From Methylocaldum szegediense (GTDB taxonomy: Bacteria > Pseudomonadota > Gammaproteobacteria > Methylococcales > Methylococcaceae): DNA of 64,000 nt. A program made the position numbers and the translations under genes. This document shows positions 1 through 64,000 of this stretch, in pieces. The notes under the pieces are model-generated. The model ran no database searches. It had not been told where the DNA came from and worked only from the letters and a program-made list of their open reading frames with translations. The stretch lies in NCBI RefSeq assembly GCF_949769195.1, contig NZ_OX458333.1, positions 4,188,001 to 4,252,000 on the forward strand. The letters are read 5' to 3'. Within the stretch, counting starts at the first letter, position 1. The number at the start of each line of letters is the position of its first letter.

Positions 1-839
1 GTACGGCTGTGATGGCGCGAGCGCTGGCACGGGTCGATACTCGGGTGGCAGTGCGTATAGGCACGACTGTCTCCAAGAATCTCGAGCGCCGCGGCTGGTG
101 GGCACGAAACGCCCAGATGGCTTCGATCCGCCTGTTCTACCGCCATGCCGACGTAATTCTGACCCCGTCCAAAGGCGCGGCCGAAGATCTGGCCAGGATA
201 GCTGGGCTGCCGGTGGAGGCGGTGACCGTGGTGCCGAGTCCCGTGATCACGGATCGTTTCGAGGCAATGGCCAAAGAAGCGGTCGACCATCCTTGGCTCA
301 AACCGGGCGAGCCGCCAGTCATCCTCGGTGTGGGCGAATTGTGTGCGCGCAAGGATTTTGCCACTCTGTTGAAGGCTTTCGCAGAACTCAGACGTATTCG
401 TCCCTGCCGCCTGATCATCGGTGGCGAGGGCCGGCAGCGTGACAAGCTGCTGCTGCTCGCCCGCGGTCTGGGCGTGTCGGAGGACGTCGACCTCCCAGGA
501 TTTCTGTCCAACCCCTATGCTTACATGCGCCGGGCTAACGTCTTCGCCCTTACATCGGTCTGTGAAGGCATGCCGGTGGTACTGATCGAGGCCATGGCCT
601 GTGGGACGCCAGTGGTATCGACCGAATGTCCAAGCGGTCCGAGAGAGGTACTCGGCGGCGGTCGTTTTGGGCCTTTGGTTCCTCTCGGAGATTCATCGGC
701 TCTTGCAAAGAGACTGGCGGAAATGCTGGATAGGCCCACCTCGCCCGAAGTGCTGCGCGAGGCGACAGTGCCTTACACCGTTACCAATAGCGCACGGCAA
801 TATTTGAATGCTTTGGGTCTACTGACAGGGGAGAGGTGA
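1..839 (+). CDS. GT4 family glycosyltransferase, 5' end cut by window edge
   Basis: The reading frame is open to the window edge (Thr-Ala-Val precede the first Met at 12), so the start lies outside. About 276 residues are visible. Compared with the next gene, to which it aligns along its whole visible length, about 95 N-terminal residues are missing, which is most of the acceptor-binding Rossmann domain. The donor-binding half is complete: the GT4 motif E-x7-E is at visible residues 186-194, followed by a GTPVVST strand. It would transfer a sugar from a nucleotide-sugar donor to a cytoplasmic lipid- or glycan-linked acceptor. The stop overlaps the start of the following paralogue (TGATG). The specific sugar cannot be read from sequence. 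Confidence 0.85.
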   Translation, partial: TAVMARALARVDTRVAVRIGTTVSKNLERRGWWARNAQMASIRLFYRHADVILTPSKGAAEDLARIAGLPVEAVTVVPSPVITDRFEAMAKEAVDHPWLKPGEPPVILGVGELCARKDFATLLKAFAELRRIRPCRLIIGGEGRQRDKLLLLARGLGVSEDVDLPGFLSNPYAYMRRANVFALTSVCEGMPVVLIEAMACGTPVVSTECPSGPREVLGGGRFGPLVPLGDSSALAKRLAEMLDRPTSPEVLREATVPYTVTNSARQYLNALGLLTGER

Positions 840-1951
840 TGGATCGTGCACAACGTCTCGCGGTACTGATTTCATTTTCCGGTACTGGCGGTGTGGAGCG
901 TATGGTGATGAACCTGCTGCCCGCGTTTTCGCAGGCGGGGGTGGCGGTGGATCTCCTCGCCATCTTGCGCAAACCAGCGCCCGAACTCTTAAGGCTCAAC
1001 GGTTCGGGATTGCGCGTTCTGGATTTTGGGGTCGGGCACACCGCCTTGGCGGTGCCGGGACTAGCCCGGTATCTGAAGACCGAAAAGCCCGCCGCGCTAC
1101 TGGCTGCCAAGGACAGAGCTATCCGTGCTGCGGTGCTCGCCAAGCGGCTGAGTCGGGTCGACACGCGTCTGGTAGGTCGATTAGGGACCCATCTCTCGGC
1201 GGCCATGGCACACAAACCGGCGTTGATACGCTGGGCCCGCCTGTGGCCGATGCGCGAGATGTATGCGGCAGTAGACCGTATTGTCGCCGTGTCCGAAGGT
1301 GTTGCGGAGGATACGCGGCGGATCGCGAGGCTACCGCCGGAAAAGATCGTAGTGATCCGAAACCCGGTGATCACGCCGGACATGCTGGAAAAAAGCCGTA
1401 TGCCGGTTGATCACCCCTGGTTCGAATCTTCGAACATTCCTGTCATACTGGGCGCTGGCCGCTTGACACGGCAAAAGGACTTTTCGACTTTGATCCGCGC
1501 TTTTGCCCGTGTCCGCTCCACGATCGATTCGAGGCTGTTGATCCTGGGAGAGGGCCGGTTGCGTCCCGATCTGGAGAAGCTGGCGGCCCGTCTGGGTATT
1601 GCCGATGCGGTTTCTCTGCCCGGCCATGTGGCCAATCCTTATGCCTATATGGCGCGGAGTTCGTTGTTCGTGTTGTCGTCGGCCTGGGAGGGCTCGCCGA
1701 ATGTGCTGACGGAAGCCTTGGCCTTGGGCACGCCTGTGGTATCCACCGACTGTCCCAGCGGTCCGCGCGAGATTCTTAGGGATGGCCGTTTTGGCCCGCT
1801 AGTACCGGTAGGTGACGCCGAGCGATTGGCCGAGGCCATGTTGAACATGCTGCAGTCGCCGCTGGATAGCCGGTTTCTGCGCGAAGCGTCGGCCGAATAC
1901 ACGGTGGAACGCAGCGCAGCGCGTTATCTGGACGTGCTGGGCTTTCGATGA
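839..1951 (+). CDS. GT4 family glycosyltransferase (paralogue of the preceding gene)
   Basis: A 370-residue GT-B fold enzyme. The N-terminal part begins with a strand and an FSGTGGVERM glycine loop typical of GT4 acceptor domains. The C-terminal part has ILGAGRLTRQKDF, an LGEGRLR loop and the E-x7-E motif in WEGSPNVLTEAL. I prefer ATG at 839 over GTG at 836, because GGGGAGAGG lies directly upstream and the ATG forms a TGATG overlap with the previous stop. The two genes share many blocks (VDHPW, NPYAYM, CPSGPRE, RFGPLVP), so they look like a tandem duplication whose members may add consecutive sugars. The acceptor and sugar are unknown. Confidence 0.88.
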   Translation: MDRAQRLAVLISFSGTGGVERMVMNLLPAFSQAGVAVDLLAILRKPAPELLRLNGSGLRVLDFGVGHTALAVPGLARYLKTEKPAALLAAKDRAIRAAVLAKRLSRVDTRLVGRLGTHLSAAMAHKPALIRWARLWPMREMYAAVDRIVAVSEGVAEDTRRIARLPPEKIVVIRNPVITPDMLEKSRMPVDHPWFESSNIPVILGAGRLTRQKDFSTLIRAFARVRSTIDSRLLILGEGRLRPDLEKLAARLGIADAVSLPGHVANPYAYMARSSLFVLSSAWEGSPNVLTEALALGTPVVSTDCPSGPREILRDGRFGPLVPVGDAERLAEAMLNMLQSPLDSRFLREASAEYTVERSAARYLDVLGFR

Positions 1952-1975
1952 GTGATGAGGACCGAATTTGGTTTG

Positions 1976-2203
1976 CGTAATTTCGAGCGGTTCGAAGATG
2001 GGGTTGCTTGGTAAAGGCCCGCCTGCTGGTAGGGGTGATTTATTGGGTTTGTCGCCAAAGCATCATGCGCTGAGGTTCGTTCTCAGCTGTACGCGGCTGT
2101 CGACGCTGGTTATTTGACTCAAGAACAATTCGACTGCTTGAATAAACAAGCTGAAGAGCTTGCCCGTACCATTGGCGGCTTGCGAATTGCCGTCGAGAAA
2201 TAA
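1976..2203 (+). pseudogene. Decayed four-helix-bundle protein gene (S23 / 23S intervening-sequence type)
   Basis: Three short pieces in two frames match the family from N to C terminus. FERFEDGVAW at 1982-2011 is cut by TAA at 2012. KARLLVGVIYWV continues in the next frame from 2014. After a gap the first frame resumes with AKASCAEVRSQLYAAVD and ends in TIGGLRIAVEK at the TAA at 2201. Intact members are about 115-125 residues and carry the sequence lost here between the middle and last pieces. The gene therefore has a frameshift, an internal stop and an internal deletion. Intact relatives are four-helix bundles, often found in 23S rRNA inserts or beside polysaccharide genes. Identification rests on remembered family sequence. 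Confidence 0.7.
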
Positions 2204-2244
2204 GGAGCCAAGGTCAGTACGAGTAACAAATTCGGTAACCAGTC

Positions 2245-2310
2245 ATGAGGACTGAGTATGAGTAGTTAAGTAACAAACTCAATCCTCATCACTCGTTACT
2301 CAGTCCTCAT
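2245..2310. repeat. 14-bp perfect inverted repeat upstream of the sulfotransferase
   Basis: ATGAGGACTGAGTA at 2245-2258 pairs perfectly with TACTCAGTCCTCAT at 2297-2310, leaving a 38-base loop. A further partial copy, CTCAATCCTCATC, lies at 2278-2290. The right arm overlaps the outer repeat of the S23 relic. There is no T-tract, so this looks like repeat-element DNA rather than a terminator. Confidence 0.6.
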
Positions 2311-2322
2311 CACTAGAAAACA

Positions 2323-3006
2323 ATGCTTCTTTCCCTAAGATACAACTTCTTGTTCGTCCACATCGCCAAAACCGGCGGTACCAGTATCCGCAACGCCCTC
2401 TGGCGCCAAAAGTGGACTGATCCGTACCGGATTCCCCAGTTTCTCTGCAGCAAGTTGAGCGCGATGACCGGCCACAAGATCGGAGCCAAATTCCCGCGCC
2501 ATGCCAAGATCATCGCCGCCAAGGAAATGCTGCCGAGAGAGGTTTTCGAAGGTTTGTTCAAGTTTGCATTCGTGCGCAATCCTTGGGATTTACAGGTGAG
2601 TTCCTATCACCATATCCGTCGGGAGCGGCCGCACCTGATTACCCACATCGACAGCTTCGAAGCTTTTCTCCGCTGGAAATTCGACCCAGCCCGCCCGCCG
2701 CAGTATCACGCCGATATGTCGACGGAGCTGCAAAGCGACTATGTGATCGACCTGCATGGCAACACCATCGTGGATTTTCTCGGGCGTTACGAGTTTCTGG
2801 TCGAGGACTTCGACACGGTTTGCAAGCGCATCGGCATCAAGACCCCGAAGCTGCCCCACAGCCGCAAAGCGACCGACCGTCGGAGAGATTATCGGGAGTA
2901 CTATACCGATGTGACGGCCCAGCTCGTCGCGGACCATTACCGGCCGGACATCGAGCGGTTCGGCTACCGGTTCGACGAGCCTCTGGTCTCCAATCTGACG
3001 GGTTGA
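2323..3006 (+). CDS. Sulfotransferase family protein
   Basis: A 227-residue PAPS-dependent sulfotransferase. The 5'-phosphosulfate loop is HIAKTGGTSIR at residues 13-23 with catalytic Lys16. The 3'-phosphate motif FVRNPWDLQVSSY spans about residues 83-95, with Arg85 and the Ser pair at 93-94. Proteins of this family move sulfate from 3'-phosphoadenylyl sulfate to a hydroxyl of a carbohydrate. Lying between glycosyltransferases, it probably sulfates a sugar of the envelope glycan; that role is inferred from position. No signal peptide is present, so it acts in the cytoplasm. The ribosome binding site is weak. The next gene begins one base after the stop. Confidence 0.85.
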   Translation: MLLSLRYNFLFVHIAKTGGTSIRNALWRQKWTDPYRIPQFLCSKLSAMTGHKIGAKFPRHAKIIAAKEMLPREVFEGLFKFAFVRNPWDLQVSSYHHIRRERPHLITHIDSFEAFLRWKFDPARPPQYHADMSTELQSDYVIDLHGNTIVDFLGRYEFLVEDFDTVCKRIGIKTPKLPHSRKATDRRRDYREYYTDVTAQLVADHYRPDIERFGYRFDEPLVSNLTG

Positions 3007-3007
3007 G

Positions 3008-4090
3008 ATGTATCCTTCGCTGCACATTCTCGGCAGCCGTCAGTTCGGCGGTGCGGATCAGTTCTATGTGCGCTTGCTGGGCGCGCTGCACGAAGCGGGG
3101 CAGAGAGTGGTCGCCGTCAACCGGGCTGGCAGTCCAGTTGCGGAAGCCTTGAAGACCAGTTCCATCGAGCAGGCGCATCTGCCGCTGGCCAATCAGTGGG
3201 ACCTCTGGTCGATCTGGCGGATTCGAGAGCTGGTGGCCCGATGGCAGCCGTGTATCGTCCAGACCTACATGGGCCGTGCGACACGTCTGACCCGCCTGCC
3301 TTCCAAGATGAAAGCCGTGCATATCGCCCGCCTGGGCGGTTACTACAAGATCGACGGCTATTACCGGCATGCCCATGCCTGGGTGGGCAATACGCGAGGC
3401 ATCTGCGACTATCTGGTCCGATCCGGTCTTCCCGCCGAACGGGTTTTTCATATAGGCAACTTCGTGCCGGAACCTGCCGTTTTCTCGAGACTCGAGCTCC
3501 AAGCCCTGCGTGACGAACACGATATCCCGAAGGATGCATTCGTGTTGTTCGCCTTGGGGCGATTGATCGGCAAGAAAGGCTTCGACGATCTGTTACATGC
3601 TTTCGCCAAACTCCCCGCCGAATCGAACGGACGTCCACTGATCCTGCTGATCGCGGGCGACGGGCCCGCAGCTGGCTTGTTGAAGACGCTGTCCGAAAGA
3701 CTGCAGATCAGCCCACGCGTCCGCTGGTTGGGTTGGCAGCGGCCCGATCCGTTCTACGCCGCGGCCGATTTGTTCGTTTGTCCCTCGCGCCACGAACCTT
3801 TGGGTAATGTCATCCTAGAGGCTTGGAATTATCGTTTGCCGGTGGTGAGTACGGCTACCGACGGTGCTCTGGAGTTGATCGAGCCGGAGCGAACGGGACT
3901 ACTCGCGCCTTGCGGCAACCCTGCGGGGCTCGCGGCGCAACTTCGGGCGGTGATCGTGCTTTCCGACACCGAACGAAGCGCGTTGGGCGAGGCCGGGCAT
4001 GCGTTTCTGCGAAGCCGGTTCAGCCGCGAGGCGGTGGTCGGTACCTACCTGGAACTTTATCGGCGCCTCATGGCAGAGAGAGGCTGCTGA
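3008..4090 (+). CDS. GT4 family glycosyltransferase
   Basis: A 360-residue retaining glycosyltransferase. The start is immediately after the sulfotransferase stop, indicating translational coupling. The N-terminal domain opens with HILGSRQFGGADQF, and the donor domain has FALGRLIGKKGFDDLL (about 181-196), an IAGDGPA loop (about 215-221) and the E-x7-E motif at residues 263-271 (EPLGNVILE). The overall pattern is that of WaaG/RfaG-type GT4 enzymes acting on lipopolysaccharide or capsule precursors. It is a separate lineage from the two tandem paralogues at the start of the window. The sugar donor is not predictable. Confidence 0.87.
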   Translation: MYPSLHILGSRQFGGADQFYVRLLGALHEAGQRVVAVNRAGSPVAEALKTSSIEQAHLPLANQWDLWSIWRIRELVARWQPCIVQTYMGRATRLTRLPSKMKAVHIARLGGYYKIDGYYRHAHAWVGNTRGICDYLVRSGLPAERVFHIGNFVPEPAVFSRLELQALRDEHDIPKDAFVLFALGRLIGKKGFDDLLHAFAKLPAESNGRPLILLIAGDGPAAGLLKTLSERLQISPRVRWLGWQRPDPFYAAADLFVCPSRHEPLGNVILEAWNYRLPVVSTATDGALELIEPERTGLLAPCGNPAGLAAQLRAVIVLSDTERSALGEAGHAFLRSRFSREAVVGTYLELYRRLMAERGC

Positions 4091-4093
4091 GCA

Positions 4094-5152
4094 ATGCCGG
4101 AAACCGAATCTCCGCCGAAAAGCATCCTAATCATACGACTCAGCGCCATCGGCGACGTCATCATGGCATCGGGGCTGATTCCTGCGCTGCGCACCGCTTA
4201 CCCGGATGCCCGCATCGCCTGGCTGACGGAATCTACTAACGCCGATCTCCTGCGCCATAACCCGCGTCTGGATCGGGTTTATCTATGGCCAAGGGCCCGT
4301 TGGCGGCAGTTGCGCCTAGAGCGGCGCTATCGCGAATTTGCCCGGGAAGCTTACGATTCGATCCATGCGCTCCGGGGCGAAGATTTCGATTGGGTGATCG
4401 ATCTCCAGGGTTTGCTCAAGAGCGGCGTCTGGGCCTGGCTCTCGGGCGGGCGGCGGCGCATCGGACTCGGTTCGCGCGAGGGCAGTCAGTTCCTGATGAC
4501 GGAAGTGCTCGACCGGCGCGTGAATGATCTTCGCATCGGCAAGGAATACCGTAAGCTCGCCGAGATGTTGACCGGACGTAAGGATATGTTCGCGCTCGAC
4601 ATTGCCATTTCGGAAGACGACCGAATAGAGGCAAGAGGATTGCTGGAATCGCTCGGTGTGGTCGGGAAGTATGCTGTGATTTGCCCATTCACCACCCGAC
4701 CGCAAAAGCATTGGTTCGACGAGCGCTGGGCGCAGTTGGTCGCCCGGTTGGCTGACAAGAACCGGCTTACCGTCGTCATGTTAGGCGGGCCGGCGGACAA
4801 GGCGCGTGCGGAAATCATTGCCGATCAAACGCCGGGACTCATCAATCTGGCTGGCCGAACCAGCCTCGGACAATGCGCGGCGATCATCGAGAAAGCGAAG
4901 CTGTTGATCGGCGTCGATACCGGATTGACCCATCTCGGTATCGCTTTGAACGTTCCGACTATAGCCCTCTTTGGTTCCACGCGGCCTTATCTGGACACGG
5001 GCCGTGCCAGGGCGAGAGTGCTTTATGGGCCTCTCGAATGTTCACCTTGCCGCCGTCGTCCGACCTGCGGCGGGACCTATGACTGCATGCGTCTTCATAC
5101 TACGGACGGCGTCTTCGAGGCCGCTAACCAGCTTCTGGAGGGAGACATATGA
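4094..5152 (+). CDS. GT9 family glycosyltransferase (heptosyltransferase-like)
   Basis: A 352-residue GT-B enzyme of family 9. The N-terminus ILIIRLSAIGDVIMA (about residues 11-25) is the hallmark of ADP-heptose:LPS heptosyltransferases, followed by FDWVIDLQGLLKSG. The donor domain has the conserved VDTGLTHLG segment with its Asp-His pair, then PTIALFGSTRP. A cysteine cluster near the C-terminus (CSPCRRRPTCGGTYDC) is common in this family. It likely adds heptose or another sugar to lipid A core. It sits 3 bases after the previous gene and overlaps the next by ATGA. Assignment to WaaC, WaaF or a non-LPS member is not secure. Confidence 0.85.
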   Translation: MPETESPPKSILIIRLSAIGDVIMASGLIPALRTAYPDARIAWLTESTNADLLRHNPRLDRVYLWPRARWRQLRLERRYREFAREAYDSIHALRGEDFDWVIDLQGLLKSGVWAWLSGGRRRIGLGSREGSQFLMTEVLDRRVNDLRIGKEYRKLAEMLTGRKDMFALDIAISEDDRIEARGLLESLGVVGKYAVICPFTTRPQKHWFDERWAQLVARLADKNRLTVVMLGGPADKARAEIIADQTPGLINLAGRTSLGQCAAIIEKAKLLIGVDTGLTHLGIALNVPTIALFGSTRPYLDTGRARARVLYGPLECSPCRRRPTCGGTYDCMRLHTTDGVFEAANQLLEGDI

Positions 5153-6258
5153 AAGTGCTGCACGTGGAAATGGGGCGGCATCTCTACGGCGGCGCCCGAC
5201 AAGTGGCTTACCTTCTCAACGGATTGAGCAGGTTTCCTGGTGAGCATCTGCTAGTGTGCAGCGAAGGTGCCGAGATTATCGAGGCTATCCAAAATCCCGC
5301 GGTCGCGATTCGGCCGTTTCATTTCCGGGGCGATGCGGATCTCGGTTTCATCGGCCAGTTGCGGCGGCTGATACGAAGCGAAAAGCCGGACATGCTGCAC
5401 GTCCACAGCCGCCGTGCCGACCTACTCTCTGCTTTGGCGGGACGGCTGGAAAACATTCCGATGATCCACAGCCGGCGCGTGGACAATCCGCCGCGCTGGG
5501 TCGACACCCGTATCAAGTTTCAGCTGTTCGAGACCATCATCGCTATATCGGAAGGTATACGCGCGGTGCTCATCGAGGCGGGCGTGCCGACCAGTCGGGT
5601 GGTGTGTGTTCCGAGCGCGGTCGATACCGAACGTTATCGGCCGGGAGGCGACAGGGCTTGGTTTCGTTCGGAGTTCGGTCTCTCGGAGGGCGAAACGGCG
5701 ATCGGGATGGTCGCCCAGCTGATTTCCCGCAAGGGGCATGAATTGTTGTTCGACGCCTTGCCGGTGGTCCTGTCGCGTCACCCTGAAACGCGTGTTTTGC
5801 TGTTCGGCCAGGGACCCATGGAGGCTGAGTTTCGCACATCGGTTCGGGGCCGGGCACTCGAGAACAGTGTGATTTTCGCCGGTTATCGGAATGATATGGC
5901 GCGGGTCATACCCTGCCTCGATCTGATGGTCCATCCCGCCTGGATGGAAGGGCTCGGCGTATCGCTGCTGGAGGCGGCGGCTTCCGGGGTTCCGATCGTG
6001 GCGACACGGGCCGGCGGTATCCCGGAAATCGTGAAGGACGGCGTCAACGGTCGCCTGATCGAACCCGGCGACGCCGACGGGCTGGCTTCGGCCATCGTCG
6101 AACTGCTGGACGATCCGACGCGGCGTCAGGCACTGGGGCAGGCAGCAAGACGCTGGGTTCTCGAACGGTTCTCGGTCGACGCCATGGTGGAGGGCAATTA
6201 TCGGGTTTATCGGTCCATATCGGGTGTAGAGGATTCTTGCGCGGATGATAAAGTGTGA
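5149..6258 (+). CDS. GT4 family glycosyltransferase
   Basis: A 369-residue GT4 enzyme. Its ATG overlaps the GT9 stop and is preceded by GGAGGGAGAC. The N-terminus HLYGGARQVAYLLNGL is the acceptor-domain glycine loop. LHVHSRRADLLSALAGRL follows, then the donor domain with MVAQLISRKGHELL and E-x7-E in MEGLGVSLLEAAASG, next to GGIPEIV. The pattern resembles WaaG-like and PimB-like enzymes of LPS core or O-unit assembly. It is the last plus-strand gene of this operon-like run (2323-6258), so it probably acts in the same pathway as the sulfotransferase and heptosyltransferase. Confidence 0.87.
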   Translation: MKVLHVEMGRHLYGGARQVAYLLNGLSRFPGEHLLVCSEGAEIIEAIQNPAVAIRPFHFRGDADLGFIGQLRRLIRSEKPDMLHVHSRRADLLSALAGRLENIPMIHSRRVDNPPRWVDTRIKFQLFETIIAISEGIRAVLIEAGVPTSRVVCVPSAVDTERYRPGGDRAWFRSEFGLSEGETAIGMVAQLISRKGHELLFDALPVVLSRHPETRVLLFGQGPMEAEFRTSVRGRALENSVIFAGYRNDMARVIPCLDLMVHPAWMEGLGVSLLEAAASGVPIVATRAGGIPEIVKDGVNGRLIEPGDADGLASAIVELLDDPTRRQALGQAARRWVLERFSVDAMVEGNYRVYRSISGVEDSCADDKV

Positions 6259-6354
6259 TCCGTTCGGGAGCGCTTAAGAATCAAAGCTTGATGACGGGAA
6301 TTAGAATGTCTGTCGAGTTTCCCTGGGAAATCCATCTACGTCTTGAGGGAGTCC

Positions 6355-7440
6355 TCACGAAGCTAGCCAGCCACAGGCTCTAGCGATCCGCTCCGCACGC
6401 TTTTCCCAGCTATAGTCCCTAGCTTTTTCCTTGGCGGCTTGCGCGAGACGGCGGGCCAATTGCGGATCGTTCTGAAGCCGCCGAACCGCCGCGATCCATC
6501 CTTCGGTGTCCTCTGGTTCCACCAGCAAACCGGTTTTCTCGTGGTCGATGATTTCTCGGATGGCTGGAAGGTTACTCACAACGATCGGACGTCCCGCCGC
6601 CATCGCCTCGAATAGCTTAATGGGGCTGATCGAATCGGCATGGGGCAGGTTCCGCTGATAGGGCAGCAGGATCAGGTCCGAGCGTTCCCACCAAAGCGGC
6701 ACTTCCCGGTGGGGCACGAACGGCACGACTTCCAGTTTGCCCGAGGTTTGAACCGCATCTTCCTGTTCGCCCACCAGGGTGACGTTCGCAATACCCCGTG
6801 CGGCGATCTGCTGGAAGACGTCGAGGCCGCGGTCGCGGCTCAGGCGCCCGAGGTACACGATGCGCGGGGCGGAAAGCCGGTCCGGATCGAAGGGCGCAAT
6901 TGGGGCGAAGGCGGAGAGTTTGGTTCCGCTTGGGCTGACCAGAACGCGCTCGGCGGTGGCTCCGGCCCTGATCAATATCTCCGCTGCGGCATGGCTAATG
7001 GGGAAAAGCCATTCGATGATTCCCTGCCGATGGTGTTTCACGATATCCGCCAAATATCCCTTGCCGATCAGTTCACGTTCCGCTTCGTGGATTTCCAGTT
7101 GGTGTTGGATTCCGGCGGCGGCCAATGTGGCGCTGATTTGCACGGAGCGAGTGTAAACGCCCGCCGCTTGGCGTAGGCGTCGCCCGTAGAGCGTGACGAA
7201 CGGCTTCCCGTTCCAGCGTCGGTTCAGCAGCCAACTGGAGCGGATGTCCAGGGACGATTCGATACCAAACTCGCGCAGCCGGGTTGCCAGGTCCAGCGAG
7301 TTCGGCCACGGTGGCAAATACAGAGTGGCGTCTAGCCCCACCAGGCGGAACGCCTCCATCATCTGCAGGGTTTGGATCAAGTTAGCGCGGTTTCGCTGCA
7401 GTCGGCTTCGGCCGAGATAGACGACCGATGGCCTAATCAT
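6355..7440 (-). CDS. GT4 family glycosyltransferase
   Basis: About 361 residues from ATG at 7440, chosen because it overlaps the end of the upstream ligase gene by only 8 bases; a Met at 7467 is possible but would overlap by 35 bases. The donor domain shows IVYLGRLSRDRGLDVF, then SPIKLFEAMAAGRPIV and AIREII. The first Glu of the usual E-x7-E motif is replaced by Ser, a variation seen in some GT4 subfamilies, while the second Glu is kept. It is convergent with the plus-strand operon and translationally coupled to the O-antigen ligase gene, so it likely works in the same envelope glycan pathway. Confidence 0.82.
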   Translation of the reverse strand: MIRPSVVYLGRSRLQRNRANLIQTLQMMEAFRLVGLDATLYLPPWPNSLDLATRLREFGIESSLDIRSSWLLNRRWNGKPFVTLYGRRLRQAAGVYTRSVQISATLAAAGIQHQLEIHEAERELIGKGYLADIVKHHRQGIIEWLFPISHAAAEILIRAGATAERVLVSPSGTKLSAFAPIAPFDPDRLSAPRIVYLGRLSRDRGLDVFQQIAARGIANVTLVGEQEDAVQTSGKLEVVPFVPHREVPLWWERSDLILLPYQRNLPHADSISPIKLFEAMAAGRPIVVSNLPAIREIIDHEKTGLLVEPEDTEGWIAAVRRLQNDPQLARRLAQAAKEKARDYSWEKRAERIARACGWLAS

Positions 7441-8752
7441 AGCTGGCAACCTTAGGATGCCAGGCAAAGCTGTGGGCGATCCCGGCGAGTAAAATCCAAT
7501 AGGCCCGGCAATCGCCGTGCAGAATGCGGAAGTCGAACAGGCTCCACACAGCGAAGAGCAAGAAGCACCCGGTCAGAAACGCGAAATGATCTTTCGGCAA
7601 GACTCCGGTCTTATAGCCGCGCCAAACGTTTTTTATCATCAGAAAAACCGTTGCAAGCAAGACCAGGGCGCCCAAAAGGCCGAAGCGGACCAGTATTTCC
7701 AGATACGTGTTATGAAAATGGTCCATCCAGTCCGCTCCTTTCTCCTGCGGATGGATCAGTTCGGGTTGGCCGCTGATTTCAATGAGATGTTCGGTAGAGC
7801 CGGGCCCCCAGCCGAACCAGGGCCGCTGCAAGAACTTTTGCAGTCCGAATATCTGAACGTCGTGGCGGAAGCTGATCGAGGTGCGTGGCAATGGCTCGCT
7901 TTTTCCCTGCAGGATCGACGAAACGACCCGGTTTTCTTCAGTGAGCCGGGTGCGGATTTCATCCTGATTCAGGGCAAACAGACTCGCCACGAGACCCAAA
8001 GCGAGAAGCAGAAAAGGAACCGACTTTCTGAGCGGAAGGTCGGTTTCTCCGCCATTCGAAAAGCATCGAATACCGAACGCAATAGGGAGGGCTATCAGCG
8101 TGGCGAGCCAGGCGCCTCGGGATTTGGAGGACAGCAGCATGAAACTGGATAAATACAGGGCGCCGAGCCAGCAGGCTAGGCGCAAAAGATCGTGCGGAGT
8201 TCCCGCGCGGCTACTCCAAATGCGAGGCGTAAAGACCAGGAGTCCCAAAATCGCCGAGGCGGAAACGAGACCGGCGAAGATGATTCGGAGTTTGAAGCCG
8301 GTTCTTTCAGTGACGGTCATGTGATACAAGTTCGACCAATCGGCCTTCCAAAGCATACCGATAAGGAGTCCCGCGGCAGCCAGGATCAGCGTCCGATGGA
8401 TACGCCGCAAGTCGCCGCGCAGCCACCAGGCGAGCGGCAGAAAGGCGAACAGTTTGAGCCAGTTCGAGGCATCCCGGGCCTGGAGTTTGTGCGTGTCGGG
8501 AAATTCATCGATCGCAACGTAAACCCCGATGGCCGTGTAGATCGCGAAAGCGGCGAAAAGCCGGAACATGGGGTCGCGGCGGAACATTTTCCATGCCGAC
8601 GGTGCCAACAGAAATGCCAGCGAAAACAGGGCTAATGCGATATTCGCTCCGGCTACACTCAGCCAGGCAAAGAAGGCGAAAGCCAATGTGGCCGTGACAC
8701 CGGTATAATCGGTGTATTTGTGGATCGGGGGGGCGATGACTCCGGCGATCAT
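7433..8752 (-). CDS. O-antigen ligase / polymerase family membrane protein
   Basis: About 439 residues from ATG at 8752 (MIAGVIAPP), which has AAGGA 12 bases upstream; the frame stays open to 8905 but that extension lacks membrane-protein character. The protein is a chain of hydrophobic segments (about ten to twelve) with a large periplasmic loop before the last helices. That loop holds PWFGWGPGSTEHL and the HNTYLEILVRFGLLG block, the signature of the Wzy_C / O-antigen ligase domain. Relatives join O-antigen or other glycans to lipid A core, or polymerise repeat units, at the periplasmic face. The gene is divergent from msbA, which supports a lipopolysaccharide role. WaaL versus Wzy cannot be decided here. 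Confidence 0.83.
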   Translation of the reverse strand: MIAGVIAPPIHKYTDYTGVTATLAFAFFAWLSVAGANIALALFSLAFLLAPSAWKMFRRDPMFRLFAAFAIYTAIGVYVAIDEFPDTHKLQARDASNWLKLFAFLPLAWWLRGDLRRIHRTLILAAAGLLIGMLWKADWSNLYHMTVTERTGFKLRIIFAGLVSASAILGLLVFTPRIWSSRAGTPHDLLRLACWLGALYLSSFMLLSSKSRGAWLATLIALPIAFGIRCFSNGGETDLPLRKSVPFLLLALGLVASLFALNQDEIRTRLTEENRVVSSILQGKSEPLPRTSISFRHDVQIFGLQKFLQRPWFGWGPGSTEHLIEISGQPELIHPQEKGADWMDHFHNTYLEILVRFGLLGALVLLATVFLMIKNVWRGYKTGVLPKDHFAFLTGCFLLFAVWSLFDFRILHGDCRAYWILLAGIAHSFAWHPKVASYD

Positions 8753-8855
8753 AGAATGTTTTCTATCCTTGTGAAAATACCGCGATTCTAGCAAAGTCGA
8801 ACGAGGCGCTTGAGAAATCAGGGCGGCCCTATACTTTTCCACGCTGTACGAATTC

Positions 8856-10658
8856 ATGAGCGAAAAACACTCCGACCGAAAGCCGCTTACCGACGGAATG
8901 ATCATCTACCGGCGGCTGCTCAAATACGCTTTACCCTACTGGAAGATGTTTCTGGCTTCGATCGTGGCCATGATCGGCTACGCTTCGTTAGGGCCGGCTT
9001 TCGCTAAGCTGATTCAGCCGCTCATCGACGGCAGTTTCATAGAAAATGATCCCGAGATTCTGCGCCAAGCGCCTTTCGTCTTGCTGGGTCTGTCGATCGC
9101 ACGCGGCATTGCCGGGTTTGCCGGAGACTATTGTTCCGGGTGGGTCGGGCGACGGGTGATCGCCGATCTTCGCCGGGATTTGTTCGATCAACTCCTCAAT
9201 CTTCCCTGTACCTATTACGATCACGCGTCCTCGGGGCAGTTACTTGCCAAGCTCCTGTACAACACCGAGCAGGTGGCTAATTCCCTGACCAAAGGCGTGG
9301 TCGCGGTATTCAAGGACGGCTTGACCATCGTCGGACTGACCTTGCTGATGGTTTACGAAAATGTCTTGTTGTCCCTGGTCTTCATGGTGGTCGGCCCGGT
9401 GCTCGGTATCAGCATTCGCGTCGTCAGCAAGCGTTTTCGAAAGATCAGTATGCGTATTCAGGAGTCCATGGGGAATGTCGGCCATGTCGCACAGGAGGTG
9501 ATCGATGCCCAGCGCATTGTCAAGGTGTTCAACGGAAAGAGTTACGAGGGCCAGAAATTCGCGAAGGAAAACGAGCGTAACCAGCGGCGGCAGATGAAGC
9601 TGATCGCCACGGACGCGATGAGTAGCTCGATCATTCAGCTCATCTATGTCAGCGGATTCGCGGCGATTCTGTACGTGGTGTCCCTGGATTCGGTGCGTCA
9701 CACCATCACGCCCGGTAGTCTGATCGCCTTCATCGCAGCGATGGCCATGATGCTGAGTCCAATCAAGCGCGTGACCCAGGTGCTCAATATCATGCAGAAA
9801 GGCATTGCCGCCGGGGACAGCATCTTCGAATTGCTGGACAAGGAACGCGAGCACGACAGCGGAACGCAGGAACTCGAAGCGGTAAAGGGGCAGATCGAAT
9901 ACAAGGGCGTCAGCCTCTCCTATCGAGAGGGAGGAGAGTACGCGCTAAGGAATATCGATCTGACGATAAAGCCTGGCGAAACCATCGCCTTGGTAGGGCA
10001 ATCGGGCAGCGGGAAGACCTCGCTGATACGCTTGTTGCCCAGGCTTTACGAACCGACCCAGGGCGAAATCCGCATCGACGGGCGGGACATCCGGGAGTTT
10101 ACATTGAGCAGCCTGCGCCGGCACATCGCATACGTGGGGCAGGAAGTCACCTTGTTCAATGACAGCATCGCCAACAATATCGCCTATGGCTGTCGGGAAT
10201 CGGTGAGCTTCGAGGACGTTCGGCAGGCAGCCAAGACTGCCCATGCGCTGGAATTCATCGAAGGGTTGCCGCAAGGCTTCGAAACAGTCGTCGGCCAGCA
10301 CGGCGTCGTGCTTTCGGGCGGGCAGCGGCAACGCATCGCGATCGCCCGCGCCGTGCTCAAGAACGCGCCTATCCTAATACTCGACGAAGCGACATCAGCG
10401 CTGGACGCAGAATCGGAGCGTCATGTCCAGGAGGCTTTGGAGGTCTTGATGAAAGGCAGAACTACCCTGGTCATCGCGCATCGCTTGTCCACCATTCAGA
10501 ACGCGGACCGCATCTACGTTATGCGCGACGGCCGCATCATCGAAAGCGGCACTCACGAACAATTGTTGCGTGAGCAGTCCTATTACGCGGAGCTTCACCG
10601 TTTGCAGTTCGAGCACAAGATGCCCAGGCCGATTCCTCAAGTTCACGCGATGTCTTAG
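8856..10658 (+). CDS. msbA: Lipid A export ABC transporter permease/ATPase MsbA
   Basis: A 600-residue half-transporter of the usual MsbA length (about 580-610). The N-terminal 330 residues form six membrane helices, beginning YALPYWKMFLASIVAMIGY. The C-terminal ATPase has Walker A GQSGSGKTS (about residues 380-388), the ABC signature LSGGQRQRIAIARA (about 484-497), Walker B ILILDEATSALD (about 507-518) and the switch His in IAHRLSTI. MsbA dimers flip core lipid A across the inner membrane using ATP. Its position at the end of a glycan assembly cluster and divergent from an O-antigen ligase gene agrees. The start ATG at 8856 has a poor ribosome binding site. Confidence 0.92.
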   Translation: MSEKHSDRKPLTDGMIIYRRLLKYALPYWKMFLASIVAMIGYASLGPAFAKLIQPLIDGSFIENDPEILRQAPFVLLGLSIARGIAGFAGDYCSGWVGRRVIADLRRDLFDQLLNLPCTYYDHASSGQLLAKLLYNTEQVANSLTKGVVAVFKDGLTIVGLTLLMVYENVLLSLVFMVVGPVLGISIRVVSKRFRKISMRIQESMGNVGHVAQEVIDAQRIVKVFNGKSYEGQKFAKENERNQRRQMKLIATDAMSSSIIQLIYVSGFAAILYVVSLDSVRHTITPGSLIAFIAAMAMMLSPIKRVTQVLNIMQKGIAAGDSIFELLDKEREHDSGTQELEAVKGQIEYKGVSLSYREGGEYALRNIDLTIKPGETIALVGQSGSGKTSLIRLLPRLYEPTQGEIRIDGRDIREFTLSSLRRHIAYVGQEVTLFNDSIANNIAYGCRESVSFEDVRQAAKTAHALEFIEGLPQGFETVVGQHGVVLSGGQRQRIAIARAVLKNAPILILDEATSALDAESERHVQEALEVLMKGRTTLVIAHRLSTIQNADRIYVMRDGRIIESGTHEQLLREQSYYAELHRLQFEHKMPRPIPQVHAMS

Positions 10659-10927
10659 TAGGTTTGGAATGCCTTGAAGCGCTTCGACGAGATGCTTCCA
10701 TTGGCAAAGGATCATCGACCTAGGCTAAGAATCGGTTTTGTCGAAAAATGCGGGGGGTTTCGGGGATTTCTGGCGCAAATGGTTGACTAAAGTCAGGAGA
10801 GTATTGCGGTTTTATTCGTTTCGGCCTATGGTGTGTCGGCTCGCATGTGACCGCGGTGGGACAGTTCGACTCCAAGCGCGGCTGCGGGTTGGCACGAACT
10901 AACTATAAGAAGAGGAGGAGAAGGATC

Positions 10928-11332
10928 ATGATGCAATTGTTGGTCGGTCTGACGATTATTTTCGTCGTCTATGTGATCTACGAGGTATTCAAGACGGTAT
11001 CCCGGTCGGAAAGCGCGCCATCCCCCGAAGCAGTGCCGGAACCGAAAGCCGAAGAAGCTGCCGGTGAGCCTGCGGCCGCCAAAGCGGCTGAACCCGTCGC
11101 GAAAGAGGCTGCGCATGCCGAACGAGGTGCACAGTTGCGAAATCCGGTTACCGGCGAAGTTTCCCCTGCGCCGACGAATTATCGCTTCGCGAAGAAGTGG
11201 GTCAAAGAAGCCTTGGTGGCGGAAGGACTGTTGGACCGTGTTTATAAGCCCACTGAGCTGAACGACGCGGTTGCCGCGAAGACCAAAGAGGCTTTAGATA
11301 AGCTCAAGACTCTGGAGAAATACCGGGCTTGA
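10928..11332 (+). CDS. Small single-pass membrane protein of unknown function
   Basis: About 134 residues from ATG at 10928, chosen because a strong site (AAGAGGAGGAGAAGG) lies just upstream; ATG at 10931 is equally possible. The order is one N-terminal transmembrane helix (LLVGLTIIFVVYVIYEVF), a low-complexity Ala/Glu/Pro/Lys linker of about 50 residues, then a folded segment of about 60 residues (NYRFAKKWVKEALVAEG to EKYRA). The topology suggests an anchored protein with its C-terminal domain on one side of the inner membrane. The helix-linker-domain design recalls envelope spacer proteins, but I do not recognise the family. It stands alone between msbA and pilR. Confidence 0.75.
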   Translation: MMQLLVGLTIIFVVYVIYEVFKTVSRSESAPSPEAVPEPKAEEAAGEPAAAKAAEPVAKEAAHAERGAQLRNPVTGEVSPAPTNYRFAKKWVKEALVAEGLLDRVYKPTELNDAVAAKTKEALDKLKTLEKYRA

Positions 11333-11427
11333 AGGTGCGTCTACAGGAGGAATCCCTCAGACGTTCGGCTCAGGGCGACGGCTGATTCGCTTCGTTGTGT
11401 ATCTCGGCCGTCCATCCTCGCCGGTTC

Positions 11428-12774
11428 TCAATCCAGCCCAAGCTTTTTCAGCTTGTAGCGCAGCGCACGGAAGGTTATCCCCAGCTGTTTTGCCGCTGCC
11501 GTCCGGTTCCATCGGGTTTTTTCCAGCGCTTTAATGATCGCCTGCTTCTCAATCTCGTCCATATAACTTTCCAGCGACAGTCCTCGCTCTACCGCGGGAG
11601 TCTCGTCCGGTATGGTCGGCAAGGCGGGCTCGGATAGCGTCGGAAGATTTAGGTCCTCGGCCAGGATACGATGTCCGTCGCAGAGCGCGACCGCGCGCTC
11701 GAGAATGTTTTCGAGCTCCCGCACATTGCCCGGAAATGGATAACTCATCAGTGCGTTCATGGCTTCGGGGCTCAGCGTCACCTTGGCATCGCTGCCCGGG
11801 GCGAGTCTCGCCAGGATGTGATCGACCAGGGACGGGATATCGCTGCGGCGCTCACGCAAAGGCGGAACGCGTATCTCGATCACGTTAATGCGGTAAAAAA
11901 GATCCTGCCGGAAATCGCCGGTTTGGACCATCTCGGCAAGATTTTTGTGGGTAGCGCTGACGATCCGTACGTCCACCGGAATTTCGCGGGGTTCGCCCAG
12001 TGGCCGAATCGATTTTTCCTGAATGGCGCGCAACAGTTTCACCTGCAACGACAGTGGCAGGTCGGCGACTTCGTCCAGGAACAGCGTTCCGCCGTGGGCT
12101 GCCTGAAACAGCCCCTGTTTGTCCGCGACCGCTCCAGTGAAACTGCCTTTTCTGTGGCCGAAAAATTCGCTTTCCATCAAATCATGCGGGATCGCGCCGC
12201 AGTTCACGGCAACGAAGGGTTTTTCCGAGCGCGGGCTCATGTTGTGGATAAGCCTCGCGACCAGTTCCTTGCCGGTACCCGACTCACCGCTGATGAAGAT
12301 TGGAGCTTGATTGCGTGACAGCTTGGTGATCTTGGAACGAATCTCCCTCATCGCCGGAGAATCGCCGAGCAAGATGTGGCGGGAGCGTCGGTCCCGCCCT
12401 TCTTGCTGAACGAGTTTGAGGGCGGTGGTGACGAGATTCCTGAGCACGTGCAGGTCCAAGGGTTTGGAGACGAAGTCGAAGGCGCCGCTTTTCAAGGCCC
12501 GAATGGCGGATTCCATATTGCCGTGGGCAGTGATGACCGCGACCGGTAGTTTCGGATGGTTGAGCTGGATGTACTCCACCAAATCCAAACCATCGCCGTC
12601 CGGCAGCTTCATGTCGGTCAGGCACAGATCGAAATGGCGGTTTTGTAGGTACTCTCTGGCTTGGCGCAGCTCGCAGGCGGTTACCACGTCGATATCCATG
12701 CGCCGGAGCGTGATTTCCAGTAGTTCGCAGATGGCAGGCTCGTCATCGACGACTAGGACGGACGGTTTGTTCAT
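11428..12774 (-). CDS. pilR: Sigma-54 dependent response regulator PilR
   Basis: A 448-residue NtrC-class activator. The receiver domain (about 1-120) has acidic residues D10-D11 and phospho-acceptor Asp54 in LCLTDMKLPDGDG. The AAA+ domain (about 140-370) has Walker A GESGTGKE, the sigma-54 contact loop as GSFTGA, and Walker B GGTLFLDEV. A Fis-type helix-turn-helix ends the protein (NRTAAAKQLGITFRALRYKL). The ATG overlaps the pilS stop (ATGA), so the two are coupled. Known PilR proteins activate pilin transcription with sigma-54; the receiver sequence is much closer to PilR than to NtrC. No pilin gene lies in this window. Confidence 0.88.
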   Translation of the reverse strand: MNKPSVLVVDDEPAICELLEITLRRMDIDVVTACELRQAREYLQNRHFDLCLTDMKLPDGDGLDLVEYIQLNHPKLPVAVITAHGNMESAIRALKSGAFDFVSKPLDLHVLRNLVTTALKLVQQEGRDRRSRHILLGDSPAMREIRSKITKLSRNQAPIFISGESGTGKELVARLIHNMSPRSEKPFVAVNCGAIPHDLMESEFFGHRKGSFTGAVADKQGLFQAAHGGTLFLDEVADLPLSLQVKLLRAIQEKSIRPLGEPREIPVDVRIVSATHKNLAEMVQTGDFRQDLFYRINVIEIRVPPLRERRSDIPSLVDHILARLAPGSDAKVTLSPEAMNALMSYPFPGNVRELENILERAVALCDGHRILAEDLNLPTLSEPALPTIPDETPAVERGLSLESYMDEIEKQAIIKALEKTRWNRTAAAKQLGITFRALRYKLKKLGLD

Positions 12775-14390
12775 AATTCGATTGTGGTTTTTTCGGCATC
12801 GGCGAGACGGAGTCGGAAGCAACCGCCGCCGGTCACGGGCTCGTATTCCAGTTTAGCTTGGTTGAGCTCGGCCAATTCGCGCGCGATGTAAAGTCCGAGT
12901 CCGGTGCCGCTGGACGAGGTCGTGAAAAAAGGCTCGAACATTTGCTGAACGGTTTGGCTGTCGATAGGGGCTGCGTGATCGATGACCTCGACGCAGGGTT
13001 CCTGCCGTTGACGTCTTACCCGTACCCGGATCGCACCGCGCTGCGGCTGGCCGTATTTCAGTGCATTCGAGAAAAGGTTTTCGAGAATCTGCTTGAGATG
13101 GCTGGGATCGACCAGCACCAGCGCATGATTGATTCTGACATCGAGCTGGAAGGCATTTTCATGCACAGCCTGCGCCGTCCTATAGTCGCTCAGACATTTC
13201 TTGACGCTGGCTGCCAAAGAAAGGACTTCCCGTTTCGATTGGCTTCGTCTCGAGATTTGAAGCACGTTTTCGATGATGACGTTGACCCGTGCGGTATGGT
13301 CGAGGATGATCTGTGTCAGACGGCGGTCCTGCGTTTCCAGCGAAGAGCTCTCCGCCAGAAGTTGAGCAGCGTGGCTGATCGCTGTCAGGGGGTTACGAAT
13401 CTCATGGGCGATGCTGGCTGTGAGCCGGCCGAGCGAGGCCAGTTTGCTTTGCTGAACCCGCTGATTGTACAAGGCGTTGTCTTCCAGGAATCCCATATAA
13501 AGCGGCGGATGAGTACGACCTAGGCGCGTGAAGCGCACTTGCACAGGTTGTCCGGCGCGGGAGCCGAGATTCACCGTGGCGGGGCTCGGATCGTCCAGCC
13601 ACGCCCAAAACAGTTCCGCTAATTCCGGACAGGCGGTTTCCAACGATCGAGCGGTCGAGGGGATGCCGAGGAGGCGAGCCGCGGATTCGTTCATCATCCG
13701 TATGCGCTGCTGCTCATCGATGACGAGGATGCCCGACTGCAGGTGGTGGATGATGAATTCGTTGAGCTGCCGAAGATTGGCGAGATCGGCGCTACGTTGC
13801 GCGGCGATGGCTTCGCTTTGTTCGGCGCGTCCGGCCAGCACGAGGGCGAGGATCGCGATGCCGAAGAAGGAGGCGCCGAGCATGCCAGCGTAAGTGTAAG
13901 CGGGTTCGAACGCTCCGAACAGGTCGGCGTAGATTTCCTCACCCAATACCGCGACGCTTGCGAGCGCCGCCAGCAGCAAGGCGCAGCGACCACCGGTCAA
14001 GATGCCGCCTGCCGCCACCGACAGGGCCAACAATACGCCTGTGCCGGATTCGGCGCCGCCGGATGCGTACATGACGATAGGGATCGTGACGATGTCCGTG
14101 AGTACGTGCAGCTGTGCCTGAAGCGAAAAAGCCGGACGGCGCAGTAGGAGGGGAATGGCCGAAAGAAAGATGGAGCTGAGATAAAGGCTGCTGACGGCCG
14201 CGTAGAGGCCAGGGTTATGTTTGCCTAGCGACGACGGCAGCGCCCCGAGAAAAAACAAGAAAACGAGGACGCTGCCCAACGTCAGACGATAGAGGAGATA
14301 AACCGTCAGCGCCTGCCAGGCTTGATGTTCAGGGATGCGGTAATGTTTGGAGAACGGACAGGGCGATATCGGCGGGTTGTCGAACTTCAT
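12771..14390 (-). CDS. pilS: Sensor histidine kinase PilS
   Basis: A 539-residue membrane histidine kinase. The N-terminal 190 residues carry about six hydrophobic helices, the PilS-type sensor that detects pilin in the membrane. A PAS-like segment (about 200-310, FIIHHLQSGILVIDEQQRI) follows, then the His box IAHEIRNPLTAISHAAQLL and an HATPase domain with NLFSNALKYGQP and GTGLGLYIARELAEL. It would autophosphorylate and pass the phosphate to PilR Asp54. Gene order pilS then pilR with overlap is the standard arrangement. The signal in this organism is unknown; the name rests on sensor topology plus the PilR partner. Confidence 0.87.
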   Translation of the reverse strand: MKFDNPPISPCPFSKHYRIPEHQAWQALTVYLLYRLTLGSVLVFLFFLGALPSSLGKHNPGLYAAVSSLYLSSIFLSAIPLLLRRPAFSLQAQLHVLTDIVTIPIVMYASGGAESGTGVLLALSVAAGGILTGGRCALLLAALASVAVLGEEIYADLFGAFEPAYTYAGMLGASFFGIAILALVLAGRAEQSEAIAAQRSADLANLRQLNEFIIHHLQSGILVIDEQQRIRMMNESAARLLGIPSTARSLETACPELAELFWAWLDDPSPATVNLGSRAGQPVQVRFTRLGRTHPPLYMGFLEDNALYNQRVQQSKLASLGRLTASIAHEIRNPLTAISHAAQLLAESSSLETQDRRLTQIILDHTARVNVIIENVLQISRRSQSKREVLSLAASVKKCLSDYRTAQAVHENAFQLDVRINHALVLVDPSHLKQILENLFSNALKYGQPQRGAIRVRVRRQRQEPCVEVIDHAAPIDSQTVQQMFEPFFTTSSSGTGLGLYIARELAELNQAKLEYEPVTGGGCFRLRLADAEKTTIEL

Positions 14391-14657
14391 TGTCCGTCAC
14401 GGGCATTCTTGAAATGCGGAGGGACCTCATTCCGGTCAGCTCAGTGGGTGCAGACAAGCCGTGCATGCGAACGCACAAACGATCGACGCGCTCGTATCGG
14501 TCGAAGCGAAGGCTCATTCGAATTCAGAGGCGGTGCGTCCCGTCCTAGCATGGCTTAAGTGCGGTTTCGGAGCGGGTCTATTAGAATAGCCGCAACTATT
14601 AAGCGTAGCATCGATTTGAAGATTGATGTCCGGCGCGAGTGCTAGACGGAGTACCCG

Positions 14658-15818
14658 ATGAACCTACATGAATATCAGGCGAAACAGTTGTTCTCGTCAT
14701 GCGGTTTGCCCGTGCCCCGTGGCACGCCGGCCTTTTCCGAGCGGGAAGCTGCCGAAGCGGCGACGGCCCTGGGCGGCGGACGATGGGTGGTAAAGGCCCA
14801 GGTCCACGCCGGCGGACGAGGCAAGGCGGGTGGCGTCAAGCTGGTTGACAGCGTCGATGCGGTCGCGGCCGCCGCTGGGCAGCTGCTCGGTTCCCGTCTA
14901 GTGACGGCGCAGACGGGCGCCGCTGGGTTGCCGGTCAATGCTGTGCTGGTCGAGGAGGTCCGCCCGATCGCGCAGGAGCTTTACCTGAGCGTGTTGGTGG
15001 ACAGGTCTAGCGCCCGAGTGCTGTTCTTGGCGTCCAGCGCCGGCGGAATGGACATCGAGGAGGTGGCCGCACAGCATCCGGAAAAGATCCTGAGTCTTAG
15101 CGTCGATCCCACGATAGGTCTGCAAGCCTACCAATGCCGGGAAATCGGATTTTCCCTCGGGCTCAAGGGCGAGCAGGTCGGCACCTTGACCAAGATCATG
15201 ACCGGCATGTACCGGCTGTTCATGGACAAGGATCTGAGCCAGATCGAGATCAATCCGCTGGTAGTGACGGAAGACGGCGCCTTGCTGGTGCTGGACGCCA
15301 AGATCAATGTCGACGACAACGCTCTGTTTGCCCATCCCGATTTGGCGGAACTTCGTGATCCATCCCAGGAAGACCCCAAGGAGTCCGTAGCGCGGCAGCA
15401 CGGGCTTAGCTATGTCACGCTGGACGGCAATATCGGCTGTATGGTGAACGGTGCCGGGCTCGCCATGGCGACCATGGACGTCATCAAGTTGTACGGGGGC
15501 GAGCCGGCCAACTTCCTGGACGTGGGCGGCGGAACCACAGCGGAGAAAGTCGCCGAGGCATTCAAACTGATTTTGTCCGACGCCAAGGTGAAAGCCGTTC
15601 TGGTGAACATCTTCGGCGGTATCGTGCGCTGCAATCTGATCGCCGAAGGCATTATCTCGGCGGTGAAAGAAGTACACGTTCAGGTGCCGGTGGTCGTTCG
15701 ACTCGAAGGAACCAACGCCGAGGAAGGCCGGCGCTTGCTCGATCAGTCCGGCTTGGCGCTGATTACCGCGTCGGATTTGGACGAAGCGGCGAAAAAAGCT
15801 GTGGAGGCTGCGCGATGA
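14658..15818 (+). CDS. sucC: Succinyl-CoA synthetase beta subunit SucC
   Basis: A 386-residue ATP-grasp protein, within two residues of the E. coli length. It starts [12 protein letters not shown] and has the nucleotide-binding block [24 protein letters not shown], the conserved [15 protein letters not shown]-like stretch ([16 protein letters not shown]), LDVGGG and [13 protein letters not shown]. With SucD it makes the TCA cycle enzyme that converts succinyl-CoA, ADP and phosphate to succinate, CoA and ATP. The stop overlaps the sucD start. Malate-CoA ligase (mtkA) of serine-cycle methylotrophs is a close paralogue, but the overall similarity to E. coli SucC favours sucC. Confidence 0.92.
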
Positions 15819-16690
15819 GCATACTCGTCGACAAGAATACCAAAGTCATTTGTCAGGGTTTCACTGGCAAACAGGCTACTTTTCACTCTCAGCAGTGCCT
15901 GGAATACGGCACCCAACTGGTCGGCGGCGTGACGCCGGGACGAGGCGGGCAAACCCATCTTAATCTGCCGGTTTTCGACACGGTTAAGCAGGCGGTGCGC
16001 GAAACGGGTGCCACGGCCAGCATGATATACGTGCCGCCGCCGTTCGCGGCGGATGCCATTCTGGAAGCGGCCGATGCGGGGATCAAAGTGATCGTCTGTA
16101 TCACCGAGGGTATTCCCGTTCTGCACATGCTGCGGGTGAAAGCGGCCCTGGCTCATTACGATACCGCCCTCATCGGTCCTAACTGTCCCGGCGTGATCAC
16201 GGCCGGCGAATGCAAGATCGGCATCATGCCTGGCTTCATTCATCAGAAAGGCTCGGTGGGCATCGTTTCCCGCTCCGGTACACTGACTTACGAAGCCGTG
16301 CATCAGACGACCAAGGTCGGGCTTGGTCAGAGTACCTGTGTCGGCATCGGCGGCGATCCCATCAAAGGCCTCGATTTCATCGATGTGCTCGCGATGTTTC
16401 AGAATGATGACGAGACCAAGGGCATCATTCTCGTCGGTGAAATCGGCGGCAGTGCGGAGGAAGAAGCGGCCGAGTACATCAAGGCGCACGTGACGAAGCC
16501 GGTAGTTGGTTACATTGCCGGTCTGACCGCGCCGCCCGGAAAACGCATGGGGCATGCGGGTGCCATCATCACTGGCGGCAAAGGTACGGGGAAGAGCAAG
16601 GTGGCGGCGCTCAAAGCAGCGGGCGTGGAGGTCGTCGATACGCCTACGGCGATGGGACAGCGTATGAGTGCGTTGCTGGGGAGGCCCTGA
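15815..16690 (+). CDS. sucD: Succinyl-CoA synthetase alpha subunit SucD
   Basis: A 291-residue alpha subunit (E. coli 289). The CoA-binding Rossmann domain begins [18 protein letters not shown], and the active-site phosphohistidine is His247 in [19 protein letters not shown] and the [11 protein letters not shown] loop are also intact. It carries the succinyl-CoA ligation half reaction. The ATGA overlap with sucC implies coupled translation and equal amounts. No 2-oxoglutarate dehydrogenase genes lie next to it, as is common in methanotrophs, where this pair often stands apart. Confidence 0.93.
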
Positions 16691-16823
16691 AAGGCTTCTC
16701 CGCCTATAGGGCGTCCAACAACGTGCAGGCTGAGTTTGAGGAACGAGACTTGGTATTGCCGCGGGTTTGTCGGGATTCTTTCGCCATCCGAGCCTGCGTT
16801 CGCCGCTGAGTCGGTGAAGGGAC

Positions 16824-17381
16824 TTAATCTCCCCGCATTCTGCGCGGATCCGGCGCGATGGTTTCCATCCTGAATGTGTATATGCCCTGTTTGCGATCGG
16901 CGAAAAAGAGGCGCAGCGACCGGTAAACCGTCTCGAAAGAGATTTCGTTCCAGGGGATTTCGTCTTCCCGGAACAGACGTGCTTCCAGGGTTTCCGAACC
17001 AGCGGAATAACGTTCTTCCAGCATGTGGGCACGAAAGAACACGTATACCTGCGAAATATGCGGCAAGCTGAAGATGGTATAGACCGACTCGATCTCCACC
17101 TCGATATTGGCTTCCTCGCGGGCTTCGCGACGCGCCGCGTCGGGTAGAGTCTCGCCGAGTTCCATGAAGCCCGCCGGCAGGGTCCAATAGCCAAGACGCG
17201 GTTCGATAGCGCGCTTGCATAAGAGTATTCGATCCTGCCAGACAGGAATGCATCCTGCGATCAGCTTGGGGTTCTGGTAATGGATGGTTCCGCAGGAATC
17301 GCAGATGTAACGCGGGCGGTCGTCACCTTCGGGTATGCCCCTCCGGAGCGAAGTTCCGCAATGTGTGCAATAGTTCATCAA
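16824..17381 (-). CDS. NUDIX hydrolase with N-terminal zinc ribbon
   Basis: A 185-residue protein. Residues 5-8 (CTHC) and 27-30 (CDSC) form a zinc ribbon, followed by NPKLIAGCIPVW, the strand that opens a NUDIX fold. The NUDIX box is complete: GFMELGETLPDAARREAREEA. Relatives (NudC-like small NUDIX enzymes) hydrolyse nucleoside diphosphate derivatives such as NADH, ADP-ribose or FAD using Mg or Mn bound by the box glutamates. It is half the length of true NudC, so the substrate is open. The first two codons are both Met; the ATG at 17381 is assumed. Confidence 0.83.
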   Translation of the reverse strand: MMNYCTHCGTSLRRGIPEGDDRPRYICDSCGTIHYQNPKLIAGCIPVWQDRILLCKRAIEPRLGYWTLPAGFMELGETLPDAARREAREEANIEVEIESVYTIFSLPHISQVYVFFRAHMLEERYSAGSETLEARLFREDEIPWNEISFETVYRSLRLFFADRKQGIYTFRMETIAPDPRRMRGD

Positions 17382-17456
17382 GTGTTTTGTCCATCAAGCT
17401 TGGGCGGTCGTTTCGCCGTAAATGTCGGAATCTTCCCGCCCGCTGTTGTCCCTTGA

Positions 17457-17894
17457 TTAGGTGATCATGCTTGAGATCAATCGATCCTCGAGTTCGATGC
17501 GTGTCGCCAATTCCTCGCCGAGCTTGGACAAGTCATTTTCGAGATGGGTTTTCAATTCGTCTTCGGCGAGCGTTTCGTACTTGTCGTTGAAGTTTACTGC
17601 CGCATCAGTGGTTTCGGCGATTCTAGGGTAAATGCTTTCTGCCACTTCAAGTACCTTCCGTCGTCGTTCAGCGCCGTCGATAATGCGTTGGTAAATTCCA
17701 AAATGCCCGAGCGATATGTAATCGATAAGTAATTGACAGAATTCCTGGATTTTCGGGCGAAGGGGCTGTTCTCCCGTAAACGGTTTCATTCCAGCAATCG
17801 CGCAGTACAAAGCCCAAACCTGCCGCCTCTCCTCCAGAAGCTCTTTGATCATTCGGTTTGTATTTTGTCTGCGCTCGTTGATGGTCGCATTCAT
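17457..17894 (-). CDS. rsd: Rsd/AlgQ family anti-sigma-70 regulator
   Basis: A 145-residue helical protein from ATG at 17894 (MNATINERRQNTNRMI), chosen because CAGGAAC lies 9 bases upstream and the longer frame to 17963 adds a non-helical Cys-rich leader. The pattern ERRQVWALYCAIAGMKPF followed by LQEFCQLLIDYISLGHFGIY and ending in a long amphipathic helix matches the Rsd/AlgQ fold. Rsd binds region 4 of sigma-70 in stationary phase and frees core RNA polymerase for other sigma factors; AlgQ modulates alginate and siderophore genes in Pseudomonas. The gene is monocistronic and followed at a distance by the NUDIX gene. Confidence 0.82.
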   Translation of the reverse strand: MNATINERRQNTNRMIKELLEERRQVWALYCAIAGMKPFTGEQPLRPKIQEFCQLLIDYISLGHFGIYQRIIDGAERRRKVLEVAESIYPRIAETTDAAVNFNDKYETLAEDELKTHLENDLSKLGEELATRIELEDRLISSMIT

Positions 17895-18065
17895 TGTGAA
17901 TGTTCCTGAGTTTTTCTTGCAGAAAGGCGGGCATACATTATGCCATCTTGTGGAGAGGAACAATCCTTTGCAGCGAAACGAAATTCTTGGGCGGTACGAT
18001 GTCGAGTAGCCAGGAACGGAATGGTGTGATGATGTGGCCGGTGCTGATCTCGAGGCCTTTCGTGT

Positions 18066-18992
18066 TCAGGGTTGGGTTGAGCGGTTTACGCCGGCGAGGA
18101 GCTGTGAGAATTCTTCAATCGACTGCGGGCGCTGCGCCGGGTCTAGGATCATGGCCAGATCGATGGCTTGTAGCAGGTCTTGTGGATAGCGGCGCTTAAA
18201 AGCCTTAACCGCCGGAATAAGGGTGTCGCGTTCAGCGCGAATCGGAGCGGCAGGGGGCGGGACGCCGTCTAGGCACATGCGCATGGTCGCGCCGATAGCG
18301 TAAATATCGCTCCACGGGCCCAAGGCGCCGTCGTCCTGATATTGTTCGATCGGAGAAAAGCCGTTCGTCAGGACTTTGCTGATTCGAGTATGTTCCTCGT
18401 ATGGGTAAGGCTGCGAGGCTCCGAAATCCAGCAGCAGAGGATCGCCGCCGGATCGGATCAAGATGTTTTGCGGTTTGATATCGAGGTGCAGCAGCCCGTT
18501 TTGGTGGATCATCTTCAGGCCGTCGAGCAGCGCCGGAAATACCGTGCGCAGAAACTGATCGCTCACACCGCCTTTCTTTTCCTTAACCAGATAATCGCCG
18601 AGGATTTTGCCGTATTCGAAAGTCATCACCAGGTAAACTGTCGAATTGGCCTGAAAGAAATTCAGGACCTCGACGATGTTACGGTGCTTGAGCTTGGTTA
18701 GAACTTTCGCTTCTTCCAGAAACAAACGACGGCCGCGTAGGAACATCGGGCGCGTTTGCTCGCTGTTCGGAACGACATGGTTTTCGGGCGTGCGGTGCGC
18801 CAGGCGGCGTGGAAGGTATTCTTTGATCGCTACTTGGTGCTGATCGGCCAACTGGCGCGCCAGGTAGACGGAACTGAACCCGCCGCCGGCCAACGGACGC
18901 TCGATCATGTACTGATCGACGATCGTTCCCGATTTCAAGAAGTACAGTTCTTTCGGAGGCTTGTCCGAAGAGTCCGGCCAGAGTTTCCGCAT
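18066..18992 (-). CDS. Stand-alone Hanks-type Ser/Thr protein kinase
   Basis: A 308-residue protein that is almost only kinase domain, with no membrane helix or sensor domain. The glycine loop is LAGGGFSSVY (34-43), ATP-binding Lys57 is in VAIKEYL, and the alpha-C Glu is in FLEEAKVL (about 93). The catalytic loop is HLDIKPQN (169-176), so it is a non-RD kinase in which Leu replaces Arg before Asp171. The metal-binding motif is LDFGAS with Asp189. A conserved GFSPIEQY activation segment follows. It would phosphorylate cytosolic proteins; targets are unknown. No phosphatase gene is adjacent. It is divergent from yicC. Confidence 0.88.
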   Translation of the reverse strand: MRKLWPDSSDKPPKELYFLKSGTIVDQYMIERPLAGGGFSSVYLARQLADQHQVAIKEYLPRRLAHRTPENHVVPNSEQTRPMFLRGRRLFLEEAKVLTKLKHRNIVEVLNFFQANSTVYLVMTFEYGKILGDYLVKEKKGGVSDQFLRTVFPALLDGLKMIHQNGLLHLDIKPQNILIRSGGDPLLLDFGASQPYPYEEHTRISKVLTNGFSPIEQYQDDGALGPWSDIYAIGATMRMCLDGVPPPAAPIRAERDTLIPAVKAFKRRYPQDLLQAIDLAMILDPAQRPQSIEEFSQLLAGVNRSTQP

Positions 18993-19143
18993 GGAAGGAT
19001 TCGGCTTAATATTCCAGGTTCTTATTGTTCGTGCGGAGCCGGATTCTTTCTCTCGTCCTCATTCAAAGGGATTTTGAGCCGGCTGCAAAAGTCGAGTGTC
19101 TAAGTTCACTTCATAACTCAATCAGTATAAAGCAAGATTTTCC

Positions 19144-20013
19144 ATGATTCGCAGCATGACTGCTTTCGCCAGCGGCGAACGAGAAATTCAGGACTGGCTT
19201 TTCACCTGGGAGATACGCTCGGTCAATCATCGCTACCTCGATCTCTCCATACGTTTACCGGATGCTTTCCGTTTTTTGGAGCCGGCCGCGCGTAGCCGCG
19301 TCGGAGCGTTCATTAGCCGAGGGCGTTTGGATTGCATCCTATCCTGCAAGAAAAATATCGAAGGCGAGGCCGACATCCGCATAAATCGGGAGTTGGTGAC
19401 CAAGCTGCTGGCGGCTGCACGCGAGGTGGACGATCTCAGCGACCGACCCTTGATCGGCTTCAGTGCGCTGGATGTCTTGAAATGGCCGGGCGCCCTGTAC
19501 GAGCCCGAGGCCGACCGAGAGCTGCTGGCCGCTGAAGTTCTCGATCTCTTAACCGACGTGCTTAAGCAAACAATCGTTGGGCGAGAAAACGAGGGGCGTC
19601 AGCTGGCCGTTTTACTCAGGGAGCGCTGCCTCAAGCTGAAGGAACACGTCGCCGCGGTGCGGGCGCGGATGCCGGAAGTGCTCCGGTCCATTCGGGAGAA
19701 GATCCTCGCGCGGCTGGTCGAAATCTCGGCCAATCCCGATGTCGAGCGGCTGGAGCAGGAGATGGTTTACCTGGCGCAGAAATTGGATGTGGACGAGGAA
19801 TTGGATCGCCTCGACGCCCATGTCGACGAAGTCCTGCGGGCCTTGGGCCAGAAAGAACCGGTCGGCCGCCGTCTCGATTTCCTGCTCCAGGAAATGAACC
19901 GCGAAGCCAACACACTGGGCTCGAAATCCGCCGACGCGGAAACGACCAGGGCCTCGGTAGAGATGAAAGTGCTAATCGAACAGATGAGAGAGCAGACTCA
20001 GAACATCGAGTAG
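19144..20013 (+). CDS. yicC: YicC family endoribonuclease
   Basis: A 289-residue protein of the usual YicC length. It opens with the family signature MIRSMTAFASGE, has SVNHRYLDLSIRLPD in the N-terminal domain and ends with the DUF1732 block ELDRLDAHVDEV, RRLDFLLQEMNREANTLGSKS. YicC enzymes are cytoplasmic endoribonucleases implicated in RNA decay. In many proteobacteria yicC lies directly upstream of gmk; here gmk is 3.5 kb further on, with a hydrolase gene on the opposite strand and small genes between, so the pair has been split. Confidence 0.9.
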   Translation: MIRSMTAFASGEREIQDWLFTWEIRSVNHRYLDLSIRLPDAFRFLEPAARSRVGAFISRGRLDCILSCKKNIEGEADIRINRELVTKLLAAAREVDDLSDRPLIGFSALDVLKWPGALYEPEADRELLAAEVLDLLTDVLKQTIVGRENEGRQLAVLLRERCLKLKEHVAAVRARMPEVLRSIREKILARLVEISANPDVERLEQEMVYLAQKLDVDEELDRLDAHVDEVLRALGQKEPVGRRLDFLLQEMNREANTLGSKSADAETTRASVEMKVLIEQMREQTQNIE

Positions 20014-20015
20014 CG

Positions 20016-20051
20016 TTTCACACCCTTTCACGAAACCCGGAGGGTGTGAAA
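20016..20051 (+). terminator. Strong hairpin after yicC, possible terminator
   Basis: TTTCACACCCT at 20016-20026 pairs perfectly with AGGGTGTGAAA at 20041-20051 across a 14-base loop, 2 bases after the yicC stop. No T-run follows, so it may stabilise the mRNA 3' end or act as a protein-bound palindrome rather than as an intrinsic terminator. Confidence 0.5.
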
Positions 20052-20154
20052 GTCGGGGAAACGCCGTTCGTTAGTCAGGTTGCTCAGGCCAGATTAGACA
20101 CGGATATAACCAGCGTAATGAACTACGCCACCAGACAGGTCAGCATGCTTGTAT

Positions 20155-21135
20155 TTAAGGGTTGAGGTGCTTTCTTAGAAAATCCAACAGGTCATGCCAA
20201 GCCTGCTCGTTCTCGAGGCGCTCAGCCAGAGTGACGCCGTGTGTTTGATAAGGTCCATAAACCAGGAAAGCGTGCCGACAATGGGGATAAATCTTCAATG
20301 TGGCGCGATGCTGAGCGCGGTCCAAATGGGCTTTGAACGTGATCGCTTGCTCGACGGGGACGATGTCATCCCTGCCGCCCTTTAGGATCAATATCGGCGC
20401 TTTTAATTTCGGAATCTGGGCCAGTGCTTGACGGGTCGAAAATGCCTGCGGTTTGTCTTCCGGGCCATGACCATAGACTCGCCGGGTCAGGGGGTCGCGG
20501 CCTAACTTTCCGGTTTGCCCGAGATGCTGCCACCAGCCGTAAATTTCCATGACACCGTCGGCTGCCACGACGGCATCGACCTCCGGTTCCTGGGCGGCGG
20601 CCAGCACACTGATCAGGGCGCCGTGCGAGACGCCGACTATGGCCACTTTCCGGGCGTCGATGCCTGGTACTCGCGCCAGCGGCGGCACAGCATTCAGCAC
20701 ATCCCGCACTTCGCCGGCCGCCACTTCGACGGTTCCTTCCGATCCGTCCTCGCCGCGATAGGAGGGGGCGAAGACGGCGTATCCTGCACGCGCCAGTCGG
20801 GCGCTGGCCCGCATATGTTCCTCGGAAATGCCGGAAATACCGTCATGATTGAAGAGGATAAGCGGCAATCGGTCTCGAGCGCGGGGCAGGAACAGCAGAC
20901 CTTTGACCTTCAGCCCGTCGCTGGGATAAGTCCAAACCGAGACGGGGATACCACCGATTTGGCCGGCCGGCTCTTCGGTGACCTCCGATATGCGTGCCAT
21001 CACACGATGGTGTAGAGTCACCGCGAGACAAAAGACGGACACCCAGGAGAGGGTTCGATTGAGGCGCGATTTTCGGGCGGTCGCCTTCCAGCGTACATTG
21101 CTCGGCTGTCGTCGCCGCATCCTCGTTGTCATCAT
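20155..21135 (-). CDS. Secreted alpha/beta hydrolase, dienelactone hydrolase-like
   Basis: A 326-residue protein with a long basic N-terminus and a hydrophobic stretch (LSWVSVFCLAVTLHHRVMA), consistent with a signal sequence or membrane anchor. The hydrolase core starts GLLFLPRARDRLPLILFNHD. The nucleophile elbow is GVSHGA, the acid is probably in KGGRDDIVP, and the catalytic His is in HCRHAFLVYGP near the C-terminus. Such prolyl-oligopeptidase or dienelactone hydrolase-type enzymes cleave esters or short peptides; the substrate is unknown. The true start is uncertain because several Met codons precede the hydrophobic stretch. It stands alone and is convergent with yicC. Confidence 0.8.
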   Translation of the reverse strand: MMTTRMRRRQPSNVRWKATARKSRLNRTLSWVSVFCLAVTLHHRVMARISEVTEEPAGQIGGIPVSVWTYPSDGLKVKGLLFLPRARDRLPLILFNHDGISGISEEHMRASARLARAGYAVFAPSYRGEDGSEGTVEVAAGEVRDVLNAVPPLARVPGIDARKVAIVGVSHGALISVLAAAQEPEVDAVVAADGVMEIYGWWQHLGQTGKLGRDPLTRRVYGHGPEDKPQAFSTRQALAQIPKLKAPILILKGGRDDIVPVEQAITFKAHLDRAQHRATLKIYPHCRHAFLVYGPYQTHGVTLAERLENEQAWHDLLDFLRKHLNP

Positions 21136-21305
21136 TGTGATCGATCGTCGGTGTTAAACTCGGAGATCGGGTGCTGCGTCGCTCACACCTTAGGTAACGT
21201 GGTCGTCAGCACGGTGGGGCTTGCCAGCGATGGTAGCTGGACTCACCGAAAAGTACGACAGGACAGTTCTAAGGACTATTGCCGCAACTGTAATTGAGGA
21301 AGCGA

Positions 21306-21710
21306 ATGACGAAACGCGAGACCGTTGTTTTTGCGCTTTTGATCGGATTTTCCGCTTTGGTCGCCGAGGAAGCCTCGGCGCAAGATCGCGACGGCCACGG
21401 TCGATTGCTCGATGAACCGCGGAGTGGACTCTATCGGGAGCCGTCTCAAGATATTCGGCAGGATCAAAAAAGCCTTCGGCAAGACTTCCGGGGCGAAATT
21501 CAGGAGCGTGCACGGGATCGCGGCGCCGGGCGGGGAGGCGTACGTCCGCGTCGAGGGGAGGGTGGGCGTGAGTCGCTGATGACACCCGAAGAACGCGGGC
21601 AATATCAAGACCGATACCGAGAGTTGCGCGAAGGAAAAAAAGGTCTGCGAGGTTTGAATGACGATGCCGGCACGGTACGAGGCTGGCGCGGCAGAGGCGA
21701 GAACCAATAG
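21306..21710 (+). CDS. Small exported Arg/Gly-rich protein of unknown function
   Basis: A 134-residue protein from ATG at 21306, which has TTGAGGAAGCG just upstream. A clear signal peptide (TVVFALLIGFSALVAEEASA) ends at an AxA cleavage site. The mature part is very polar, rich in Arg, Gly, Asp and Glu, with RQDQKSLRQDFRGEIQERAR and a TPEERGQYQDRYRELREGKK segment that would form charged helices. It resembles small periplasmic stress proteins in composition only. I do not recognise the family. It is not followed by an obvious operon partner. Confidence 0.6.
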   Translation: MTKRETVVFALLIGFSALVAEEASAQDRDGHGRLLDEPRSGLYREPSQDIRQDQKSLRQDFRGEIQERARDRGAGRGGVRPRRGEGGRESLMTPEERGQYQDRYRELREGKKGLRGLNDDAGTVRGWRGRGENQ

Positions 21711-22264
21711 CCGTAGTCAGCGGGCTTCGAGTACGACGGGTAGGGAAGTAACCAGCCCCGACCTTTTCCGGACAGGTTTTTGCACTGTTCATCCCTTTTG
21801 CTCCGATTGAAGGCGAAATTGTAGGTTGCGGCGATATCCTTTCTGAGTGCCGCGACGATCGATAAAGCGCCGTTCAAAGAGCGCCCGTCGATAAGCTTTA
21901 ATTTTCCCTTTTCCATACCCACCTCGCGGCGCTATCAATCGGTGAATAAGCCGCTTCGGCCGTCATCGTCAATATGGGATGATTACGGTATTGGACAGAG
22001 ATTCTCGAAGGTTTAGCATGACTTGCTCTAGCGGAATATTCGCCCGAGTCCCGGCACAAACCGCCGTGCCTTTCCGGTCGCGAGCCATTCTATGTCGGTA
22101 TTCCGAGGGTCCGGTGTGCAAAATAGGCTCAGGAAACCCGGTGGGCGTTTTGCGATCGAATTAAGGTAAAAACGCAATGCCAAGGTGCAATAGATAAGCA
22201 GGGATTCGGTTGAAGGTTGTCGGAGTTTAGGATTGTATTGTCTTAATCAGTTGGGGCAACGGAA
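21711..22264. other. Intergenic region without a supported gene
   Basis: Short open frames exist on both strands (for example minus 21605-21922) but overlap the secreted-protein gene, lack family features, and have no convincing ribosome binding site. No repeat or RNA gene was recognised. Confidence 0.5.
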
Positions 22265-22492
22265 ATGAACCGACTTGAACTCTCGATTCCCGCCCAGACG
22301 AGGCAAAAAAATGATCGCGCTCCGCCGATGCGCATCATCCGGTTGATTTACGATAGCAGCGGGTTACGCAGGGTCATATCCCGCCAAGCAGGCTGCTTTC
22401 CCGATCTGGATGTCAGAAGAGCTCAGGGAGAAAGCGAAGCGGCATTCCGCCGTCGGGCGGGGTTGAGCGGGAGCGGATCGGAACAGAACTGA
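22265..22492 (+). CDS. Possible small basic protein of unknown function
   Basis: An open frame of 75 residues starting with ATG at 22265 (MNRLELSIPAQTRQ). It is basic in the middle and has an AFRRRAGLSGSG tail. A weak purine stretch (GGGGCAACGGAA) precedes the ATG. Nothing else supports it: no neighbours, no recognisable domain. It may be spurious. Confidence 0.3.
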   Translation: MNRLELSIPAQTRQKNDRAPPMRIIRLIYDSSGLRRVISRQAGCFPDLDVRRAQGESEAAFRRRAGLSGSGSEQN

Positions 22493-23036
22493 AGCAGGTT
22501 TAGGGTGTATTTCCTTCGATATATTCCTGAGCTTTCAAGGAGCAGGGAGTAATTCTCAAGTGCTTTTAGGTCATTTCAATTCGGGCGCTAAGCATTTTTA
22601 CGTAAGCCTTTTAACTTTTTCGGACGGATGTGCCGGTTTAGTTGTGGAATAAGGCCGGCGGTAAGGAAACCTCTATAATCCGGTTTCATGGTTGGAAATC
22701 TGAACTCTCCAGTTGGAGTTCGATACCGTTTTCCGGACTTGCCCCAGCGTTCGGAGCAAAGCTTCGAAGGCGCGGGGATAGGCCGATAACCTAATTCTTG
22801 GGTCACTCCCTGATTGCGGGGCGTTTCTTACTCGATGTCGCGCTAGACCGCGACTTAGGGCCGAATCCCCTTAATTAAGCTCGTATCGGAACACTCTACA
22901 AACGGATGAGTCTCAAAGTATGACTCCACCTTCAGACCGGACAGGACGGCGAGGCCGTTTGTAACGCATTCCGAGTCCTTGCGAGCCACAAATGCCCCGT
23001 CGATTGGGAATCCTAATGAACAGCAGGAGTGTGGAC
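22493..23036. other. Intergenic region without a supported gene
   Basis: The region is somewhat AT-richer than its surroundings around 22500-22800. Open frames on the minus strand (22588-22806 and 22855-23088) show no family features and the second overlaps the cytochrome gene. No RNA gene or repeat was identified. Confidence 0.5.
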
Positions 23037-23444
23037 ATGGGGGAAGGAACCAAAATCGGCCGAGCTCGGAGCGAGCTGTTAACCGCACTTGCGATTTTGT
23101 TCCTATCCGTATCGTTTGGCGCCTGTGATCGCCGGGAGGAGCCCATAGGGACGTTCGTAGCCGGCGGTGATCCAGAGCGCGGAAGAGAGGCCGTAAAGCG
23201 ATACGGCTGCGGGTCCTGCCATGTCATTCCCGGAATCGAAGGCGCGAACGGCCTGGTGGGCCCGCCTTTGAGCGGCATTGCAAGCCGTGTCTACATTGCC
23301 GGCATACTGACCAATACACCGGAAAATCTGGTGCGCTGGATTCAAGATCCGCCCGCAATCGATCCTCTGACCGCCATGCCGAATACCGCCGTCACCGAAG
23401 AGGATGCCCGGCATCTCGCCAGTTTTTTATACACCTTGCGGTAG
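23037..23444 (+). CDS. c-type cytochrome, probable inner-membrane lipoprotein
   Basis: 135 residues from ATG at 23037, chosen because AGGAG lies 11 bases upstream; the frame is open to 22992. A hydrophobic leader ends FGAC at Cys30, a lipobox-like site with Phe at the -3 position. Asp31 follows, the +2 residue known to keep lipoproteins in the inner membrane. The mature domain has one haem site CGSCH (Cys58, Cys61, His62) and a probable Met ligand at Met114 in AMPNTAV. LVGPPLSGI and ENLVRWIQDP are class I cytochrome features resembling the cytochrome c domain attached to oxidase subunits. It probably carries electrons at the periplasmic face; its partner is unknown. Confidence 0.82.
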   Translation: MGEGTKIGRARSELLTALAILFLSVSFGACDRREEPIGTFVAGGDPERGREAVKRYGCGSCHVIPGIEGANGLVGPPLSGIASRVYIAGILTNTPENLVRWIQDPPAIDPLTAMPNTAVTEEDARHLASFLYTLR

Positions 23445-23555
23445 ACGGCCGATTCTCACGACCTCAACCATTGACATGCTAAGCTAACGACCCTTGGTCA
23501 ACGCTACGGCGTGGGCCGGAAGTCGTCACACCATGCGGTATCATTCTTGAAGCAT

Positions 23556-24170
23556 ATGAATATCGGCACGCTGTTCATCGTTTCGGCCCCGTCCGGCGCC
23601 GGAAAAACTAGCCTAGTCAAAGCGCTGCGGGAAAATCTCGATGGGTTTACGGTGTCGGTGTCGCATACCACGCGGGCGCAGCGTCCGGGCGAAGTTCACG
23701 GCCGGGATTATTTCTTTGTGAGCCATGCCGAGTTCGAAACGATGATCGAGGCCGGCGAGTTTTTGGAACACGCCAGGGTGTTCGACAACTATTACGGCAC
23801 GGCTCGGGCGACCGTGGAAAATGCCTTGGCCGGGGGACAGGACGTGTTGCTCGAGATCGATTGGCAGGGTGCCCGTCAAATCCGGACTTTAATGCCTGAT
23901 TGCATTTCCATTTTCATCCTGCCGCCCTCGCTCCGCACGCTGGAAGAGCGACTCAAAGCACGCGGCCAGGACGATCCAGACACCATCGCCCGCCGCATGC
24001 GCGACGCCATCTCGGAAATGTCGCATTACAACGAGTACGATTACCTCATCGTCAACGACGATTTCGACCGCGCTCTCGCCGACTTGCGGAGCATCGTAGT
24101 CGCCAGCCGGCTCAAGACAGGGCGGCAGTCCGAGGTATACAAGGATTTGATCGACGGACTATTGGCCTAA
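23556..24170 (+). CDS. gmk: Guanylate kinase
   Basis: 204 residues from ATG at 23556; an in-frame GTG at 23511 would add 15 residues not typical of the family. The P-loop is [10 protein letters not shown] (about residues 8-17). [21 protein letters not shown] is the GMP-binding region, followed by [11 protein letters not shown] and the lid. It phosphorylates GMP to GDP with ATP in the cytoplasm. In most gammaproteobacteria rpoZ and spoT follow; here the DNA changes to insertion-sequence remnants 160 bases after the stop and neither gene appears in the window. Confidence 0.93.
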
Positions 24171-24331
24171 TTCCATTTTGTGTCGGCAAAGCGGCCAGCT
24201 CCAGGCCAGATTCACCATTCCGGTCAGCGGAGCCAGTATTGGAATTATGCTCGAAAGTTGTGGATGAGGTAGGCGGCGTATTCGGGATGGTCTTCGAGGT
24301 CATCCATTCCTACAAGAGGAGCGAATACGCC

Positions 24332-25177
24332 ATGAGTGAAGATAAGATCATTGCGCTGAAGAATCCAGGGGTAGCCGCGCCGGTGGCGGATGTCTTGACG
24401 GAGTAGTTACGGCAAGGTGCCCAGCTGCGGCTGGCGACGGCGATCGCGGCTGGGGATTTTCTGGAGGCGCTGATGGCGCTGTTAGGGCGGGAGGCGCCGG
24501 GGCTGTCGGCGAATACGATCAGCCGCTTGAAAGAGGTCTGGAAGGACGAGCATCAGCGTTGGTCGCGGCGGGATTTGTCGAACCGGCGTTATGTGTATCT
24601 CTGGGTAGATGGCATTCATTTCGGGGTGCGGCTGGAGGATGCGGCGCAGTGCATTCTGGTGGTGATAGGGGCTACGGCGGACGGCAAGAAGGAGTTGCTG
24701 GCGTTGGCCGACGGTTATCGGGAGAGCGAACAGTCCTGGCGCGAGGTGCTGTTGGATCTCAAAGCCCGGGGTCTCACCCTTGATCCGCACCTAGCCATCG
24801 GCGACGGCGCCTTAGGCTTTTGGAAAGCCTTACCGCAGGTGTACGGGACCACCCGTGGCCGACGCTGTTGGGTCCATAAAACGGCGAATGTGCTCAATAA
24901 GCTGCCGAAGAGCCAACAGCCCAAAGCCAAAGCGGCGCTGCACGAGATCTGGATGGCCGCCACCCGGCAGGAAGCGCTGTTGCCGTTCTACGATTTTCCG
25001 GCGGAGCATTGGATTCACCTGAGGACCACTAATCCAATTGAATCCACCTTTGCCACGGTGAGGCTCAGAACTGCTAAAAGCGGCTGTGTGTCGCGGGAGA
25101 GCATCCAGGCAATGGTTTTGATGCTGGTGAAAAGGCCGAGCGGCATTGGTAGAAACCGAATTGAATCCCCGATTTAG
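24332..25177 (+). pseudogene. Decayed IS256-family transposase
   Basis: One continuous frame from ATG at 24332 is broken by TAG at 24404 and then runs on from 24407 to 25177. Recognisable parts are VADVLTE before the stop and LRQGAQLRLATAIAAGDF after it. A large internal loss follows, then LSANTISRLKEVW, the first catalytic Asp in LWVDGIHFGV, the second in AIGDGALGFWKAL, and the Glu region TNPIESTFATVRLRT. A second internal loss lies near RQEALLPFYDFPAEH, and the C-terminus is frameshifted. Intact members are about 400 residues or longer. Sequence to about 25290 (GATACACGAAATTGACC) looks like the element's right flank. It cannot encode an active transposase. Confidence 0.85.
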
Positions 25178-25301
25178 CCCAAGTTATTGATGGGGCGTCT
25201 TCAAGGATCGCGTTCAGGAAGATGTCGAAAAAATTTCCACCTGATCAGCTCCGGATACACGAAATTGACCATTACTCCGTGCCAACTAAACCCAGGACAA
25301 T

Positions 25302-26456
25302 ATGAGATCATCATCCGGCGCACACTTCATAGCTCTCGACCACGTTAGGGCCTTGGCTGCCTTCATGGTTTTTACGTGGCATTTCACGCATGCAGCGAAT
25401 GGCTACCCAGTCCCATTCGACTATGTTCCAACGCTATTCCCCTTCTCTATACTCGATGAAGGGCACACTGGCGTAGCTCTATTTATGACTCTCAGTGGTT
25501 ATTTGTTCACAAAACTACTCGACGGCAAGTCGATTGACTATAGGGCGTTCATTTGGAATCGTGCTCTGCGTCTATTCCCTCTGTTAGTGGTTGTAGTTCT
25601 GATCGTCGGCATCAGGCAGTTTGTCAACGGCCAGAGTCTTTCTAGCTATGCCTACTCCATTGCGAAGGGTGCTATATTCCCATCCCTTCCCAACGGTGGG
25701 TGGTCAATTACAGTGGAGTTCCATTATTACATAATTCTCCCTCTGTTTCTCTGGATGCTGGCAAAATCAAAGCTATGGCTGCTTTCTGTTATCGCCGCAG
25801 CCATTTCATTACGTTTGTTTCTCTATCACGAGAAAGGAGAAATCCAGTCATTGGCTTACTGGACAATTATTGGCCGAATAGACCAGTTTGTGCTAGGAAT
25901 GTTCTTCTATCAGTTCCGTTCTTACATTGCCAATCGTCATATTATTGCTCTACTGATAATCGTGGTTTTCACGATTATATATTGGTATTTTGATTTTCAA
26001 GGAGGCTTTTATAAGAACCCTTCATATCCATCTCCTAGTCCTCTTTGGATAATTCTTCCGACAATCGAAGGTTTCGCATACGCTATAGGTATCGCTTGGT
26101 ATGACAATTCGTTCTCCCACTCGAAATCCGGGTTGTCGAAATTTATCGGGCGCATTGGAGAATACTCATACTCCATCTACCTTCTGCACTTTTTTGTAGT
26201 GTTTTACGCAGCTAAGTTTGTGAATGAAAGAGTCATGGATATTTCCAATTTCTATGTGGCATGTCTTTGGTCTGTTGTCTTCTTTGTTCTAATGACAATT
26301 CCAGGGTATTTCAGCTTTCGCTTCATTGAAGCACCTTTCCTTAAGTTGAGGAAAAGTTACGTCAAGACACCCTATGGAGGTCGGGAAACCCAAGGCATAA
26401 ATGCCCCACAACGCGCTTCGGAAGACCCCCGCAAGCGGCGCGCCGCTGAGCTTTGA
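25302..26456 (+). CDS. Acyltransferase 3 family membrane protein (OafA/YrhL type)
   Basis: A 384-residue integral membrane acyltransferase. The signature FIALDHVRALAAFMVFTWHF (about residues 9-28) contains the R-A-L and His motif of the family, and ten or so hydrophobic helices follow, including SGYLFTKLL and the GGWSITVEFHYYIILPLFLW block. It would transfer an acyl, usually acetyl, group to a cell-surface sugar. Base composition and codon use are clearly AT-richer than the neighbouring core genes, with many TTT, ATT and TAT codons, which points to horizontal acquisition. It starts about 10 bases after the IS256 relic and is followed by a good terminator. Confidence 0.88.
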   Translation: MRSSSGAHFIALDHVRALAAFMVFTWHFTHAANGYPVPFDYVPTLFPFSILDEGHTGVALFMTLSGYLFTKLLDGKSIDYRAFIWNRALRLFPLLVVVVLIVGIRQFVNGQSLSSYAYSIAKGAIFPSLPNGGWSITVEFHYYIILPLFLWMLAKSKLWLLSVIAAAISLRLFLYHEKGEIQSLAYWTIIGRIDQFVLGMFFYQFRSYIANRHIIALLIIVVFTIIYWYFDFQGGFYKNPSYPSPSPLWIILPTIEGFAYAIGIAWYDNSFSHSKSGLSKFIGRIGEYSYSIYLLHFFVVFYAAKFVNERVMDISNFYVACLWSVVFFVLMTIPGYFSFRFIEAPFLKLRKSYVKTPYGGRETQGINAPQRASEDPRKRRAAEL

Positions 26457-26464
26457 CGTTATCG

Positions 26465-26492
26465 CGCCGAGCAAAGCTCGGCGTCTCTTGTA
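26465..26492 (+). terminator. Rho-independent terminator after the acyltransferase
   Basis: CGCCGAGC at 26465-26472 pairs with GCTCGGCG at 26476-26483 around an AAA loop, followed by TCTCTTGT. It lies 8 bases after the acyltransferase stop. Confidence 0.7.
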
Positions 26493-26882
26493 GGACGAAA
26501 GGACCGTAGGATGCGGTGACGACCGGAACTACCCTTCGACAGGCAAAGGACTTTCGAGCACCGCTGCACTTGTCGTGATCGCACGCATCGCGTTTTCTCT
26601 TTATCGCCTCAACACCCGTTTCGACCCTTCACGGCTCGCATTCAGCAGATTGACATGAATCATAAAATCTCAGGATAAGCATCAAACGCGATTAATCCGG
26701 TTCGTTTCTCACTTCATCCTACCAAGGTGGCTATTCAGAGTTGGCCGAATCCAATTTATTAAGGGATGCTTCTCTCTATGACTGTTTGGAAGGTTGGCTT
26801 ATAAATCAGGTTTAGCGGCTTCACTTGGCTTCTTTCAGCTGAGCTTCCGTACCTTTGTGTTCAGGATCAAGAAGAAAGAGAC
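26484..26882. other. Intergenic region, no gene supported
   Basis: About 400 bases of mixed composition. No family-like open frame, RNA gene or clear repeat was found. It is probably decayed accessory DNA between the acyltransferase and the next small gene. Confidence 0.45.
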
Positions 26883-27290
26883 ATGCGCATCTCATCGTCC
26901 GATGGCAAGACCTGGATCGAAATTCGGCGGAATGAGGGTGATGATTTTCCGTCATTCGCGTTTAGCGGTGCCGTTAACATCGGGCACGGAAGATTCACGG
27001 ACAGGAGTACGTCGCTTACATTCTTGAACCTGAGCGAGTTCGCCGAGGCATTAGATGCGTTCATCTTGCAGCGAGATCTCCAGCCTTGCCTGGAAGGCAC
27101 TTACGGGAGTTACGCGAGGGTGTGGCAGCCTAGAAGTAAGAATGAAGTGATGCTTGGCTTCTGCATCGGAGATGCGTTTTCTGGTTGGGTAGGCACCTCA
27201 GAGTTCAAGTTGCAAGGCGAGTTCCCTATCGAGCAGGAGATTTTGAACTCGCTGGTGTTCGCCTTTCGGTCAATGGTAAGAGATGCCTAA
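26883..27290 (+). CDS. Protein of unknown function, possibly immunity-like
   Basis: A 135-residue protein with a plausible ribosome binding site (AAGAAGAAAGAGAC) before ATG at 26883. It reads as an alternating strand and helix domain: IEIRRN, FPSFAFSGAVNIGHGRF, LNLSEFAEALDAFI, then strands ending in EFPIEQEILNSLVFAFRSMV. This layout weakly recalls WapI-type immunity proteins of contact toxin systems, but no toxin gene is nearby and I cannot confirm the family. It sits between the acyltransferase and the IS21 insertion, 22 bases from the element's left end, in the accessory island. Confidence 0.65.
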   Translation: MRISSSDGKTWIEIRRNEGDDFPSFAFSGAVNIGHGRFTDRSTSLTFLNLSEFAEALDAFILQRDLQPCLEGTYGSYARVWQPRSKNEVMLGFCIGDAFSGWVGTSEFKLQGEFPIEQEILNSLVFAFRSMVRDA

Positions 27291-27388
27291 CAATGTGGTG
27301 GAGCATAATGGCTGTCAACGCCGACTGAAAAGTGACCCCTTTTGAGGGTTTATCGCCGAAGTAAAATTGACCCCTTGAGGCCCAAAAG

Positions 27389-29190
<1,802 letters not shown>

Positions 29191-29336
29191 TTCCGCGGCT
29201 CAAAAAAGCCGCCATTTTCCCCCAAGGGGTCAAATTTACTTCGGTGTCAGGGGTCATTTTTACATCGGCGGTGACAAATGGCGCTGATGTGCCGCGGTTC
29301 ATCCTCGGCGTCGGGCGTCATAAAGGGGAGCCATAG

Positions 29337-29933
29337 GTGGGTAACGCGATATCTTGGTTGGCAGTGAGGGGAAAATCGCCCGAAGCCGTGATTCAGGAAC
29401 TTGAGCTTACACCTACGGGAGAAACGGCACAATACGGTGAGTTCCTTTTTACCGGGCGCGCTCTGTCCAATGGATGGTTTGTCCTAGTCATCAATCACTG
29501 TGAACATGATTTTGTAAAACAGAAATCTCTCGCTTCACTCTCGAAGAATTGTGAAGTTATCGCCTGTTCAATTGAAGAACACGTCATGTTCTGCTCTTCA
29601 GAGCTGTGGACGAATGGGGAACAAATTTGGCGCATTGAGCACGATGCGCAAAAGAGCATTGATCACATCAATAGCTTTGGGGCACTGCCAGAAGGATATT
29701 TGGCAATTGAACGTGAATTTTCAGAGGAGCAAAAGAAAGCTGGCGGCAGAGAGGCTGAAGTCGACTATTTTTTTGAGATCCCTCTGCAAACAGCCAAGTC
29801 CATTGTTGGTTTCAAGCACGACGAACCGAGTTCTGAAGACGACGATTTTGAGGTTTTCGATGGCACAATCGGTTCATCATTTGCAAGTCAAAAATCAGCT
29901 CAAAGCAAAAGGCCATGGTGGAAGCTTTGGTAA
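29337..29933 (+). CDS. Conserved protein of unknown function
   Basis: A 198-residue protein starting with GTG at 29337; GGGGAG lies 9 bases upstream. It reads MGNAISWLAVRGKSPEAV, then FTGRALSNGWFVLVIN, CEVIACSIEEHVMFCSSELW, and an acidic C-terminal region (EPSSEDDDFEVFDG) with a basic tail ending PWWKLW. I recall a widespread family of uncharacterised bacterial proteins with the same AISWLA start and EEHVMF core, but no function is known to me. Codon use is AT-richer than in the core genes. Before the IS21 insertion it would have lain about 75 bases after the 26883-27290 gene. Confidence 0.72.
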   Translation: MGNAISWLAVRGKSPEAVIQELELTPTGETAQYGEFLFTGRALSNGWFVLVINHCEHDFVKQKSLASLSKNCEVIACSIEEHVMFCSSELWTNGEQIWRIEHDAQKSIDHINSFGALPEGYLAIEREFSEEQKKAGGREAEVDYFFEIPLQTAKSIVGFKHDEPSSEDDDFEVFDGTIGSSFASQKSAQSKRPWWKLW

Positions 29934-30046
29934 TATCGCTCAAGAACGCTATCAACGCGGGCGGTGAAAATCAGTGCTCCTCGTCGCCCAGCTTTTTCGT
30001 TGCCGGTAATCGCGAACGTTAGAGCTCAACTTAGTATGACGTCATC

Positions 30047-30364
30047 ATGCGCTTCAAATGGTCTGATTCGGAGAAAAAAGTCGCAAGGCGAGCTTTTGAT
30101 AAAGCGCTCGAGAAGGAATACGCCGCAATCATAGCCAAGTTTAAAGATATGGCTGCGAAGGCGGAAAAGCCCGAAGACCTTTGGGCGGTTCATAACTATC
30201 TCACGAAGCAGCAAAGAGCGCTTGATGAAAAATACGATTACCGCTATTCGGAACTCATCCTTGTATTTGCCAGGTTACTGAGCGAGAAGTGGATCGATGA
30301 AAAAGACCTCAATGGTCTGAATCCAGAGAAGCTTCAGGCTATTCGGAATCTCTTGTCCTGGTAA
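30047..30364 (+). CDS. Fluorescence recovery protein (FRP) family homologue
   Basis: A 105-residue all-helical protein that matches the FRP family along its length. It has WSDSEKKVARRAFDKALEKEY at the N-terminus, DLWAVHNYL in the middle, the hallmark DEKYDYRYSELILVFARLL (about 60-78), and ends with DLNGLNPEKL. In cyanobacteria FRP dimers bind the orange carotenoid protein and speed its return to the inactive state. Trp46 and His49 align with conserved residues of Synechocystis FRP, but Asn50 and Gln56 stand where Asp54 and Arg60 occur there, if I recall that protein correctly. No orange carotenoid protein or phycobilisome gene is in the window, so the role here is unknown. It belongs to the accessory island. 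Confidence 0.82.
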   Translation: MRFKWSDSEKKVARRAFDKALEKEYAAIIAKFKDMAAKAEKPEDLWAVHNYLTKQQRALDEKYDYRYSELILVFARLLSEKWIDEKDLNGLNPEKLQAIRNLLSW

Positions 30365-30663
30365 GCGGTTATGAGTACAGCCAGTCTTGGCTGCCAGCGT
30401 TAACTGTCCAGTCTCAACCAGACAGCCAGCAACAACGTAAGCGTCCGACCAGGTAGTCCGGGCGTCTCCTTAACATCGACTATGACCGCCGGATAACTTG
30501 GTGCATACCACTAAATTTCTTGATTTCGAATGCAAAGCCACCTCAAATCGGTGGCTTACGCAGAGCCTGTCTTGAGCGGAGATAAGGCGCTACCCCACTA
30601 TCGATGGGTTTCGCTTTGCTCTACCCATCCTACAATGAATTTCCATTTGAATTCCGAACGGAA
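30365..30663. repeat. Intergenic region ending in a dispersed-repeat-like palindrome
   Basis: No gene is supported here. At 30603-30632 lies a sequence beginning GATGGGTTTCGCTTTGCTC and ending TACCCATCCTAC, whose outer parts GATGGGT and ACCCATC pair. I recall this as a motif common in intergenic DNA of several proteobacteria; its function is unknown. A short hairpin, CAGCCA-GTCT-TGGCTG, lies just after the FRP-like gene near 30379-30394. Confidence 0.45.
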
Positions 30664-31263
30664 TTACAACTGCTTCTCGTCCTGAATCCACGGAGCGACT
30701 GGTTCAGACTTGTAGGCGGCCAGGGATTCCAAAAGCGCTTCCAGGTCGGTGTGGGCCAGCAGTAGCCTTCGGCTCTCGGGTTTCAGGAAACCTTCCGCGA
30801 GAGCTCGATCGCATAAGCTCAGGAGAGGTTCGTAATAGCTTTCCACATCGAGAATCCCTATCGGTTTGCGGTGAAATCCAAGCTGAGCCCAGGTTAGGAT
30901 TTCGAAGAGCTCCTCGAAGGTGCCGAACCCTCCGGGCATCGCGATGAAGGCGTCGGCGAGTTCCGCCATACGGGCTTTGCGGGCGTGCATCGAATCGACC
31001 ACTTCGAGTCGGGTAAGAGAGGTGTGTTCTACCGTTTGACCTTCTACCTCACGGCCGATCAAAGCTTTCGGGATGACGCCGATAACCCGCCCTCCGGCCG
31101 CAAGGCAGGCATTCGATAGAATGCCCATGAGACCCACGTTTCCACCGCCATAAATGAGTTCCAAACCTCGTTCGGCCAGCAGCCGGCCCAAGGTTTCGGC
31201 AGCAATTCCGTACTCGGGGCGTTTGCCGGGGCTGGAACCGCAGAAAACGCAAACGCTCTTCAC
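30664..31263 (-). CDS. LOG family protein (nucleoside 5'-monophosphate phosphoribohydrolase)
   Basis: A 199-residue protein of the TIGR00730/LOG family. It begins VCVFCGSSPGKRPEY, has YGGGNVGLMG near residue 40, HARKARMAELADAFIAMPGG and the catalytic signature PGGFGTFEEL (about 111-120). Members release free bases from cytokinin riboside or AMP-like 5'-monophosphates and are also called lysine decarboxylase-like, a misnomer. Start is GTG at 31263 with GGAGAGGTGATCAG before it. It follows the 5-oxoprolinase gene by 29 bases on the same strand and is probably co-transcribed. The closing palindrome AATTCCGTTCGGAATT overlaps its stop. Confidence 0.88.
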   Translation of the reverse strand: MKSVCVFCGSSPGKRPEYGIAAETLGRLLAERGLELIYGGGNVGLMGILSNACLAAGGRVIGVIPKALIGREVEGQTVEHTSLTRLEVVDSMHARKARMAELADAFIAMPGGFGTFEELFEILTWAQLGFHRKPIGILDVESYYEPLLSLCDRALAEGFLKPESRRLLLAHTDLEALLESLAAYKSEPVAPWIQDEKQL

Positions 31264-31292
31264 CTGATCACCTCTCCATCAAAAAACAGTCA

Positions 31293-34200
31293 TCAATTGG
31301 CGGTTTTCCGAGAGCCCGAGTCCGTGGGACCCGGCTCCATCGAACTTCCGTATCCGCCGCCCCCGGGCGTCTCGATGACGAACACATCGCCCTCGGCCAT
31401 GTCGGTTTCGGCCTGAGATCCGAGAATTTCCACGGCTCCGTTGCGTCGGATCACGAGGTTTCTCCCGCAGGCTCCGGGATTTCCGCCAGCGAGGCCGAAT
31501 GGCGGCTGTAGGCGACGGCTGGACACGATTCCGGCGGTCATGGGCTCAAGAAACCGGATTTTTCGGATGACGCCGTCGCCGCCTTTGTACAAGCCCTCGC
31601 CGCCGCTACCCCGGCGGATGGCGAAGGTTTCTAGCCGTACCGGAAAGCGCCATTCCAGTACTTCGGGGTCGGTGATACAGGAATTGGTCATGTGCGTGTG
31701 CACGGCGTCTGCACCGTCGAAACCGGCTCCAGCGCCGGCTCCGCCGCAGATGGTTTCGTAGTATTGATAGCGCGTGTTGCCGAAGGTGAAATTGTTCATC
31801 GTGCCTTGGGAGGCGGCCAGCACGCCCAGCGCGCCGTACACGGCATCCACGATGTGCTGCGAGGTTTCCACGTTTCCCGCTGCGACCGCCGCAGGATAGC
31901 GCGGGTTCAGCAGGGAGCCTTCGGGAATCCGGATGTCGAGCGGACGCAGACAGCCGGCATTCAGCGGAATATCGTCGTCCACTAGGGTACGGAATACGTA
32001 AAGGACGGCGGCTTTGCACACAGCGGCCGGGGCGTTTAGATTGTCGGGCTGTTGCGGCGAGGTTCCGGAAAAATCGATCGAGGCTTGCCGCTTTTCCTTA
32101 TCGACGCGAATCGCCACGCGGATGACCGCACCGGAATCCAGCGGCACTTCGAACTCGCCGTCGCAGAGCCGCGCGATCACCCGCCGCACCGCTTCTTCCG
32201 CATTGTCTTGTACATACCTCATGTAACACTGGACCGTCGCCAGAGAATAGCGTGCCAGCATGCCGCGGAGCGCCTGCACGCCTTTCACGTTGGCGGCGAT
32301 CTGGGCGCGGAGATCCGAGAGGTTTCGGTCAGGATCGCGGGCCGGGTAGGGGTTCGCGTTCAGCCAGTCGCGGATGGCCGATTCGAGCAAGCGTCCGTTT
32401 TCGACGATCTTGAGACCGGAGCTCAGAACCCCTTCCTGATCGATAGATGTGGATCGGGGCGGCATCGAGCCGGGCGTGATGCCGCCCACGTCGGCGTGAT
32501 GGCCGCGCGAGGCGAGATAGAACAGGACCGATTCGCCCGCATCGTCGAATAGCGGGGTGATGACGGTGATGTCCGGCAGATGCGTACCGCCGTGATAGGG
32601 GGAATTGATGAGCCAGACGTCGCCTGGCCGCAGTTTGTCCCCGTGACGCGCGATCAGCGCTTTGACGCTTTCGTCCATGGAACCCAGGTGAACCGGAATG
32701 TGCGGGGCGTTGGCGACGAGTTCGCCGTTCCCGTCGAACAGCGCGCAGGAAAAATCGAGACGTTCCTTGATGTTCACCGAGTGGGCCGTGTTTTGGAGCG
32801 TATAGCCCATGTCCTCGGCCACCGACATGAACAGCCGGTTGAAGATTTCGAGACGCGCCGGATCGAGCGGCTGCTCCTTTGCCTCGGTTTCCGGCGGGCT
32901 ATCCGCACGGTCGATCGCTTCGTGAGCGCTGAGAATGAGATGGTTGCGGGCGGTAATCTCGCCCTGCCAACCGGGTTCAATGATTGTGGTTGAATTGGGT
33001 TCGATCAGGATGGCAGGGCCTTGCAAGCGCACGCCCGGTTTCAAGTCCTCGCGCCGGTAAACCGGGGTATCGTGATGGCTTCGCCCGGAGTACATTGGAA
33101 CTCGGGCGATGGGGACCGGTGTGGTTTCGGGTTCCAAAGGTAAAACCGGCTCTTCGACCGGTTCGTTCAGGCCGATCAGCTCCACAGCTGCCGTCTCGAC
33201 CAGCAGGGCCTTGTCGGAGTAAACGAAGCCGAAGCGCTGGCGGTGGCGCTCCTCGAATACCGTCCGCATTTCCACCGAATCGCCGAGCGGTACGGCAAAC
33301 AAGGTGTCGGTTCCTTCGTAACGGAGCATCGCCTGGCGGGTTGCGACGATCCGTTCCGGTGGAACATCTTGGGCCGAGAGTTCCGCGCGCCCTTCGGCTT
33401 CGAGGTCATCAAGCTTCGCACGAAGCACTAGGATAGCGGCATCGTTCAGCCGCTCGGCGATCGCCCGTTCCTTGACGACGCGGTAATCGGCAAGACCCAT
33501 GCCGTAGGCCGACAATACGCCGGCCAGTGGATGCAGAAAAATTTTGCCGATGCCGAGCCGTTCGGCGACCTTGCAAGCATGTTGGCCGCCGGCGGCGCCG
33601 AAGCAGCACAGGACGTAATCGGCCAGATCGTGGCCGCGCTGCACCGAAATCGTCTTGATGGCGGCGGCCATGTTCTCCACCGCCACGTCGATGAAGCCTT
33701 CCGCCACTTCTTCGGACGACAGCGCTCGGCCTGAGTCTGATCGGATGGTCTCGGCCAGTTCCCGGAATTTGCGCCGAACGATCTCGGTATCGAGAGCCTC
33801 ATTGCCGTTCGGTCCGAACACGTGCGGAAAGAACTCCGGGCGTATTTTTCCAACCATGACGTTGGCGTCGGTCACGCATAAAGGTCCGCCGCGCCGGTAG
33901 CAGGCGGGTCCCGGATTGGCTCCGGCCGAGTCGGGCCCAACTCTAAAGCGTAGGCCGTCGAAATGCAGGATCGAACCTCCTCCCGCCGCGACCGTGTGAA
34001 TATTCAGAATAGGGGCTCTTAGCCGGACGCCGGCAATCTCGGATTCCTGGCTGCGCTCGAATTCGCCGGCGTAATGCGCGACGTCGGTGGATGTGCCGCC
34101 CATATCGAAGGTGACGATGCGGTCGAAGCCGGCGAGACGGGAGACAGCCACCGCGCCGACGATGCCTCCGGCGGGACCCGAGAGAATGCAGTCCTTGCCC

Positions 34201-34988
34201 TGGAACCGGCGGGCGTCCGCCAATCCACCGTTGGACTGCATGAACAGCAGCTTGCGTTTTTGGCCTTCCGGCATCTTGCCATTCGGCTCGGTGCCCAAGC
34301 CAGCCTCGACCTGATCGATATAACGGCGCAATGCCGGGGACAGATAAGCATCCGCGACCGTGATATCGCCTCGCCCGATCAACTTCATGGCGGGGCTCAC
34401 GCGGTGGGAAAGGGAGACTTGCGTGAAGCCGATCGCCTTGGCCAGCTTTTCCAGTTCGAGTTCGTGATCCGGCTTTCGCCAAGCGTGCATGAGCACGACA
34501 GCGAGCGACCGAAAACCGTCCCGGTAGGCCTCGTGGAGCCGTCGTTCCGCCTCAGTAAGATCGAGCGGTTCCACCTCAGAGCCGTGGGCGTCGATGCGCC
34601 CTGTGATTTCGACGACCTTTTGGTAAAGCGGTTCGGGGCGGCGGATATTCAGGGCGAAGATATCGGGTCGGTTCTGATGGCCGATGCGGAGGGCGTCAGC
34701 GAAACCTCGCGTGATCGCAAGGACTGTCGGTTCACCTTTCCGTTCCAGGAGCGCGTTTGTTCCCACCGTGGTGCCCATCCGGACGAGTTCGATGTTGGCG
34801 TCGCCGAGTGGCGCATCGGGCGCCAGACCCAACACATCGCGGATGCCCTGGAGGGCGGCATCGCGGTAGCGGTCCGGATTTTCCGATAGAAGCTTGTGGG
34901 TCAGGAGGAGGCCGTCCGACCGACGGGCGACGATGTCGGTGAAGGTGCCGCCGCGATCGATCCAAAATTGCCAGGATTTCGAATGCAT
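31293..34988 (-). CDS. 5-oxoprolinase, HyuA-HyuB fusion type
   Basis: A 1231-residue enzyme that fuses both hydantoinase-type subunits. The N-terminal HyuA half (about 1-690) begins [15 protein letters not shown] and has [15 protein letters not shown] and [13 protein letters not shown], the ATP-binding actin-like fold. The HyuB half (about 720-1215) begins [20 protein letters not shown] and has [24 protein letters not shown] and [10 protein letters not shown]. The C-terminus ends [11 protein letters not shown]. Eukaryotic-type OPLAH opens 5-oxo-L-proline to glutamate with ATP, salvaging a product of glutathione turnover. Length equals that of known fused enzymes. Hydantoin substrates cannot be excluded. 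Confidence 0.9.
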
Positions 34989-35028
34989 GATGCTATCGCC
35001 TTGACAGCCGAAACCGAAGGTTTCTTAA

Positions 35029-35053
35029 ATAATTGACTATTTTTCTAGGATAT
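35029..35053 (+). promoter_or_regulatory. Predicted type 1 IscR operator over the iscR promoter
   Basis: A 25-base window matches the known type 1 IscR consensus (ATA-SYY-GACT-RWWWY-AGTC-RRS-TAT) at 20 positions by my count. The left half is nearly perfect (ATAATTGACT at 35029-35038) and the right outer part ends in TAT at 35051-35053. It overlaps a TTGACT -35 box at 35033-35038 and lies 50 bases upstream of iscR, as in self-regulated isc operons. Confidence 0.65.
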
Positions 35054-35102
35054 GTGAACCTGAATTCCCACGAAATTGGTGTGAATTTCCGGGAGTCATG
35101 CC

Positions 35103-35591
35103 GTGCGCTTAACGACGAAAGGCCGCTACGCTGTCACCGCCATGCTGGATCTGGCCTATCATAGCGAAAAAAGGCCGGTGACATTGACCGATATCGCGAA
35201 ACGACAGCACATCTCGCTGTCCTATCTCGAGCAGTTGTTCGCGCGTTTGCGTCGGGCCGGAATGGTCGAGGGGGTGCGAGGCCCAGGAGGTGGCTATCAA
35301 TTGAGCCGCGATGCCAGCCAAATCAGTATCGCCGACATCATTATCGCGGTCGACGAAGCCATCGATTCGACGCGCTGCGGCGGTAAAGCCAACTGCCAGA
35401 ACAACCAGCCCTGCTTGACCCATGATCTTTGGTTGGGATTGAGCGAGCAGATTCGCGAGTATTTGGCCTCGATCAGCTTGGCGGATGTCCTGCAGCGCAA
35501 GAACGTGCGTATGGTCGCCGAACGTCAGGACAAGCAGGCGTCCGGTGTTCAGGGTATCGACATGCTTTTGCGTAGGGAAACGCGTATTTAG
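35103..35591 (+). CDS. iscR: Rrf2 family iron-sulfur regulator IscR
   Basis: A 162-residue Rrf2 regulator starting MRLTTKGRYAVTAMLDLAYH, with a winged helix including SYLEQLFARLRRAGMVEGVRGPGGGY. The [2Fe-2S] ligands Cys92, Cys98, Cys104 and His107 occur at exactly the E. coli IscR positions. Holo-IscR represses isc genes when cluster supply is adequate. A type 1 operator-like site lies just upstream, which suggests autoregulation. The start could be GTG at 35103. A cysteine desulfurase gene follows 11 bases after the stop. Confidence 0.92.
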   Translation: MRLTTKGRYAVTAMLDLAYHSEKRPVTLTDIAKRQHISLSYLEQLFARLRRAGMVEGVRGPGGGYQLSRDASQISIADIIIAVDEAIDSTRCGGKANCQNNQPCLTHDLWLGLSEQIREYLASISLADVLQRKNVRMVAERQDKQASGVQGIDMLLRRETRI

Positions 35592-35602
35592 CTTTCCACG
35601 CG

Positions 35603-36754
35603 ATGCTTTATTTCGACCACAATGCGACCACTCCGCTGGACGAGCGGGTTCTGGAAGCGATGGCACCGTATCTCGGGGCCTTTTACGGTAACCCGTCCAG
35701 CCTTTACCGAATGGGGCGGATCTGCCGCGGCGCAATCGATACGGCCAGGGAGCAGGTCGCTGCTCTGGTGGGGGCTCATCCGTCCGAGGTCGTGTTTACC
35801 AGTGGCGGGACCGAAGCCAATAACTTGGCCTTGAAGGGCCTAGCTTTTGCCCGCGAGCCGGGATTGATCGTTGCGGGCGCCACCGAACATCCATCGGTTT
35901 CGGAGCCCTTGGAGTTTCTAAAGGCTCGGGGCTGGCGGATTGCAACGATTCCGGTGGGTCGAGACGGTTTGGCCGATGTGGCTTTCATCGAATCTTTGCC
36001 GGCCGGCGAGATTCGATTTGCAACCCTAATGCTGGCTAACAACGAAACCGGCGTGATTCAGGATATCGCGCCGATCGCCGGTTGGTTTCGCGAGCTGGGC
36101 ATTGTTTTCCATTGCGATGCGGTGCAGGCAGCGGGCAAGATCGCGATCGATTTCAAAGCCAGCGGCGTACATATGATGTCACTCTCGGGGCATAAGATTT
36201 ACGGCCCCAAAGGCGTGGGGGCGCTGATCCTCGATAAAGCCGTTATGCTCGAGCCTCTGCTGCACGGCGGCGGGCAGGAGCAAGGGCTTCGCGGCGGTAC
36301 CGAAAACGTTGCCGCCATTGTCGGTTTCGGCAAAGCGGCGGAGCTGGCTTTGTCCGAGTTGGAGGAAAGACGCGCCCGCCTGCTCGGTCTCCGCGAACGG
36401 TTGGAAGCCGGGTTGAAGACTATCCCCGGCGCGGTCGTGTTTGCCGAAGGTTCGGAACGCTTGCCGAATACCGTGCAGTTCGGTATCGCAGGGTACGACG
36501 GCGAGGCCTTAGTCATGAATCTTGACCGGCAGGGCATAGCGGTGTCGAGCGGTTCTGCCTGTGCCAGCGGTGCCGGCGAGCCGAGCCCGGTACTCGTCGC
36601 CATGGGGGTTGAGCCGGAAGTCGCCAAGAGCGCGGTACGTGTCAGCTTTGGCAAGAGTAACACCGAGACGGAAGTCGACCGTTTTTTGGATGTCTTGAAA
36701 AAGCTCGTGGGCATATCCACGTCCGAAAGCCGGGGAGTGATGCCGATTATTTAA
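35603..36754 (+). CDS. iscS: Class V cysteine desulfurase (NifS/IscS type)
   Basis: A 383-residue PLP enzyme that opens MLYFDHNATTPLDERVLEAM. PLP-binding Lys198 is in SLSGHKIYGPKG, and the catalytic Cys320 lies in the long flexible loop SSGSACASGAGEPSP typical of group I desulfurases. It removes sulfur from cysteine as an enzyme persulfide for iron-sulfur assembly. At 383 residues it is shorter than E. coli IscS (404) and its Cys loop resembles NifS. The gene directly follows iscR, which supports the iscS name, but NifS-type specificity remains possible. Confidence 0.86.
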   Translation: MLYFDHNATTPLDERVLEAMAPYLGAFYGNPSSLYRMGRICRGAIDTAREQVAALVGAHPSEVVFTSGGTEANNLALKGLAFAREPGLIVAGATEHPSVSEPLEFLKARGWRIATIPVGRDGLADVAFIESLPAGEIRFATLMLANNETGVIQDIAPIAGWFRELGIVFHCDAVQAAGKIAIDFKASGVHMMSLSGHKIYGPKGVGALILDKAVMLEPLLHGGGQEQGLRGGTENVAAIVGFGKAAELALSELEERRARLLGLRERLEAGLKTIPGAVVFAEGSERLPNTVQFGIAGYDGEALVMNLDRQGIAVSSGSACASGAGEPSPVLVAMGVEPEVAKSAVRVSFGKSNTETEVDRFLDVLKKLVGISTSESRGVMPII

Positions 36755-36816
36755 AAGGCTATGCCCTGAGCTTCTATTAAGCTTTTTGAACCAGCGATTC
36801 GACAGAGATTACGAGT

Positions 36817-37140
36817 ATGTCCATTACCTTAACTGAGAAGGCAGCGGAGCAAATCGCCAAGCAACTGCAAAAGCGTGGCAAAGGCGTAGGGCTACGGCTG
36901 GGCGTGAAAAAGTCCGGCTGCACTGGGTTCGCCTATGTCGTCGAATACGCCGATGCTGTGGAACCAGACGATTCCGTATTCGAACAACACGGCGTGAAAG
37001 TCGTCGTGAGGAATAACGATCTGGCCTATCTCTCGGGCGTGCGAGTGGATTATCGCCGGGAAGGAATCAACGAAGCGTTTCGATTCGACAATCCCAACGT
37101 CAAGGCGACCTGCGGCTGCGGGGAAAGCTTTGCCGTTTAG
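36817..37140 (+). CDS. iscA: Iron-sulfur assembly protein IscA
   Basis: A 107-residue A-type carrier (E. coli IscA 107). It begins MSITLTEKAAEQI and keeps the three conserved cysteines Cys35, Cys99 and Cys101 (SGCTGFAY and TCGCGESF). It binds iron or a cluster and hands it to target proteins. It lies 62 bases after the desulfurase gene. The scaffold gene iscU, normally between iscS and iscA, is absent, as are hscBA and fdx. Confidence 0.92.
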   Translation: MSITLTEKAAEQIAKQLQKRGKGVGLRLGVKKSGCTGFAYVVEYADAVEPDDSVFEQHGVKVVVRNNDLAYLSGVRVDYRREGINEAFRFDNPNVKATCGCGESFAV

Positions 37141-37536
37141 GGATGTTCTCATCTACCATCCGATGTCATAGCGTGACTTGTGGTATCGAGTCACGCCGTT
37201 TGCGAATCATAGCAACACATCAACGCTGAAATAAGCCTTCCCTGAGCGCGGTCGATAGCGTCAGGGCTTCTATGGCACATCGGTGTGCCTGCCCTTTCCT
37301 GTGGCGTGCGCTCCCGTTCGCTCGGCGCGAACGGGAACGTCTAAAGCATGTCCCGTTTCAGGATTAAGCCCGCGTATAGCCGCAAGCGTCGGGGACCGTG
37401 GTTATACGGGGTGTTTGCCTCTTTGCTCCATTCCCAAAGCGCCGTTGACAGGCAAAAACCGCATCGGTACTGTAAGTTGCTTGGTTACGCGCCTAGGTTC
37501 CGCTTTAAGAATACTCCCTTACGCAAAGAGTCCTGG
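37141..37536. other. Intergenic region with a 9-bp hairpin
   Basis: No gene is supported. TCCCGTTCG at 37312-37320 pairs with CGAACGGGA at 37328-37336 around a 7-base loop, without a T-run. The aminotransferase frame is open from 37348, but its leader is very basic and unlike the family, so the region 37337-37536 is better read as 5' leader. Confidence 0.5.
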
Positions 37537-38721
37537 ATGGAAGAATTTCAACGTATTAAGCGCCTGCCCCCTTACGTTTTCAATATCGTTAACGAACTCA
37601 AGACTAAGGAACGCGCCCAAGGTGTCGACATCATCGATTTCGGCATGGGGAACCCGGATAGACCCACGCCCCAGCACATCGTCGACAAGCTGGTCGAGGT
37701 GGCGCAAAAAGGGACGGCCCATCGTTATTCCGTTTCCAAAGGCATTCCCCGCCTTCGCAAAGCCATTTGCGGATGGTACCGTCGCCGTTTCGGCGTCGAG
37801 CTCGATTACGACTCCCAGGCAATCGTTACCATCGGGTCGAAAGAGGGCTTGGCTCATCTGATGTTCGCCACCTTGGGGCCGGGCGACGCGGTGCTGGTGC
37901 CGAATCCCGCTTATCCCATCCATCCTTACGGCTGTGTGCTGGCAGGGGCGGACGTACGCCACGTGCCGCTAGTGCCGGGGGTGGATTTCTTCGAGGAGTT
38001 GGAAAAAGCCATCAAGACCTCCTGGCCCAAGCCCAAGATGCTGATCCTAAATTTCCCAGGCAATCCGACCACTCAATGCGTGGAGCTGGAATTTTTCGAA
38101 AAGGTCGTCGAACTGGCACGGGAATACCGGATCTGGGTGGTGCACGATATTGCCTATGCGGACTTGGTGTTCGACGGCTACACCGCACCGTCCATCTTGC
38201 AGGTGCCGGGAGCCACCGACATCGCCGTCGAGTTCTTCACGCTTTCCAAGAGCTACAACATGCCCGGTTGGCGGGTTGGTTTCATGTGTGGCAACCGCGA
38301 ACTGGTTGCGGCCTTGGGACGCATCAAGTCGTATTTGGACTACGGTACGTTCACGCCGATCCAGGTGGCGGCGATCGCCGCCTTGGAAGGACCTCAGGAT
38401 TGCGTCGCCGAGATACGCGAGACCTACCGCTCTCGCCGCGACGTCTTATGCGCAGGACTGGACAACATCGGCTGGACGGTCCAGAAACCCAAGGGCACCA
38501 TGTTCGTCTGGGCGCCTATTCCTGAACAGTACAAACATCTCGGGTCTCTCGAATTCGCCAAGAAACTCCTGCTGGAGGCGCAGGTGGCGGTGTCTCCCGG
38601 CATCGGCTTCGGCGAGTACGGCGACGATCATGTTCGCTTCAGCTTGATCGAGAACGAACACCGTACTCGCCAAGCGATCCGCGGCATACGGCATATGATG
38701 CGCAAGGATAACTCAGTATAA
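37537..38721 (+). CDS. alaC: Class I/II aminotransferase, AlaC type
   Basis: About 394 residues from ATG at 37537 ([15 protein letters not shown]), chosen over the frame start at 37348 because the family begins here and AAAGAG lies 8 bases upstream. It has [15 protein letters not shown], the ALEGP region, and the PLP Lys in [16 protein letters not shown], with FPGNPTTQC substrate-site residues. E. coli AlaC makes alanine from pyruvate and glutamate. Relatives include LL-diaminopimelate aminotransferase-like enzymes, so the exact amino acid pair is not certain. It is followed by hom after 34 bases and may share its transcript. Confidence 0.85.
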
Positions 38722-38755
38722 TTCCGGCATTTTTGTTGCTTCATAGGAGAGCGTT

Positions 38756-40066
38756 TTGAAACCCGTAAACATCGGTTTGCTCGGTTTGGGTACGGTTGGG
38801 GGCGGTACGGTCAAGGTTCTCAAGCGGAACGCCGACGAAATTACGCGCCGGGCCGGCCGGGAAATCCACATCAGTGTCGTGGCGGCTCGAGACCTCAACC
38901 GTACCAGGATTTGCGACACCGCCGGCATCCGATTGACTACGGATCCGTACGAAGTCGTCACCGATCCCGAGGTGGACATCGTCGTGGAACTGATAGGCGG
39001 CCTCGACCCGGCGAAAGATCTGGTCATGCGGGCGCTGGACGCCGGGAAGCATGTCATCACCGCCAACAAGATGCTCATCGCGTTGCACGGCAACGAGATC
39101 TTCGCCAAGGCCAGCGAAAAGGGTCTGATGGTGGCGTTCGAAGCGGCCGTGGCGGGCGGCATTCCCATCATTAAGGCGTTGCGCGAGGGGCTTTCCGGCA
39201 ACAAGGTGGAATGGCTGGCGGGCATCATCAACGGTACCTGCAATTTCATTCTCACGGAAATGCGCGAAAAGGGCCGGGATTTCGTGGACGTGCTCAAGGA
39301 AGCGCAAGCGCTTGGGTATGCCGAATCCGATCCTACCTTCGACGTAGAGGGTATCGATGCCGCCCATAAGCTGACGATCCTGGCCTCCATTGCCTTCGGT
39401 ATCCCGTTGCAGTTCGACAAGGTCTGGACCGAAGGCATCAGCGGCGTTACGGCACTCGACGTAGCCTATGCGGAAGCTTTGGGTTATCGAATCAAATTAC
39501 TCGGCATCGCTCGCCGCGTTGAAAAAGGCATCGAACTGCGCGTGCATCCGACGTTGATTCCCGAGCGGCGGCTGATCGCCAACGTCAATGGCGTCATGAA
39601 CGCGGTCCTGGTCAAGGGCGATGCAGTGGGGCCAACTTTGTATTACGGCGCGGGAGCCGGTGCTGAGCCCACGGCCTCGTCGGTCGTGGCGGACATCGTC
39701 GACGTGGTGCGCACGCTGACCTCGGATCCGGAAAATCGGGTGCCGCATCTGGCCTTCCAGCCCGACGCGATTTCCGATATCCCGATTCTGCCCATCGAGG
39801 ACATCGAAACGGCCTACTATCTTCGCCTGAGCGCCGAGGACAAGCCCGGCGTTCTGGCTGATGTGACGCGTATTCTGGCCAATCACAATATCAGTATCGA
39901 AGCGGTGATCCAGAAAGAGCCGCCGAACGGGGAAAGCCATCTACCCGTCATCATGCTGACGCAGAAAGTCCAGGAGCGAAAGCTGAACAATGCCATCCGC
40001 GAGATCGAAGCACTGTCCGCCATCAACGGACCGGTGAAGCGGATCCGGCTGGAGACTCTGGGTTAG
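38756..40066 (+). CDS. hom: Homoserine dehydrogenase
   Basis: A 436-residue monofunctional enzyme with TTG start at 38756, supported by ATAGGAGAG 5 bases upstream. The NAD(P)-binding loop is LLGLGTVGGGTV (about 7-18). The catalytic region has AGIINGTCNFIL and ALGYAESDPTFDVEGIDAAHKL, and a C-terminal ACT domain (about 350-430, YYLRLSAEDKPGVLADVTRI) gives allosteric control, usually by threonine. It reduces aspartate semialdehyde to homoserine for threonine and methionine synthesis. thrC lies 0.76 kb downstream, separated by a repeat element and a Uma2-like gene. Confidence 0.93.
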   Translation: MKPVNIGLLGLGTVGGGTVKVLKRNADEITRRAGREIHISVVAARDLNRTRICDTAGIRLTTDPYEVVTDPEVDIVVELIGGLDPAKDLVMRALDAGKHVITANKMLIALHGNEIFAKASEKGLMVAFEAAVAGGIPIIKALREGLSGNKVEWLAGIINGTCNFILTEMREKGRDFVDVLKEAQALGYAESDPTFDVEGIDAAHKLTILASIAFGIPLQFDKVWTEGISGVTALDVAYAEALGYRIKLLGIARRVEKGIELRVHPTLIPERRLIANVNGVMNAVLVKGDAVGPTLYYGAGAGAEPTASSVVADIVDVVRTLTSDPENRVPHLAFQPDAISDIPILPIEDIETAYYLRLSAEDKPGVLADVTRILANHNISIEAVIQKEPPNGESHLPVIMLTQKVQERKLNNAIREIEALSAINGPVKRIRLETLG

Positions 40067-40074
40067 ATGAGAGA

Positions 40075-40190
40075 TTAAGGAAGCTCCGACTCACTTCTTT
40101 CGACAAGGCCTGTCCCGAGCCCTTCGACTTAGCTCAGGACGGGCCTATCGAAGGGGATGAACGGAATCCAATTGTTTAGAGCTTCCTTAA
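40075..40190. repeat. Nested inverted-repeat element (MITE/REP-like)
   Basis: TTAAGGAAGCTC at 40075-40086 is the exact reverse complement of GAGCTTCCTTAA at 40179-40190. Inside, GCCTGTCCCGAGC at 40108-40120 pairs with GCTCAGGACGGGC at 40132-40144 with two mismatches, flanked by CCTTCGA and TCGAAGG segments. The whole 116-bp unit begins 9 bases after hom. It looks like a small non-coding repeat inserted between hom and thrC. Confidence 0.65.
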
Positions 40191-40322
40191 AGACGAACCA
40201 GTTCCGCGCCAGCCTAGGTTCCGTTGATTGATCCGTAAACTGGATCAAAAGCAACCACAAGCAGGTTCTGGTCCAGGTCATGGTATAACCCGGAATAGTG
40301 AGACAAGACTCTCGGATTACCC

Positions 40323-40802
40323 ATGGATCCCAAGCTCCTTACCGCGGCCGAACTCGGCGTCCGTCTCGAAATCGTCGGCGGTATGCCATTATGGGAAGCG
40401 CAGCCGCTGTATAAACATCAAAAAGCAGTCGATCGCATACGAGCTACGATCAAGCCCGAATCCCAAGCCGGCTGCGCCGGCGTACATGTCGCCGATGTTT
40501 ACGTCGCTTTTCCCGATGGGTCATTGAAACGAACGGATATCTCCATTTTCTGTCGGGAACCTGACGAGGAAGACGAAGCCATCCGTCTTATTCCTGAAGC
40601 CGTGATCGAAGTCATCAGCAAGGGGTTCGATTACAAGGATTTGGAAATCGGCCCGAACTTCTATTTGGCCCAAGGCGTCAAGGACGTCATCGTCTGTAAT
40701 CCCTACACCTTGGTTGTGCTGCATGTACGCCGGGATGGGGCTGCGCACCATGTTTCGCCGGTCGAAGTTCGGCTGGAATGCGGTTGTTCCGTGACCGTGT
40801 AA
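40323..40802 (+). CDS. Uma2 family putative restriction-endonuclease-fold protein
   Basis: A 159-residue PD-(D/E)XK-like protein. Visible family elements are [27 protein letters not shown] with the Asp, [20 protein letters not shown] with the Glu, and [16 protein letters not shown]. Usual members have an N-terminal segment of similar length and 180-200 residues, so it is slightly short. The family is abundant in cyanobacteria and scattered in proteobacteria; its function is unproven and may be nuclease activity on mobile DNA. It splits the hom-thrC pair together with the repeat element, which suggests later insertion of both. Confidence 0.8.
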
Positions 40803-40830
40803 GTTTTTTCAATCAACTTTCGCCAATAAC

Positions 40831-41922
40831 ATGTCTGAAACCAAACGCTATACCGGCCTCATCGAAAAATACCGCGACCGCCTGCCGGTCACGCCGGACA
40901 CTCGGCCCGTCAGTCTGTGCGAGGGCAACACGCCATTAATCCAGTTGCTCAACATCCCGAAGCTGATCGGCAAGGATGTGGATATTTACGTTAAGTTCGA
41001 AGGCTTGAACCCGACCGGATCGTTTAAGGACCGCGGCATGACCATGGCCGTGACCCAGGCTGTACACGAGGGCAGCCGAGCTATCATCTGCGCGTCCACC
41101 GGCAATACCTCGGCCGCCGCCGCCGCATATGCCGCGCGTGCCGGCATTACCGCTTTCGTATTGATTCCCGAAGGCAAGATCGCCATGGGCAAACTGGCCC
41201 AGGCCATGATCTACGGTGCCAAGGTGATCCAGATCAACGGCAATTTCGACGCCGGGATGCAGCTGGTCAAGACAATTGCCGATCACGCGCCGGTAACGAT
41301 CGTCAACTCGATCAATCCATACCGCATCGAAGGGCAGAAAACCGCCGCATTCGAAATCGTCGACGCTCTTGGCCGTGCGCCGGATTATCACTGCTTGCCG
41401 GTCGGTAACGCCGGCAATATCACGGCTTATTGGAAGGGCTACAGCGAATACGCGCTAGGTACCGAAACCCACGCTCCGGTGACCGACAAACGGCCGATCA
41501 TGTGCGGCTATCAGGCCGCGGGCGCAGCGCCTTTCATCACCGGTGAATTCGTAGATCATCCCGAAACCGTCGCCACCGCCATTCGCATCGGACATCCGCA
41601 GTCGTGGGAGGGTGCCTGGCGCGCGCAAAAGGAGTCGGGCGGCTGGTTCGCAGCATTCACCGATGAGGACATCCTGGCGGCGCAGAAACTTCTGGCGGAA
41701 AAGGAGGGTATCTTCTGCGAACCCGCCTCGGCTACGTCTCTGGCTGGCGCCCTGCACGACATCAAATCTGGTCGCATTCCGGAAGGCAGCGCCATCGTCT
41801 GCACGCTCACCGGCAATGGCCTCAAGGATCCCGACACGGCCATAGCCCAGTGCACGACCAAGCCGGTGACGGTGGACGCGACCTTGGATTCGGTGAAACG
41901 GGCGATTTTGGAGGCGATGTAA
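40831..41922 (+). CDS. thrC: Threonine synthase
   Basis: A 363-residue PLP enzyme of the shorter bacterial threonine synthase class. [10 protein letters not shown] and the PLP motif [13 protein letters not shown] (Lys66) are followed by [29 protein letters not shown] and [13 protein letters not shown]-like [11 protein letters not shown]. It converts O-phosphohomoserine to threonine in the cytoplasm. With hom upstream this forms most of the threonine branch; thrB (homoserine kinase) is not in the window. Confidence 0.93.
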
Positions 41923-42073
41923 TCGAACTCCGCCTTAGCGCCCTGAGTAAACGCCGAATTCGGCGTGAGACATACTTAGTCCACCGGCTCGTGTGCCGTT
42001 TGAGACCGGCGATTTTGGCCGGTTATGAAATCGCAGACTGCTTAACCGAGGTCAGGTCCATTCAGCAGACTCA

Positions 42074-43960
42074 ATGAACGAAGTTTACGACGCCTCATCG
42101 ATTGAAGTTCTTTCAGGGCTCGATCCGGTCCGGAAGCGCCCCGGCATGTATACCGATACCACCCGCCCGAATCACCTGGTTCAGGAGGTGGTGGACAACA
42201 GTGTCGACGAAGCCTTAGCGGGTTATGCGAAATCCATCGAGGTGCGGCTGCTGGCCGACGGCGGGGTGGAAGTCCGGGACGACGGCCGCGGCATGCCCGT
42301 GGATATTCATCCTGAACTCGGTGTATCCGGGGTTGAGGTGATCCTGACTAAGCTGCATGCGGGCGGGAAATTCTCCAACAAGAACTACCGATTTTCGGGC
42401 GGATTGCACGGGGTTGGGGTTTCGGTGGTGAACGCGCTGTCCGACCGGCTCGAAGTCGAGGTGCGAAGGGGCGGAAAAATCTACGCGATGAGTTTCGCCC
42501 AAGGTGAAAAAACCTCGGAGTTGCGTGAAATCGGTACAACGGCGACGCGTGATTCCGGCAGCACTGTCCGATTTTGGCCGGAAGCCCGCTATTTCGATAC
42601 GCCGCGTGTCGCTGTTCCGCGCCTGAAAGCTTTGCTTCGCGCCAAGGCGGTGTTGTGCCCGGGACTCAAGATCACGCTGAAGGACGAGCAGGCCAACGAA
42701 GAAGAGACCTGGTATTTCGAAAACGGTCTTCCCCAATACCTGCTGGACCGTATCGGATCGAACGCTTGCGTCCCGGAAGAACCCTTCGTCGGCAATTTCG
42801 AAGGTCATCAGGAGGCCGTAGATTGGGCAGTGCTCTGGACGCCCGAAGCGGGCGAGCCCGTTACGGAGAGCTACGTCAACCTGGTGCCGACGCCTTTAGG
42901 TGGAACCCACGTCAATGGTCTGCGCACCGGCTTGACCGAGGCGGTGCGGGAATTCTGCGAGTTTCGGAATCTCCTCCCGCGCGGAATCAAGATCGCGCCG
43001 GAAGACGTCTGGGAGCGCTGTCACTACGTGCTTTCGGTCAAGATGCAGGAACCGCAGTTTTCCGGACAGACCAAAGAACGGCTCAGTTCCCGCGAGTGCG
43101 CGGCATTTGTGTCCGGCGTGGTGAAAGATGCGTTCAGCCTCTGGCTCAACCAACATCCTGCCATCGGCGAGCGTATCGCCGAACTGGTTATCGAGAGCGC
43201 CCAAAAGCGACTCAAGGCCAGTCGTCAGGTGACCCGCAAGAAAATCACGGCGGGGCCTGCTCTTCCTGGCAAGCTTGCCGATTGTAGTTCCCAGGACGTG
43301 AAGCTGACTGAGTTGTTTCTGGTGGAGGGCGATTCTGCCGGCGGTTCCGCGAAACAGGCGCGGGACAAGGAATTCCAGGCGGTAATGCCCTTGCGTGGCA
43401 AGATTCTCAACACTTGGGAAGTGGATTCCAGCGGCGTGCTGGCATCTCAAGAAGTGCACGACATCAGCGTGGCGATCGGGGTCGAGCCGGGTTCCTCCGA
43501 TCTGAGCGGGCTGCGTTACGGCAAGATCTGCGTGCTGGCGGACGCCGATTCCGACGGCAATCACATTGCGACCCTACTGTGTGCTCTATTCGTTCGCCAT
43601 TTCCGGCCCTTGGTTGAGGCAGGGCATGTGTTCGTCGCCATGCCGCCTCTGTATCGCATCGACGTGGGTAAGAACGTTTATTACGCTTTGGACGAAGCAG
43701 AAAAAAAAGGCGTGCTCGATCGAATCGAGGCGGAAAAGATCCGGGGGAAGATTAGTGTCCAGCGCTTCAAAGGCTTGGGCGAGATGAATCCATCCCAGCT
43801 CCGCGAAACGACGATGAATCCCGACACCCGGCGGCTGGTGCAACTGACCCTGGACGAGCAAGACGCGACCGACGAGCGCCTGGATATGCTTCTCGCCAAG
43901 CGGCGCGCCGCCGATCGCAGGGTCTGGCTCGAAGAGAAGGGCAATCTGGCAGATGTCTAA
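42074..43960 (+). CDS. parE: DNA topoisomerase IV subunit B
   Basis: A 628-residue type IIA topoisomerase ATPase subunit, the length of ParE (E. coli 630) rather than GyrB (about 800). The GHKL ATPase domain has EVVDNSVDEALAGY, DDGRGMPVDIH and GGLHGVGVSVVNALS. The transducer domain follows, and the TOPRIM domain starts ELFLVEGDSAGGSAKQARDK and has LADADSDGNHI. The C-terminal RFKGLGEMNPSQLRETTM is intact. With ParC it decatenates daughter chromosomes. parC is not adjacent. Confidence 0.92.
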   Translation: MNEVYDASSIEVLSGLDPVRKRPGMYTDTTRPNHLVQEVVDNSVDEALAGYAKSIEVRLLADGGVEVRDDGRGMPVDIHPELGVSGVEVILTKLHAGGKFSNKNYRFSGGLHGVGVSVVNALSDRLEVEVRRGGKIYAMSFAQGEKTSELREIGTTATRDSGSTVRFWPEARYFDTPRVAVPRLKALLRAKAVLCPGLKITLKDEQANEEETWYFENGLPQYLLDRIGSNACVPEEPFVGNFEGHQEAVDWAVLWTPEAGEPVTESYVNLVPTPLGGTHVNGLRTGLTEAVREFCEFRNLLPRGIKIAPEDVWERCHYVLSVKMQEPQFSGQTKERLSSRECAAFVSGVVKDAFSLWLNQHPAIGERIAELVIESAQKRLKASRQVTRKKITAGPALPGKLADCSSQDVKLTELFLVEGDSAGGSAKQARDKEFQAVMPLRGKILNTWEVDSSGVLASQEVHDISVAIGVEPGSSDLSGLRYGKICVLADADSDGNHIATLLCALFVRHFRPLVEAGHVFVAMPPLYRIDVGKNVYYALDEAEKKGVLDRIEAEKIRGKISVQRFKGLGEMNPSQLRETTMNPDTRRLVQLTLDEQDATDERLDMLLAKRRAADRRVWLEEKGNLADV

Positions 43961-43990
43961 TCTCGGTTCGCGCGAGCAGGGTTCGATGAG

Positions 43991-44013
43991 TGGCCGTACG
44001 GCCAATCCTTTTT
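43991..44013. terminator. Terminator between convergent parE and the ferritin-like gene
   Basis: TGGCCG at 43991-43996 pairs with CGGCCA at 43999-44004, then ATCCTTTTT follows on the plus strand. It lies between the parE stop and the minus-strand ferritin-like stop and fits termination of parE best. Confidence 0.65.
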
Positions 44014-44027
44014 AGAAATCAACCGGT

Positions 44028-44567
44028 CTATCGCCCCAGGTCTTGCAGTAGATTCACCAGGTCGTCGGCATGATTCTCTTCATTCGCCAGGACTTCTTCC
44101 ATAAGTCCCCGGGTCGTGGGATCGGCATTGCCGACATATTCGATGATCTCACGATAACTGTCGATCGCGATACGTTCGGCGACTAAATCTTCCTTGATCA
44201 TATCGATCAGCGACTCGCCCTCCACGTATTCCGAATGACTTTTCGATTGTAGTCCGCTCGGCGATAAATCCGGTTCTCCGCCCAACTGTACGATGCGTTC
44301 GGCGATGCGGTCGGCATGCATCTGTTCGTCGTTAGCATGTTCAAGGAATTCCTGAGCGACGCTTTGGGCATTGATGCCGGACGCCATGAAGTAATGGCGC
44401 TTGTAACGAAGCACGCATACGATTTCCGTGGCTAGTGCTTCGTTGAGTAGTTTGACGACAGTGGCGCGGTCGGCCTTGTAGCCCGGGGTCACCGCGCCTT
44501 GCTCGATGTGCTGCCTTGCGCGTTCTCTCAAGGTCTTGACATCGGTGAGAAAAGAGCTATTTGCCAT
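44028..44567 (-). CDS. Ferritin-like / bacterioferritin-related iron storage protein
   Basis: A 179-residue four-helix ferritin-like protein. Metal-ligand candidates occur as Glu in LATEIVCVLRYKRHY, Glu and His in EHANDEQMHADRIAERI, Glu in LVAERIAIDSYREII, and Glu-Glu-His in NEENHADDLVN. This spacing is that of a carboxylate di-iron centre. It is longer than Dps at the N-terminus and lacks the obvious haem Met of classical bacterioferritin. It probably oxidises and stores iron or protects from peroxide. It is monocistronic and divergent from argD. Confidence 0.85.
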   Translation of the reverse strand: MANSSFLTDVKTLRERARQHIEQGAVTPGYKADRATVVKLLNEALATEIVCVLRYKRHYFMASGINAQSVAQEFLEHANDEQMHADRIAERIVQLGGEPDLSPSGLQSKSHSEYVEGESLIDMIKEDLVAERIAIDSYREIIEYVGNADPTTRGLMEEVLANEENHADDLVNLLQDLGR

Positions 44568-44787
44568 AGCGGGGTCTCCTTGCTGGTAGTGAATGTCTCG
44601 CTATTGCTGCTTGGCAGGTCTCGATCCATTACTCGTTATGACAGTCTTTTCCGCAAAAAAATCGAACCGTGTCCTGCCAGGAGGACGCCGAACGCGAGAA
44701 ATCTTCACGGAGAAAAGCGAGCCTTTCCGCTAACCGGACGGTTTGCCCGCGCCGCTGTCGCGCCTCGGTATCTGGTCCTACAAGTGC

Positions 44788-44815
44788 TTGTACCCAGGCT
44801 TTTTTTTACTATAAT
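44788..44815 (+). promoter_or_regulatory. Predicted sigma-70 promoter of argD
   Basis: TTGTAC at 44788-44793 and a perfect TATAAT at 44810-44815 are separated by 16 bases. Transcription would start near 44822, about 54 bases before the argD ATG. Confidence 0.65.
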
Positions 44816-44833
44816 GATTCCCTTCGTTCTTGG

Positions 44834-44856
44834 GGCAGTCTTGCGACTGCCTTTTT
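44834..44856 (+). terminator. Terminator-like hairpin in the argD leader
   Basis: GGCAGTC at 44834-44840 pairs with GACTGCC at 44845-44851 around TTGC, followed by TTTTTGTTTT. It lies between the argD promoter and its ribosome binding site (GGGGAAGACGAG), so it must either be read through or act as an attenuator. Confidence 0.65.
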
Positions 44857-44875
44857 GTTTTGGGGAAGACGAGTG

Positions 44876-46063
44876 ATGACCAGTCAGGTAATGCCGACTT
44901 ATGCCCGATTACCGGTAATGTTCGACCGGGGCGAGGGTGCATGGCTTTGGGACACGGAGGGCAAGCGCTATCTGGACGCCATTTCCGGCGTCGCGGTATG
45001 TAGCCTGGGTCATGCCCATCCGGCTATTTCTCGTGCCATTTGCGAGCAGGCGGGCAAATTGTTGCACACTTCGAACATTTACCGGATCGAGAAGCAAGAA
45101 GAGCTCGCCGCCGAACTGTGCCGTCTGAGCGGACTGGATAACGCTTTTTTCTGTAATTCCGGCGCCGAGGCGAACGAGGCGGCTCTCAAGATCGCTCGAC
45201 GCTACGGACATCATCGCGGCATAGATCGGCCCGCCGTAATCGTCATGGAGGGCAGCTTTCACGGACGCACGCTCGCGACCTTGAGCGCCACCGGCAATCC
45301 CAAGGTGCAGGACGGATTTGAACCTCTGGTCGACGGTTTCGTTCGAGTACCCTACGGCAGCCTCGCGGCCGTCGAGGCGGTCGTCGACCCTAAGGTCGTG
45401 GCTGTCCTGGTCGAACCGGTGCAGGGCGAGGGTGGCGTACGCGTTCCAGCCGACGACTATCTACCCGGCCTTCGCCGCATCTGTGATCAGCGCGGCTGGC
45501 TTCTGATGCTGGACGAGGTTCAGACCGGTATTGGTCGGACCGGTAAGTGGTTCGCATTCCAGCACTACGATATCGCACCCGATGTCATGACCCTGGCTAA
45601 AGCCTTAGGCAACGGCGTGCCTATCGGCGCCTGCGTCGCTAGAGGAATCGCCGCCGAGATGTTGACCGCCGGCAAACATGCGTCCACCTTCGGCGGTAAT
45701 CCCCTGGCCTGTAACGCCGCATTGGCCGTATTGAAGACCATCGCCGAAAACGGCATGGTGCAGCGTGCGGCAGAAATGGGTGAGCGTCTCTTGAGCGGAA
45801 TTCGCGACCGGCTATCGGACAATGCCCGAGTCGTCAATGTTCGCGGAAAAGGCCTGATGATCGGTATCGAACTCGACACACCTTGTGCCGAGCTGGTTCC
45901 TCAGGCACTGAGCCGTGGCCTTTTGATCAATGTCACGGCGGATCGAACGATACGCTTGTTGCCACCGTTCGTGTTCAACAACGATGAGGAAAAGCAATTG
46001 ATCGAAGGCGTCTCCGCTCTGGTTGCCGACTACACGGCTCACGGGAACGGAGAAAAGGCATGA
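44876..46063 (+). CDS. argD: Acetylornithine aminotransferase
   Basis: 395 residues from ATG at 44876, preceded by GGGGAAGACGAGTG; the frame extends upstream to 44669 through the promoter, so that part is not coding. It starts [21 protein letters not shown]-like as known ArgD proteins do. [47 protein letters not shown] and the PLP Lys in [15 protein letters not shown] are intact. It transfers the amino group from glutamate to N-acetylglutamate semialdehyde in arginine synthesis. It overlaps argF by ATGA. Confidence 0.92.
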
Positions 46064-46959
46064 ACCCGCGTCATTTGATTACTTTGCTGGATCTGAGCAG
46101 CGATGAGTTCCGCGGGCTCATCCGGCGGGCCATCGAGCTCAAGCATCTCAAGAGCCCCTACGAACCGCTGAAAAACAAAGTGCTTGGGATGATGTTCGAG
46201 AAATCCTCGACCCGCACGCGATTGTCGTTCGAAGTCGGCATGGTTCAATTCGGCGGAGCCGCGATTTTTCTCTCGCCACGGGACACTCAGTTGGGACGAG
46301 GCGAGCCCGTCGAAGATTCCGCCCGGGTCGTATCGCGCATGGTCGATGCCGTCATGCTGCGTACCCATTCGCACGAAATGGTCGAAACTTTCGCGGCCTA
46401 TTCGCGAGTGCCGGTTATCAACGGTCTGACGGACCGATTCCATCCCTGCCAATTGCTCGCCGACATGCAGACCTATTTTGAACACCGCGGTGATATTACC
46501 GGTAGGACGGTAGCCTGGATCGGTGATGGCAACAATATGTGCCAAACCTATATCCACGCGGCAGGACTGCTCGATTTCCGGCTTCGCATCGCCTGCCCGG
46601 CTGGCTACGAACCCGACCCGGCTCTGGTCGAATGGGCGGGCAGTCGCGTAGAACTAATGCGCGATCCCACGGAGGCAGTGCGAGGTGCGGACCTAGTCGT
46701 AACCGACGTCTGGGCTAGCATGGGCCAGGAATCGGAACAGGCAGAGCGCCGAAATGCTTTCCAAGGTTACCAGGTCGATTCGGATCTGATGAGGCTGGCG
46801 GCTTCGGAGGCGTTATTCATGCATTGTCTCCCGGCCCATCGCGGCGAGGAGGTCAGTGCCGAAGTGCTCGAAGGCCCGCAAAGTGTGGTCTGGGACGAGG
46901 CCGAGAACCGCCTGCATTCACAAAAGGCTTTGCTGGAATTGCTGCTGGTCAAAAGCTGA
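46060..46959 (+). CDS. argF: Ornithine carbamoyltransferase
   Basis: A 299-residue enzyme. The carbamoyl-phosphate motif is [15 protein letters not shown] (about 48-62), followed by [10 protein letters not shown], the ornithine-side [12 protein letters not shown] and the C-terminal [12 protein letters not shown]. It joins carbamoyl phosphate and ornithine to citrulline as a cytoplasmic trimer. Overlap with argD makes a two-gene arginine operon, argDF. The convergent mdh gene follows. Confidence 0.93.
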
Positions 46960-46971
46960 TTTTCATTCGAT

Positions 46972-46996
46972 GGCGGCGGGGGATAGTGCCGCCGCC
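46972..46996. terminator. GC-rich hairpin between convergent argF and mdh
   Basis: GGCGGCGG at 46972-46979 pairs with CCGCCGCC at 46989-46996. It sits in the 42-base gap between the two stops and could end transcription from both sides, although neither strand has a T-run. Confidence 0.5.
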
Positions 46997-47001
46997 TGCA
47001 C

Positions 47002-47982
47002 TCAACGAAGAAGGTGACGAACCTCCTCGCGTTCAGCCAGCAGTTCGGCCTCGGTGATCTTGAGCCTTTCCCGGCTAAATTCGCTGGTTTCCAAATTCTG
47101 TACCACTCGGTACTTCGCGTTCTCGATTTCGACCGGATAGGAAAACATGAGGCCCGGCGTGATGTCATAACTGCCGTCGCTGAGGACCGTCATACTGGTC
47201 CAATCCCCGGCCGGTGTGCCGAAAAGCCAATTCCGCATATGCTCTAGCGCTGCATTGGCGGCCGAAGCGGCGCTCGATTTTCCGCGCTTTTGGATTACCA
47301 CCGCGCCGCGGTTTTGTACGGTGGGGATGAATTCTTTTTCGTACCAATCCCATTCGATCTGGTCGAGGGCCGGTTTTCCCCGAACCAAGGCGTGGTGTAA
47401 GTCCGGGTACTGTGTTGTCGAATGATTGCCCCAGATGATCACTCGCTTGATATCGTTCACCGAGCAGCCGCAATGAAGGGCTAACTGGCTTACTGCCCGA
47501 TTGTGGTCGAGTCGGGTCATCGCCGCGAAGTTTTCCGACGGAAGATCGGGGGCGTTATGCTGGGCGATCAGGGCGTTGGTATTGGCTGGATTGCCAACCA
47601 CCAAGGTTTTGACGCTACGCTTGGCGGCAACATTTAGGGCACGACCCTGAATGGCGAAAATGTCGGCATTCACCCTCAACAGATCCTTGCGCTCCATGCC
47701 GGGACCGCGTGGCTTCGCACCGATCAGAAAGGCAAGATCGACGTTTTCGAAGGCGACATAAGGATCATCGGATATGACGATGTCGTGGAGCAGGGGTGAT
47801 GCACAATCGATAAGCTCCATCCGGACGCCGTCCAGTCCCGCCATGGCTTCGGGAATTTCGAGCAAATGCAAGACGATGGGGTGATCGTCGCCCAGCAAGT
47901 CCCCCGCAATCAGCCGAAACAGCAATGCGTAGCTGATTTGCCCAGCCGCTCCGGTGACGGCGATATGTGCAGGCGTTTTCAT
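47002..47982 (-). CDS. mdh: Malate dehydrogenase
   Basis: About 326 residues from ATG at 47982, which has AGGG 7 bases upstream; ATG at 47988 is an alternative. The NAD loop is [19 protein letters not shown]. The substrate loop [15 protein letters not shown] and the catalytic region [14 protein letters not shown] with its His are intact. This sequence is of the cytosolic-type malate dehydrogenase group (about 325 residues), not the E. coli group (312). It interconverts malate and oxaloacetate for the TCA cycle. It is probably monocistronic. Confidence 0.92.
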
Positions 47983-48210
47983 GTGCATACCCTATTTCGT
48001 GTTTGAGTATCGAGCCGCGGCGCCAAGGCCAGGGAGCAATTCCCTGCTCGAAAACCTCTCAGACATTAGACAGGTAAGCGGCACGATTCGCGATTCCGTT
48101 CTATCCATCGGCACCTCTCCGTAGTCCGTCACAAGACGGCAAACATTAATCCCATCTTTTTGGAGCCCGGAATGGGCTCCAGTCCTTGCAGCGTTGGTGC
48201 GCGGGAACTT

Positions 48211-48417
48211 TCAGTCGACGGTGAAGCCTTTTTCGGTGATGGCCTTCTTGACCGAGGCCAAGTCGGTCTGGGTTTGGTCGTAATCGATCTCGACCGTGCC
48301 AGCCTTGTGGGAAGCGATGACTGATAAAACGCCGGCACAGGATTTGACGGCGTCCTGAACCAGATTCTCGCAGCCGCCGCACTTCATACCCGAGACCTTC
48401 AAGACGATTTTTGCCAT
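48211..48417 (-). CDS. Heavy-metal-associated (HMA) domain protein
   Basis: A 68-residue ferredoxin-fold metallochaperone from ATG at 48417. The metal site is MKCGGC (Met11, Cys13, Cys16). IVLKVSG, VQDAVKSCAGVLSVIASHKAGTVEI-like segments and a C-terminal KKAITEKGFTVD complete the fold. Such proteins bind Cu(I), Hg(II) or Zn(II) and pass them to P-type ATPases. No ATPase or metal regulator lies beside it, so the metal cannot be assigned. Confidence 0.85.
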   Translation of the reverse strand: MAKIVLKVSGMKCGGCENLVQDAVKSCAGVLSVIASHKAGTVEIDYDQTQTDLASVKKAITEKGFTVD

Positions 48418-48896
48418 TGAACACACCCAATCTGTGAAAGCAATGATTTCCGATACGAGCTCGCGGCCTACCGCGATTGCGATCTTGCCGATGCGAAAGC
48501 TTCTGAACCAAAAGCCAGCGGATTGCGCCCAAGTTCAAACAGAGCAATTCCGCATTTGCAGCGGGCCTTGAACTCGAAGCCATGCGTGGGCGTCCAGGAA
48601 TTATAAGTCTTGCCGTTGGAGCGAACCAGACATTCGGTATATAGGCATCGGCGGCTCTTGAAACAAGAGTTGGTTTGACAGTCAACGCACGATCGCCTAA
48701 TGATTCGAAACCGATAGGCTTTGTTTTCTTATGACATTAAATCCTCAGAAAATTTCGCCCGACATTATCGATAAGGCCCTTGAATACCCCAGTCGGGCTT
48801 ACCGGCCGCCGCCAAGGGCCCTCGCGCCAAACCTAGGCTCGGGCGATTTGGTGCCGCGCAGGGCGCTTGTTTCACACCAAAGAATCGGATGATGGT
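48418..48896. other. Intergenic region with a Cys-rich open frame lacking a start
   Basis: On the minus strand a frame is open from 48728 down to a TAG at 48468-48470. It encodes a Cys-rich stretch (VDCQTNSCFKSRRC, TECLVRSNGK, ARCKCGIALFELG) that looks zinc-ribbon-like, but no ATG, GTG or TTG begins it. It may be a gene fragment. Otherwise nothing is recognised before pncB. Confidence 0.35.
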
Positions 48897-50237
48897 ATGA
48901 ACGGGGAAAACACTGCGCTTCTTACCGATCTTTATCAGCTCACCATGCTCCAGGCTTATCATCGGGAGGGCATGTCGGATACGGCCAGCTTCGAACTGTT
49001 CGTACGAAAGATTCCGCCGACTCGAAATTTTCTGGTTGCCGCCGGGCTGGACCAGCTTATCGAGTTCCTCGAGAGTTTCAGGTTTTCCGACGAGGAGTGC
49101 GAATGGCTCGGTACTCTAGGGTATTTTTCTCAGGACTTTATCGACTATTTATCCAAGCTTCGTTTTACTGGGGATGTTCACGCCATCCCGGAAGGCACGA
49201 TCTTTTTCCAGAACGAGCCTATCGTTCGAGTCACGGCACCGATTTCAGAGGCGCAAATCATCGAGACTCGTCTGATCAATATCATTCAGCTTCAGACCAT
49301 GATCGCTTCAAAAGCGATTCGCTCGGTCCTCGCGGCACCCGGAAAGCTTTTGGTGGATTTTGGATTACGCCGCGCTCATGGTGCCGAAGCCGGTCTGATG
49401 GCGGCTCGTGCCGCTTACCTGGCTGGCTTCGACGGTACATCGAACGTGTTGGCTGGGAAATTGTTTGGCATTCCGACTTACGGCACCATGGCCCATTCCT
49501 ACGTCATGGCACATGACGACGAGGCCGACGCCTTTGAACGGTTCGCGGAAAGCCTGCCAGGCAACGTTGTGCTTCTGATCGACACCTACGATACGCTGGA
49601 GGCTGCCCGAAAAGTGGTTGCATTGGCTCCCAGGTTGGCGGCAAAAAATATCGCTATCAAAGGCGTGCGTCTCGACAGCGGCGACCTCACGGAACTGGCC
49701 AAGGGCGTAAGAACGATTCTGGACGATGGCGGGCTTACGCAATGCACGATCTTCGTCAGCGGTGATCTGGACGAGCATGAACTCTCGAGGGTGCTCAAGG
49801 CAGGCGCCCCTATCGATGGATTCGGTGTCGGGACGCGCCTGACGACATCCCGGGATATGCCATATCTGAATTGCGCCTACAAGCTGCAGGAATATGCGGG
49901 ACGCCCCAGGCGCAAACGCTCCAAAGGCAAGGAAAGCTGGCCGGCACGCAAGCAGGTGTACCGCCGTTACGACGATGACGGCCGTATGCTGCACGACATC
50001 ATTGCGATAGAGGACGAGCCCGGACTGGAAGGTGAACCCCTGCTCCGCCAGGTAATGGCGGGAGGCAAGCGGGTCGGCGCGAGGGAAACACTGGCCGACA
50101 TGCGAGCGCGGTTGCGCGAACAATTGCAGCGGTTGCCGGTCGAGTTGGCTGCGCTCGATAAGAGTTCGACGTACCCTGTGTTGATCTCCGACGGTTTGCA
50201 GCGGATGGTGCAACACATGGAAAGCGTGGGACTCTGA
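48897..50237 (+). CDS. pncB: Nicotinate phosphoribosyltransferase
   Basis: 446 residues from ATG at 48897 (MNGENTALLTDLYQLTMLQ), the usual start of this subfamily; an in-frame TTG at 48867 is less likely. FELFVRKIPPTRNFLVAAGL, the active-site His in GTMAHSYVMAHDDE, and the PRPP-side KGVRLDSGDLTELAKG and VSGDLDEHELSRVL are intact. It makes nicotinate mononucleotide from nicotinic acid and PRPP with ATP, in NAD salvage. The alkB-type gene follows after 47 bases. Confidence 0.9.
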   Translation: MNGENTALLTDLYQLTMLQAYHREGMSDTASFELFVRKIPPTRNFLVAAGLDQLIEFLESFRFSDEECEWLGTLGYFSQDFIDYLSKLRFTGDVHAIPEGTIFFQNEPIVRVTAPISEAQIIETRLINIIQLQTMIASKAIRSVLAAPGKLLVDFGLRRAHGAEAGLMAARAAYLAGFDGTSNVLAGKLFGIPTYGTMAHSYVMAHDDEADAFERFAESLPGNVVLLIDTYDTLEAARKVVALAPRLAAKNIAIKGVRLDSGDLTELAKGVRTILDDGGLTQCTIFVSGDLDEHELSRVLKAGAPIDGFGVGTRLTTSRDMPYLNCAYKLQEYAGRPRRKRSKGKESWPARKQVYRRYDDDGRMLHDIIAIEDEPGLEGEPLLRQVMAGGKRVGARETLADMRARLREQLQRLPVELAALDKSSTYPVLISDGLQRMVQHMESVGL

Positions 50238-50284
50238 CCAAGACCGAGCCGCTTGATGCAGCCAAGCCGACCTATCGGACGATT

Positions 50285-50863
50285 ATGATCAACTTGGCAC
50301 CTCGAGATGGCGAACTGTATTTCGTCGAAAATTTCGTGCCCCGACAGGAAGCAGACTCGCTTCATGGTCTTCTGCGGCGGGAATTGGCTTGGCGAGAAGA
50401 AGAAATCATAATGTTCGACCGGCGAGTCAAGGTGCCGCGGCTAGTATGCTGGTACGGGGACGCCGGCGCGGTGTACCGCTACTCGGGTGTTGACCATATG
50501 CCCCTGCCGTGGACCGAAACCTTGCTGACCCTCAAGGAGCGTATCGAACGGTTTTGCGGGCGCCGGTTCAACAGCGTGCTCGGCAATCTCTATCGCGACG
50601 GTCGTGATTCAATAGGGTGGCACGCGGACAAGGAAAAAGAACTGGGACCGAACCCCTTCATCGCGTCTTTGAGTTTTGGTGCCGAACGGCTGTTCAAGTT
50701 ACGCCACAACAAAACCGGAGAAACCCTGGAAATCGCTTTGACCCACGGCAGTCTCCTGCTCATGGGCGGGAGTCTACAGCACGGCTGGCGGCACGCCGTG
50801 CCTAAGGCGCGGGAGCCTAAGACTGAGCGCATCAATCTGACCTTCAGAACCATTCTTTTCTGA
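50285..50863 (+). CDS. AlkB family Fe(II)/2-oxoglutarate dioxygenase
   Basis: A 192-residue AlkB-like enzyme. The iron ligands are His113 and Asp115 in GWHADKEKELG and His170 in GWRHAVPK. The 2-oxoglutarate arginines lie in TERINLTFR (Arg182 and Arg188). PRLVCWYGD near residue 51 and NLYRDGRDSIGWH fit the AlkB2/AlkB3-like DNA repair group, which removes 1-methyladenine and 3-methylcytosine oxidatively. No ada gene is adjacent. It probably shares a transcript with pncB and the small zinc protein that follows. Confidence 0.88.
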   Translation: MINLAPRDGELYFVENFVPRQEADSLHGLLRRELAWREEEIIMFDRRVKVPRLVCWYGDAGAVYRYSGVDHMPLPWTETLLTLKERIERFCGRRFNSVLGNLYRDGRDSIGWHADKEKELGPNPFIASLSFGAERLFKLRHNKTGETLEIALTHGSLLLMGGSLQHGWRHAVPKAREPKTERINLTFRTILF

Positions 50864-50881
50864 TTTTAGGAGCAGCGATTC

Positions 50882-51067
50882 ATGGGGGAAGTCATTAACT
50901 TTCGACGGCCGAAAGCTTCCGAGAAGCACGCCGGTAAGACTTTATGCCGGAGCGGCTTTCACAAATGGACGGTGACGCAGGAAAAGCCTTTCGATGTCAA
51001 ACAGGGCAAGCTGGTCACGGTTTACCGGTGCGCACGCTGTGGTGTCACGAAAAGCGAGCTGCGCTAA
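50882..51067 (+). CDS. Small zinc-ribbon-like protein
   Basis: A 61-residue protein preceded by TTAGGAGCAGCG. Cys22, His27, Cys50 and Cys53 (LCRSGFHKW and YRCARCG) form a likely zinc site, and the N-terminus MGEVINFRRPK is basic. It follows the AlkB-like gene by 18 bases. Function is unknown. Confidence 0.72.
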   Translation: MGEVINFRRPKASEKHAGKTLCRSGFHKWTVTQEKPFDVKQGKLVTVYRCARCGVTKSELR

Positions 51068-51130
51068 CTCGGGGGATGGCGTACTCGTCGCTCGCTGGCG
51101 GGAGCCGCCTCTGTCGAACTCAGGTTTTTG

Positions 51131-52420
51131 TCAGTCGGTGTTGATTGGTGAAACCAACAGCTTGTCGACTCGATTTTTGTCCATGTCGACCACTTCGAAC
51201 CGAAGATGATTCCACTCGAAATGGTCAGCGGCACGGGGAACATGGCCGAGTTGTAGCATGACGAAACCGCCTATCGTGTGGAAATTCCCCGATGCTTCAT
51301 CCGGCAACTCGTCTAGGTTGAAGATCTGCTTGAATTTCTCGGTGCTGAGCATCCCGTCTAGCAGCCAAGAGCCGTCGTTGCGCTGGATCGCCTCCGGTTC
51401 TTCTTCCCCTTCGGCCATTGGGATGTCGCCCACGATGGCTTCCATCACATCCTTGAGCGTGACCAGTCCCGCGACTTCGCCGTATTCGTCCACGACTAGG
51501 GCCATAGGTGTTTTCGAACGTTTGAACTCTTCCAGCAGTTGCATGGGATTGAGGGACTTCGGCACATAGCGTGGTGTCTTGATCAATCGGCCGAGATCGA
51601 TGTTCTCTCCGAGCAGGGCTTTCGTCAGCAGATCCTTGGCTTGGATGAATCCTATGACGTTGTCTAGCCCATCCTTGCACACGGGGATTCGCGAATAGGG
51701 GCTCTCGATGATCTTGCGACGGTTCTCCTCGAAGGAATCCTTGATGTCCAGGTAATAGATGTCCATGCGAGGCGTCATGATCGCGCCTACGCGAAGCGCG
51801 TCCAAACGCAGGACATTCGAAACCATCTGCTGCTCGGATTTATCGAACACGCCGGCTGCGGTGCCTTGTTCGATCATGATCTTGATTTCTTTCTCGGTGA
51901 TCAGAGGTTCTTCGGCTTGCCGGGCTCTAAACAGCCATAGGATGAAATCGGTCGATAAACTCAGGATTTTGACCAAAGGATAAGCCACCAGGGAAATGAA
52001 GTTCATGGGGCGCGCAATGATCGCGGCGATCTTCTCGGGCTTTTGCAGCGCAAGTCGCTTGGGGACCAACTCGCCGATGATCAGGGAAAAATACGTGATG
52101 CCGATCACGACTATCGCGAGCGACAGCCCTCGGCTATACGGCGCGATTTCTGGAAACTGTTCGAGATACGTGGCCAACTGGCCGGCAATAGCGGCCTCGC
52201 CAAAAGCGCCCATAAGAATTCCGACCAGGGTGATACCGACCTGGATCGTGGATAGGAAATGGGAAGGTTCGTTTGCTAAGCGGAGAGCGGCTTTGGCGCC
52301 GAAATGGCCTTCTTGGGCGGATTGTTGTAGGCGAACTTTTCGGGAGGAGACTATGGCCATTTCCGACATGGCGAAAACGCCATTTAACAGGAAAAGAAAG
52401 ACCAATATAAGAATTTCCAT
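51131..52420 (-). CDS. CNNM/CorC-type transporter-associated protein (DUF21, CBS, CorC_HlyC)
   Basis: A 429-residue protein. The DUF21/CNNM membrane domain (about 1-190) begins MEILILVFLFLLNGVFAMSEMA and has VGITLVGILMGAFGEAAIA and the GELVPKRLAL motif. Two CBS domains follow (about 205-325; MTPRMDIYYLDI and KTPMALVVDEYGEVAGLVTLKD). A C-terminal CorC_HlyC domain (about 345-425) ends the protein. Members take part in magnesium or cobalt efflux; the older label hemolysin is misleading. It is divergent from hsp20. Confidence 0.88.
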   Translation of the reverse strand: MEILILVFLFLLNGVFAMSEMAIVSSRKVRLQQSAQEGHFGAKAALRLANEPSHFLSTIQVGITLVGILMGAFGEAAIAGQLATYLEQFPEIAPYSRGLSLAIVVIGITYFSLIIGELVPKRLALQKPEKIAAIIARPMNFISLVAYPLVKILSLSTDFILWLFRARQAEEPLITEKEIKIMIEQGTAAGVFDKSEQQMVSNVLRLDALRVGAIMTPRMDIYYLDIKDSFEENRRKIIESPYSRIPVCKDGLDNVIGFIQAKDLLTKALLGENIDLGRLIKTPRYVPKSLNPMQLLEEFKRSKTPMALVVDEYGEVAGLVTLKDVMEAIVGDIPMAEGEEEPEAIQRNDGSWLLDGMLSTEKFKQIFNLDELPDEASGNFHTIGGFVMLQLGHVPRAADHFEWNHLRFEVVDMDKNRVDKLLVSPINTD

Positions 52421-52762
52421 TAACAGATAGCGGTTGTTTTTCCGGTAGGTTAGAGTAGCGAATCAGTAAAGGCGATGCAAAAGGGTGTTTTCATGCACCG
52501 ACCAGCCGAAGATAAGAGGGGTGAATGATCGAGGATGCGCTCGAAATGCTCCACTTTTCGGGACGAAGCTTTCTCTCGCAACAGTTTGACAGGGCTTGTG
52601 GTCGAATGTTGCAAGGCTTGGAAACGCGATAGAACTTCAGAACTGCGTTAGACTGTTGATAAGGTTGTGTTAAGGGTTTCATTTGGGAATGAGGCACATC
52701 CCTCGTCGTTGTGCCTGACCGGTAAAACTCGCTTGGCGTGTTAAACAAAAGGAGGAAATGCC
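52421..52762. other. Divergent intergenic region between CNNM gene and hsp20
   Basis: It must contain the promoters of both genes. I looked for a sigma-32 heat-shock promoter; CTTGGAAA at about 52617 is a partial -35, but no matching -10 was found at the right distance. No gene is supported (a minus frame at 52491-52748 lacks family features). Confidence 0.45.
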
Positions 52763-53263
52763 ATGACCGACAAGAAAGAAAAAAAACAGTCCGCCAGCAA
52801 AGAAGTGGCCCAGCAACCGACAGGGCAATTCTTAAGCCCTTGGGACGAGATAGAGCAATGGTTCGACGAGGTGCGGCGGAATTGGATGCAACCGTTCTTT
52901 TTCGGCCGGGCTTGGCCGGAGCGGGACTTCTTCTCGGGTGGACGCGTGCCTAGGGTAGACGTGATCGACCGTGAACAGGAGCTATTGGTGCGCGCGGAAC
53001 TTCCAGGGGTCAGCAAGGAAAATCTCGATGTTTCGTTGCAGGACAATACACTCAGCATCCGAGCTACAACCCAGCGTGACGAAGAAGAGGAAAAAGGCCA
53101 GTTTTATCGGCGCGAGTTGAGTCGGGGCGAGTTTCAGCGAACCATACGCTTGCCTTGTCAGGTGGAGGGCGATAAGGCTAAAGCGAGTTTCAAGGACGGC
53201 GTACTGGAGCTGACCATTCCGAAGGTGGCCGCTTCCAAGCGTAAGACCATTAAAGTGGAATGA
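52763..53263 (+). CDS. Small heat shock protein Hsp20
   Basis: A 166-residue small heat shock protein preceded by AAAGGAGGAAATGCC, a very strong ribosome binding site. The N-terminal arm (about 1-55) is followed by the alpha-crystallin domain: PRVDVIDREQELLVRAELPG, VSKENLDVSLQDNTLSI, then FQRTIRLPCQVEGDKAKASF and GVLELTIPK. It ends in a short basic tail without a clear I-x-I motif. It holds unfolded proteins for DnaK. It has its own terminator. Confidence 0.9.
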   Translation: MTDKKEKKQSASKEVAQQPTGQFLSPWDEIEQWFDEVRRNWMQPFFFGRAWPERDFFSGGRVPRVDVIDREQELLVRAELPGVSKENLDVSLQDNTLSIRATTQRDEEEEKGQFYRRELSRGEFQRTIRLPCQVEGDKAKASFKDGVLELTIPKVAASKRKTIKVE

Positions 53264-53273
53264 TCTGCGATGG

Positions 53274-53304
53274 GCCGCGGGGCAATGTCCCGCGGTCTTT
53301 TTTA
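53274..53304 (+). terminator. Rho-independent terminator after hsp20
   Basis: CCGCGGG at 53275-53281 pairs with CCCGCGG at 53289-53295 and is followed by TCTTTTTTTA. It lies 11 bases after the hsp20 stop and before the DUF1614 start. Confidence 0.85.
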
Positions 53305-53321
53305 TACATGGGACAGGGCTG

Positions 53322-53987
53322 GTGCGATCACCGTTTTCACCTATCTACTTCTTGTTCTTTCTGGGCCTGTTGCTGTGGATTGTCTTCAGCATTAAGCTCG
53401 GACTGATAACCTTGACTTTCCAGAAACTCGGTTTGAATCCCGAGTCGGCGCTTACACTGCTGGTTACGTCCTTGCTTGGCAGCGCCATTAATTTGCCGTT
53501 GTTTACGCTGCGTGTGTCTGCGCCACCGCCACAGCTTGAAAGGATCGGATATGGTTTGCTGCGTCGTCCGCCGGTGCCCTTTACCGGCCGCACTCAAGTC
53601 GCAGTGAACGTGGGTGGCTGTTTGGTGCCGGTGATGTTCTCGCTGTACTTGATCAAAAACTTCGGCGTTCCATCTTTTCAAATCGTTGTAGCGACTACAT
53701 TCGTCGCTTTGGTCAGCTATTTCATGAGCCGGCCCATTCCCGGCGTCGGTATCGGCATGCCGATTCTTGTGGCTCCCCTTTCGGCGGCTTTGGCCGCCAT
53801 TTTTCTAGGAGGCGAATACCGGTCGCCGCTCGCCTATATTGCGGGATCTCTAGGGGTTTTGATCGGTGCCGATCTGTTGCGTTTGAAAGACATCCGCCGC
53901 ATGGCGGCTCCGATTGCCTCTATCGGGGGCGCCGGCACTTTCGACGGCATTTTCATGACCGGCCTGGTGGCCGTGCTTTTGAGCTAA
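53322..53987 (+). CDS. DUF1614 family membrane protein
   Basis: A 221-residue membrane protein starting with GTG at 53322. It has six or seven hydrophobic helices beginning FSPIYFLFFLGLLLWIVFSI. TLLVTSLLGSAINLPLF, INVGG-like AVNVGGCLVPVMFSLYL and the C-terminal IGGAGTFDGIFMTGLVAVLL block match DUF1614, a family of unknown function. Conserved glycines and the Asp in GTFDGIF lie in or near membrane helices. The CDP-archaeol-synthase-like gene begins 49 bases later, suggesting co-transcription and a shared, possibly lipid-related role, which is inference. Confidence 0.82.
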   Translation: MRSPFSPIYFLFFLGLLLWIVFSIKLGLITLTFQKLGLNPESALTLLVTSLLGSAINLPLFTLRVSAPPPQLERIGYGLLRRPPVPFTGRTQVAVNVGGCLVPVMFSLYLIKNFGVPSFQIVVATTFVALVSYFMSRPIPGVGIGMPILVAPLSAALAAIFLGGEYRSPLAYIAGSLGVLIGADLLRLKDIRRMAAPIASIGGAGTFDGIFMTGLVAVLLS

Positions 53988-54036
53988 ATCAGCGAAGTTC
54001 TCGAATCGGGATAATGGCCTTCGAAGGCCGATCAAG

Positions 54037-54522
54037 ATGATCATGTTAGAGCTAAAACTTCTGTTCCTGCTGATGGTAGCCAACGGCGTTCCCATATTGA
54101 TCAACAAAGCGCTTGGCAAACGGTTGGCCCGGCCGATAGACGGCGGTGTCCGCTTCATTGACCGACGTCCCTTATTCGGCCCATCGAAGACTTGGCGGGG
54201 GCTCATCAGCGCGATTCCGGTAACGGGATTGGCCGCTGCGGGCGTGGAACTTCCTTTCGAACTGGGGGTTTGGGTCGGAGCTACGGCCATGCTGGGCGAT
54301 CTGTTTTCTAGCTTTCTCAAGAGACGCCTTGGTATTCCGGCCAGCGGCATGGCTCTTGGACTCGATCAGATCCCAGAGTCTCTGTTTCCGTTACTCGCTG
54401 TGCGTGCCGAACTGGGTTTGGAATTGATCCAAATTGCGGGTTTGGTTGCCGGCTTTTTGTTCGCGGAGCTCGTGGTCTCGCGCATCCTTTTTCAGCTTCG
54501 GATACGCGAGCAACCGTATTAG
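54037..54522 (+). CDS. CDP-archaeol synthase-like (CarS/DUF46) membrane protein
   Basis: A 161-residue membrane protein with four or five helices. It has the CarS/CdsA-superfamily features: DRRPLFGPSKTWRGLI (about residues 42-57), LGDLFSSFLKRRLGI (about 87-101) with the Asp and Lys-Arg, and LDQIPESLFPLL (about 108-119) with the Asp and Glu. Archaeal CarS joins CTP to an unsaturated archaetidic acid to make CDP-archaeol. This homologue is near archaeal length (about 165-175). Bacteria lack archaeol, so it may activate another phosphatidic-acid-like lipid. It is convergent with the metallophosphoesterase gene, overlapping by 4 bases. Confidence 0.8.
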   Translation: MIMLELKLLFLLMVANGVPILINKALGKRLARPIDGGVRFIDRRPLFGPSKTWRGLISAIPVTGLAAAGVELPFELGVWVGATAMLGDLFSSFLKRRLGIPASGMALGLDQIPESLFPLLAVRAELGLELIQIAGLVAGFLFAELVVSRILFQLRIREQPY

Positions 54523-55577
54523 GTCGAGCGCAAATGATGCAGGGTTATCTCCGGTGGGCAATTCAATCGCACGTCTACGATGCTGACACCGCTGCCCGCT
54601 GAGGTGTAGCCTTGCAGGGAGTGATAACGCCAGGGTCCATTGCAGAAGGTCCTGGGCGCCTTCGCATTAAGCATGAGGGGAATGCGCCCGGGCAAGCAGA
54701 TTTGGCCGCCATGGGTATGGCCGCTCAGCATCACGTCGAAATTGGCATACGCCGCGTGCCGATACATTTCCGGCGAGTGCGAGAGCAAGATGGACACCGC
54801 ATCTTCGGGAATTTGGTCGGTCGCTTTTTCGATGTTGTCAGCGCGGTAATAATGAGGGTCGTCGATGCCGGCAAGATAAATGGTCGCATCGCCTCGAGTG
54901 AGGGCTACCGATTCGTTCAGAAGCATGTGGATTCCAAGCTTTTCCAGCTCCGGCACCATGCGGATCGTGTCATGATTGCCGAGTACGCCGTAGACAGGGC
55001 CTTTCATATATGGACGAACCATCGCCATGGCCGCCAGGGTCTGATGATATGGACCAAAGGTCTTGGCCCGATAGTCGCCGGTCAGAACGCAGATGTCGTA
55101 GTCATCGACCCGGTCCAAGGCGTCGATGAGCGCATGGGGAATGTCCTCCGCGATGTCCAGATGAAGATCGGTGATGTGCAACAGGGTAAACCCGTCGAAC
55201 GCCCTCGGAAGTCGTTCGAGCCTGATCTCGTTGTGTCGGATCGTTATCGTCCGGGCATTTTCGCGCCCGCGGTCGTGCAGCCATAACAGCTTAAGCGTAT
55301 GGCGCATCAGACCGTGTATCGAGTACCAATTTTCAATATGGAACAACGTACGTCCCTGACCGAATACTCGCGCTTCGAAATCGTGCTCTATGCCCAGTCT
55401 TTGATTGAGGTGGCAGCGTCCGACCCGCCGCTCCAGCCATCTATAGGTCTCGGGGTCTATGGGAGGGCAACGAAGGTGAGCAAACGAGGTTGATTTTGAT
55501 GCAAGCGCTGAATCTCCCGCCGCCTCCATCGGGGGGAACGAAAAGCGTCCGGCCGGCTGCGTGGGCTGCATCCGCAT
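54519..55577 (-). CDS. Calcineurin-like metallophosphoesterase
   Basis: About 352 residues from ATG at 55577, which overlaps the upstream stop as TGATG; ATG at 55571 is also possible. The metal-binding motifs appear in order: ITDLHLDI, LTGDYRA, LGNHDT, LLSHSPEMY and SGHTHGGQ. The core resembles YkuE/UDP-2,3-diacylglucosamine hydrolase-like phosphoesterases. An N-terminal part of about 130 residues with many Arg and His precedes the core. The substrate is unknown; the neighbouring CarS-like gene suggests a lipid phosphate but does not prove it. Confidence 0.85.
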   Translation of the reverse strand: MRMQPTQPAGRFSFPPMEAAGDSALASKSTSFAHLRCPPIDPETYRWLERRVGRCHLNQRLGIEHDFEARVFGQGRTLFHIENWYSIHGLMRHTLKLLWLHDRGRENARTITIRHNEIRLERLPRAFDGFTLLHITDLHLDIAEDIPHALIDALDRVDDYDICVLTGDYRAKTFGPYHQTLAAMAMVRPYMKGPVYGVLGNHDTIRMVPELEKLGIHMLLNESVALTRGDATIYLAGIDDPHYYRADNIEKATDQIPEDAVSILLSHSPEMYRHAAYANFDVMLSGHTHGGQICLPGRIPLMLNAKAPRTFCNGPWRYHSLQGYTSAGSGVSIVDVRLNCPPEITLHHLRST

Positions 55578-55885
55578 CAAGGCATCACATGATTCAACAG
55601 CTTGGCCAGCCTACTGACGGCATCGTATACGACCGGTACGGCATCGGCCGTTTGAGACGGTTCTTTAACGGCTTTTTCGACACGGTTTGCCGCTTGGCTC
55701 ATGGCTTGAACTGCCTGCTGATAGACCGGCGACGAACTGCTAATATTAATGTTGACTAAATCTATTTTATGCTGGAACAGTTGGTCGAGCAGTTCATCCA
55801 CCTGCTCGCTTTCGGGCAGCTTCTTTTCGCTCAGCGTTTCCAAGGCGCGAATCGTGCGTTGCAAGTTCTGAATAAGACTTTCCAT
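55577..55885 (-). CDS. Small helical protein of unknown function
   Basis: A 102-residue protein, almost entirely helical and probably coiled-coil: MESLIQNLQRTIRALETLSE, then QVDELLDQLFQHKIDLVNI, and SQAANRVEKAVKE after a Ser-rich hinge (SSSSP). Three helical segments with regular hydrophobic spacing suggest a small bundle or an assembly adaptor. No ribosome binding site stands out. The stop overlaps the metallophosphoesterase start, so the two are translated together. I do not recognise the family. Confidence 0.7.
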   Translation of the reverse strand: MESLIQNLQRTIRALETLSEKKLPESEQVDELLDQLFQHKIDLVNINISSSSPVYQQAVQAMSQAANRVEKAVKEPSQTADAVPVVYDAVSRLAKLLNHVMP

Positions 55886-56036
55886 TTTTTACACCTTCAC
55901 GAGCGATGGTTTACGAACATTGAACGAAATCACGGAGGGTTCGTCCAGAGCTGGGTGTCCTCATTCTCTCGCTAGATTCGGGTTAACTATTTTCTCTTAA
56001 TCCGCCTCAATAGAAAAATACGCTGACAGAGTGTCC

Positions 56037-56393
56037 ATGGATATCGCAGCGATACAGCGGGCTCTACGGGAGTTCGCCGATGAACGAGACTGGGAACAAT
56101 TCCACAGCCCCAAAAATCTCGCGATTGCGCTCTCGGTGGAGGCGGCGGAACTGTTGGAACGGTTTCAATGGCTTAAGGATGAGGAATCGCGCCGCCTGGC
56201 GGAAAAACCGGAGGACTATCGCGCCGTACGGGAAGAGGTCGCCGACGTCTTGATTTATCTGTTGCGGTTGGCGGACCAACTGAATATCGACCTGGATGCG
56301 GCGGTAGAAGAAAAGATGCGGAAGAACGCAGAAAAGTACCCGGTCGAATTGGCCAGAGGAAACGCGGTGAAATACAATCGGCGCCAACCGTAA
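56037..56393 (+). CDS. MazG-like nucleotide pyrophosphohydrolase
   Basis: 118 residues from ATG at 56037, with GTG at 56031 as alternative. It is a single all-alpha NTP pyrophosphohydrolase domain: FADERDWEQFHSPKNLAIAL, VEAAELLERFQWL with the first Glu pair, EEVADVLIYLLRLAD with the Glu and Asp that bind Mg, and KMRKNAEKYPVE at the end. It is of the RS21-C6/iMazG kind that cleaves non-canonical dNTPs to monophosphate and pyrophosphate. It is a plus-strand single gene before hflD. Confidence 0.85.
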   Translation: MDIAAIQRALREFADERDWEQFHSPKNLAIALSVEAAELLERFQWLKDEESRRLAEKPEDYRAVREEVADVLIYLLRLADQLNIDLDAAVEEKMRKNAEKYPVELARGNAVKYNRRQP

Positions 56394-56433
56394 TCCGGCG
56401 CACCGAATTCCTTGGCATTAATCCTATTCGGAC

Positions 56434-57063
56434 ATGATAAAAACGTTACGTAATCAAGTGATCGCTTTGGCCGGTTTGTCGCAAGCGGTGTATCTCGTGC
56501 AAAACATCGCGAGGCGGGGAATGGCCGATCGCGAGGACACGGCGGCCAGCATCGGCAGCGTGCTCAAGATAGACTCGGGGGATGTAGTGGATGTTTACGG
56601 CGGTCTCCATCGCATCGCAACGGGCATCAAGCAGATCGAAAAGCAGTTGGGAGGGCCCGACGTTGTGGATCCGGAGCAGGCTCGCTACGCATCTACGCTG
56701 ATTTTTCTCGAGCGTAAGCTAATGAAGCAGCCCCAAATGCTGGACACCATCCGTGCGGCCATGGAAAAAGCGTCCGCTTTGGCGGCGGAGCGGGGTGTTC
56801 TGGACGAAGAGGTGCTTGCTACGCTAGCCCATGCCTATCAGCAGACCGTCAGTCAACTGACGCCGAGGGTATTAGTAACCGGCGAGCAGATGTATCTGTC
56901 CGACCCGGAAAACGGCAACAGAATTCGCTCGCTTCTGCTGGCCGGCATTCGCTCGGTAGTCCTGTGGCGAAGGTGCGGCGGCAGTCGATGGAAGTTGCTG
57001 TTTATTCGCCCGAAGCTGCAACAGGAAGCACGGCAGTTGCTGGAATCGCTCAGTCGTACTTGA
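56434..57063 (+). CDS. hflD: High frequency lysogenization protein HflD homologue
   Basis: A 209-residue helical membrane-associated protein, the size of E. coli HflD (213). It begins MIKTLRNQVIALAGLSQAVYLV and has TLIFLERKLMKQP, TVSQLTPRVLVTG and a C-terminal IRSVVLWRRCGGSRWKLLF block. HflD binds the lambda CII activator in E. coli; its normal host role is unclear. It is usually next to mnmA, but here follows a MazG-like gene. Its last 14 bases overlap the convergent pterin dehydratase gene. Confidence 0.88.
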   Translation: MIKTLRNQVIALAGLSQAVYLVQNIARRGMADREDTAASIGSVLKIDSGDVVDVYGGLHRIATGIKQIEKQLGGPDVVDPEQARYASTLIFLERKLMKQPQMLDTIRAAMEKASALAAERGVLDEEVLATLAHAYQQTVSQLTPRVLVTGEQMYLSDPENGNRIRSLLLAGIRSVVLWRRCGGSRWKLLFIRPKLQQEARQLLESLSRT

Positions 57064-57427
57064 GGTATCTCAAGCGCGGATCGTCCGGCGTACCTTCCAG
57101 AATACCTCCGGTTTCTTCGCTCGGACGCCACTGCACCACTTCCTCGATCTTTTTCGCCAATGCGAAGTCCTTGTCCGTGATGCCTTTCGCCGAGTGGGTT
57201 GCGAGTTTGACGATCACGAATGCATAAGAAACGGTCAGATCGGGGTGATGCCAGGCGGCTTCTGCGAGGTGCCCGACCGTATTCACCACCATTAGGGTGG
57301 ATTTCCAGCCGTGAGTCTTGAACTTCCGGCGTATCCAGCCGTTCTCGTAATACCAATGCGGAAGCTCCCGTTTCAGGCGCTCCTCGATTTCTTCCTGAGA
57401 ATAGACCTTTTCTTCTTTCTTGGTCAT
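57050..57427 (-). CDS. 4a-hydroxytetrahydrobiopterin dehydratase (PCD/DCoH)
   Basis: A 125-residue pterin-4a-carbinolamine dehydratase. The catalytic histidines lie in AAWHHPDLTVSYAFV, preceded by MVVNTVGHLAE. The N-terminal LPHWYYENGWIRRKFKTHGW and THSAKGITDKDFALAKKIE match the fold. It dehydrates 4a-hydroxy-tetrahydropterin formed by aromatic amino acid hydroxylases. It is about 15 residues longer at the C-terminus than common bacterial forms (ILEGTPDDPRLRYLKYD). No phenylalanine hydroxylase gene is nearby; molybdopterin-related roles have been proposed for such orphans. Confidence 0.87.
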   Translation of the reverse strand: MTKKEEKVYSQEEIEERLKRELPHWYYENGWIRRKFKTHGWKSTLMVVNTVGHLAEAAWHHPDLTVSYAFVIVKLATHSAKGITDKDFALAKKIEEVVQWRPSEETGGILEGTPDDPRLRYLKYD

Positions 57428-57638
57428 GGCTTATGCCTCCGGGTTGGGAGTCGACCAGAGATTCAGCTTGTTGCTGTCGAACCCGCTTGTCAAGGCCCGC
57501 CGGCTTTGGAGTGAGCATAAGAACAACCGGATGTCTGCGGCATTGACCGGGGTTATCCTGCGATTTACCCTTGCCTTATCGGTCTCTCGGAAAGCGGTAG
57601 CTGCTTGTCCCGAGATTCGCTGGGATAAGGAGTAGACG

Positions 57639-58607
57639 ATGACTACACAAGGTCGAATTCTGGTGACCGGCGCACTCGGCCAAATCGGTTCGGAACTGGT
57701 TCCGGCGCTGAGAGCCCGGTATGGCGAGGACCGCGTGGTGGCAGCCGATATTCGCATGCCTCCTGCCGGAGCGGGCGACGGCTTGTTCGAGCATCTCGAC
57801 TGCACCCAGCTGCGCCAGATTCAGGATGTCGTGCGCCGCTATCGGATCGAGACCATCTATCATTTGGCGGCGCTTCTTTCCGCCGTAGCAGAAGATCGAC
57901 CGCAGGTGGCCTGGAATGTCAATCTGGGCGGTTTGTACCGCGTGCTGGAAGTCGCGCGCCAGTACCGGTGCGCCTTGTTTTTCCCAAGTTCGATCGGGGC
58001 CTTCGGGCCGACTACTCCGCGCATAGCCACGCCGCAGGATACCATCCAGCGCCCGACCACGATCTACGGCATCACTAAGCTGACCGGTGAATTGCTCTGC
58101 GACTACTATTTCCGCCGTTTCGGGGTCGATACGCGAGGCTTGCGGCTGCCGGGCATCATTTCCTATCGCACTCCACCCGGCGGCGGAACCACCGATTACG
58201 CCGTGGACATCTTCTACCACGCGATCCGTTATCGCCATTACACCTGCTTTCTCCGTGCCGACACCCGTCTCGACATGATGTACATGCCGGACGCCATCCG
58301 GGCCATGATGATGCTGATGGAAGCCGATGCCGCCAGTTTGAAGCACCGCAACGCGTTCAATGTGACCGCTATGAGCTTTACGCCGAGCGAATTGGCCGCG
58401 GAGATCCGGAAGATCGTTCCGGATTTCGTGATTGACTACGAGATCGACCCCGTACGCCAGGAAATTGCCGATTCCTGGCCGCAATCCCTGGACGATAGTG
58501 CGGCGCGGGAGGAGTGGGGTTGGCTGCCGCACTACGACATCGCGCGAATGACGAGCGATATGCTCGAGAAGATTCGAGCCAAACTGCAAAGCGCGGCAAG
58601 CGCTTAA
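57639..58607 (+). CDS. SDR-type L-threonine 3-dehydrogenase
   Basis: A 322-residue short-chain dehydrogenase of the UDP-galactose-epimerase-like group. The NAD loop is VTGALGQIGSELV (about 8-20) and the catalytic Tyr-x3-Lys is in IYGITKLTGELL. The PGIISYRTPPGGGTTDYAV stretch and CFLRADTRLDMMYMPDAI are particular to threonine dehydrogenases of this type. It oxidises threonine to 2-amino-3-ketobutyrate. The kbl gene follows by 15 bases, completing threonine breakdown. An ordinary sugar epimerase is unlikely given these motifs. Confidence 0.87.
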   Translation: MTTQGRILVTGALGQIGSELVPALRARYGEDRVVAADIRMPPAGAGDGLFEHLDCTQLRQIQDVVRRYRIETIYHLAALLSAVAEDRPQVAWNVNLGGLYRVLEVARQYRCALFFPSSIGAFGPTTPRIATPQDTIQRPTTIYGITKLTGELLCDYYFRRFGVDTRGLRLPGIISYRTPPGGGTTDYAVDIFYHAIRYRHYTCFLRADTRLDMMYMPDAIRAMMMLMEADAASLKHRNAFNVTAMSFTPSELAAEIRKIVPDFVIDYEIDPVRQEIADSWPQSLDDSAAREEWGWLPHYDIARMTSDMLEKIRAKLQSAASA

Positions 58608-58622
58608 CGATGAGGTGACGTT

Positions 58623-59861
58623 ATGGCCATGGAGCGAATGGAGGCTCTTTTGAAGCAGGAATTGGCGCAGCTGGAGCGGTCCGGCATGCGCAAGAGCCGG
58701 GAAGCGATCATTACCGGCGTGGTACCGCCGCGGGAGGGGCGCGGCGTCCGCTACTTGCTGCAAGGAGAGGGAGACCGCCCGTTTCTCCGCATGAATTCCA
58801 ACGGCTATCTGGGACTTGCGCTACACCCGGAGGTGGTGAAGGCTGAGGAGGAGGGTGCCAGGGCCTACGGCGCCGGTCCGGGAGCGGTGCGCTTCATCAG
58901 CGGAACCTACGAGCCGCATGTGCGGCTGGAGCAGCGTCTGGCCGAGTTCCACGGGCGCGAGGCGGCGATGCTGTTCAGCTCAGCTTATGCGACCGTAATG
59001 GGCGTCTTGCCGACGCTGATCAGTGCCGAAACTGCGGTGCTTAGCGACGAGTTGAACCACAATTGCATCATCAACGCCATTCGCTTGGCGCGTCCGAAGG
59101 AGAAGTTCGTATATGAACATCTGAACGTCGATCAGGCCGAGACGTTCTTGCGGCAGGCGGCCGAATCGTGCCGGCGCGGCATTATCGTGACCGACGGCAT
59201 TTTCAGCATGCGCGGCGACCATGCGCCGCTCAAGGAACTGCTGGCGCTGGCCAGGACTTATGACGAAAAGTTTGCCGAAGGGGTGATCGTCGTCGTCGAC
59301 GATTCCCACGGCGTCGCCGCTTTCGGGAAAACCGGCCGGGGAGTCGAAGAGTATACCGAGTGTGGGCACGTGGATGTATTGATCGGCACATTGGGAAAGG
59401 CTTTCGGCGTCAACGGCGGGTATGTCGTCGGGAGTTCGCTTTTGATCGATTATTTACGCGAAAAAGCGCCGCTTTATATCTATTCGAACCCGATCACGCC
59501 TGGCGAAGCGGCCGCCGGCGTGAAAGCCGTCGAGATCGTGTCCGGCCCGGAAGGGCTACAGCGGCTCGAGCGTTTGCGAGAATTGACCGCTAAGTTTCGG
59601 CAAGGTCTGAGAGATGTGGGTTTCGAAACGCTTTCCGGGGAGCACCCGGTCGTTCCCTTAATGCTCAGGGATACTGAAAAGACCCGAAGTATGGTTCTTT
59701 ATCTTCGCCAGCGGGGCATTCTGGCGACCGGTATTGTCTACCCGGTGGTGCCGCGCGGCGACGAAGAAATCCGGTTTCAGGTCTCCGCAGACCATACTGC
59801 GGCGGATCTCGACGAGGTGTTAAACGTACTGGGCGAGTCCAAGGACATGCGTGCGTCGTGA
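58623..59861 (+). CDS. kbl: 2-amino-3-ketobutyrate CoA ligase (glycine C-acetyltransferase)
   Basis: A 412-residue alpha-oxoamine synthase. NSNGYLGLALHPEV, GAGPGAVRFISGTYEPHVRLE, LSDELNHNCIINAIRLAR and IVVVDDSHGVAAFG are family blocks, and the PLP Lys is in IGTLGKAFGVNGGYV. It splits 2-amino-3-ketobutyrate with CoA into glycine and acetyl-CoA. It is paired with the dehydrogenase upstream. The family also includes BioF and ALAS, so the assignment relies partly on that pairing; the length is slightly above E. coli Kbl (398). Confidence 0.88.
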   Translation: MAMERMEALLKQELAQLERSGMRKSREAIITGVVPPREGRGVRYLLQGEGDRPFLRMNSNGYLGLALHPEVVKAEEEGARAYGAGPGAVRFISGTYEPHVRLEQRLAEFHGREAAMLFSSAYATVMGVLPTLISAETAVLSDELNHNCIINAIRLARPKEKFVYEHLNVDQAETFLRQAAESCRRGIIVTDGIFSMRGDHAPLKELLALARTYDEKFAEGVIVVVDDSHGVAAFGKTGRGVEEYTECGHVDVLIGTLGKAFGVNGGYVVGSSLLIDYLREKAPLYIYSNPITPGEAAAGVKAVEIVSGPEGLQRLERLRELTAKFRQGLRDVGFETLSGEHPVVPLMLRDTEKTRSMVLYLRQRGILATGIVYPVVPRGDEEIRFQVSADHTAADLDEVLNVLGESKDMRAS

Positions 59862-60202
59862 TCGATCCCGCGATCGCGGGATCCCGGCGCGAGGCGTGCG
59901 ACGACCTGTGCTCGACGGATGAGTCAGACAAGCAAGCCCGAGACTTAATGGGCGTCGGGCTGCGAGTCGACACGGAGAGTTCGGGTTGTATTATCATTGC
60001 TTATGGAGCGGCACGGAAAATGACGGGGTAGACGTTTTACCGCCCCATAAACCCAAGCCCCACGGGCTCCTGACATCCATAGTTGAGGGAACCACTTCAA
60101 AACACGCCGAAATCTTGGACGAGCCGGGCAGCCCATGCTGCACCGAAGCTTCGGCGGAGACGTTTGGGATTACTAAGACTAAACACTTAATGGGAAAGAC
60201 CT
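59862..60202. other. Intergenic region without a supported gene
   Basis: About 340 bases before the hibernation factor gene. Short frames on both strands lack support. No clear promoter or RNA gene was recognised. Confidence 0.45.
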
Positions 60203-60565
60203 ATGCAAGTACCACTAGAGATTACGTTCCGAGGAGTTCCTCATTCCGACGCCGTTGAAACCCGCATTCGGGAAAAAGCCGCCAAATTGGAGCAGTTCTG
60301 CGATCACATCATAAGCTGCAAAGTCGCTGTCGAAGCGGAGCATCATCATCAGCATCAAGGTAATCTCTATAAAGTCAGGATCGATTTGAACGTACCGCAG
60401 AAACAAATCGTGGTCAGCCGCGATCATCACGACAAACAGGCGCACGAGGATGTCTACGTCGCTTTACGCGATGCTTTCGACGCTGCAAAGCGCCAGCTTG
60501 AGGAATATGTCCGTATCCAGCGCGGTGAAGTCAAGAACCATAGAGTTTCGTCCGCCGCACTCTGA
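60203..60565 (+). CDS. Ribosome hibernation promoting factor HPF/RaiA family
   Basis: A 120-residue protein starting with ATG at 60203 after GGGAAAGACCT. The beta-alpha-beta fold is visible as VPLEITFRGVPHSDAVETRI, CKVAVEAEHHHQHQGN, YKVRIDLNVPQKQIVV and DVYVALRDAFDAAKRQLEEY. It lacks the long C-terminal domain of dual-domain HPF and is close to short HPF or YfiA in size. It would bind the 30S decoding region in stationary phase. It stands alone, not behind rpoN as in many relatives. Confidence 0.87.
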   Translation: MQVPLEITFRGVPHSDAVETRIREKAAKLEQFCDHIISCKVAVEAEHHHQHQGNLYKVRIDLNVPQKQIVVSRDHHDKQAHEDVYVALRDAFDAAKRQLEEYVRIQRGEVKNHRVSSAAL

Positions 60566-60924
60566 TCCGTTGAACGCATAAACGCACGACAATCCGGGGC
60601 GTGAGGAGGTCTGGTCTTCCTTACGCCTCGCCTCTAATTCCGGATTCCACCGAAAATCCTTCTGAATTCTCGACAGCTATCCCATGGCGGAGTGTCGTGG
60701 GGTCACGACATGGACCGCAAGCGTTGCGGTCTAAATAATTTGTAAGTTCTCGGGCCGATACACCGTTACTGAAATGCATTGCGAAACCCGGCCTGCTTCC
60801 CCGTCGCCCGAACAAAGTTGTTCCTTTTTGGCGGTGTGGTTGTCACATGAATTAACGCGGGACTGTCCGGCGGCTTCCCCGAAACCACGTGGCAGTCTTC
60901 GGTGTTATCGGTCGAGGGATTTGC
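60566..60924. other. Intergenic region with two hairpins
   Basis: GGGGCGTGAGGA at 60596-60607 pairs, with G-U pairs, with TCCTTACGCCTC at 60618-60629, a possible end of the hibernation factor transcript. GACCGCAA at 60713-60720 pairs perfectly with TTGCGGTC at 60724-60731. Neither has a T-run. No gene is supported here. Confidence 0.5.
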
Positions 60925-63204
60925 TTAAAGAACGCCTTCTTCGGGATCGAGTTCGCAGAGTCCGCCGACGCAAGCCGGCGTTTGCGCGCCGATAGTCTGG
61001 TCTTCCTTTTCGTAAAGGACGATACGGGAGAAGTCGATTGCCGGCAGGCTGGCCATCCGTGCTTCATATTCCTCTTTGGAGATTTCCTCGTAGGGAGCGA
61101 GCTGGTAGACCGTATCGGTGCGCGGAAGAAAGGATAAGCCGCCCAGCAGTTCCCAGTTCTCGTACAGCCAGTTAGCCGTTCCAATCCATTCATCGGAACC
61201 CACGGAAATCGTCACCGACGGGTTGTGTTCGGTGTAATGCAGCTTGACCGTTTTCCAGTGTTCGAGTTGATCCAAGGCGCTCAGATCGGTGCGGACGATG
61301 GCACCGTCCGGTGCGCGCACCGGGAACTCCAGCACGTAGGTCGTAGCCTGTCCCTCCATATGGCCAACCTCGGGATAATAAGGAAATTTCTGGTCCTTCA
61401 GCATCGCGAACAGCGGATCCGTCGCCGCAATGCGGACGCGCCGGACATAGTACCGGGCATAGCGCGGATGCATGCCGGAGGCGGAGTCGACAAGTTGGGA
61501 AACGGTCCCACTCGGCTTTACGCAGGTAATGGCTGCTGAAGGGTTGATGCCGAAGCGGGCCGCGTATTGGCGGTTGACCTCGATGGCATGTTCACGAAGC
61601 TTCCTCAGCGTTTCGGGCTGCCGCGCGACCCACGAGTCCCATAGACCCGTAATGGAGACGCCCAGCAGCCTTTCCTCTTCACAATTTTTCCGCCATTCGT
61701 CCGAGAGATAGGGGAACTTGGTGAGCATCGACTGATAGGTGCCGAGAATAGTCGCCACCCGAACCTTGTCGAGTAGAGTCTGTTCGGTGTCCTCGGACCG
61801 CGCCACCACCTCGCTCAGATTGCAAAGTTGCTTGGAGCGCAGAACGATTTCCCCGCAGGGATTCGTACCGCTCGTGGCCCAGTGGGGCTCGAACAGCCGC
61901 CAACGCCGCTCCGGCATTTGCCGCGGCAGGTCTCCGCGGTTGAAAAGCCCGCGCTCGCCCGTACCGCTTTTAGCGAGTGCTAGCCACTCTTCGAGAAAAT
62001 CGGTCGCTGTGGGTTTGGCGTCGTAGACCGCCGAATTGTTGGCCATCGCGCGATGCGGATGAGCGATATAAAAATGGCCGGTCTTGGCCGTGCGCATGTC
62101 TGGATCGTCGAAATCAGACAGTGAGATCAAGGCGGAGCGGCGTACTCCACCCATGCTCACCACTTCGCCGATCTTGCAGACGATATCGTGCACATCGATG
62201 TTTCGTAGCCGCTTGCCTTGATTGGCGAGAATGCGGCTGCGGGTATAGTCGAGCACCGCTTTCAAAGGGCCGGGGCCGGAGCTTCGGCCGCCCATGGTGT
62301 GTAGCCTAGCCCCGGCCGGGCGCAGCTCCGAATAATCGAACTCCATATCCTGGCCTTCGAACCAAGTGTGTAGCCCGAGCTTCAAGGCGTCGCACCAGCC
62401 CTCCTTGCTGTCGGCGATCTTATGGACGGGACGTTTGAGACCGCTCTGGCGCTTGATGATAGGGAGCAACTGGATATTCTGGCTTTCGACGGAGAAACCG
62501 ACTCCGGCACCGCACATCAGGAGATACATGATCTCCGCGAGATCGTCCAAATTGGAGGGCGCCAGGTAAGCGCAGTTGTAGGCTGCGACATGTGTCGCAC
62601 GTGCCGCTTTGCCGGCCGACCACATCAGGCGCATGGACGGCATGACGCGTTGCTCGATAATCGCGCTTCGGATCTCTTCGTATTCCCGCGGTGTCAGCCG
62701 GTCGCCGAGGATTTCGTGCATGAAAGCCATATAGCGATCCACCGTTTCCACCCAGGTCTCGCGGCGTCCCTCTTCGTCGATCCAGCGCGAATAAGTGCGA
62801 TAGTAGATGAACTCCCCCAAAGTGCTCGAAAAGTAGCGCTTGCTGTCGTCTGCCAACTGTTTGACTTGCACCGGGACCAGCTTGCCCTTTTCGCGGATTT
62901 GCGCCCTTTGATGGCGGTAGAGAATATAAGCCTTGGCGGTTTTAGGAAAATCCTGAAGGATGAGGGTCTCTTCAACCAGGTCCTGGATTTCTTCGATATG
63001 GGGAAGATGCGTGTCGGGATAGCGCCGATCGAGTTCCACAATTACCGCATCGGAAATTTGTTCCGGATCTCGCGTGAGATCGCCTTCCCCGCTGGCCTGC
63101 ATGGCGCGATAGACCGCATGGCTGATACGCGACGGATCGAAAGCCACGATCCGGCCGTCGCGTTTTCTGACCGCCGAAAACTTGCTCCGCACAGAAGGCG
63201 CCAT
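60925..63204 (-). CDS. nrdJ: Class II adenosylcobalamin-dependent ribonucleotide reductase NrdJ
   Basis: A 759-residue reductase of the ribonucleoside-triphosphate reductase type (Lactobacillus enzyme about 739). An N-terminal ATP-cone domain (about 8-95, VRKRDGRIVAFDPSRISHAV) gives allosteric control. The core has YLLMCGAGVGFSVE, the catalytic-site TSGTNPCGEIVL and CNLSEVV, SGTGERGLFNRG and CVKPSGTVSQLVDSASGMHPRY. A C-terminal thiol pair (TPACVGGLCELDPEEG) reactivates the site. It reduces ribonucleotides using B12 and needs no oxygen. No NrdA or NrdB gene is in the window. Confidence 0.92.
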   Translation of the reverse strand: MAPSVRSKFSAVRKRDGRIVAFDPSRISHAVYRAMQASGEGDLTRDPEQISDAVIVELDRRYPDTHLPHIEEIQDLVEETLILQDFPKTAKAYILYRHQRAQIREKGKLVPVQVKQLADDSKRYFSSTLGEFIYYRTYSRWIDEEGRRETWVETVDRYMAFMHEILGDRLTPREYEEIRSAIIEQRVMPSMRLMWSAGKAARATHVAAYNCAYLAPSNLDDLAEIMYLLMCGAGVGFSVESQNIQLLPIIKRQSGLKRPVHKIADSKEGWCDALKLGLHTWFEGQDMEFDYSELRPAGARLHTMGGRSSGPGPLKAVLDYTRSRILANQGKRLRNIDVHDIVCKIGEVVSMGGVRRSALISLSDFDDPDMRTAKTGHFYIAHPHRAMANNSAVYDAKPTATDFLEEWLALAKSGTGERGLFNRGDLPRQMPERRWRLFEPHWATSGTNPCGEIVLRSKQLCNLSEVVARSEDTEQTLLDKVRVATILGTYQSMLTKFPYLSDEWRKNCEEERLLGVSITGLWDSWVARQPETLRKLREHAIEVNRQYAARFGINPSAAITCVKPSGTVSQLVDSASGMHPRYARYYVRRVRIAATDPLFAMLKDQKFPYYPEVGHMEGQATTYVLEFPVRAPDGAIVRTDLSALDQLEHWKTVKLHYTEHNPSVTISVGSDEWIGTANWLYENWELLGGLSFLPRTDTVYQLAPYEEISKEEYEARMASLPAIDFSRIVLYEKEDQTIGAQTPACVGGLCELDPEEGVL

Positions 63205-63796
63205 GGCGTTACCTCTTGGCTTCCAGCCTACTTCTCAATTGATCGAAAGGCTATACGGGCTGCACGATGTTGTCATCAAGCTTCGAAAGATGCCAATCCG
63301 GAACGTCGCTTTGGTCGCTTTGATAGGCGCCTACGCCCGACACTGGGCTGTTCCTGGGAAGGCGCCAGGTACATCCTCGCGAGACCTTATCCTCGAACAT
63401 CTGTTCGATGGGGTCCAGAGACCGTTTGGACTAACAGCCGGGCGAGGGTATGCGCTGGCGAAATTCTCCCCTCCTTGCCGCGACGTTTGCGATTTGCCGC
63501 GTTTCGGACCTGAAAGTTACGTCCTCGCAAGCTTATCCGACAGGTTAGGGTGAAGGGAGTTTCCGCGGATGGACTTTCCGTTAGGCCTCGAGCGCTGGCG
63601 TGAAACCACATCTTTAAAATCATGCCCATGCCAAGCGCGGCGGTGTTCCAGCTGAGCGCTGCGCGGGGTTATACCTGTTGCGAGATGCTTGAGCACAGGC
63701 CGGGTGCCGAGTCGGTGAGCAAAGGAGCCAAGTGGTTTCAGGGCGAAAGGCGGTTGTCTGCCGCGGAGCATGAGTTGCCGCTGTCGCCGGTACCCA
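63205..63796. other. Intergenic region without a supported gene or riboswitch
   Basis: About 590 bases upstream of nrdJ. I checked the minus strand for a cobalamin riboswitch B12 box and core and found only partial resemblance (near 63335-63375), so none is called. Open frames on both strands lack family features and ribosome binding sites. Confidence 0.45.
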
Positions 63797-64000
63797 TCAA
63801 TTCTCCCGAACAACTCGGCTTCCGGACGCGAGATCGTGCCAGCTACGTGCTTGCGAATCGAACACGATCCAAAGGAAGCCGAGCCCCATCAGACCAAAGG
63901 AGATCAACCCGCACACGAATCGAATCGAAGCCTGACCCCAGGAGATGGGATTGCCGGCTGTCGTGCAGAGGCGAATTTTCCAGGCGCGCATGCCCAGGGT
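63797..64000 (-). CDS. RDD family membrane protein, N-terminus cut by window edge
   Basis: Only the last 67 residues are visible and the frame is open to the window edge. They show the RDD family middle and end: TLGMRAWKIRLCTTAGNPIS, then one membrane helix (FVCGLISFGLMGLGFLWIVFD) and WHDLASGSRVV at the C-terminus. These small membrane proteins carry conserved Arg and Asp residues and may transport small solutes; function is not established here. Confidence 0.8.
   Translation of the reverse strand, partial: TLGMRAWKIRLCTTAGNPISWGQASIRFVCGLISFGLMGLGFLWIVFDSQARSWHDLASGSRVVREN

Follow-up and report, generated by a model that had tools for sequence, protein, structure and literature searches.

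The 64,000 nucleotides of Methylocaldum szegediense DNA analysed here (the window) contain a gene of the FRP family, whose cyanobacterial members regulate the orange carotenoid protein (OCP). The locus raises the question of what such a protein does in a genome in which OCP is not detectable, and of how its gene came to lie where it does. An FRP-family protein without a detectable OCP must serve something else, which is also the conclusion published for the FRP-like (FRPL) proteins in the text of Steube et al. 2023 cited here (PMC10172135). Taken as a whole, the explanation which we consider probable is that of an FRPL with a partner other than OCP, encoded in this genus by an integron gene cassette, of which the window holds a stranded copy.

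Family, fold and the search for OCP

The gene from which the analysis starts is:

30047..30364, + strand, FRP-like (FRPL) gene, 105 aa (PF18032, PDB 8ag8, AlphaFold/Foldseek)

It is an intact open reading frame with an ATG start, and its product includes DEKYDYRYSELILVFARLL. Membership of the FRP family, as claimed in the original prediction, is secure. The Pfam profile PF18032 aligns over positions 1-97 of 99 with residues 5-101 of the protein (E 1.1e-23), a full-length match scoring 83.9 bits against a curated cut-off of 26.6. The best PDB sequence match is 8ag8, a 'Fluorescence Recovery-like protein' (E 3.4e-25), followed by the FRP of Fremyella (5tz0, 3.2e-23) and Slr1964 of Synechocystis (4jdx/4jdq, about 9e-14). 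The fold agrees: an AlphaFold2 prediction, made for the monomer only and built on 29 FRPL sequences, has a mean pLDDT of 95.2, and in Foldseek it resembles seven FRP and FRPL chains at a TMq of 0.81-0.93 (all E <= 0.001), namely 8ag8 (0.93), 5tz0 (0.88-0.92) and four chains of 4jdx/4jdq (0.81-0.84). Two more 4jdq chains (E and F) compare poorly (0.35-0.36, E about 0.1). As the protein has no PADLOC or PHROG family match, a defence or phage gene was discarded as its identity.

That the gene is an orphan was borne out in the full genome, which consists of two contigs with 4.9 Mb and was covered by all OCP searches. The OCP N-terminal domain (PF09150) gave 0 matches there and 0 in the control genomes of that search, and the annotated OCP of a plasmid of the cyanobacterium Aulosira, a record added as positive control, was found with E 1.8e-68. 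The OCP C-terminal domain is NTF2-like, and the NTF2 profile (PF02136) gave 0 matches in the genome and was positive in 1 of 14 control genomes. A full-length OCP protein query, with no positive control of its own, gave 0 matches at E <= 1 in the genome; by tblastn the same query matched 5 cyanobacterial plasmid records. Because no OCP is detectable in its genome, the window FRPL does not regulate OCP. It comes from a non-cyanobacterial host without OCP, HCP or CTDH, like the FRPL group of Steube et al., and lacks the OCP in the same genome that marks an OCP-regulating FRP.

FRPL without OCP is an already published class, with this genus included, according to the text of Steube et al. cited here (PMC10172135). 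The name FRPL was given there to proteins mainly of proteobacteria and acidobacteria, whose genomes are stated to contain no OCP, HCP or CTDH, and 8AG8 is the structure solved for the FRPL of Pseudomonas borbori. The FRPLs of P. borbori, Methylocaldum sp. and Chlorobi sp. are reported to have virtually no effect on OCP1 recovery, and that of Desulfobacteraceae to speed it up (PMC10172135). Of these the P. borbori protein is close to ours in sequence and fold (the best PDB match at 3.4e-25, TMq 0.93), in its proteobacterial host and in a genome reported to lack OCP, and differs in that its gene is reported on a single chromosome (PMC10172135). The purified Methylocaldum sp. protein, from a strain left unnamed in that text, shares its genus name with Methylocaldum sp. 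14B (order Methylococcales), which is the congener G374 of our set (FRPL contig NZ_MSCV01000012.1, 151,313 bases). The window protein, of the same genus, is 82-83% identical to the proteins of its two FRPL-bearing congeners, sp. 14B and G373; in the fourth genome of the genus, G375, FRPL was not found.

A changed partner had also been read from two residues of the window protein. The mapping is correct by the alignment to 4jdx/4jdq, anchored on the R60K structure 4jdq: W50, H53, D54 and R60 of Synechocystis correspond to W46, H49, N50 and Q56, with Trp and His kept. The argument from Asp54 and Arg60 is weak on comparison of the aligned proteins, the congeners keeping one residue (Asp50/Gln56 in G373) or both (Asp50/Arg56 in sp. 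14B). Of the 29 aligned FRPLs, 18 have Asp at position 50 and 22 have Arg at position 56, so that non-cyanobacterial hosts frequently retain these residues. The claim that the FRP fold serves another partner stands on the absence of a detectable OCP, and Asn50/Gln56 is to be dropped as a sign of it. The alignment comprises 29 of 35 distinct sequences (five Mesorhizobium rows and the truncated L062 were omitted); W46 is invariant in all 29, and 14 columns are invariant, window copy included. The corresponding W50 of Synechocystis is described as a dimer-interface residue in the cited part of PMC6155142. The residues F76, K102 and L106, tied to OCP1 contact in the cited part of PMC10172135, correspond to L72, A98 and L102 of the window protein, so that one of three is kept and the set expected jointly of an OCP-regulating FRP is incomplete. 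In summary, likeness to cyanobacterial FRP (Slr1964, 4JDX/4JDQ; Fremyella, 5TZ0) lies in the fold (TMq 0.81-0.92 over six chains, two 4jdq chains being poor) and in the dimer-interface Trp, and difference in the missing OCP target, in N50/Q56 for D54/R60 and in L72/A98 for F76/K102.

Methylocaldum makes carotenoids, and with a fold so close to FRP the protein might be imagined to regulate a diverged OCP-like carotenoid protein escaping recognition in this genome. We hold this to be extremely improbable, given the empty PF09150, PF02136 and OCP searches (the last at E <= 1), the loss of two of the three OCP1-contact residues and the virtual lack of effect on OCP1 reported for a Methylocaldum FRPL (PMC10172135). 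What we propose is that FRPL would act as a small helical homodimer, the dimer being taken from the family, which would bind a host protein other than OCP; on this adaptor mechanism our judgement is evenly balanced. A role in stress or starvation may perhaps be added by analogy with the P. borbori FRPL, for which higher signal and polar foci on starvation are reported, with a caution of the authors regarding copy number (PMC10172135).

FRPL as a probable cassette in two congeners

The window and the 20-kb stretches around FRPL in the two congeners that carry the gene share long DNA only at FRPL itself, with 30-105 bases before and 41-69 bases after it; three shorter matches (35-62 bases) are all with G373. 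As the flanks resembled attC sites an integron integrase was searched for, and one scoring above the TIGR02249 cut-off is present in all four genomes of the genus. In sp. 14B intI (C12:85330-86520; L045, L050) lies 4.7 kb from FRPL (C12:80373-80660) and has one internal stop, given which the long array of this strain may be frozen. The intI of the window genome is intact (C1:1255099-1256043, L054) and is accompanied by an attC array that does not include FRPL, the distance between intI and FRPL being 2.96 Mb along the contig or 1.9 Mb the other way if it is circular. That of G373 is also intact (C1:2737958), and there FRPL lies in an attC cluster without an integrase, with no intI match near it.

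The attC sites were searched with a covariance model (R1). Its 28 training sites all come from the genus and include no site that flanks FRPL; being trained on one genus it may miss other attC types. In sp. 14B (locus L012; L056 and L057 are the same contig and were not recounted) FRPL at 10001-10318 lies between attC sites at 9889-9975 (38.9 bits, E 5.4e-7) and 10354-10443 (44.0 bits, E 3.4e-8). R1 finds 19 sites in the locus at E <= 0.1, every one on the strand of FRPL; 11 of them had served for training and 8 had not. This copy is flanked by an attC at either end and belongs to an array close to an intI, the one with the internal stop. In G373 (locus L007) FRPL at 14231-14548 on the minus strand has attC matches on either side at 14571-14675 (E 0.051) and, weakly, at 14116-14195 (E 6.9); R1 matches the 20 kb 10 times at E <= 10, always on the strand of FRPL; 6 of these matches have E < 0.001, and 3 of the 6 are training sites. 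A group II intron reverse transcriptase (RVT_1 and GIIM) is found on the opposite strand inside the sp. 14B array (L012 7160-8494).

The borders of the shared DNA fall on these sites. The FRPL block common to sp. 14B and G373 starts about 7 bases after the upstream attC core and ends at the GTT of the downstream core, and the block common to the window and G373 starts at the CGTTAG of the upstream core (window 30017). A second cassette of 475 bases with 96% identity, reaching from CGTTAG to CGTTAGG, is shared by sp. 14B (L012 15154-15628) and G373 (L007 4169-4643, reverse strand), and is found downstream of FRPL in the former and upstream in the latter. Cassette exchange produces this kind of pattern, in which homology breaks off at attC cores and the order of the blocks differs. 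The exception is the match between window and sp. 14B, which continues upstream through the attC instead of stopping at the core, perhaps due to the mutual resemblance of the attC sites of these arrays. We are highly confident of a cassette origin of FRPL in this genus: the cassette would consist of the small gene and its attC and would be moved by the integron integrase, and the window copy would once have been mobile.

Chromosomal attC sites of Methylococcales are known and also occur in Acidobacteria, Deltaproteobacteria and Cyanobacteria, according to the cited part of PMC8352920, and integrons are described in the Methylococcus strains Mc7 and IM1, with cassette genes that are mostly unpredicted in the cited part of PMC8527097. 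The FRPL cassettes resemble the chromosomal cassettes of the order as small attC-bounded genes in one orientation beside intI; the window copy differs in lying outside the intI array of its own genome with a decayed attC. Integron, cassette and attC are unmentioned in the main text of Steube et al. (PMC10172135), and in the open-licence literature searched no link of FRP or FRPL with integrons was found in print. The integron cassette state of FRPL in this genus therefore appears to be the new part.

The probably stranded copy of the window

The features around the window FRPL are:

24184..30558, no strand, interval of variable content (its flanks are conserved in three congeners, which have other DNA between them)
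24473..25177, + strand, piece of a Mutator-family transposase, left side of the island (PF00872 E 5.6e-35, profile 131-287 of 379)
25302..26456, + strand, acyltransferase gene (Acyl_transf_3), possible cassette gene (PF01757 E 2.4e-30)
26403..26464, + strand (that of FRPL), attC-like site that overlaps the 3' end of the acyltransferase gene (R1 23.3 bits, E 0.0019 in the whole window)
26883..27290, + strand, 135-aa open reading frame, possible cassette gene (no Pfam, NCBIfam, PADLOC or PHROGs family)
27318..29265, - strand, IS21-type element, outer limits approximate (istB 27389-28171, istA 28168-29190)
29337..29933, + strand, 198-aa open reading frame directly upstream of FRPL (no Pfam, PADLOC or PHROG family)
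29938..30024, + strand, degenerate attC, its end 22 bases upstream of the start codon of FRPL (homology to the sp. 14B attC at L012 9889-9975)
30365..30433, + strand, remnant of the attC of the FRPL cassette itself, the rest missing (homology to attC-bearing tails ends at 30405 for G373 or 30433 for sp. 14B)

The left flank ends at 24183, just after a guanylate kinase gene (PF00625), and conservation returns on the right at 30559, ahead of a lysine-decarboxylase-like gene (PF03641). Between these flanks the congeners have 4.0 kb (G373), 14.6 kb (G374) and 0.86 kb (G375, with the right match from 31347) of DNA. With contents varying between conserved flanks the interval is therefore an insertion hotspot; in the congeners it is without FRPL, which in G373 and G374 is found elsewhere. 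The right edge of the island (30536-30670) is a dispersed repeat matching dozens of places in G373 and G374, and the window contains no tRNA and no Rfam family at gathering score.

The gene had been placed in a mobile island, and part of this holds: the IS21-type istAB genes (27389-29190; IstB_IS21 E 6.3e-89, rve E 5.5e-13, inverted repeats 27356-27380 and 29220-29244 with 92% identity), the Mutator-family piece and the low G+C (0.459 in FRPL vs 0.572 in the window) agree with it. A better description is that of a decayed run of integron cassettes with an IS21-type element within it. A strict R''/R' motif scan found 0 attC sites between 20 and 40 kb of the window and a single one in the whole window (15911-15989, minus strand), and because it found none near FRPL the position-weight and covariance models were used. 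The site at 26403-26464 has the top position-weight score of the window (32-site set), and positions 26456-26490 are 97% identical to a stretch of G373 overlapping the end of an attC match there. With an attC-like site 4 bases past its stop codon, the 198-aa open reading frame is probably the gene of the preceding cassette.

That attC-like site at 29938-30024 lies inside a longer match to sp. 14B, of 83% identity over 498 columns, and recombination would have taken place after G30018. Taken alone, as a sequence, the site is weak: R1 gives 7.1 bits (E 2.7 with filters off) and leaves it unlisted at E <= 10 in the default search of the whole window, and its first position-weight score of 17.6 is reached 0.7 times per shuffled window. 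Its credibility as a putative attC comes mainly from the homology to sp. 14B and from the boundary with G373. Downstream of FRPL R1 finds no attC at E <= 10, so that recognisable attC sites on both sides are lacking and the window copy is at most a cassette remnant. We consider it very probable that it is a decayed cassette remnant stranded in an insertion hotspot, where it would have lost most of its own attC and would lie in one run with the IS21-type element.

Such a setting, a decayed remnant with a truncated attC, would also suit a passenger without function in this genome. The dN/dS values of the window pairs differ by method (0.26-0.27 by NG86, 0.43-0.46 by ML and 0.64-0.68 by YN00) and are not low by two of the three; constraint on FRPL is nevertheless likely from these comparisons. 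A decaying passenger is unlikely, in view of the intact reading frame, the confidently predicted fold (pLDDT 95.2) and the 14 columns invariant in 29 FRPLs, in which the window copy shares.

FRPL beyond the genus

FRPL is rare outside Methylocaldum. It is present in 3 of 38 genomes of the family, all of this genus, of whose four genomes they are three, in 8 of 311 genomes of the order, in 1 of 369 genomes drawn from the class (the window's own) and in 4 of 398 drawn from the phylum, again with the window's own included. One match, in G934 (L062), covers only positions 29-97 of 99 of the profile and appears to be a 5'-truncated gene. Named genomes were also searched with two short peptide patterns, not exhaustively, as P. 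borbori was missed; 27 of 78 candidate stretches were confirmed, of which 12 are labelled Mesorhizobium and 3 Bradyrhizobium, and the other confirmed ones include one acidobacterial MAG. Carriage by plasmids, phages or viruses was discarded, nothing having been found by tblastn in 72,556 plasmid and 50,697 phage records, collections which may omit the window genome and near records, nor in a scan of viral contigs (0 of 7 candidate stretches confirmed). An apparent fusion in a 612-aa frame of Tistlia was also rejected, since by eye it looks like the upstream gene read out of frame, after which FRPL begins at a start codon of its own.

In a tree without the truncated G934 sequence and without cyanobacterial FRPs the Methylocaldum FRPLs group together (96/94), beside three FRPLs that belong to other Methylococcales genera (90/81) and far from that of Rhodanobacter. 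Of 33 sources scanned with R1 only the G373 locus, a Rhodanobacter MAG (L024) and a Burkholderiales MAG (L022) matched at E <= 0.01, and only the first two have attC matches around FRPL, the site of L022 being more than 2.1 kb from it; matches at E 2-9 in L021, L026, L028 and L032 were taken as chance. In L024 FRPL (10001-10318) lies between an attC at 10957-11013 (E 4.2e-7) and a second site at 9182-9238, seen in the position-weight scan only (29.5 vs 19.7 for the best shuffled score); this MAG has an intact integrase, on another contig. A distant FRPL between two attC-like sites in another order hints at an FRPL cassette there as well. The cassette state is well documented in Methylocaldum and hinted at in a single further genus.

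The grouping with three FRPLs of other genera, and the lack of any R1 attC match at E <= 10 in the five Methylococcales loci from other genera, could be understood if FRPL were an ordinary gene of the Methylococcales caught later in integron sites in a single genus, the cassette then being uninformative on its history elsewhere. We regard this as quite possible, though somewhat less than evenly probable. Presence in only 8 of 311 genomes of the order implies frequent loss or transfer, the fourth FRPL of the order (G1002) stands apart on a long branch, and three of four Methylocaldum genomes carry FRPL in different settings, with the hotspot of the window free of it in the congeners. That cassettes spread FRPLs beyond the genus and that the founding transfer from a deltaproteobacterium to a cyanobacterium, at the origin of the OCP-FRP system, was itself a cassette capture is very unlikely.

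A well-studied allosteric regulator arose from the FRPLs, and cassette movement, which we prefer for this genus, is a concrete route for their patchy spread within it. Movement as an integron cassette would also explain why the neighbourhood of the gene in this genus is uninformative on the partner. Spread as a single-gene cassette suggests a function that is useful alone, with the partner already present in and supplied by the recipient, which would narrow the search to widely conserved host proteins.

Clustering of neighbouring open reading frames by blastp (31 locus entries, one of them a duplicate not counted) showed, among the 45 listed clusters common to at least two host groups, no neighbour recurring over the whole set of loci. 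A relative of the window's hydantoinase gene (31293-34988) occurs in L035 less than 10 kb from FRPL, on the other side of it and with a different spacing, which was taken as chance. The zinc alcohol dehydrogenases (Pfam) adjoining FRPL in L064 and L066, from another family of the order, lie on opposite sides and are 25% identical, and were set aside as weak. Neighbour families do recur in smaller groups: downstream of FRPL in genome G527 (L011) and two Mesorhizobium loci (L033, L038), and upstream in G527 and Tistlia, with another in eight Mesorhizobium loci and one Bradyrhizobium locus.
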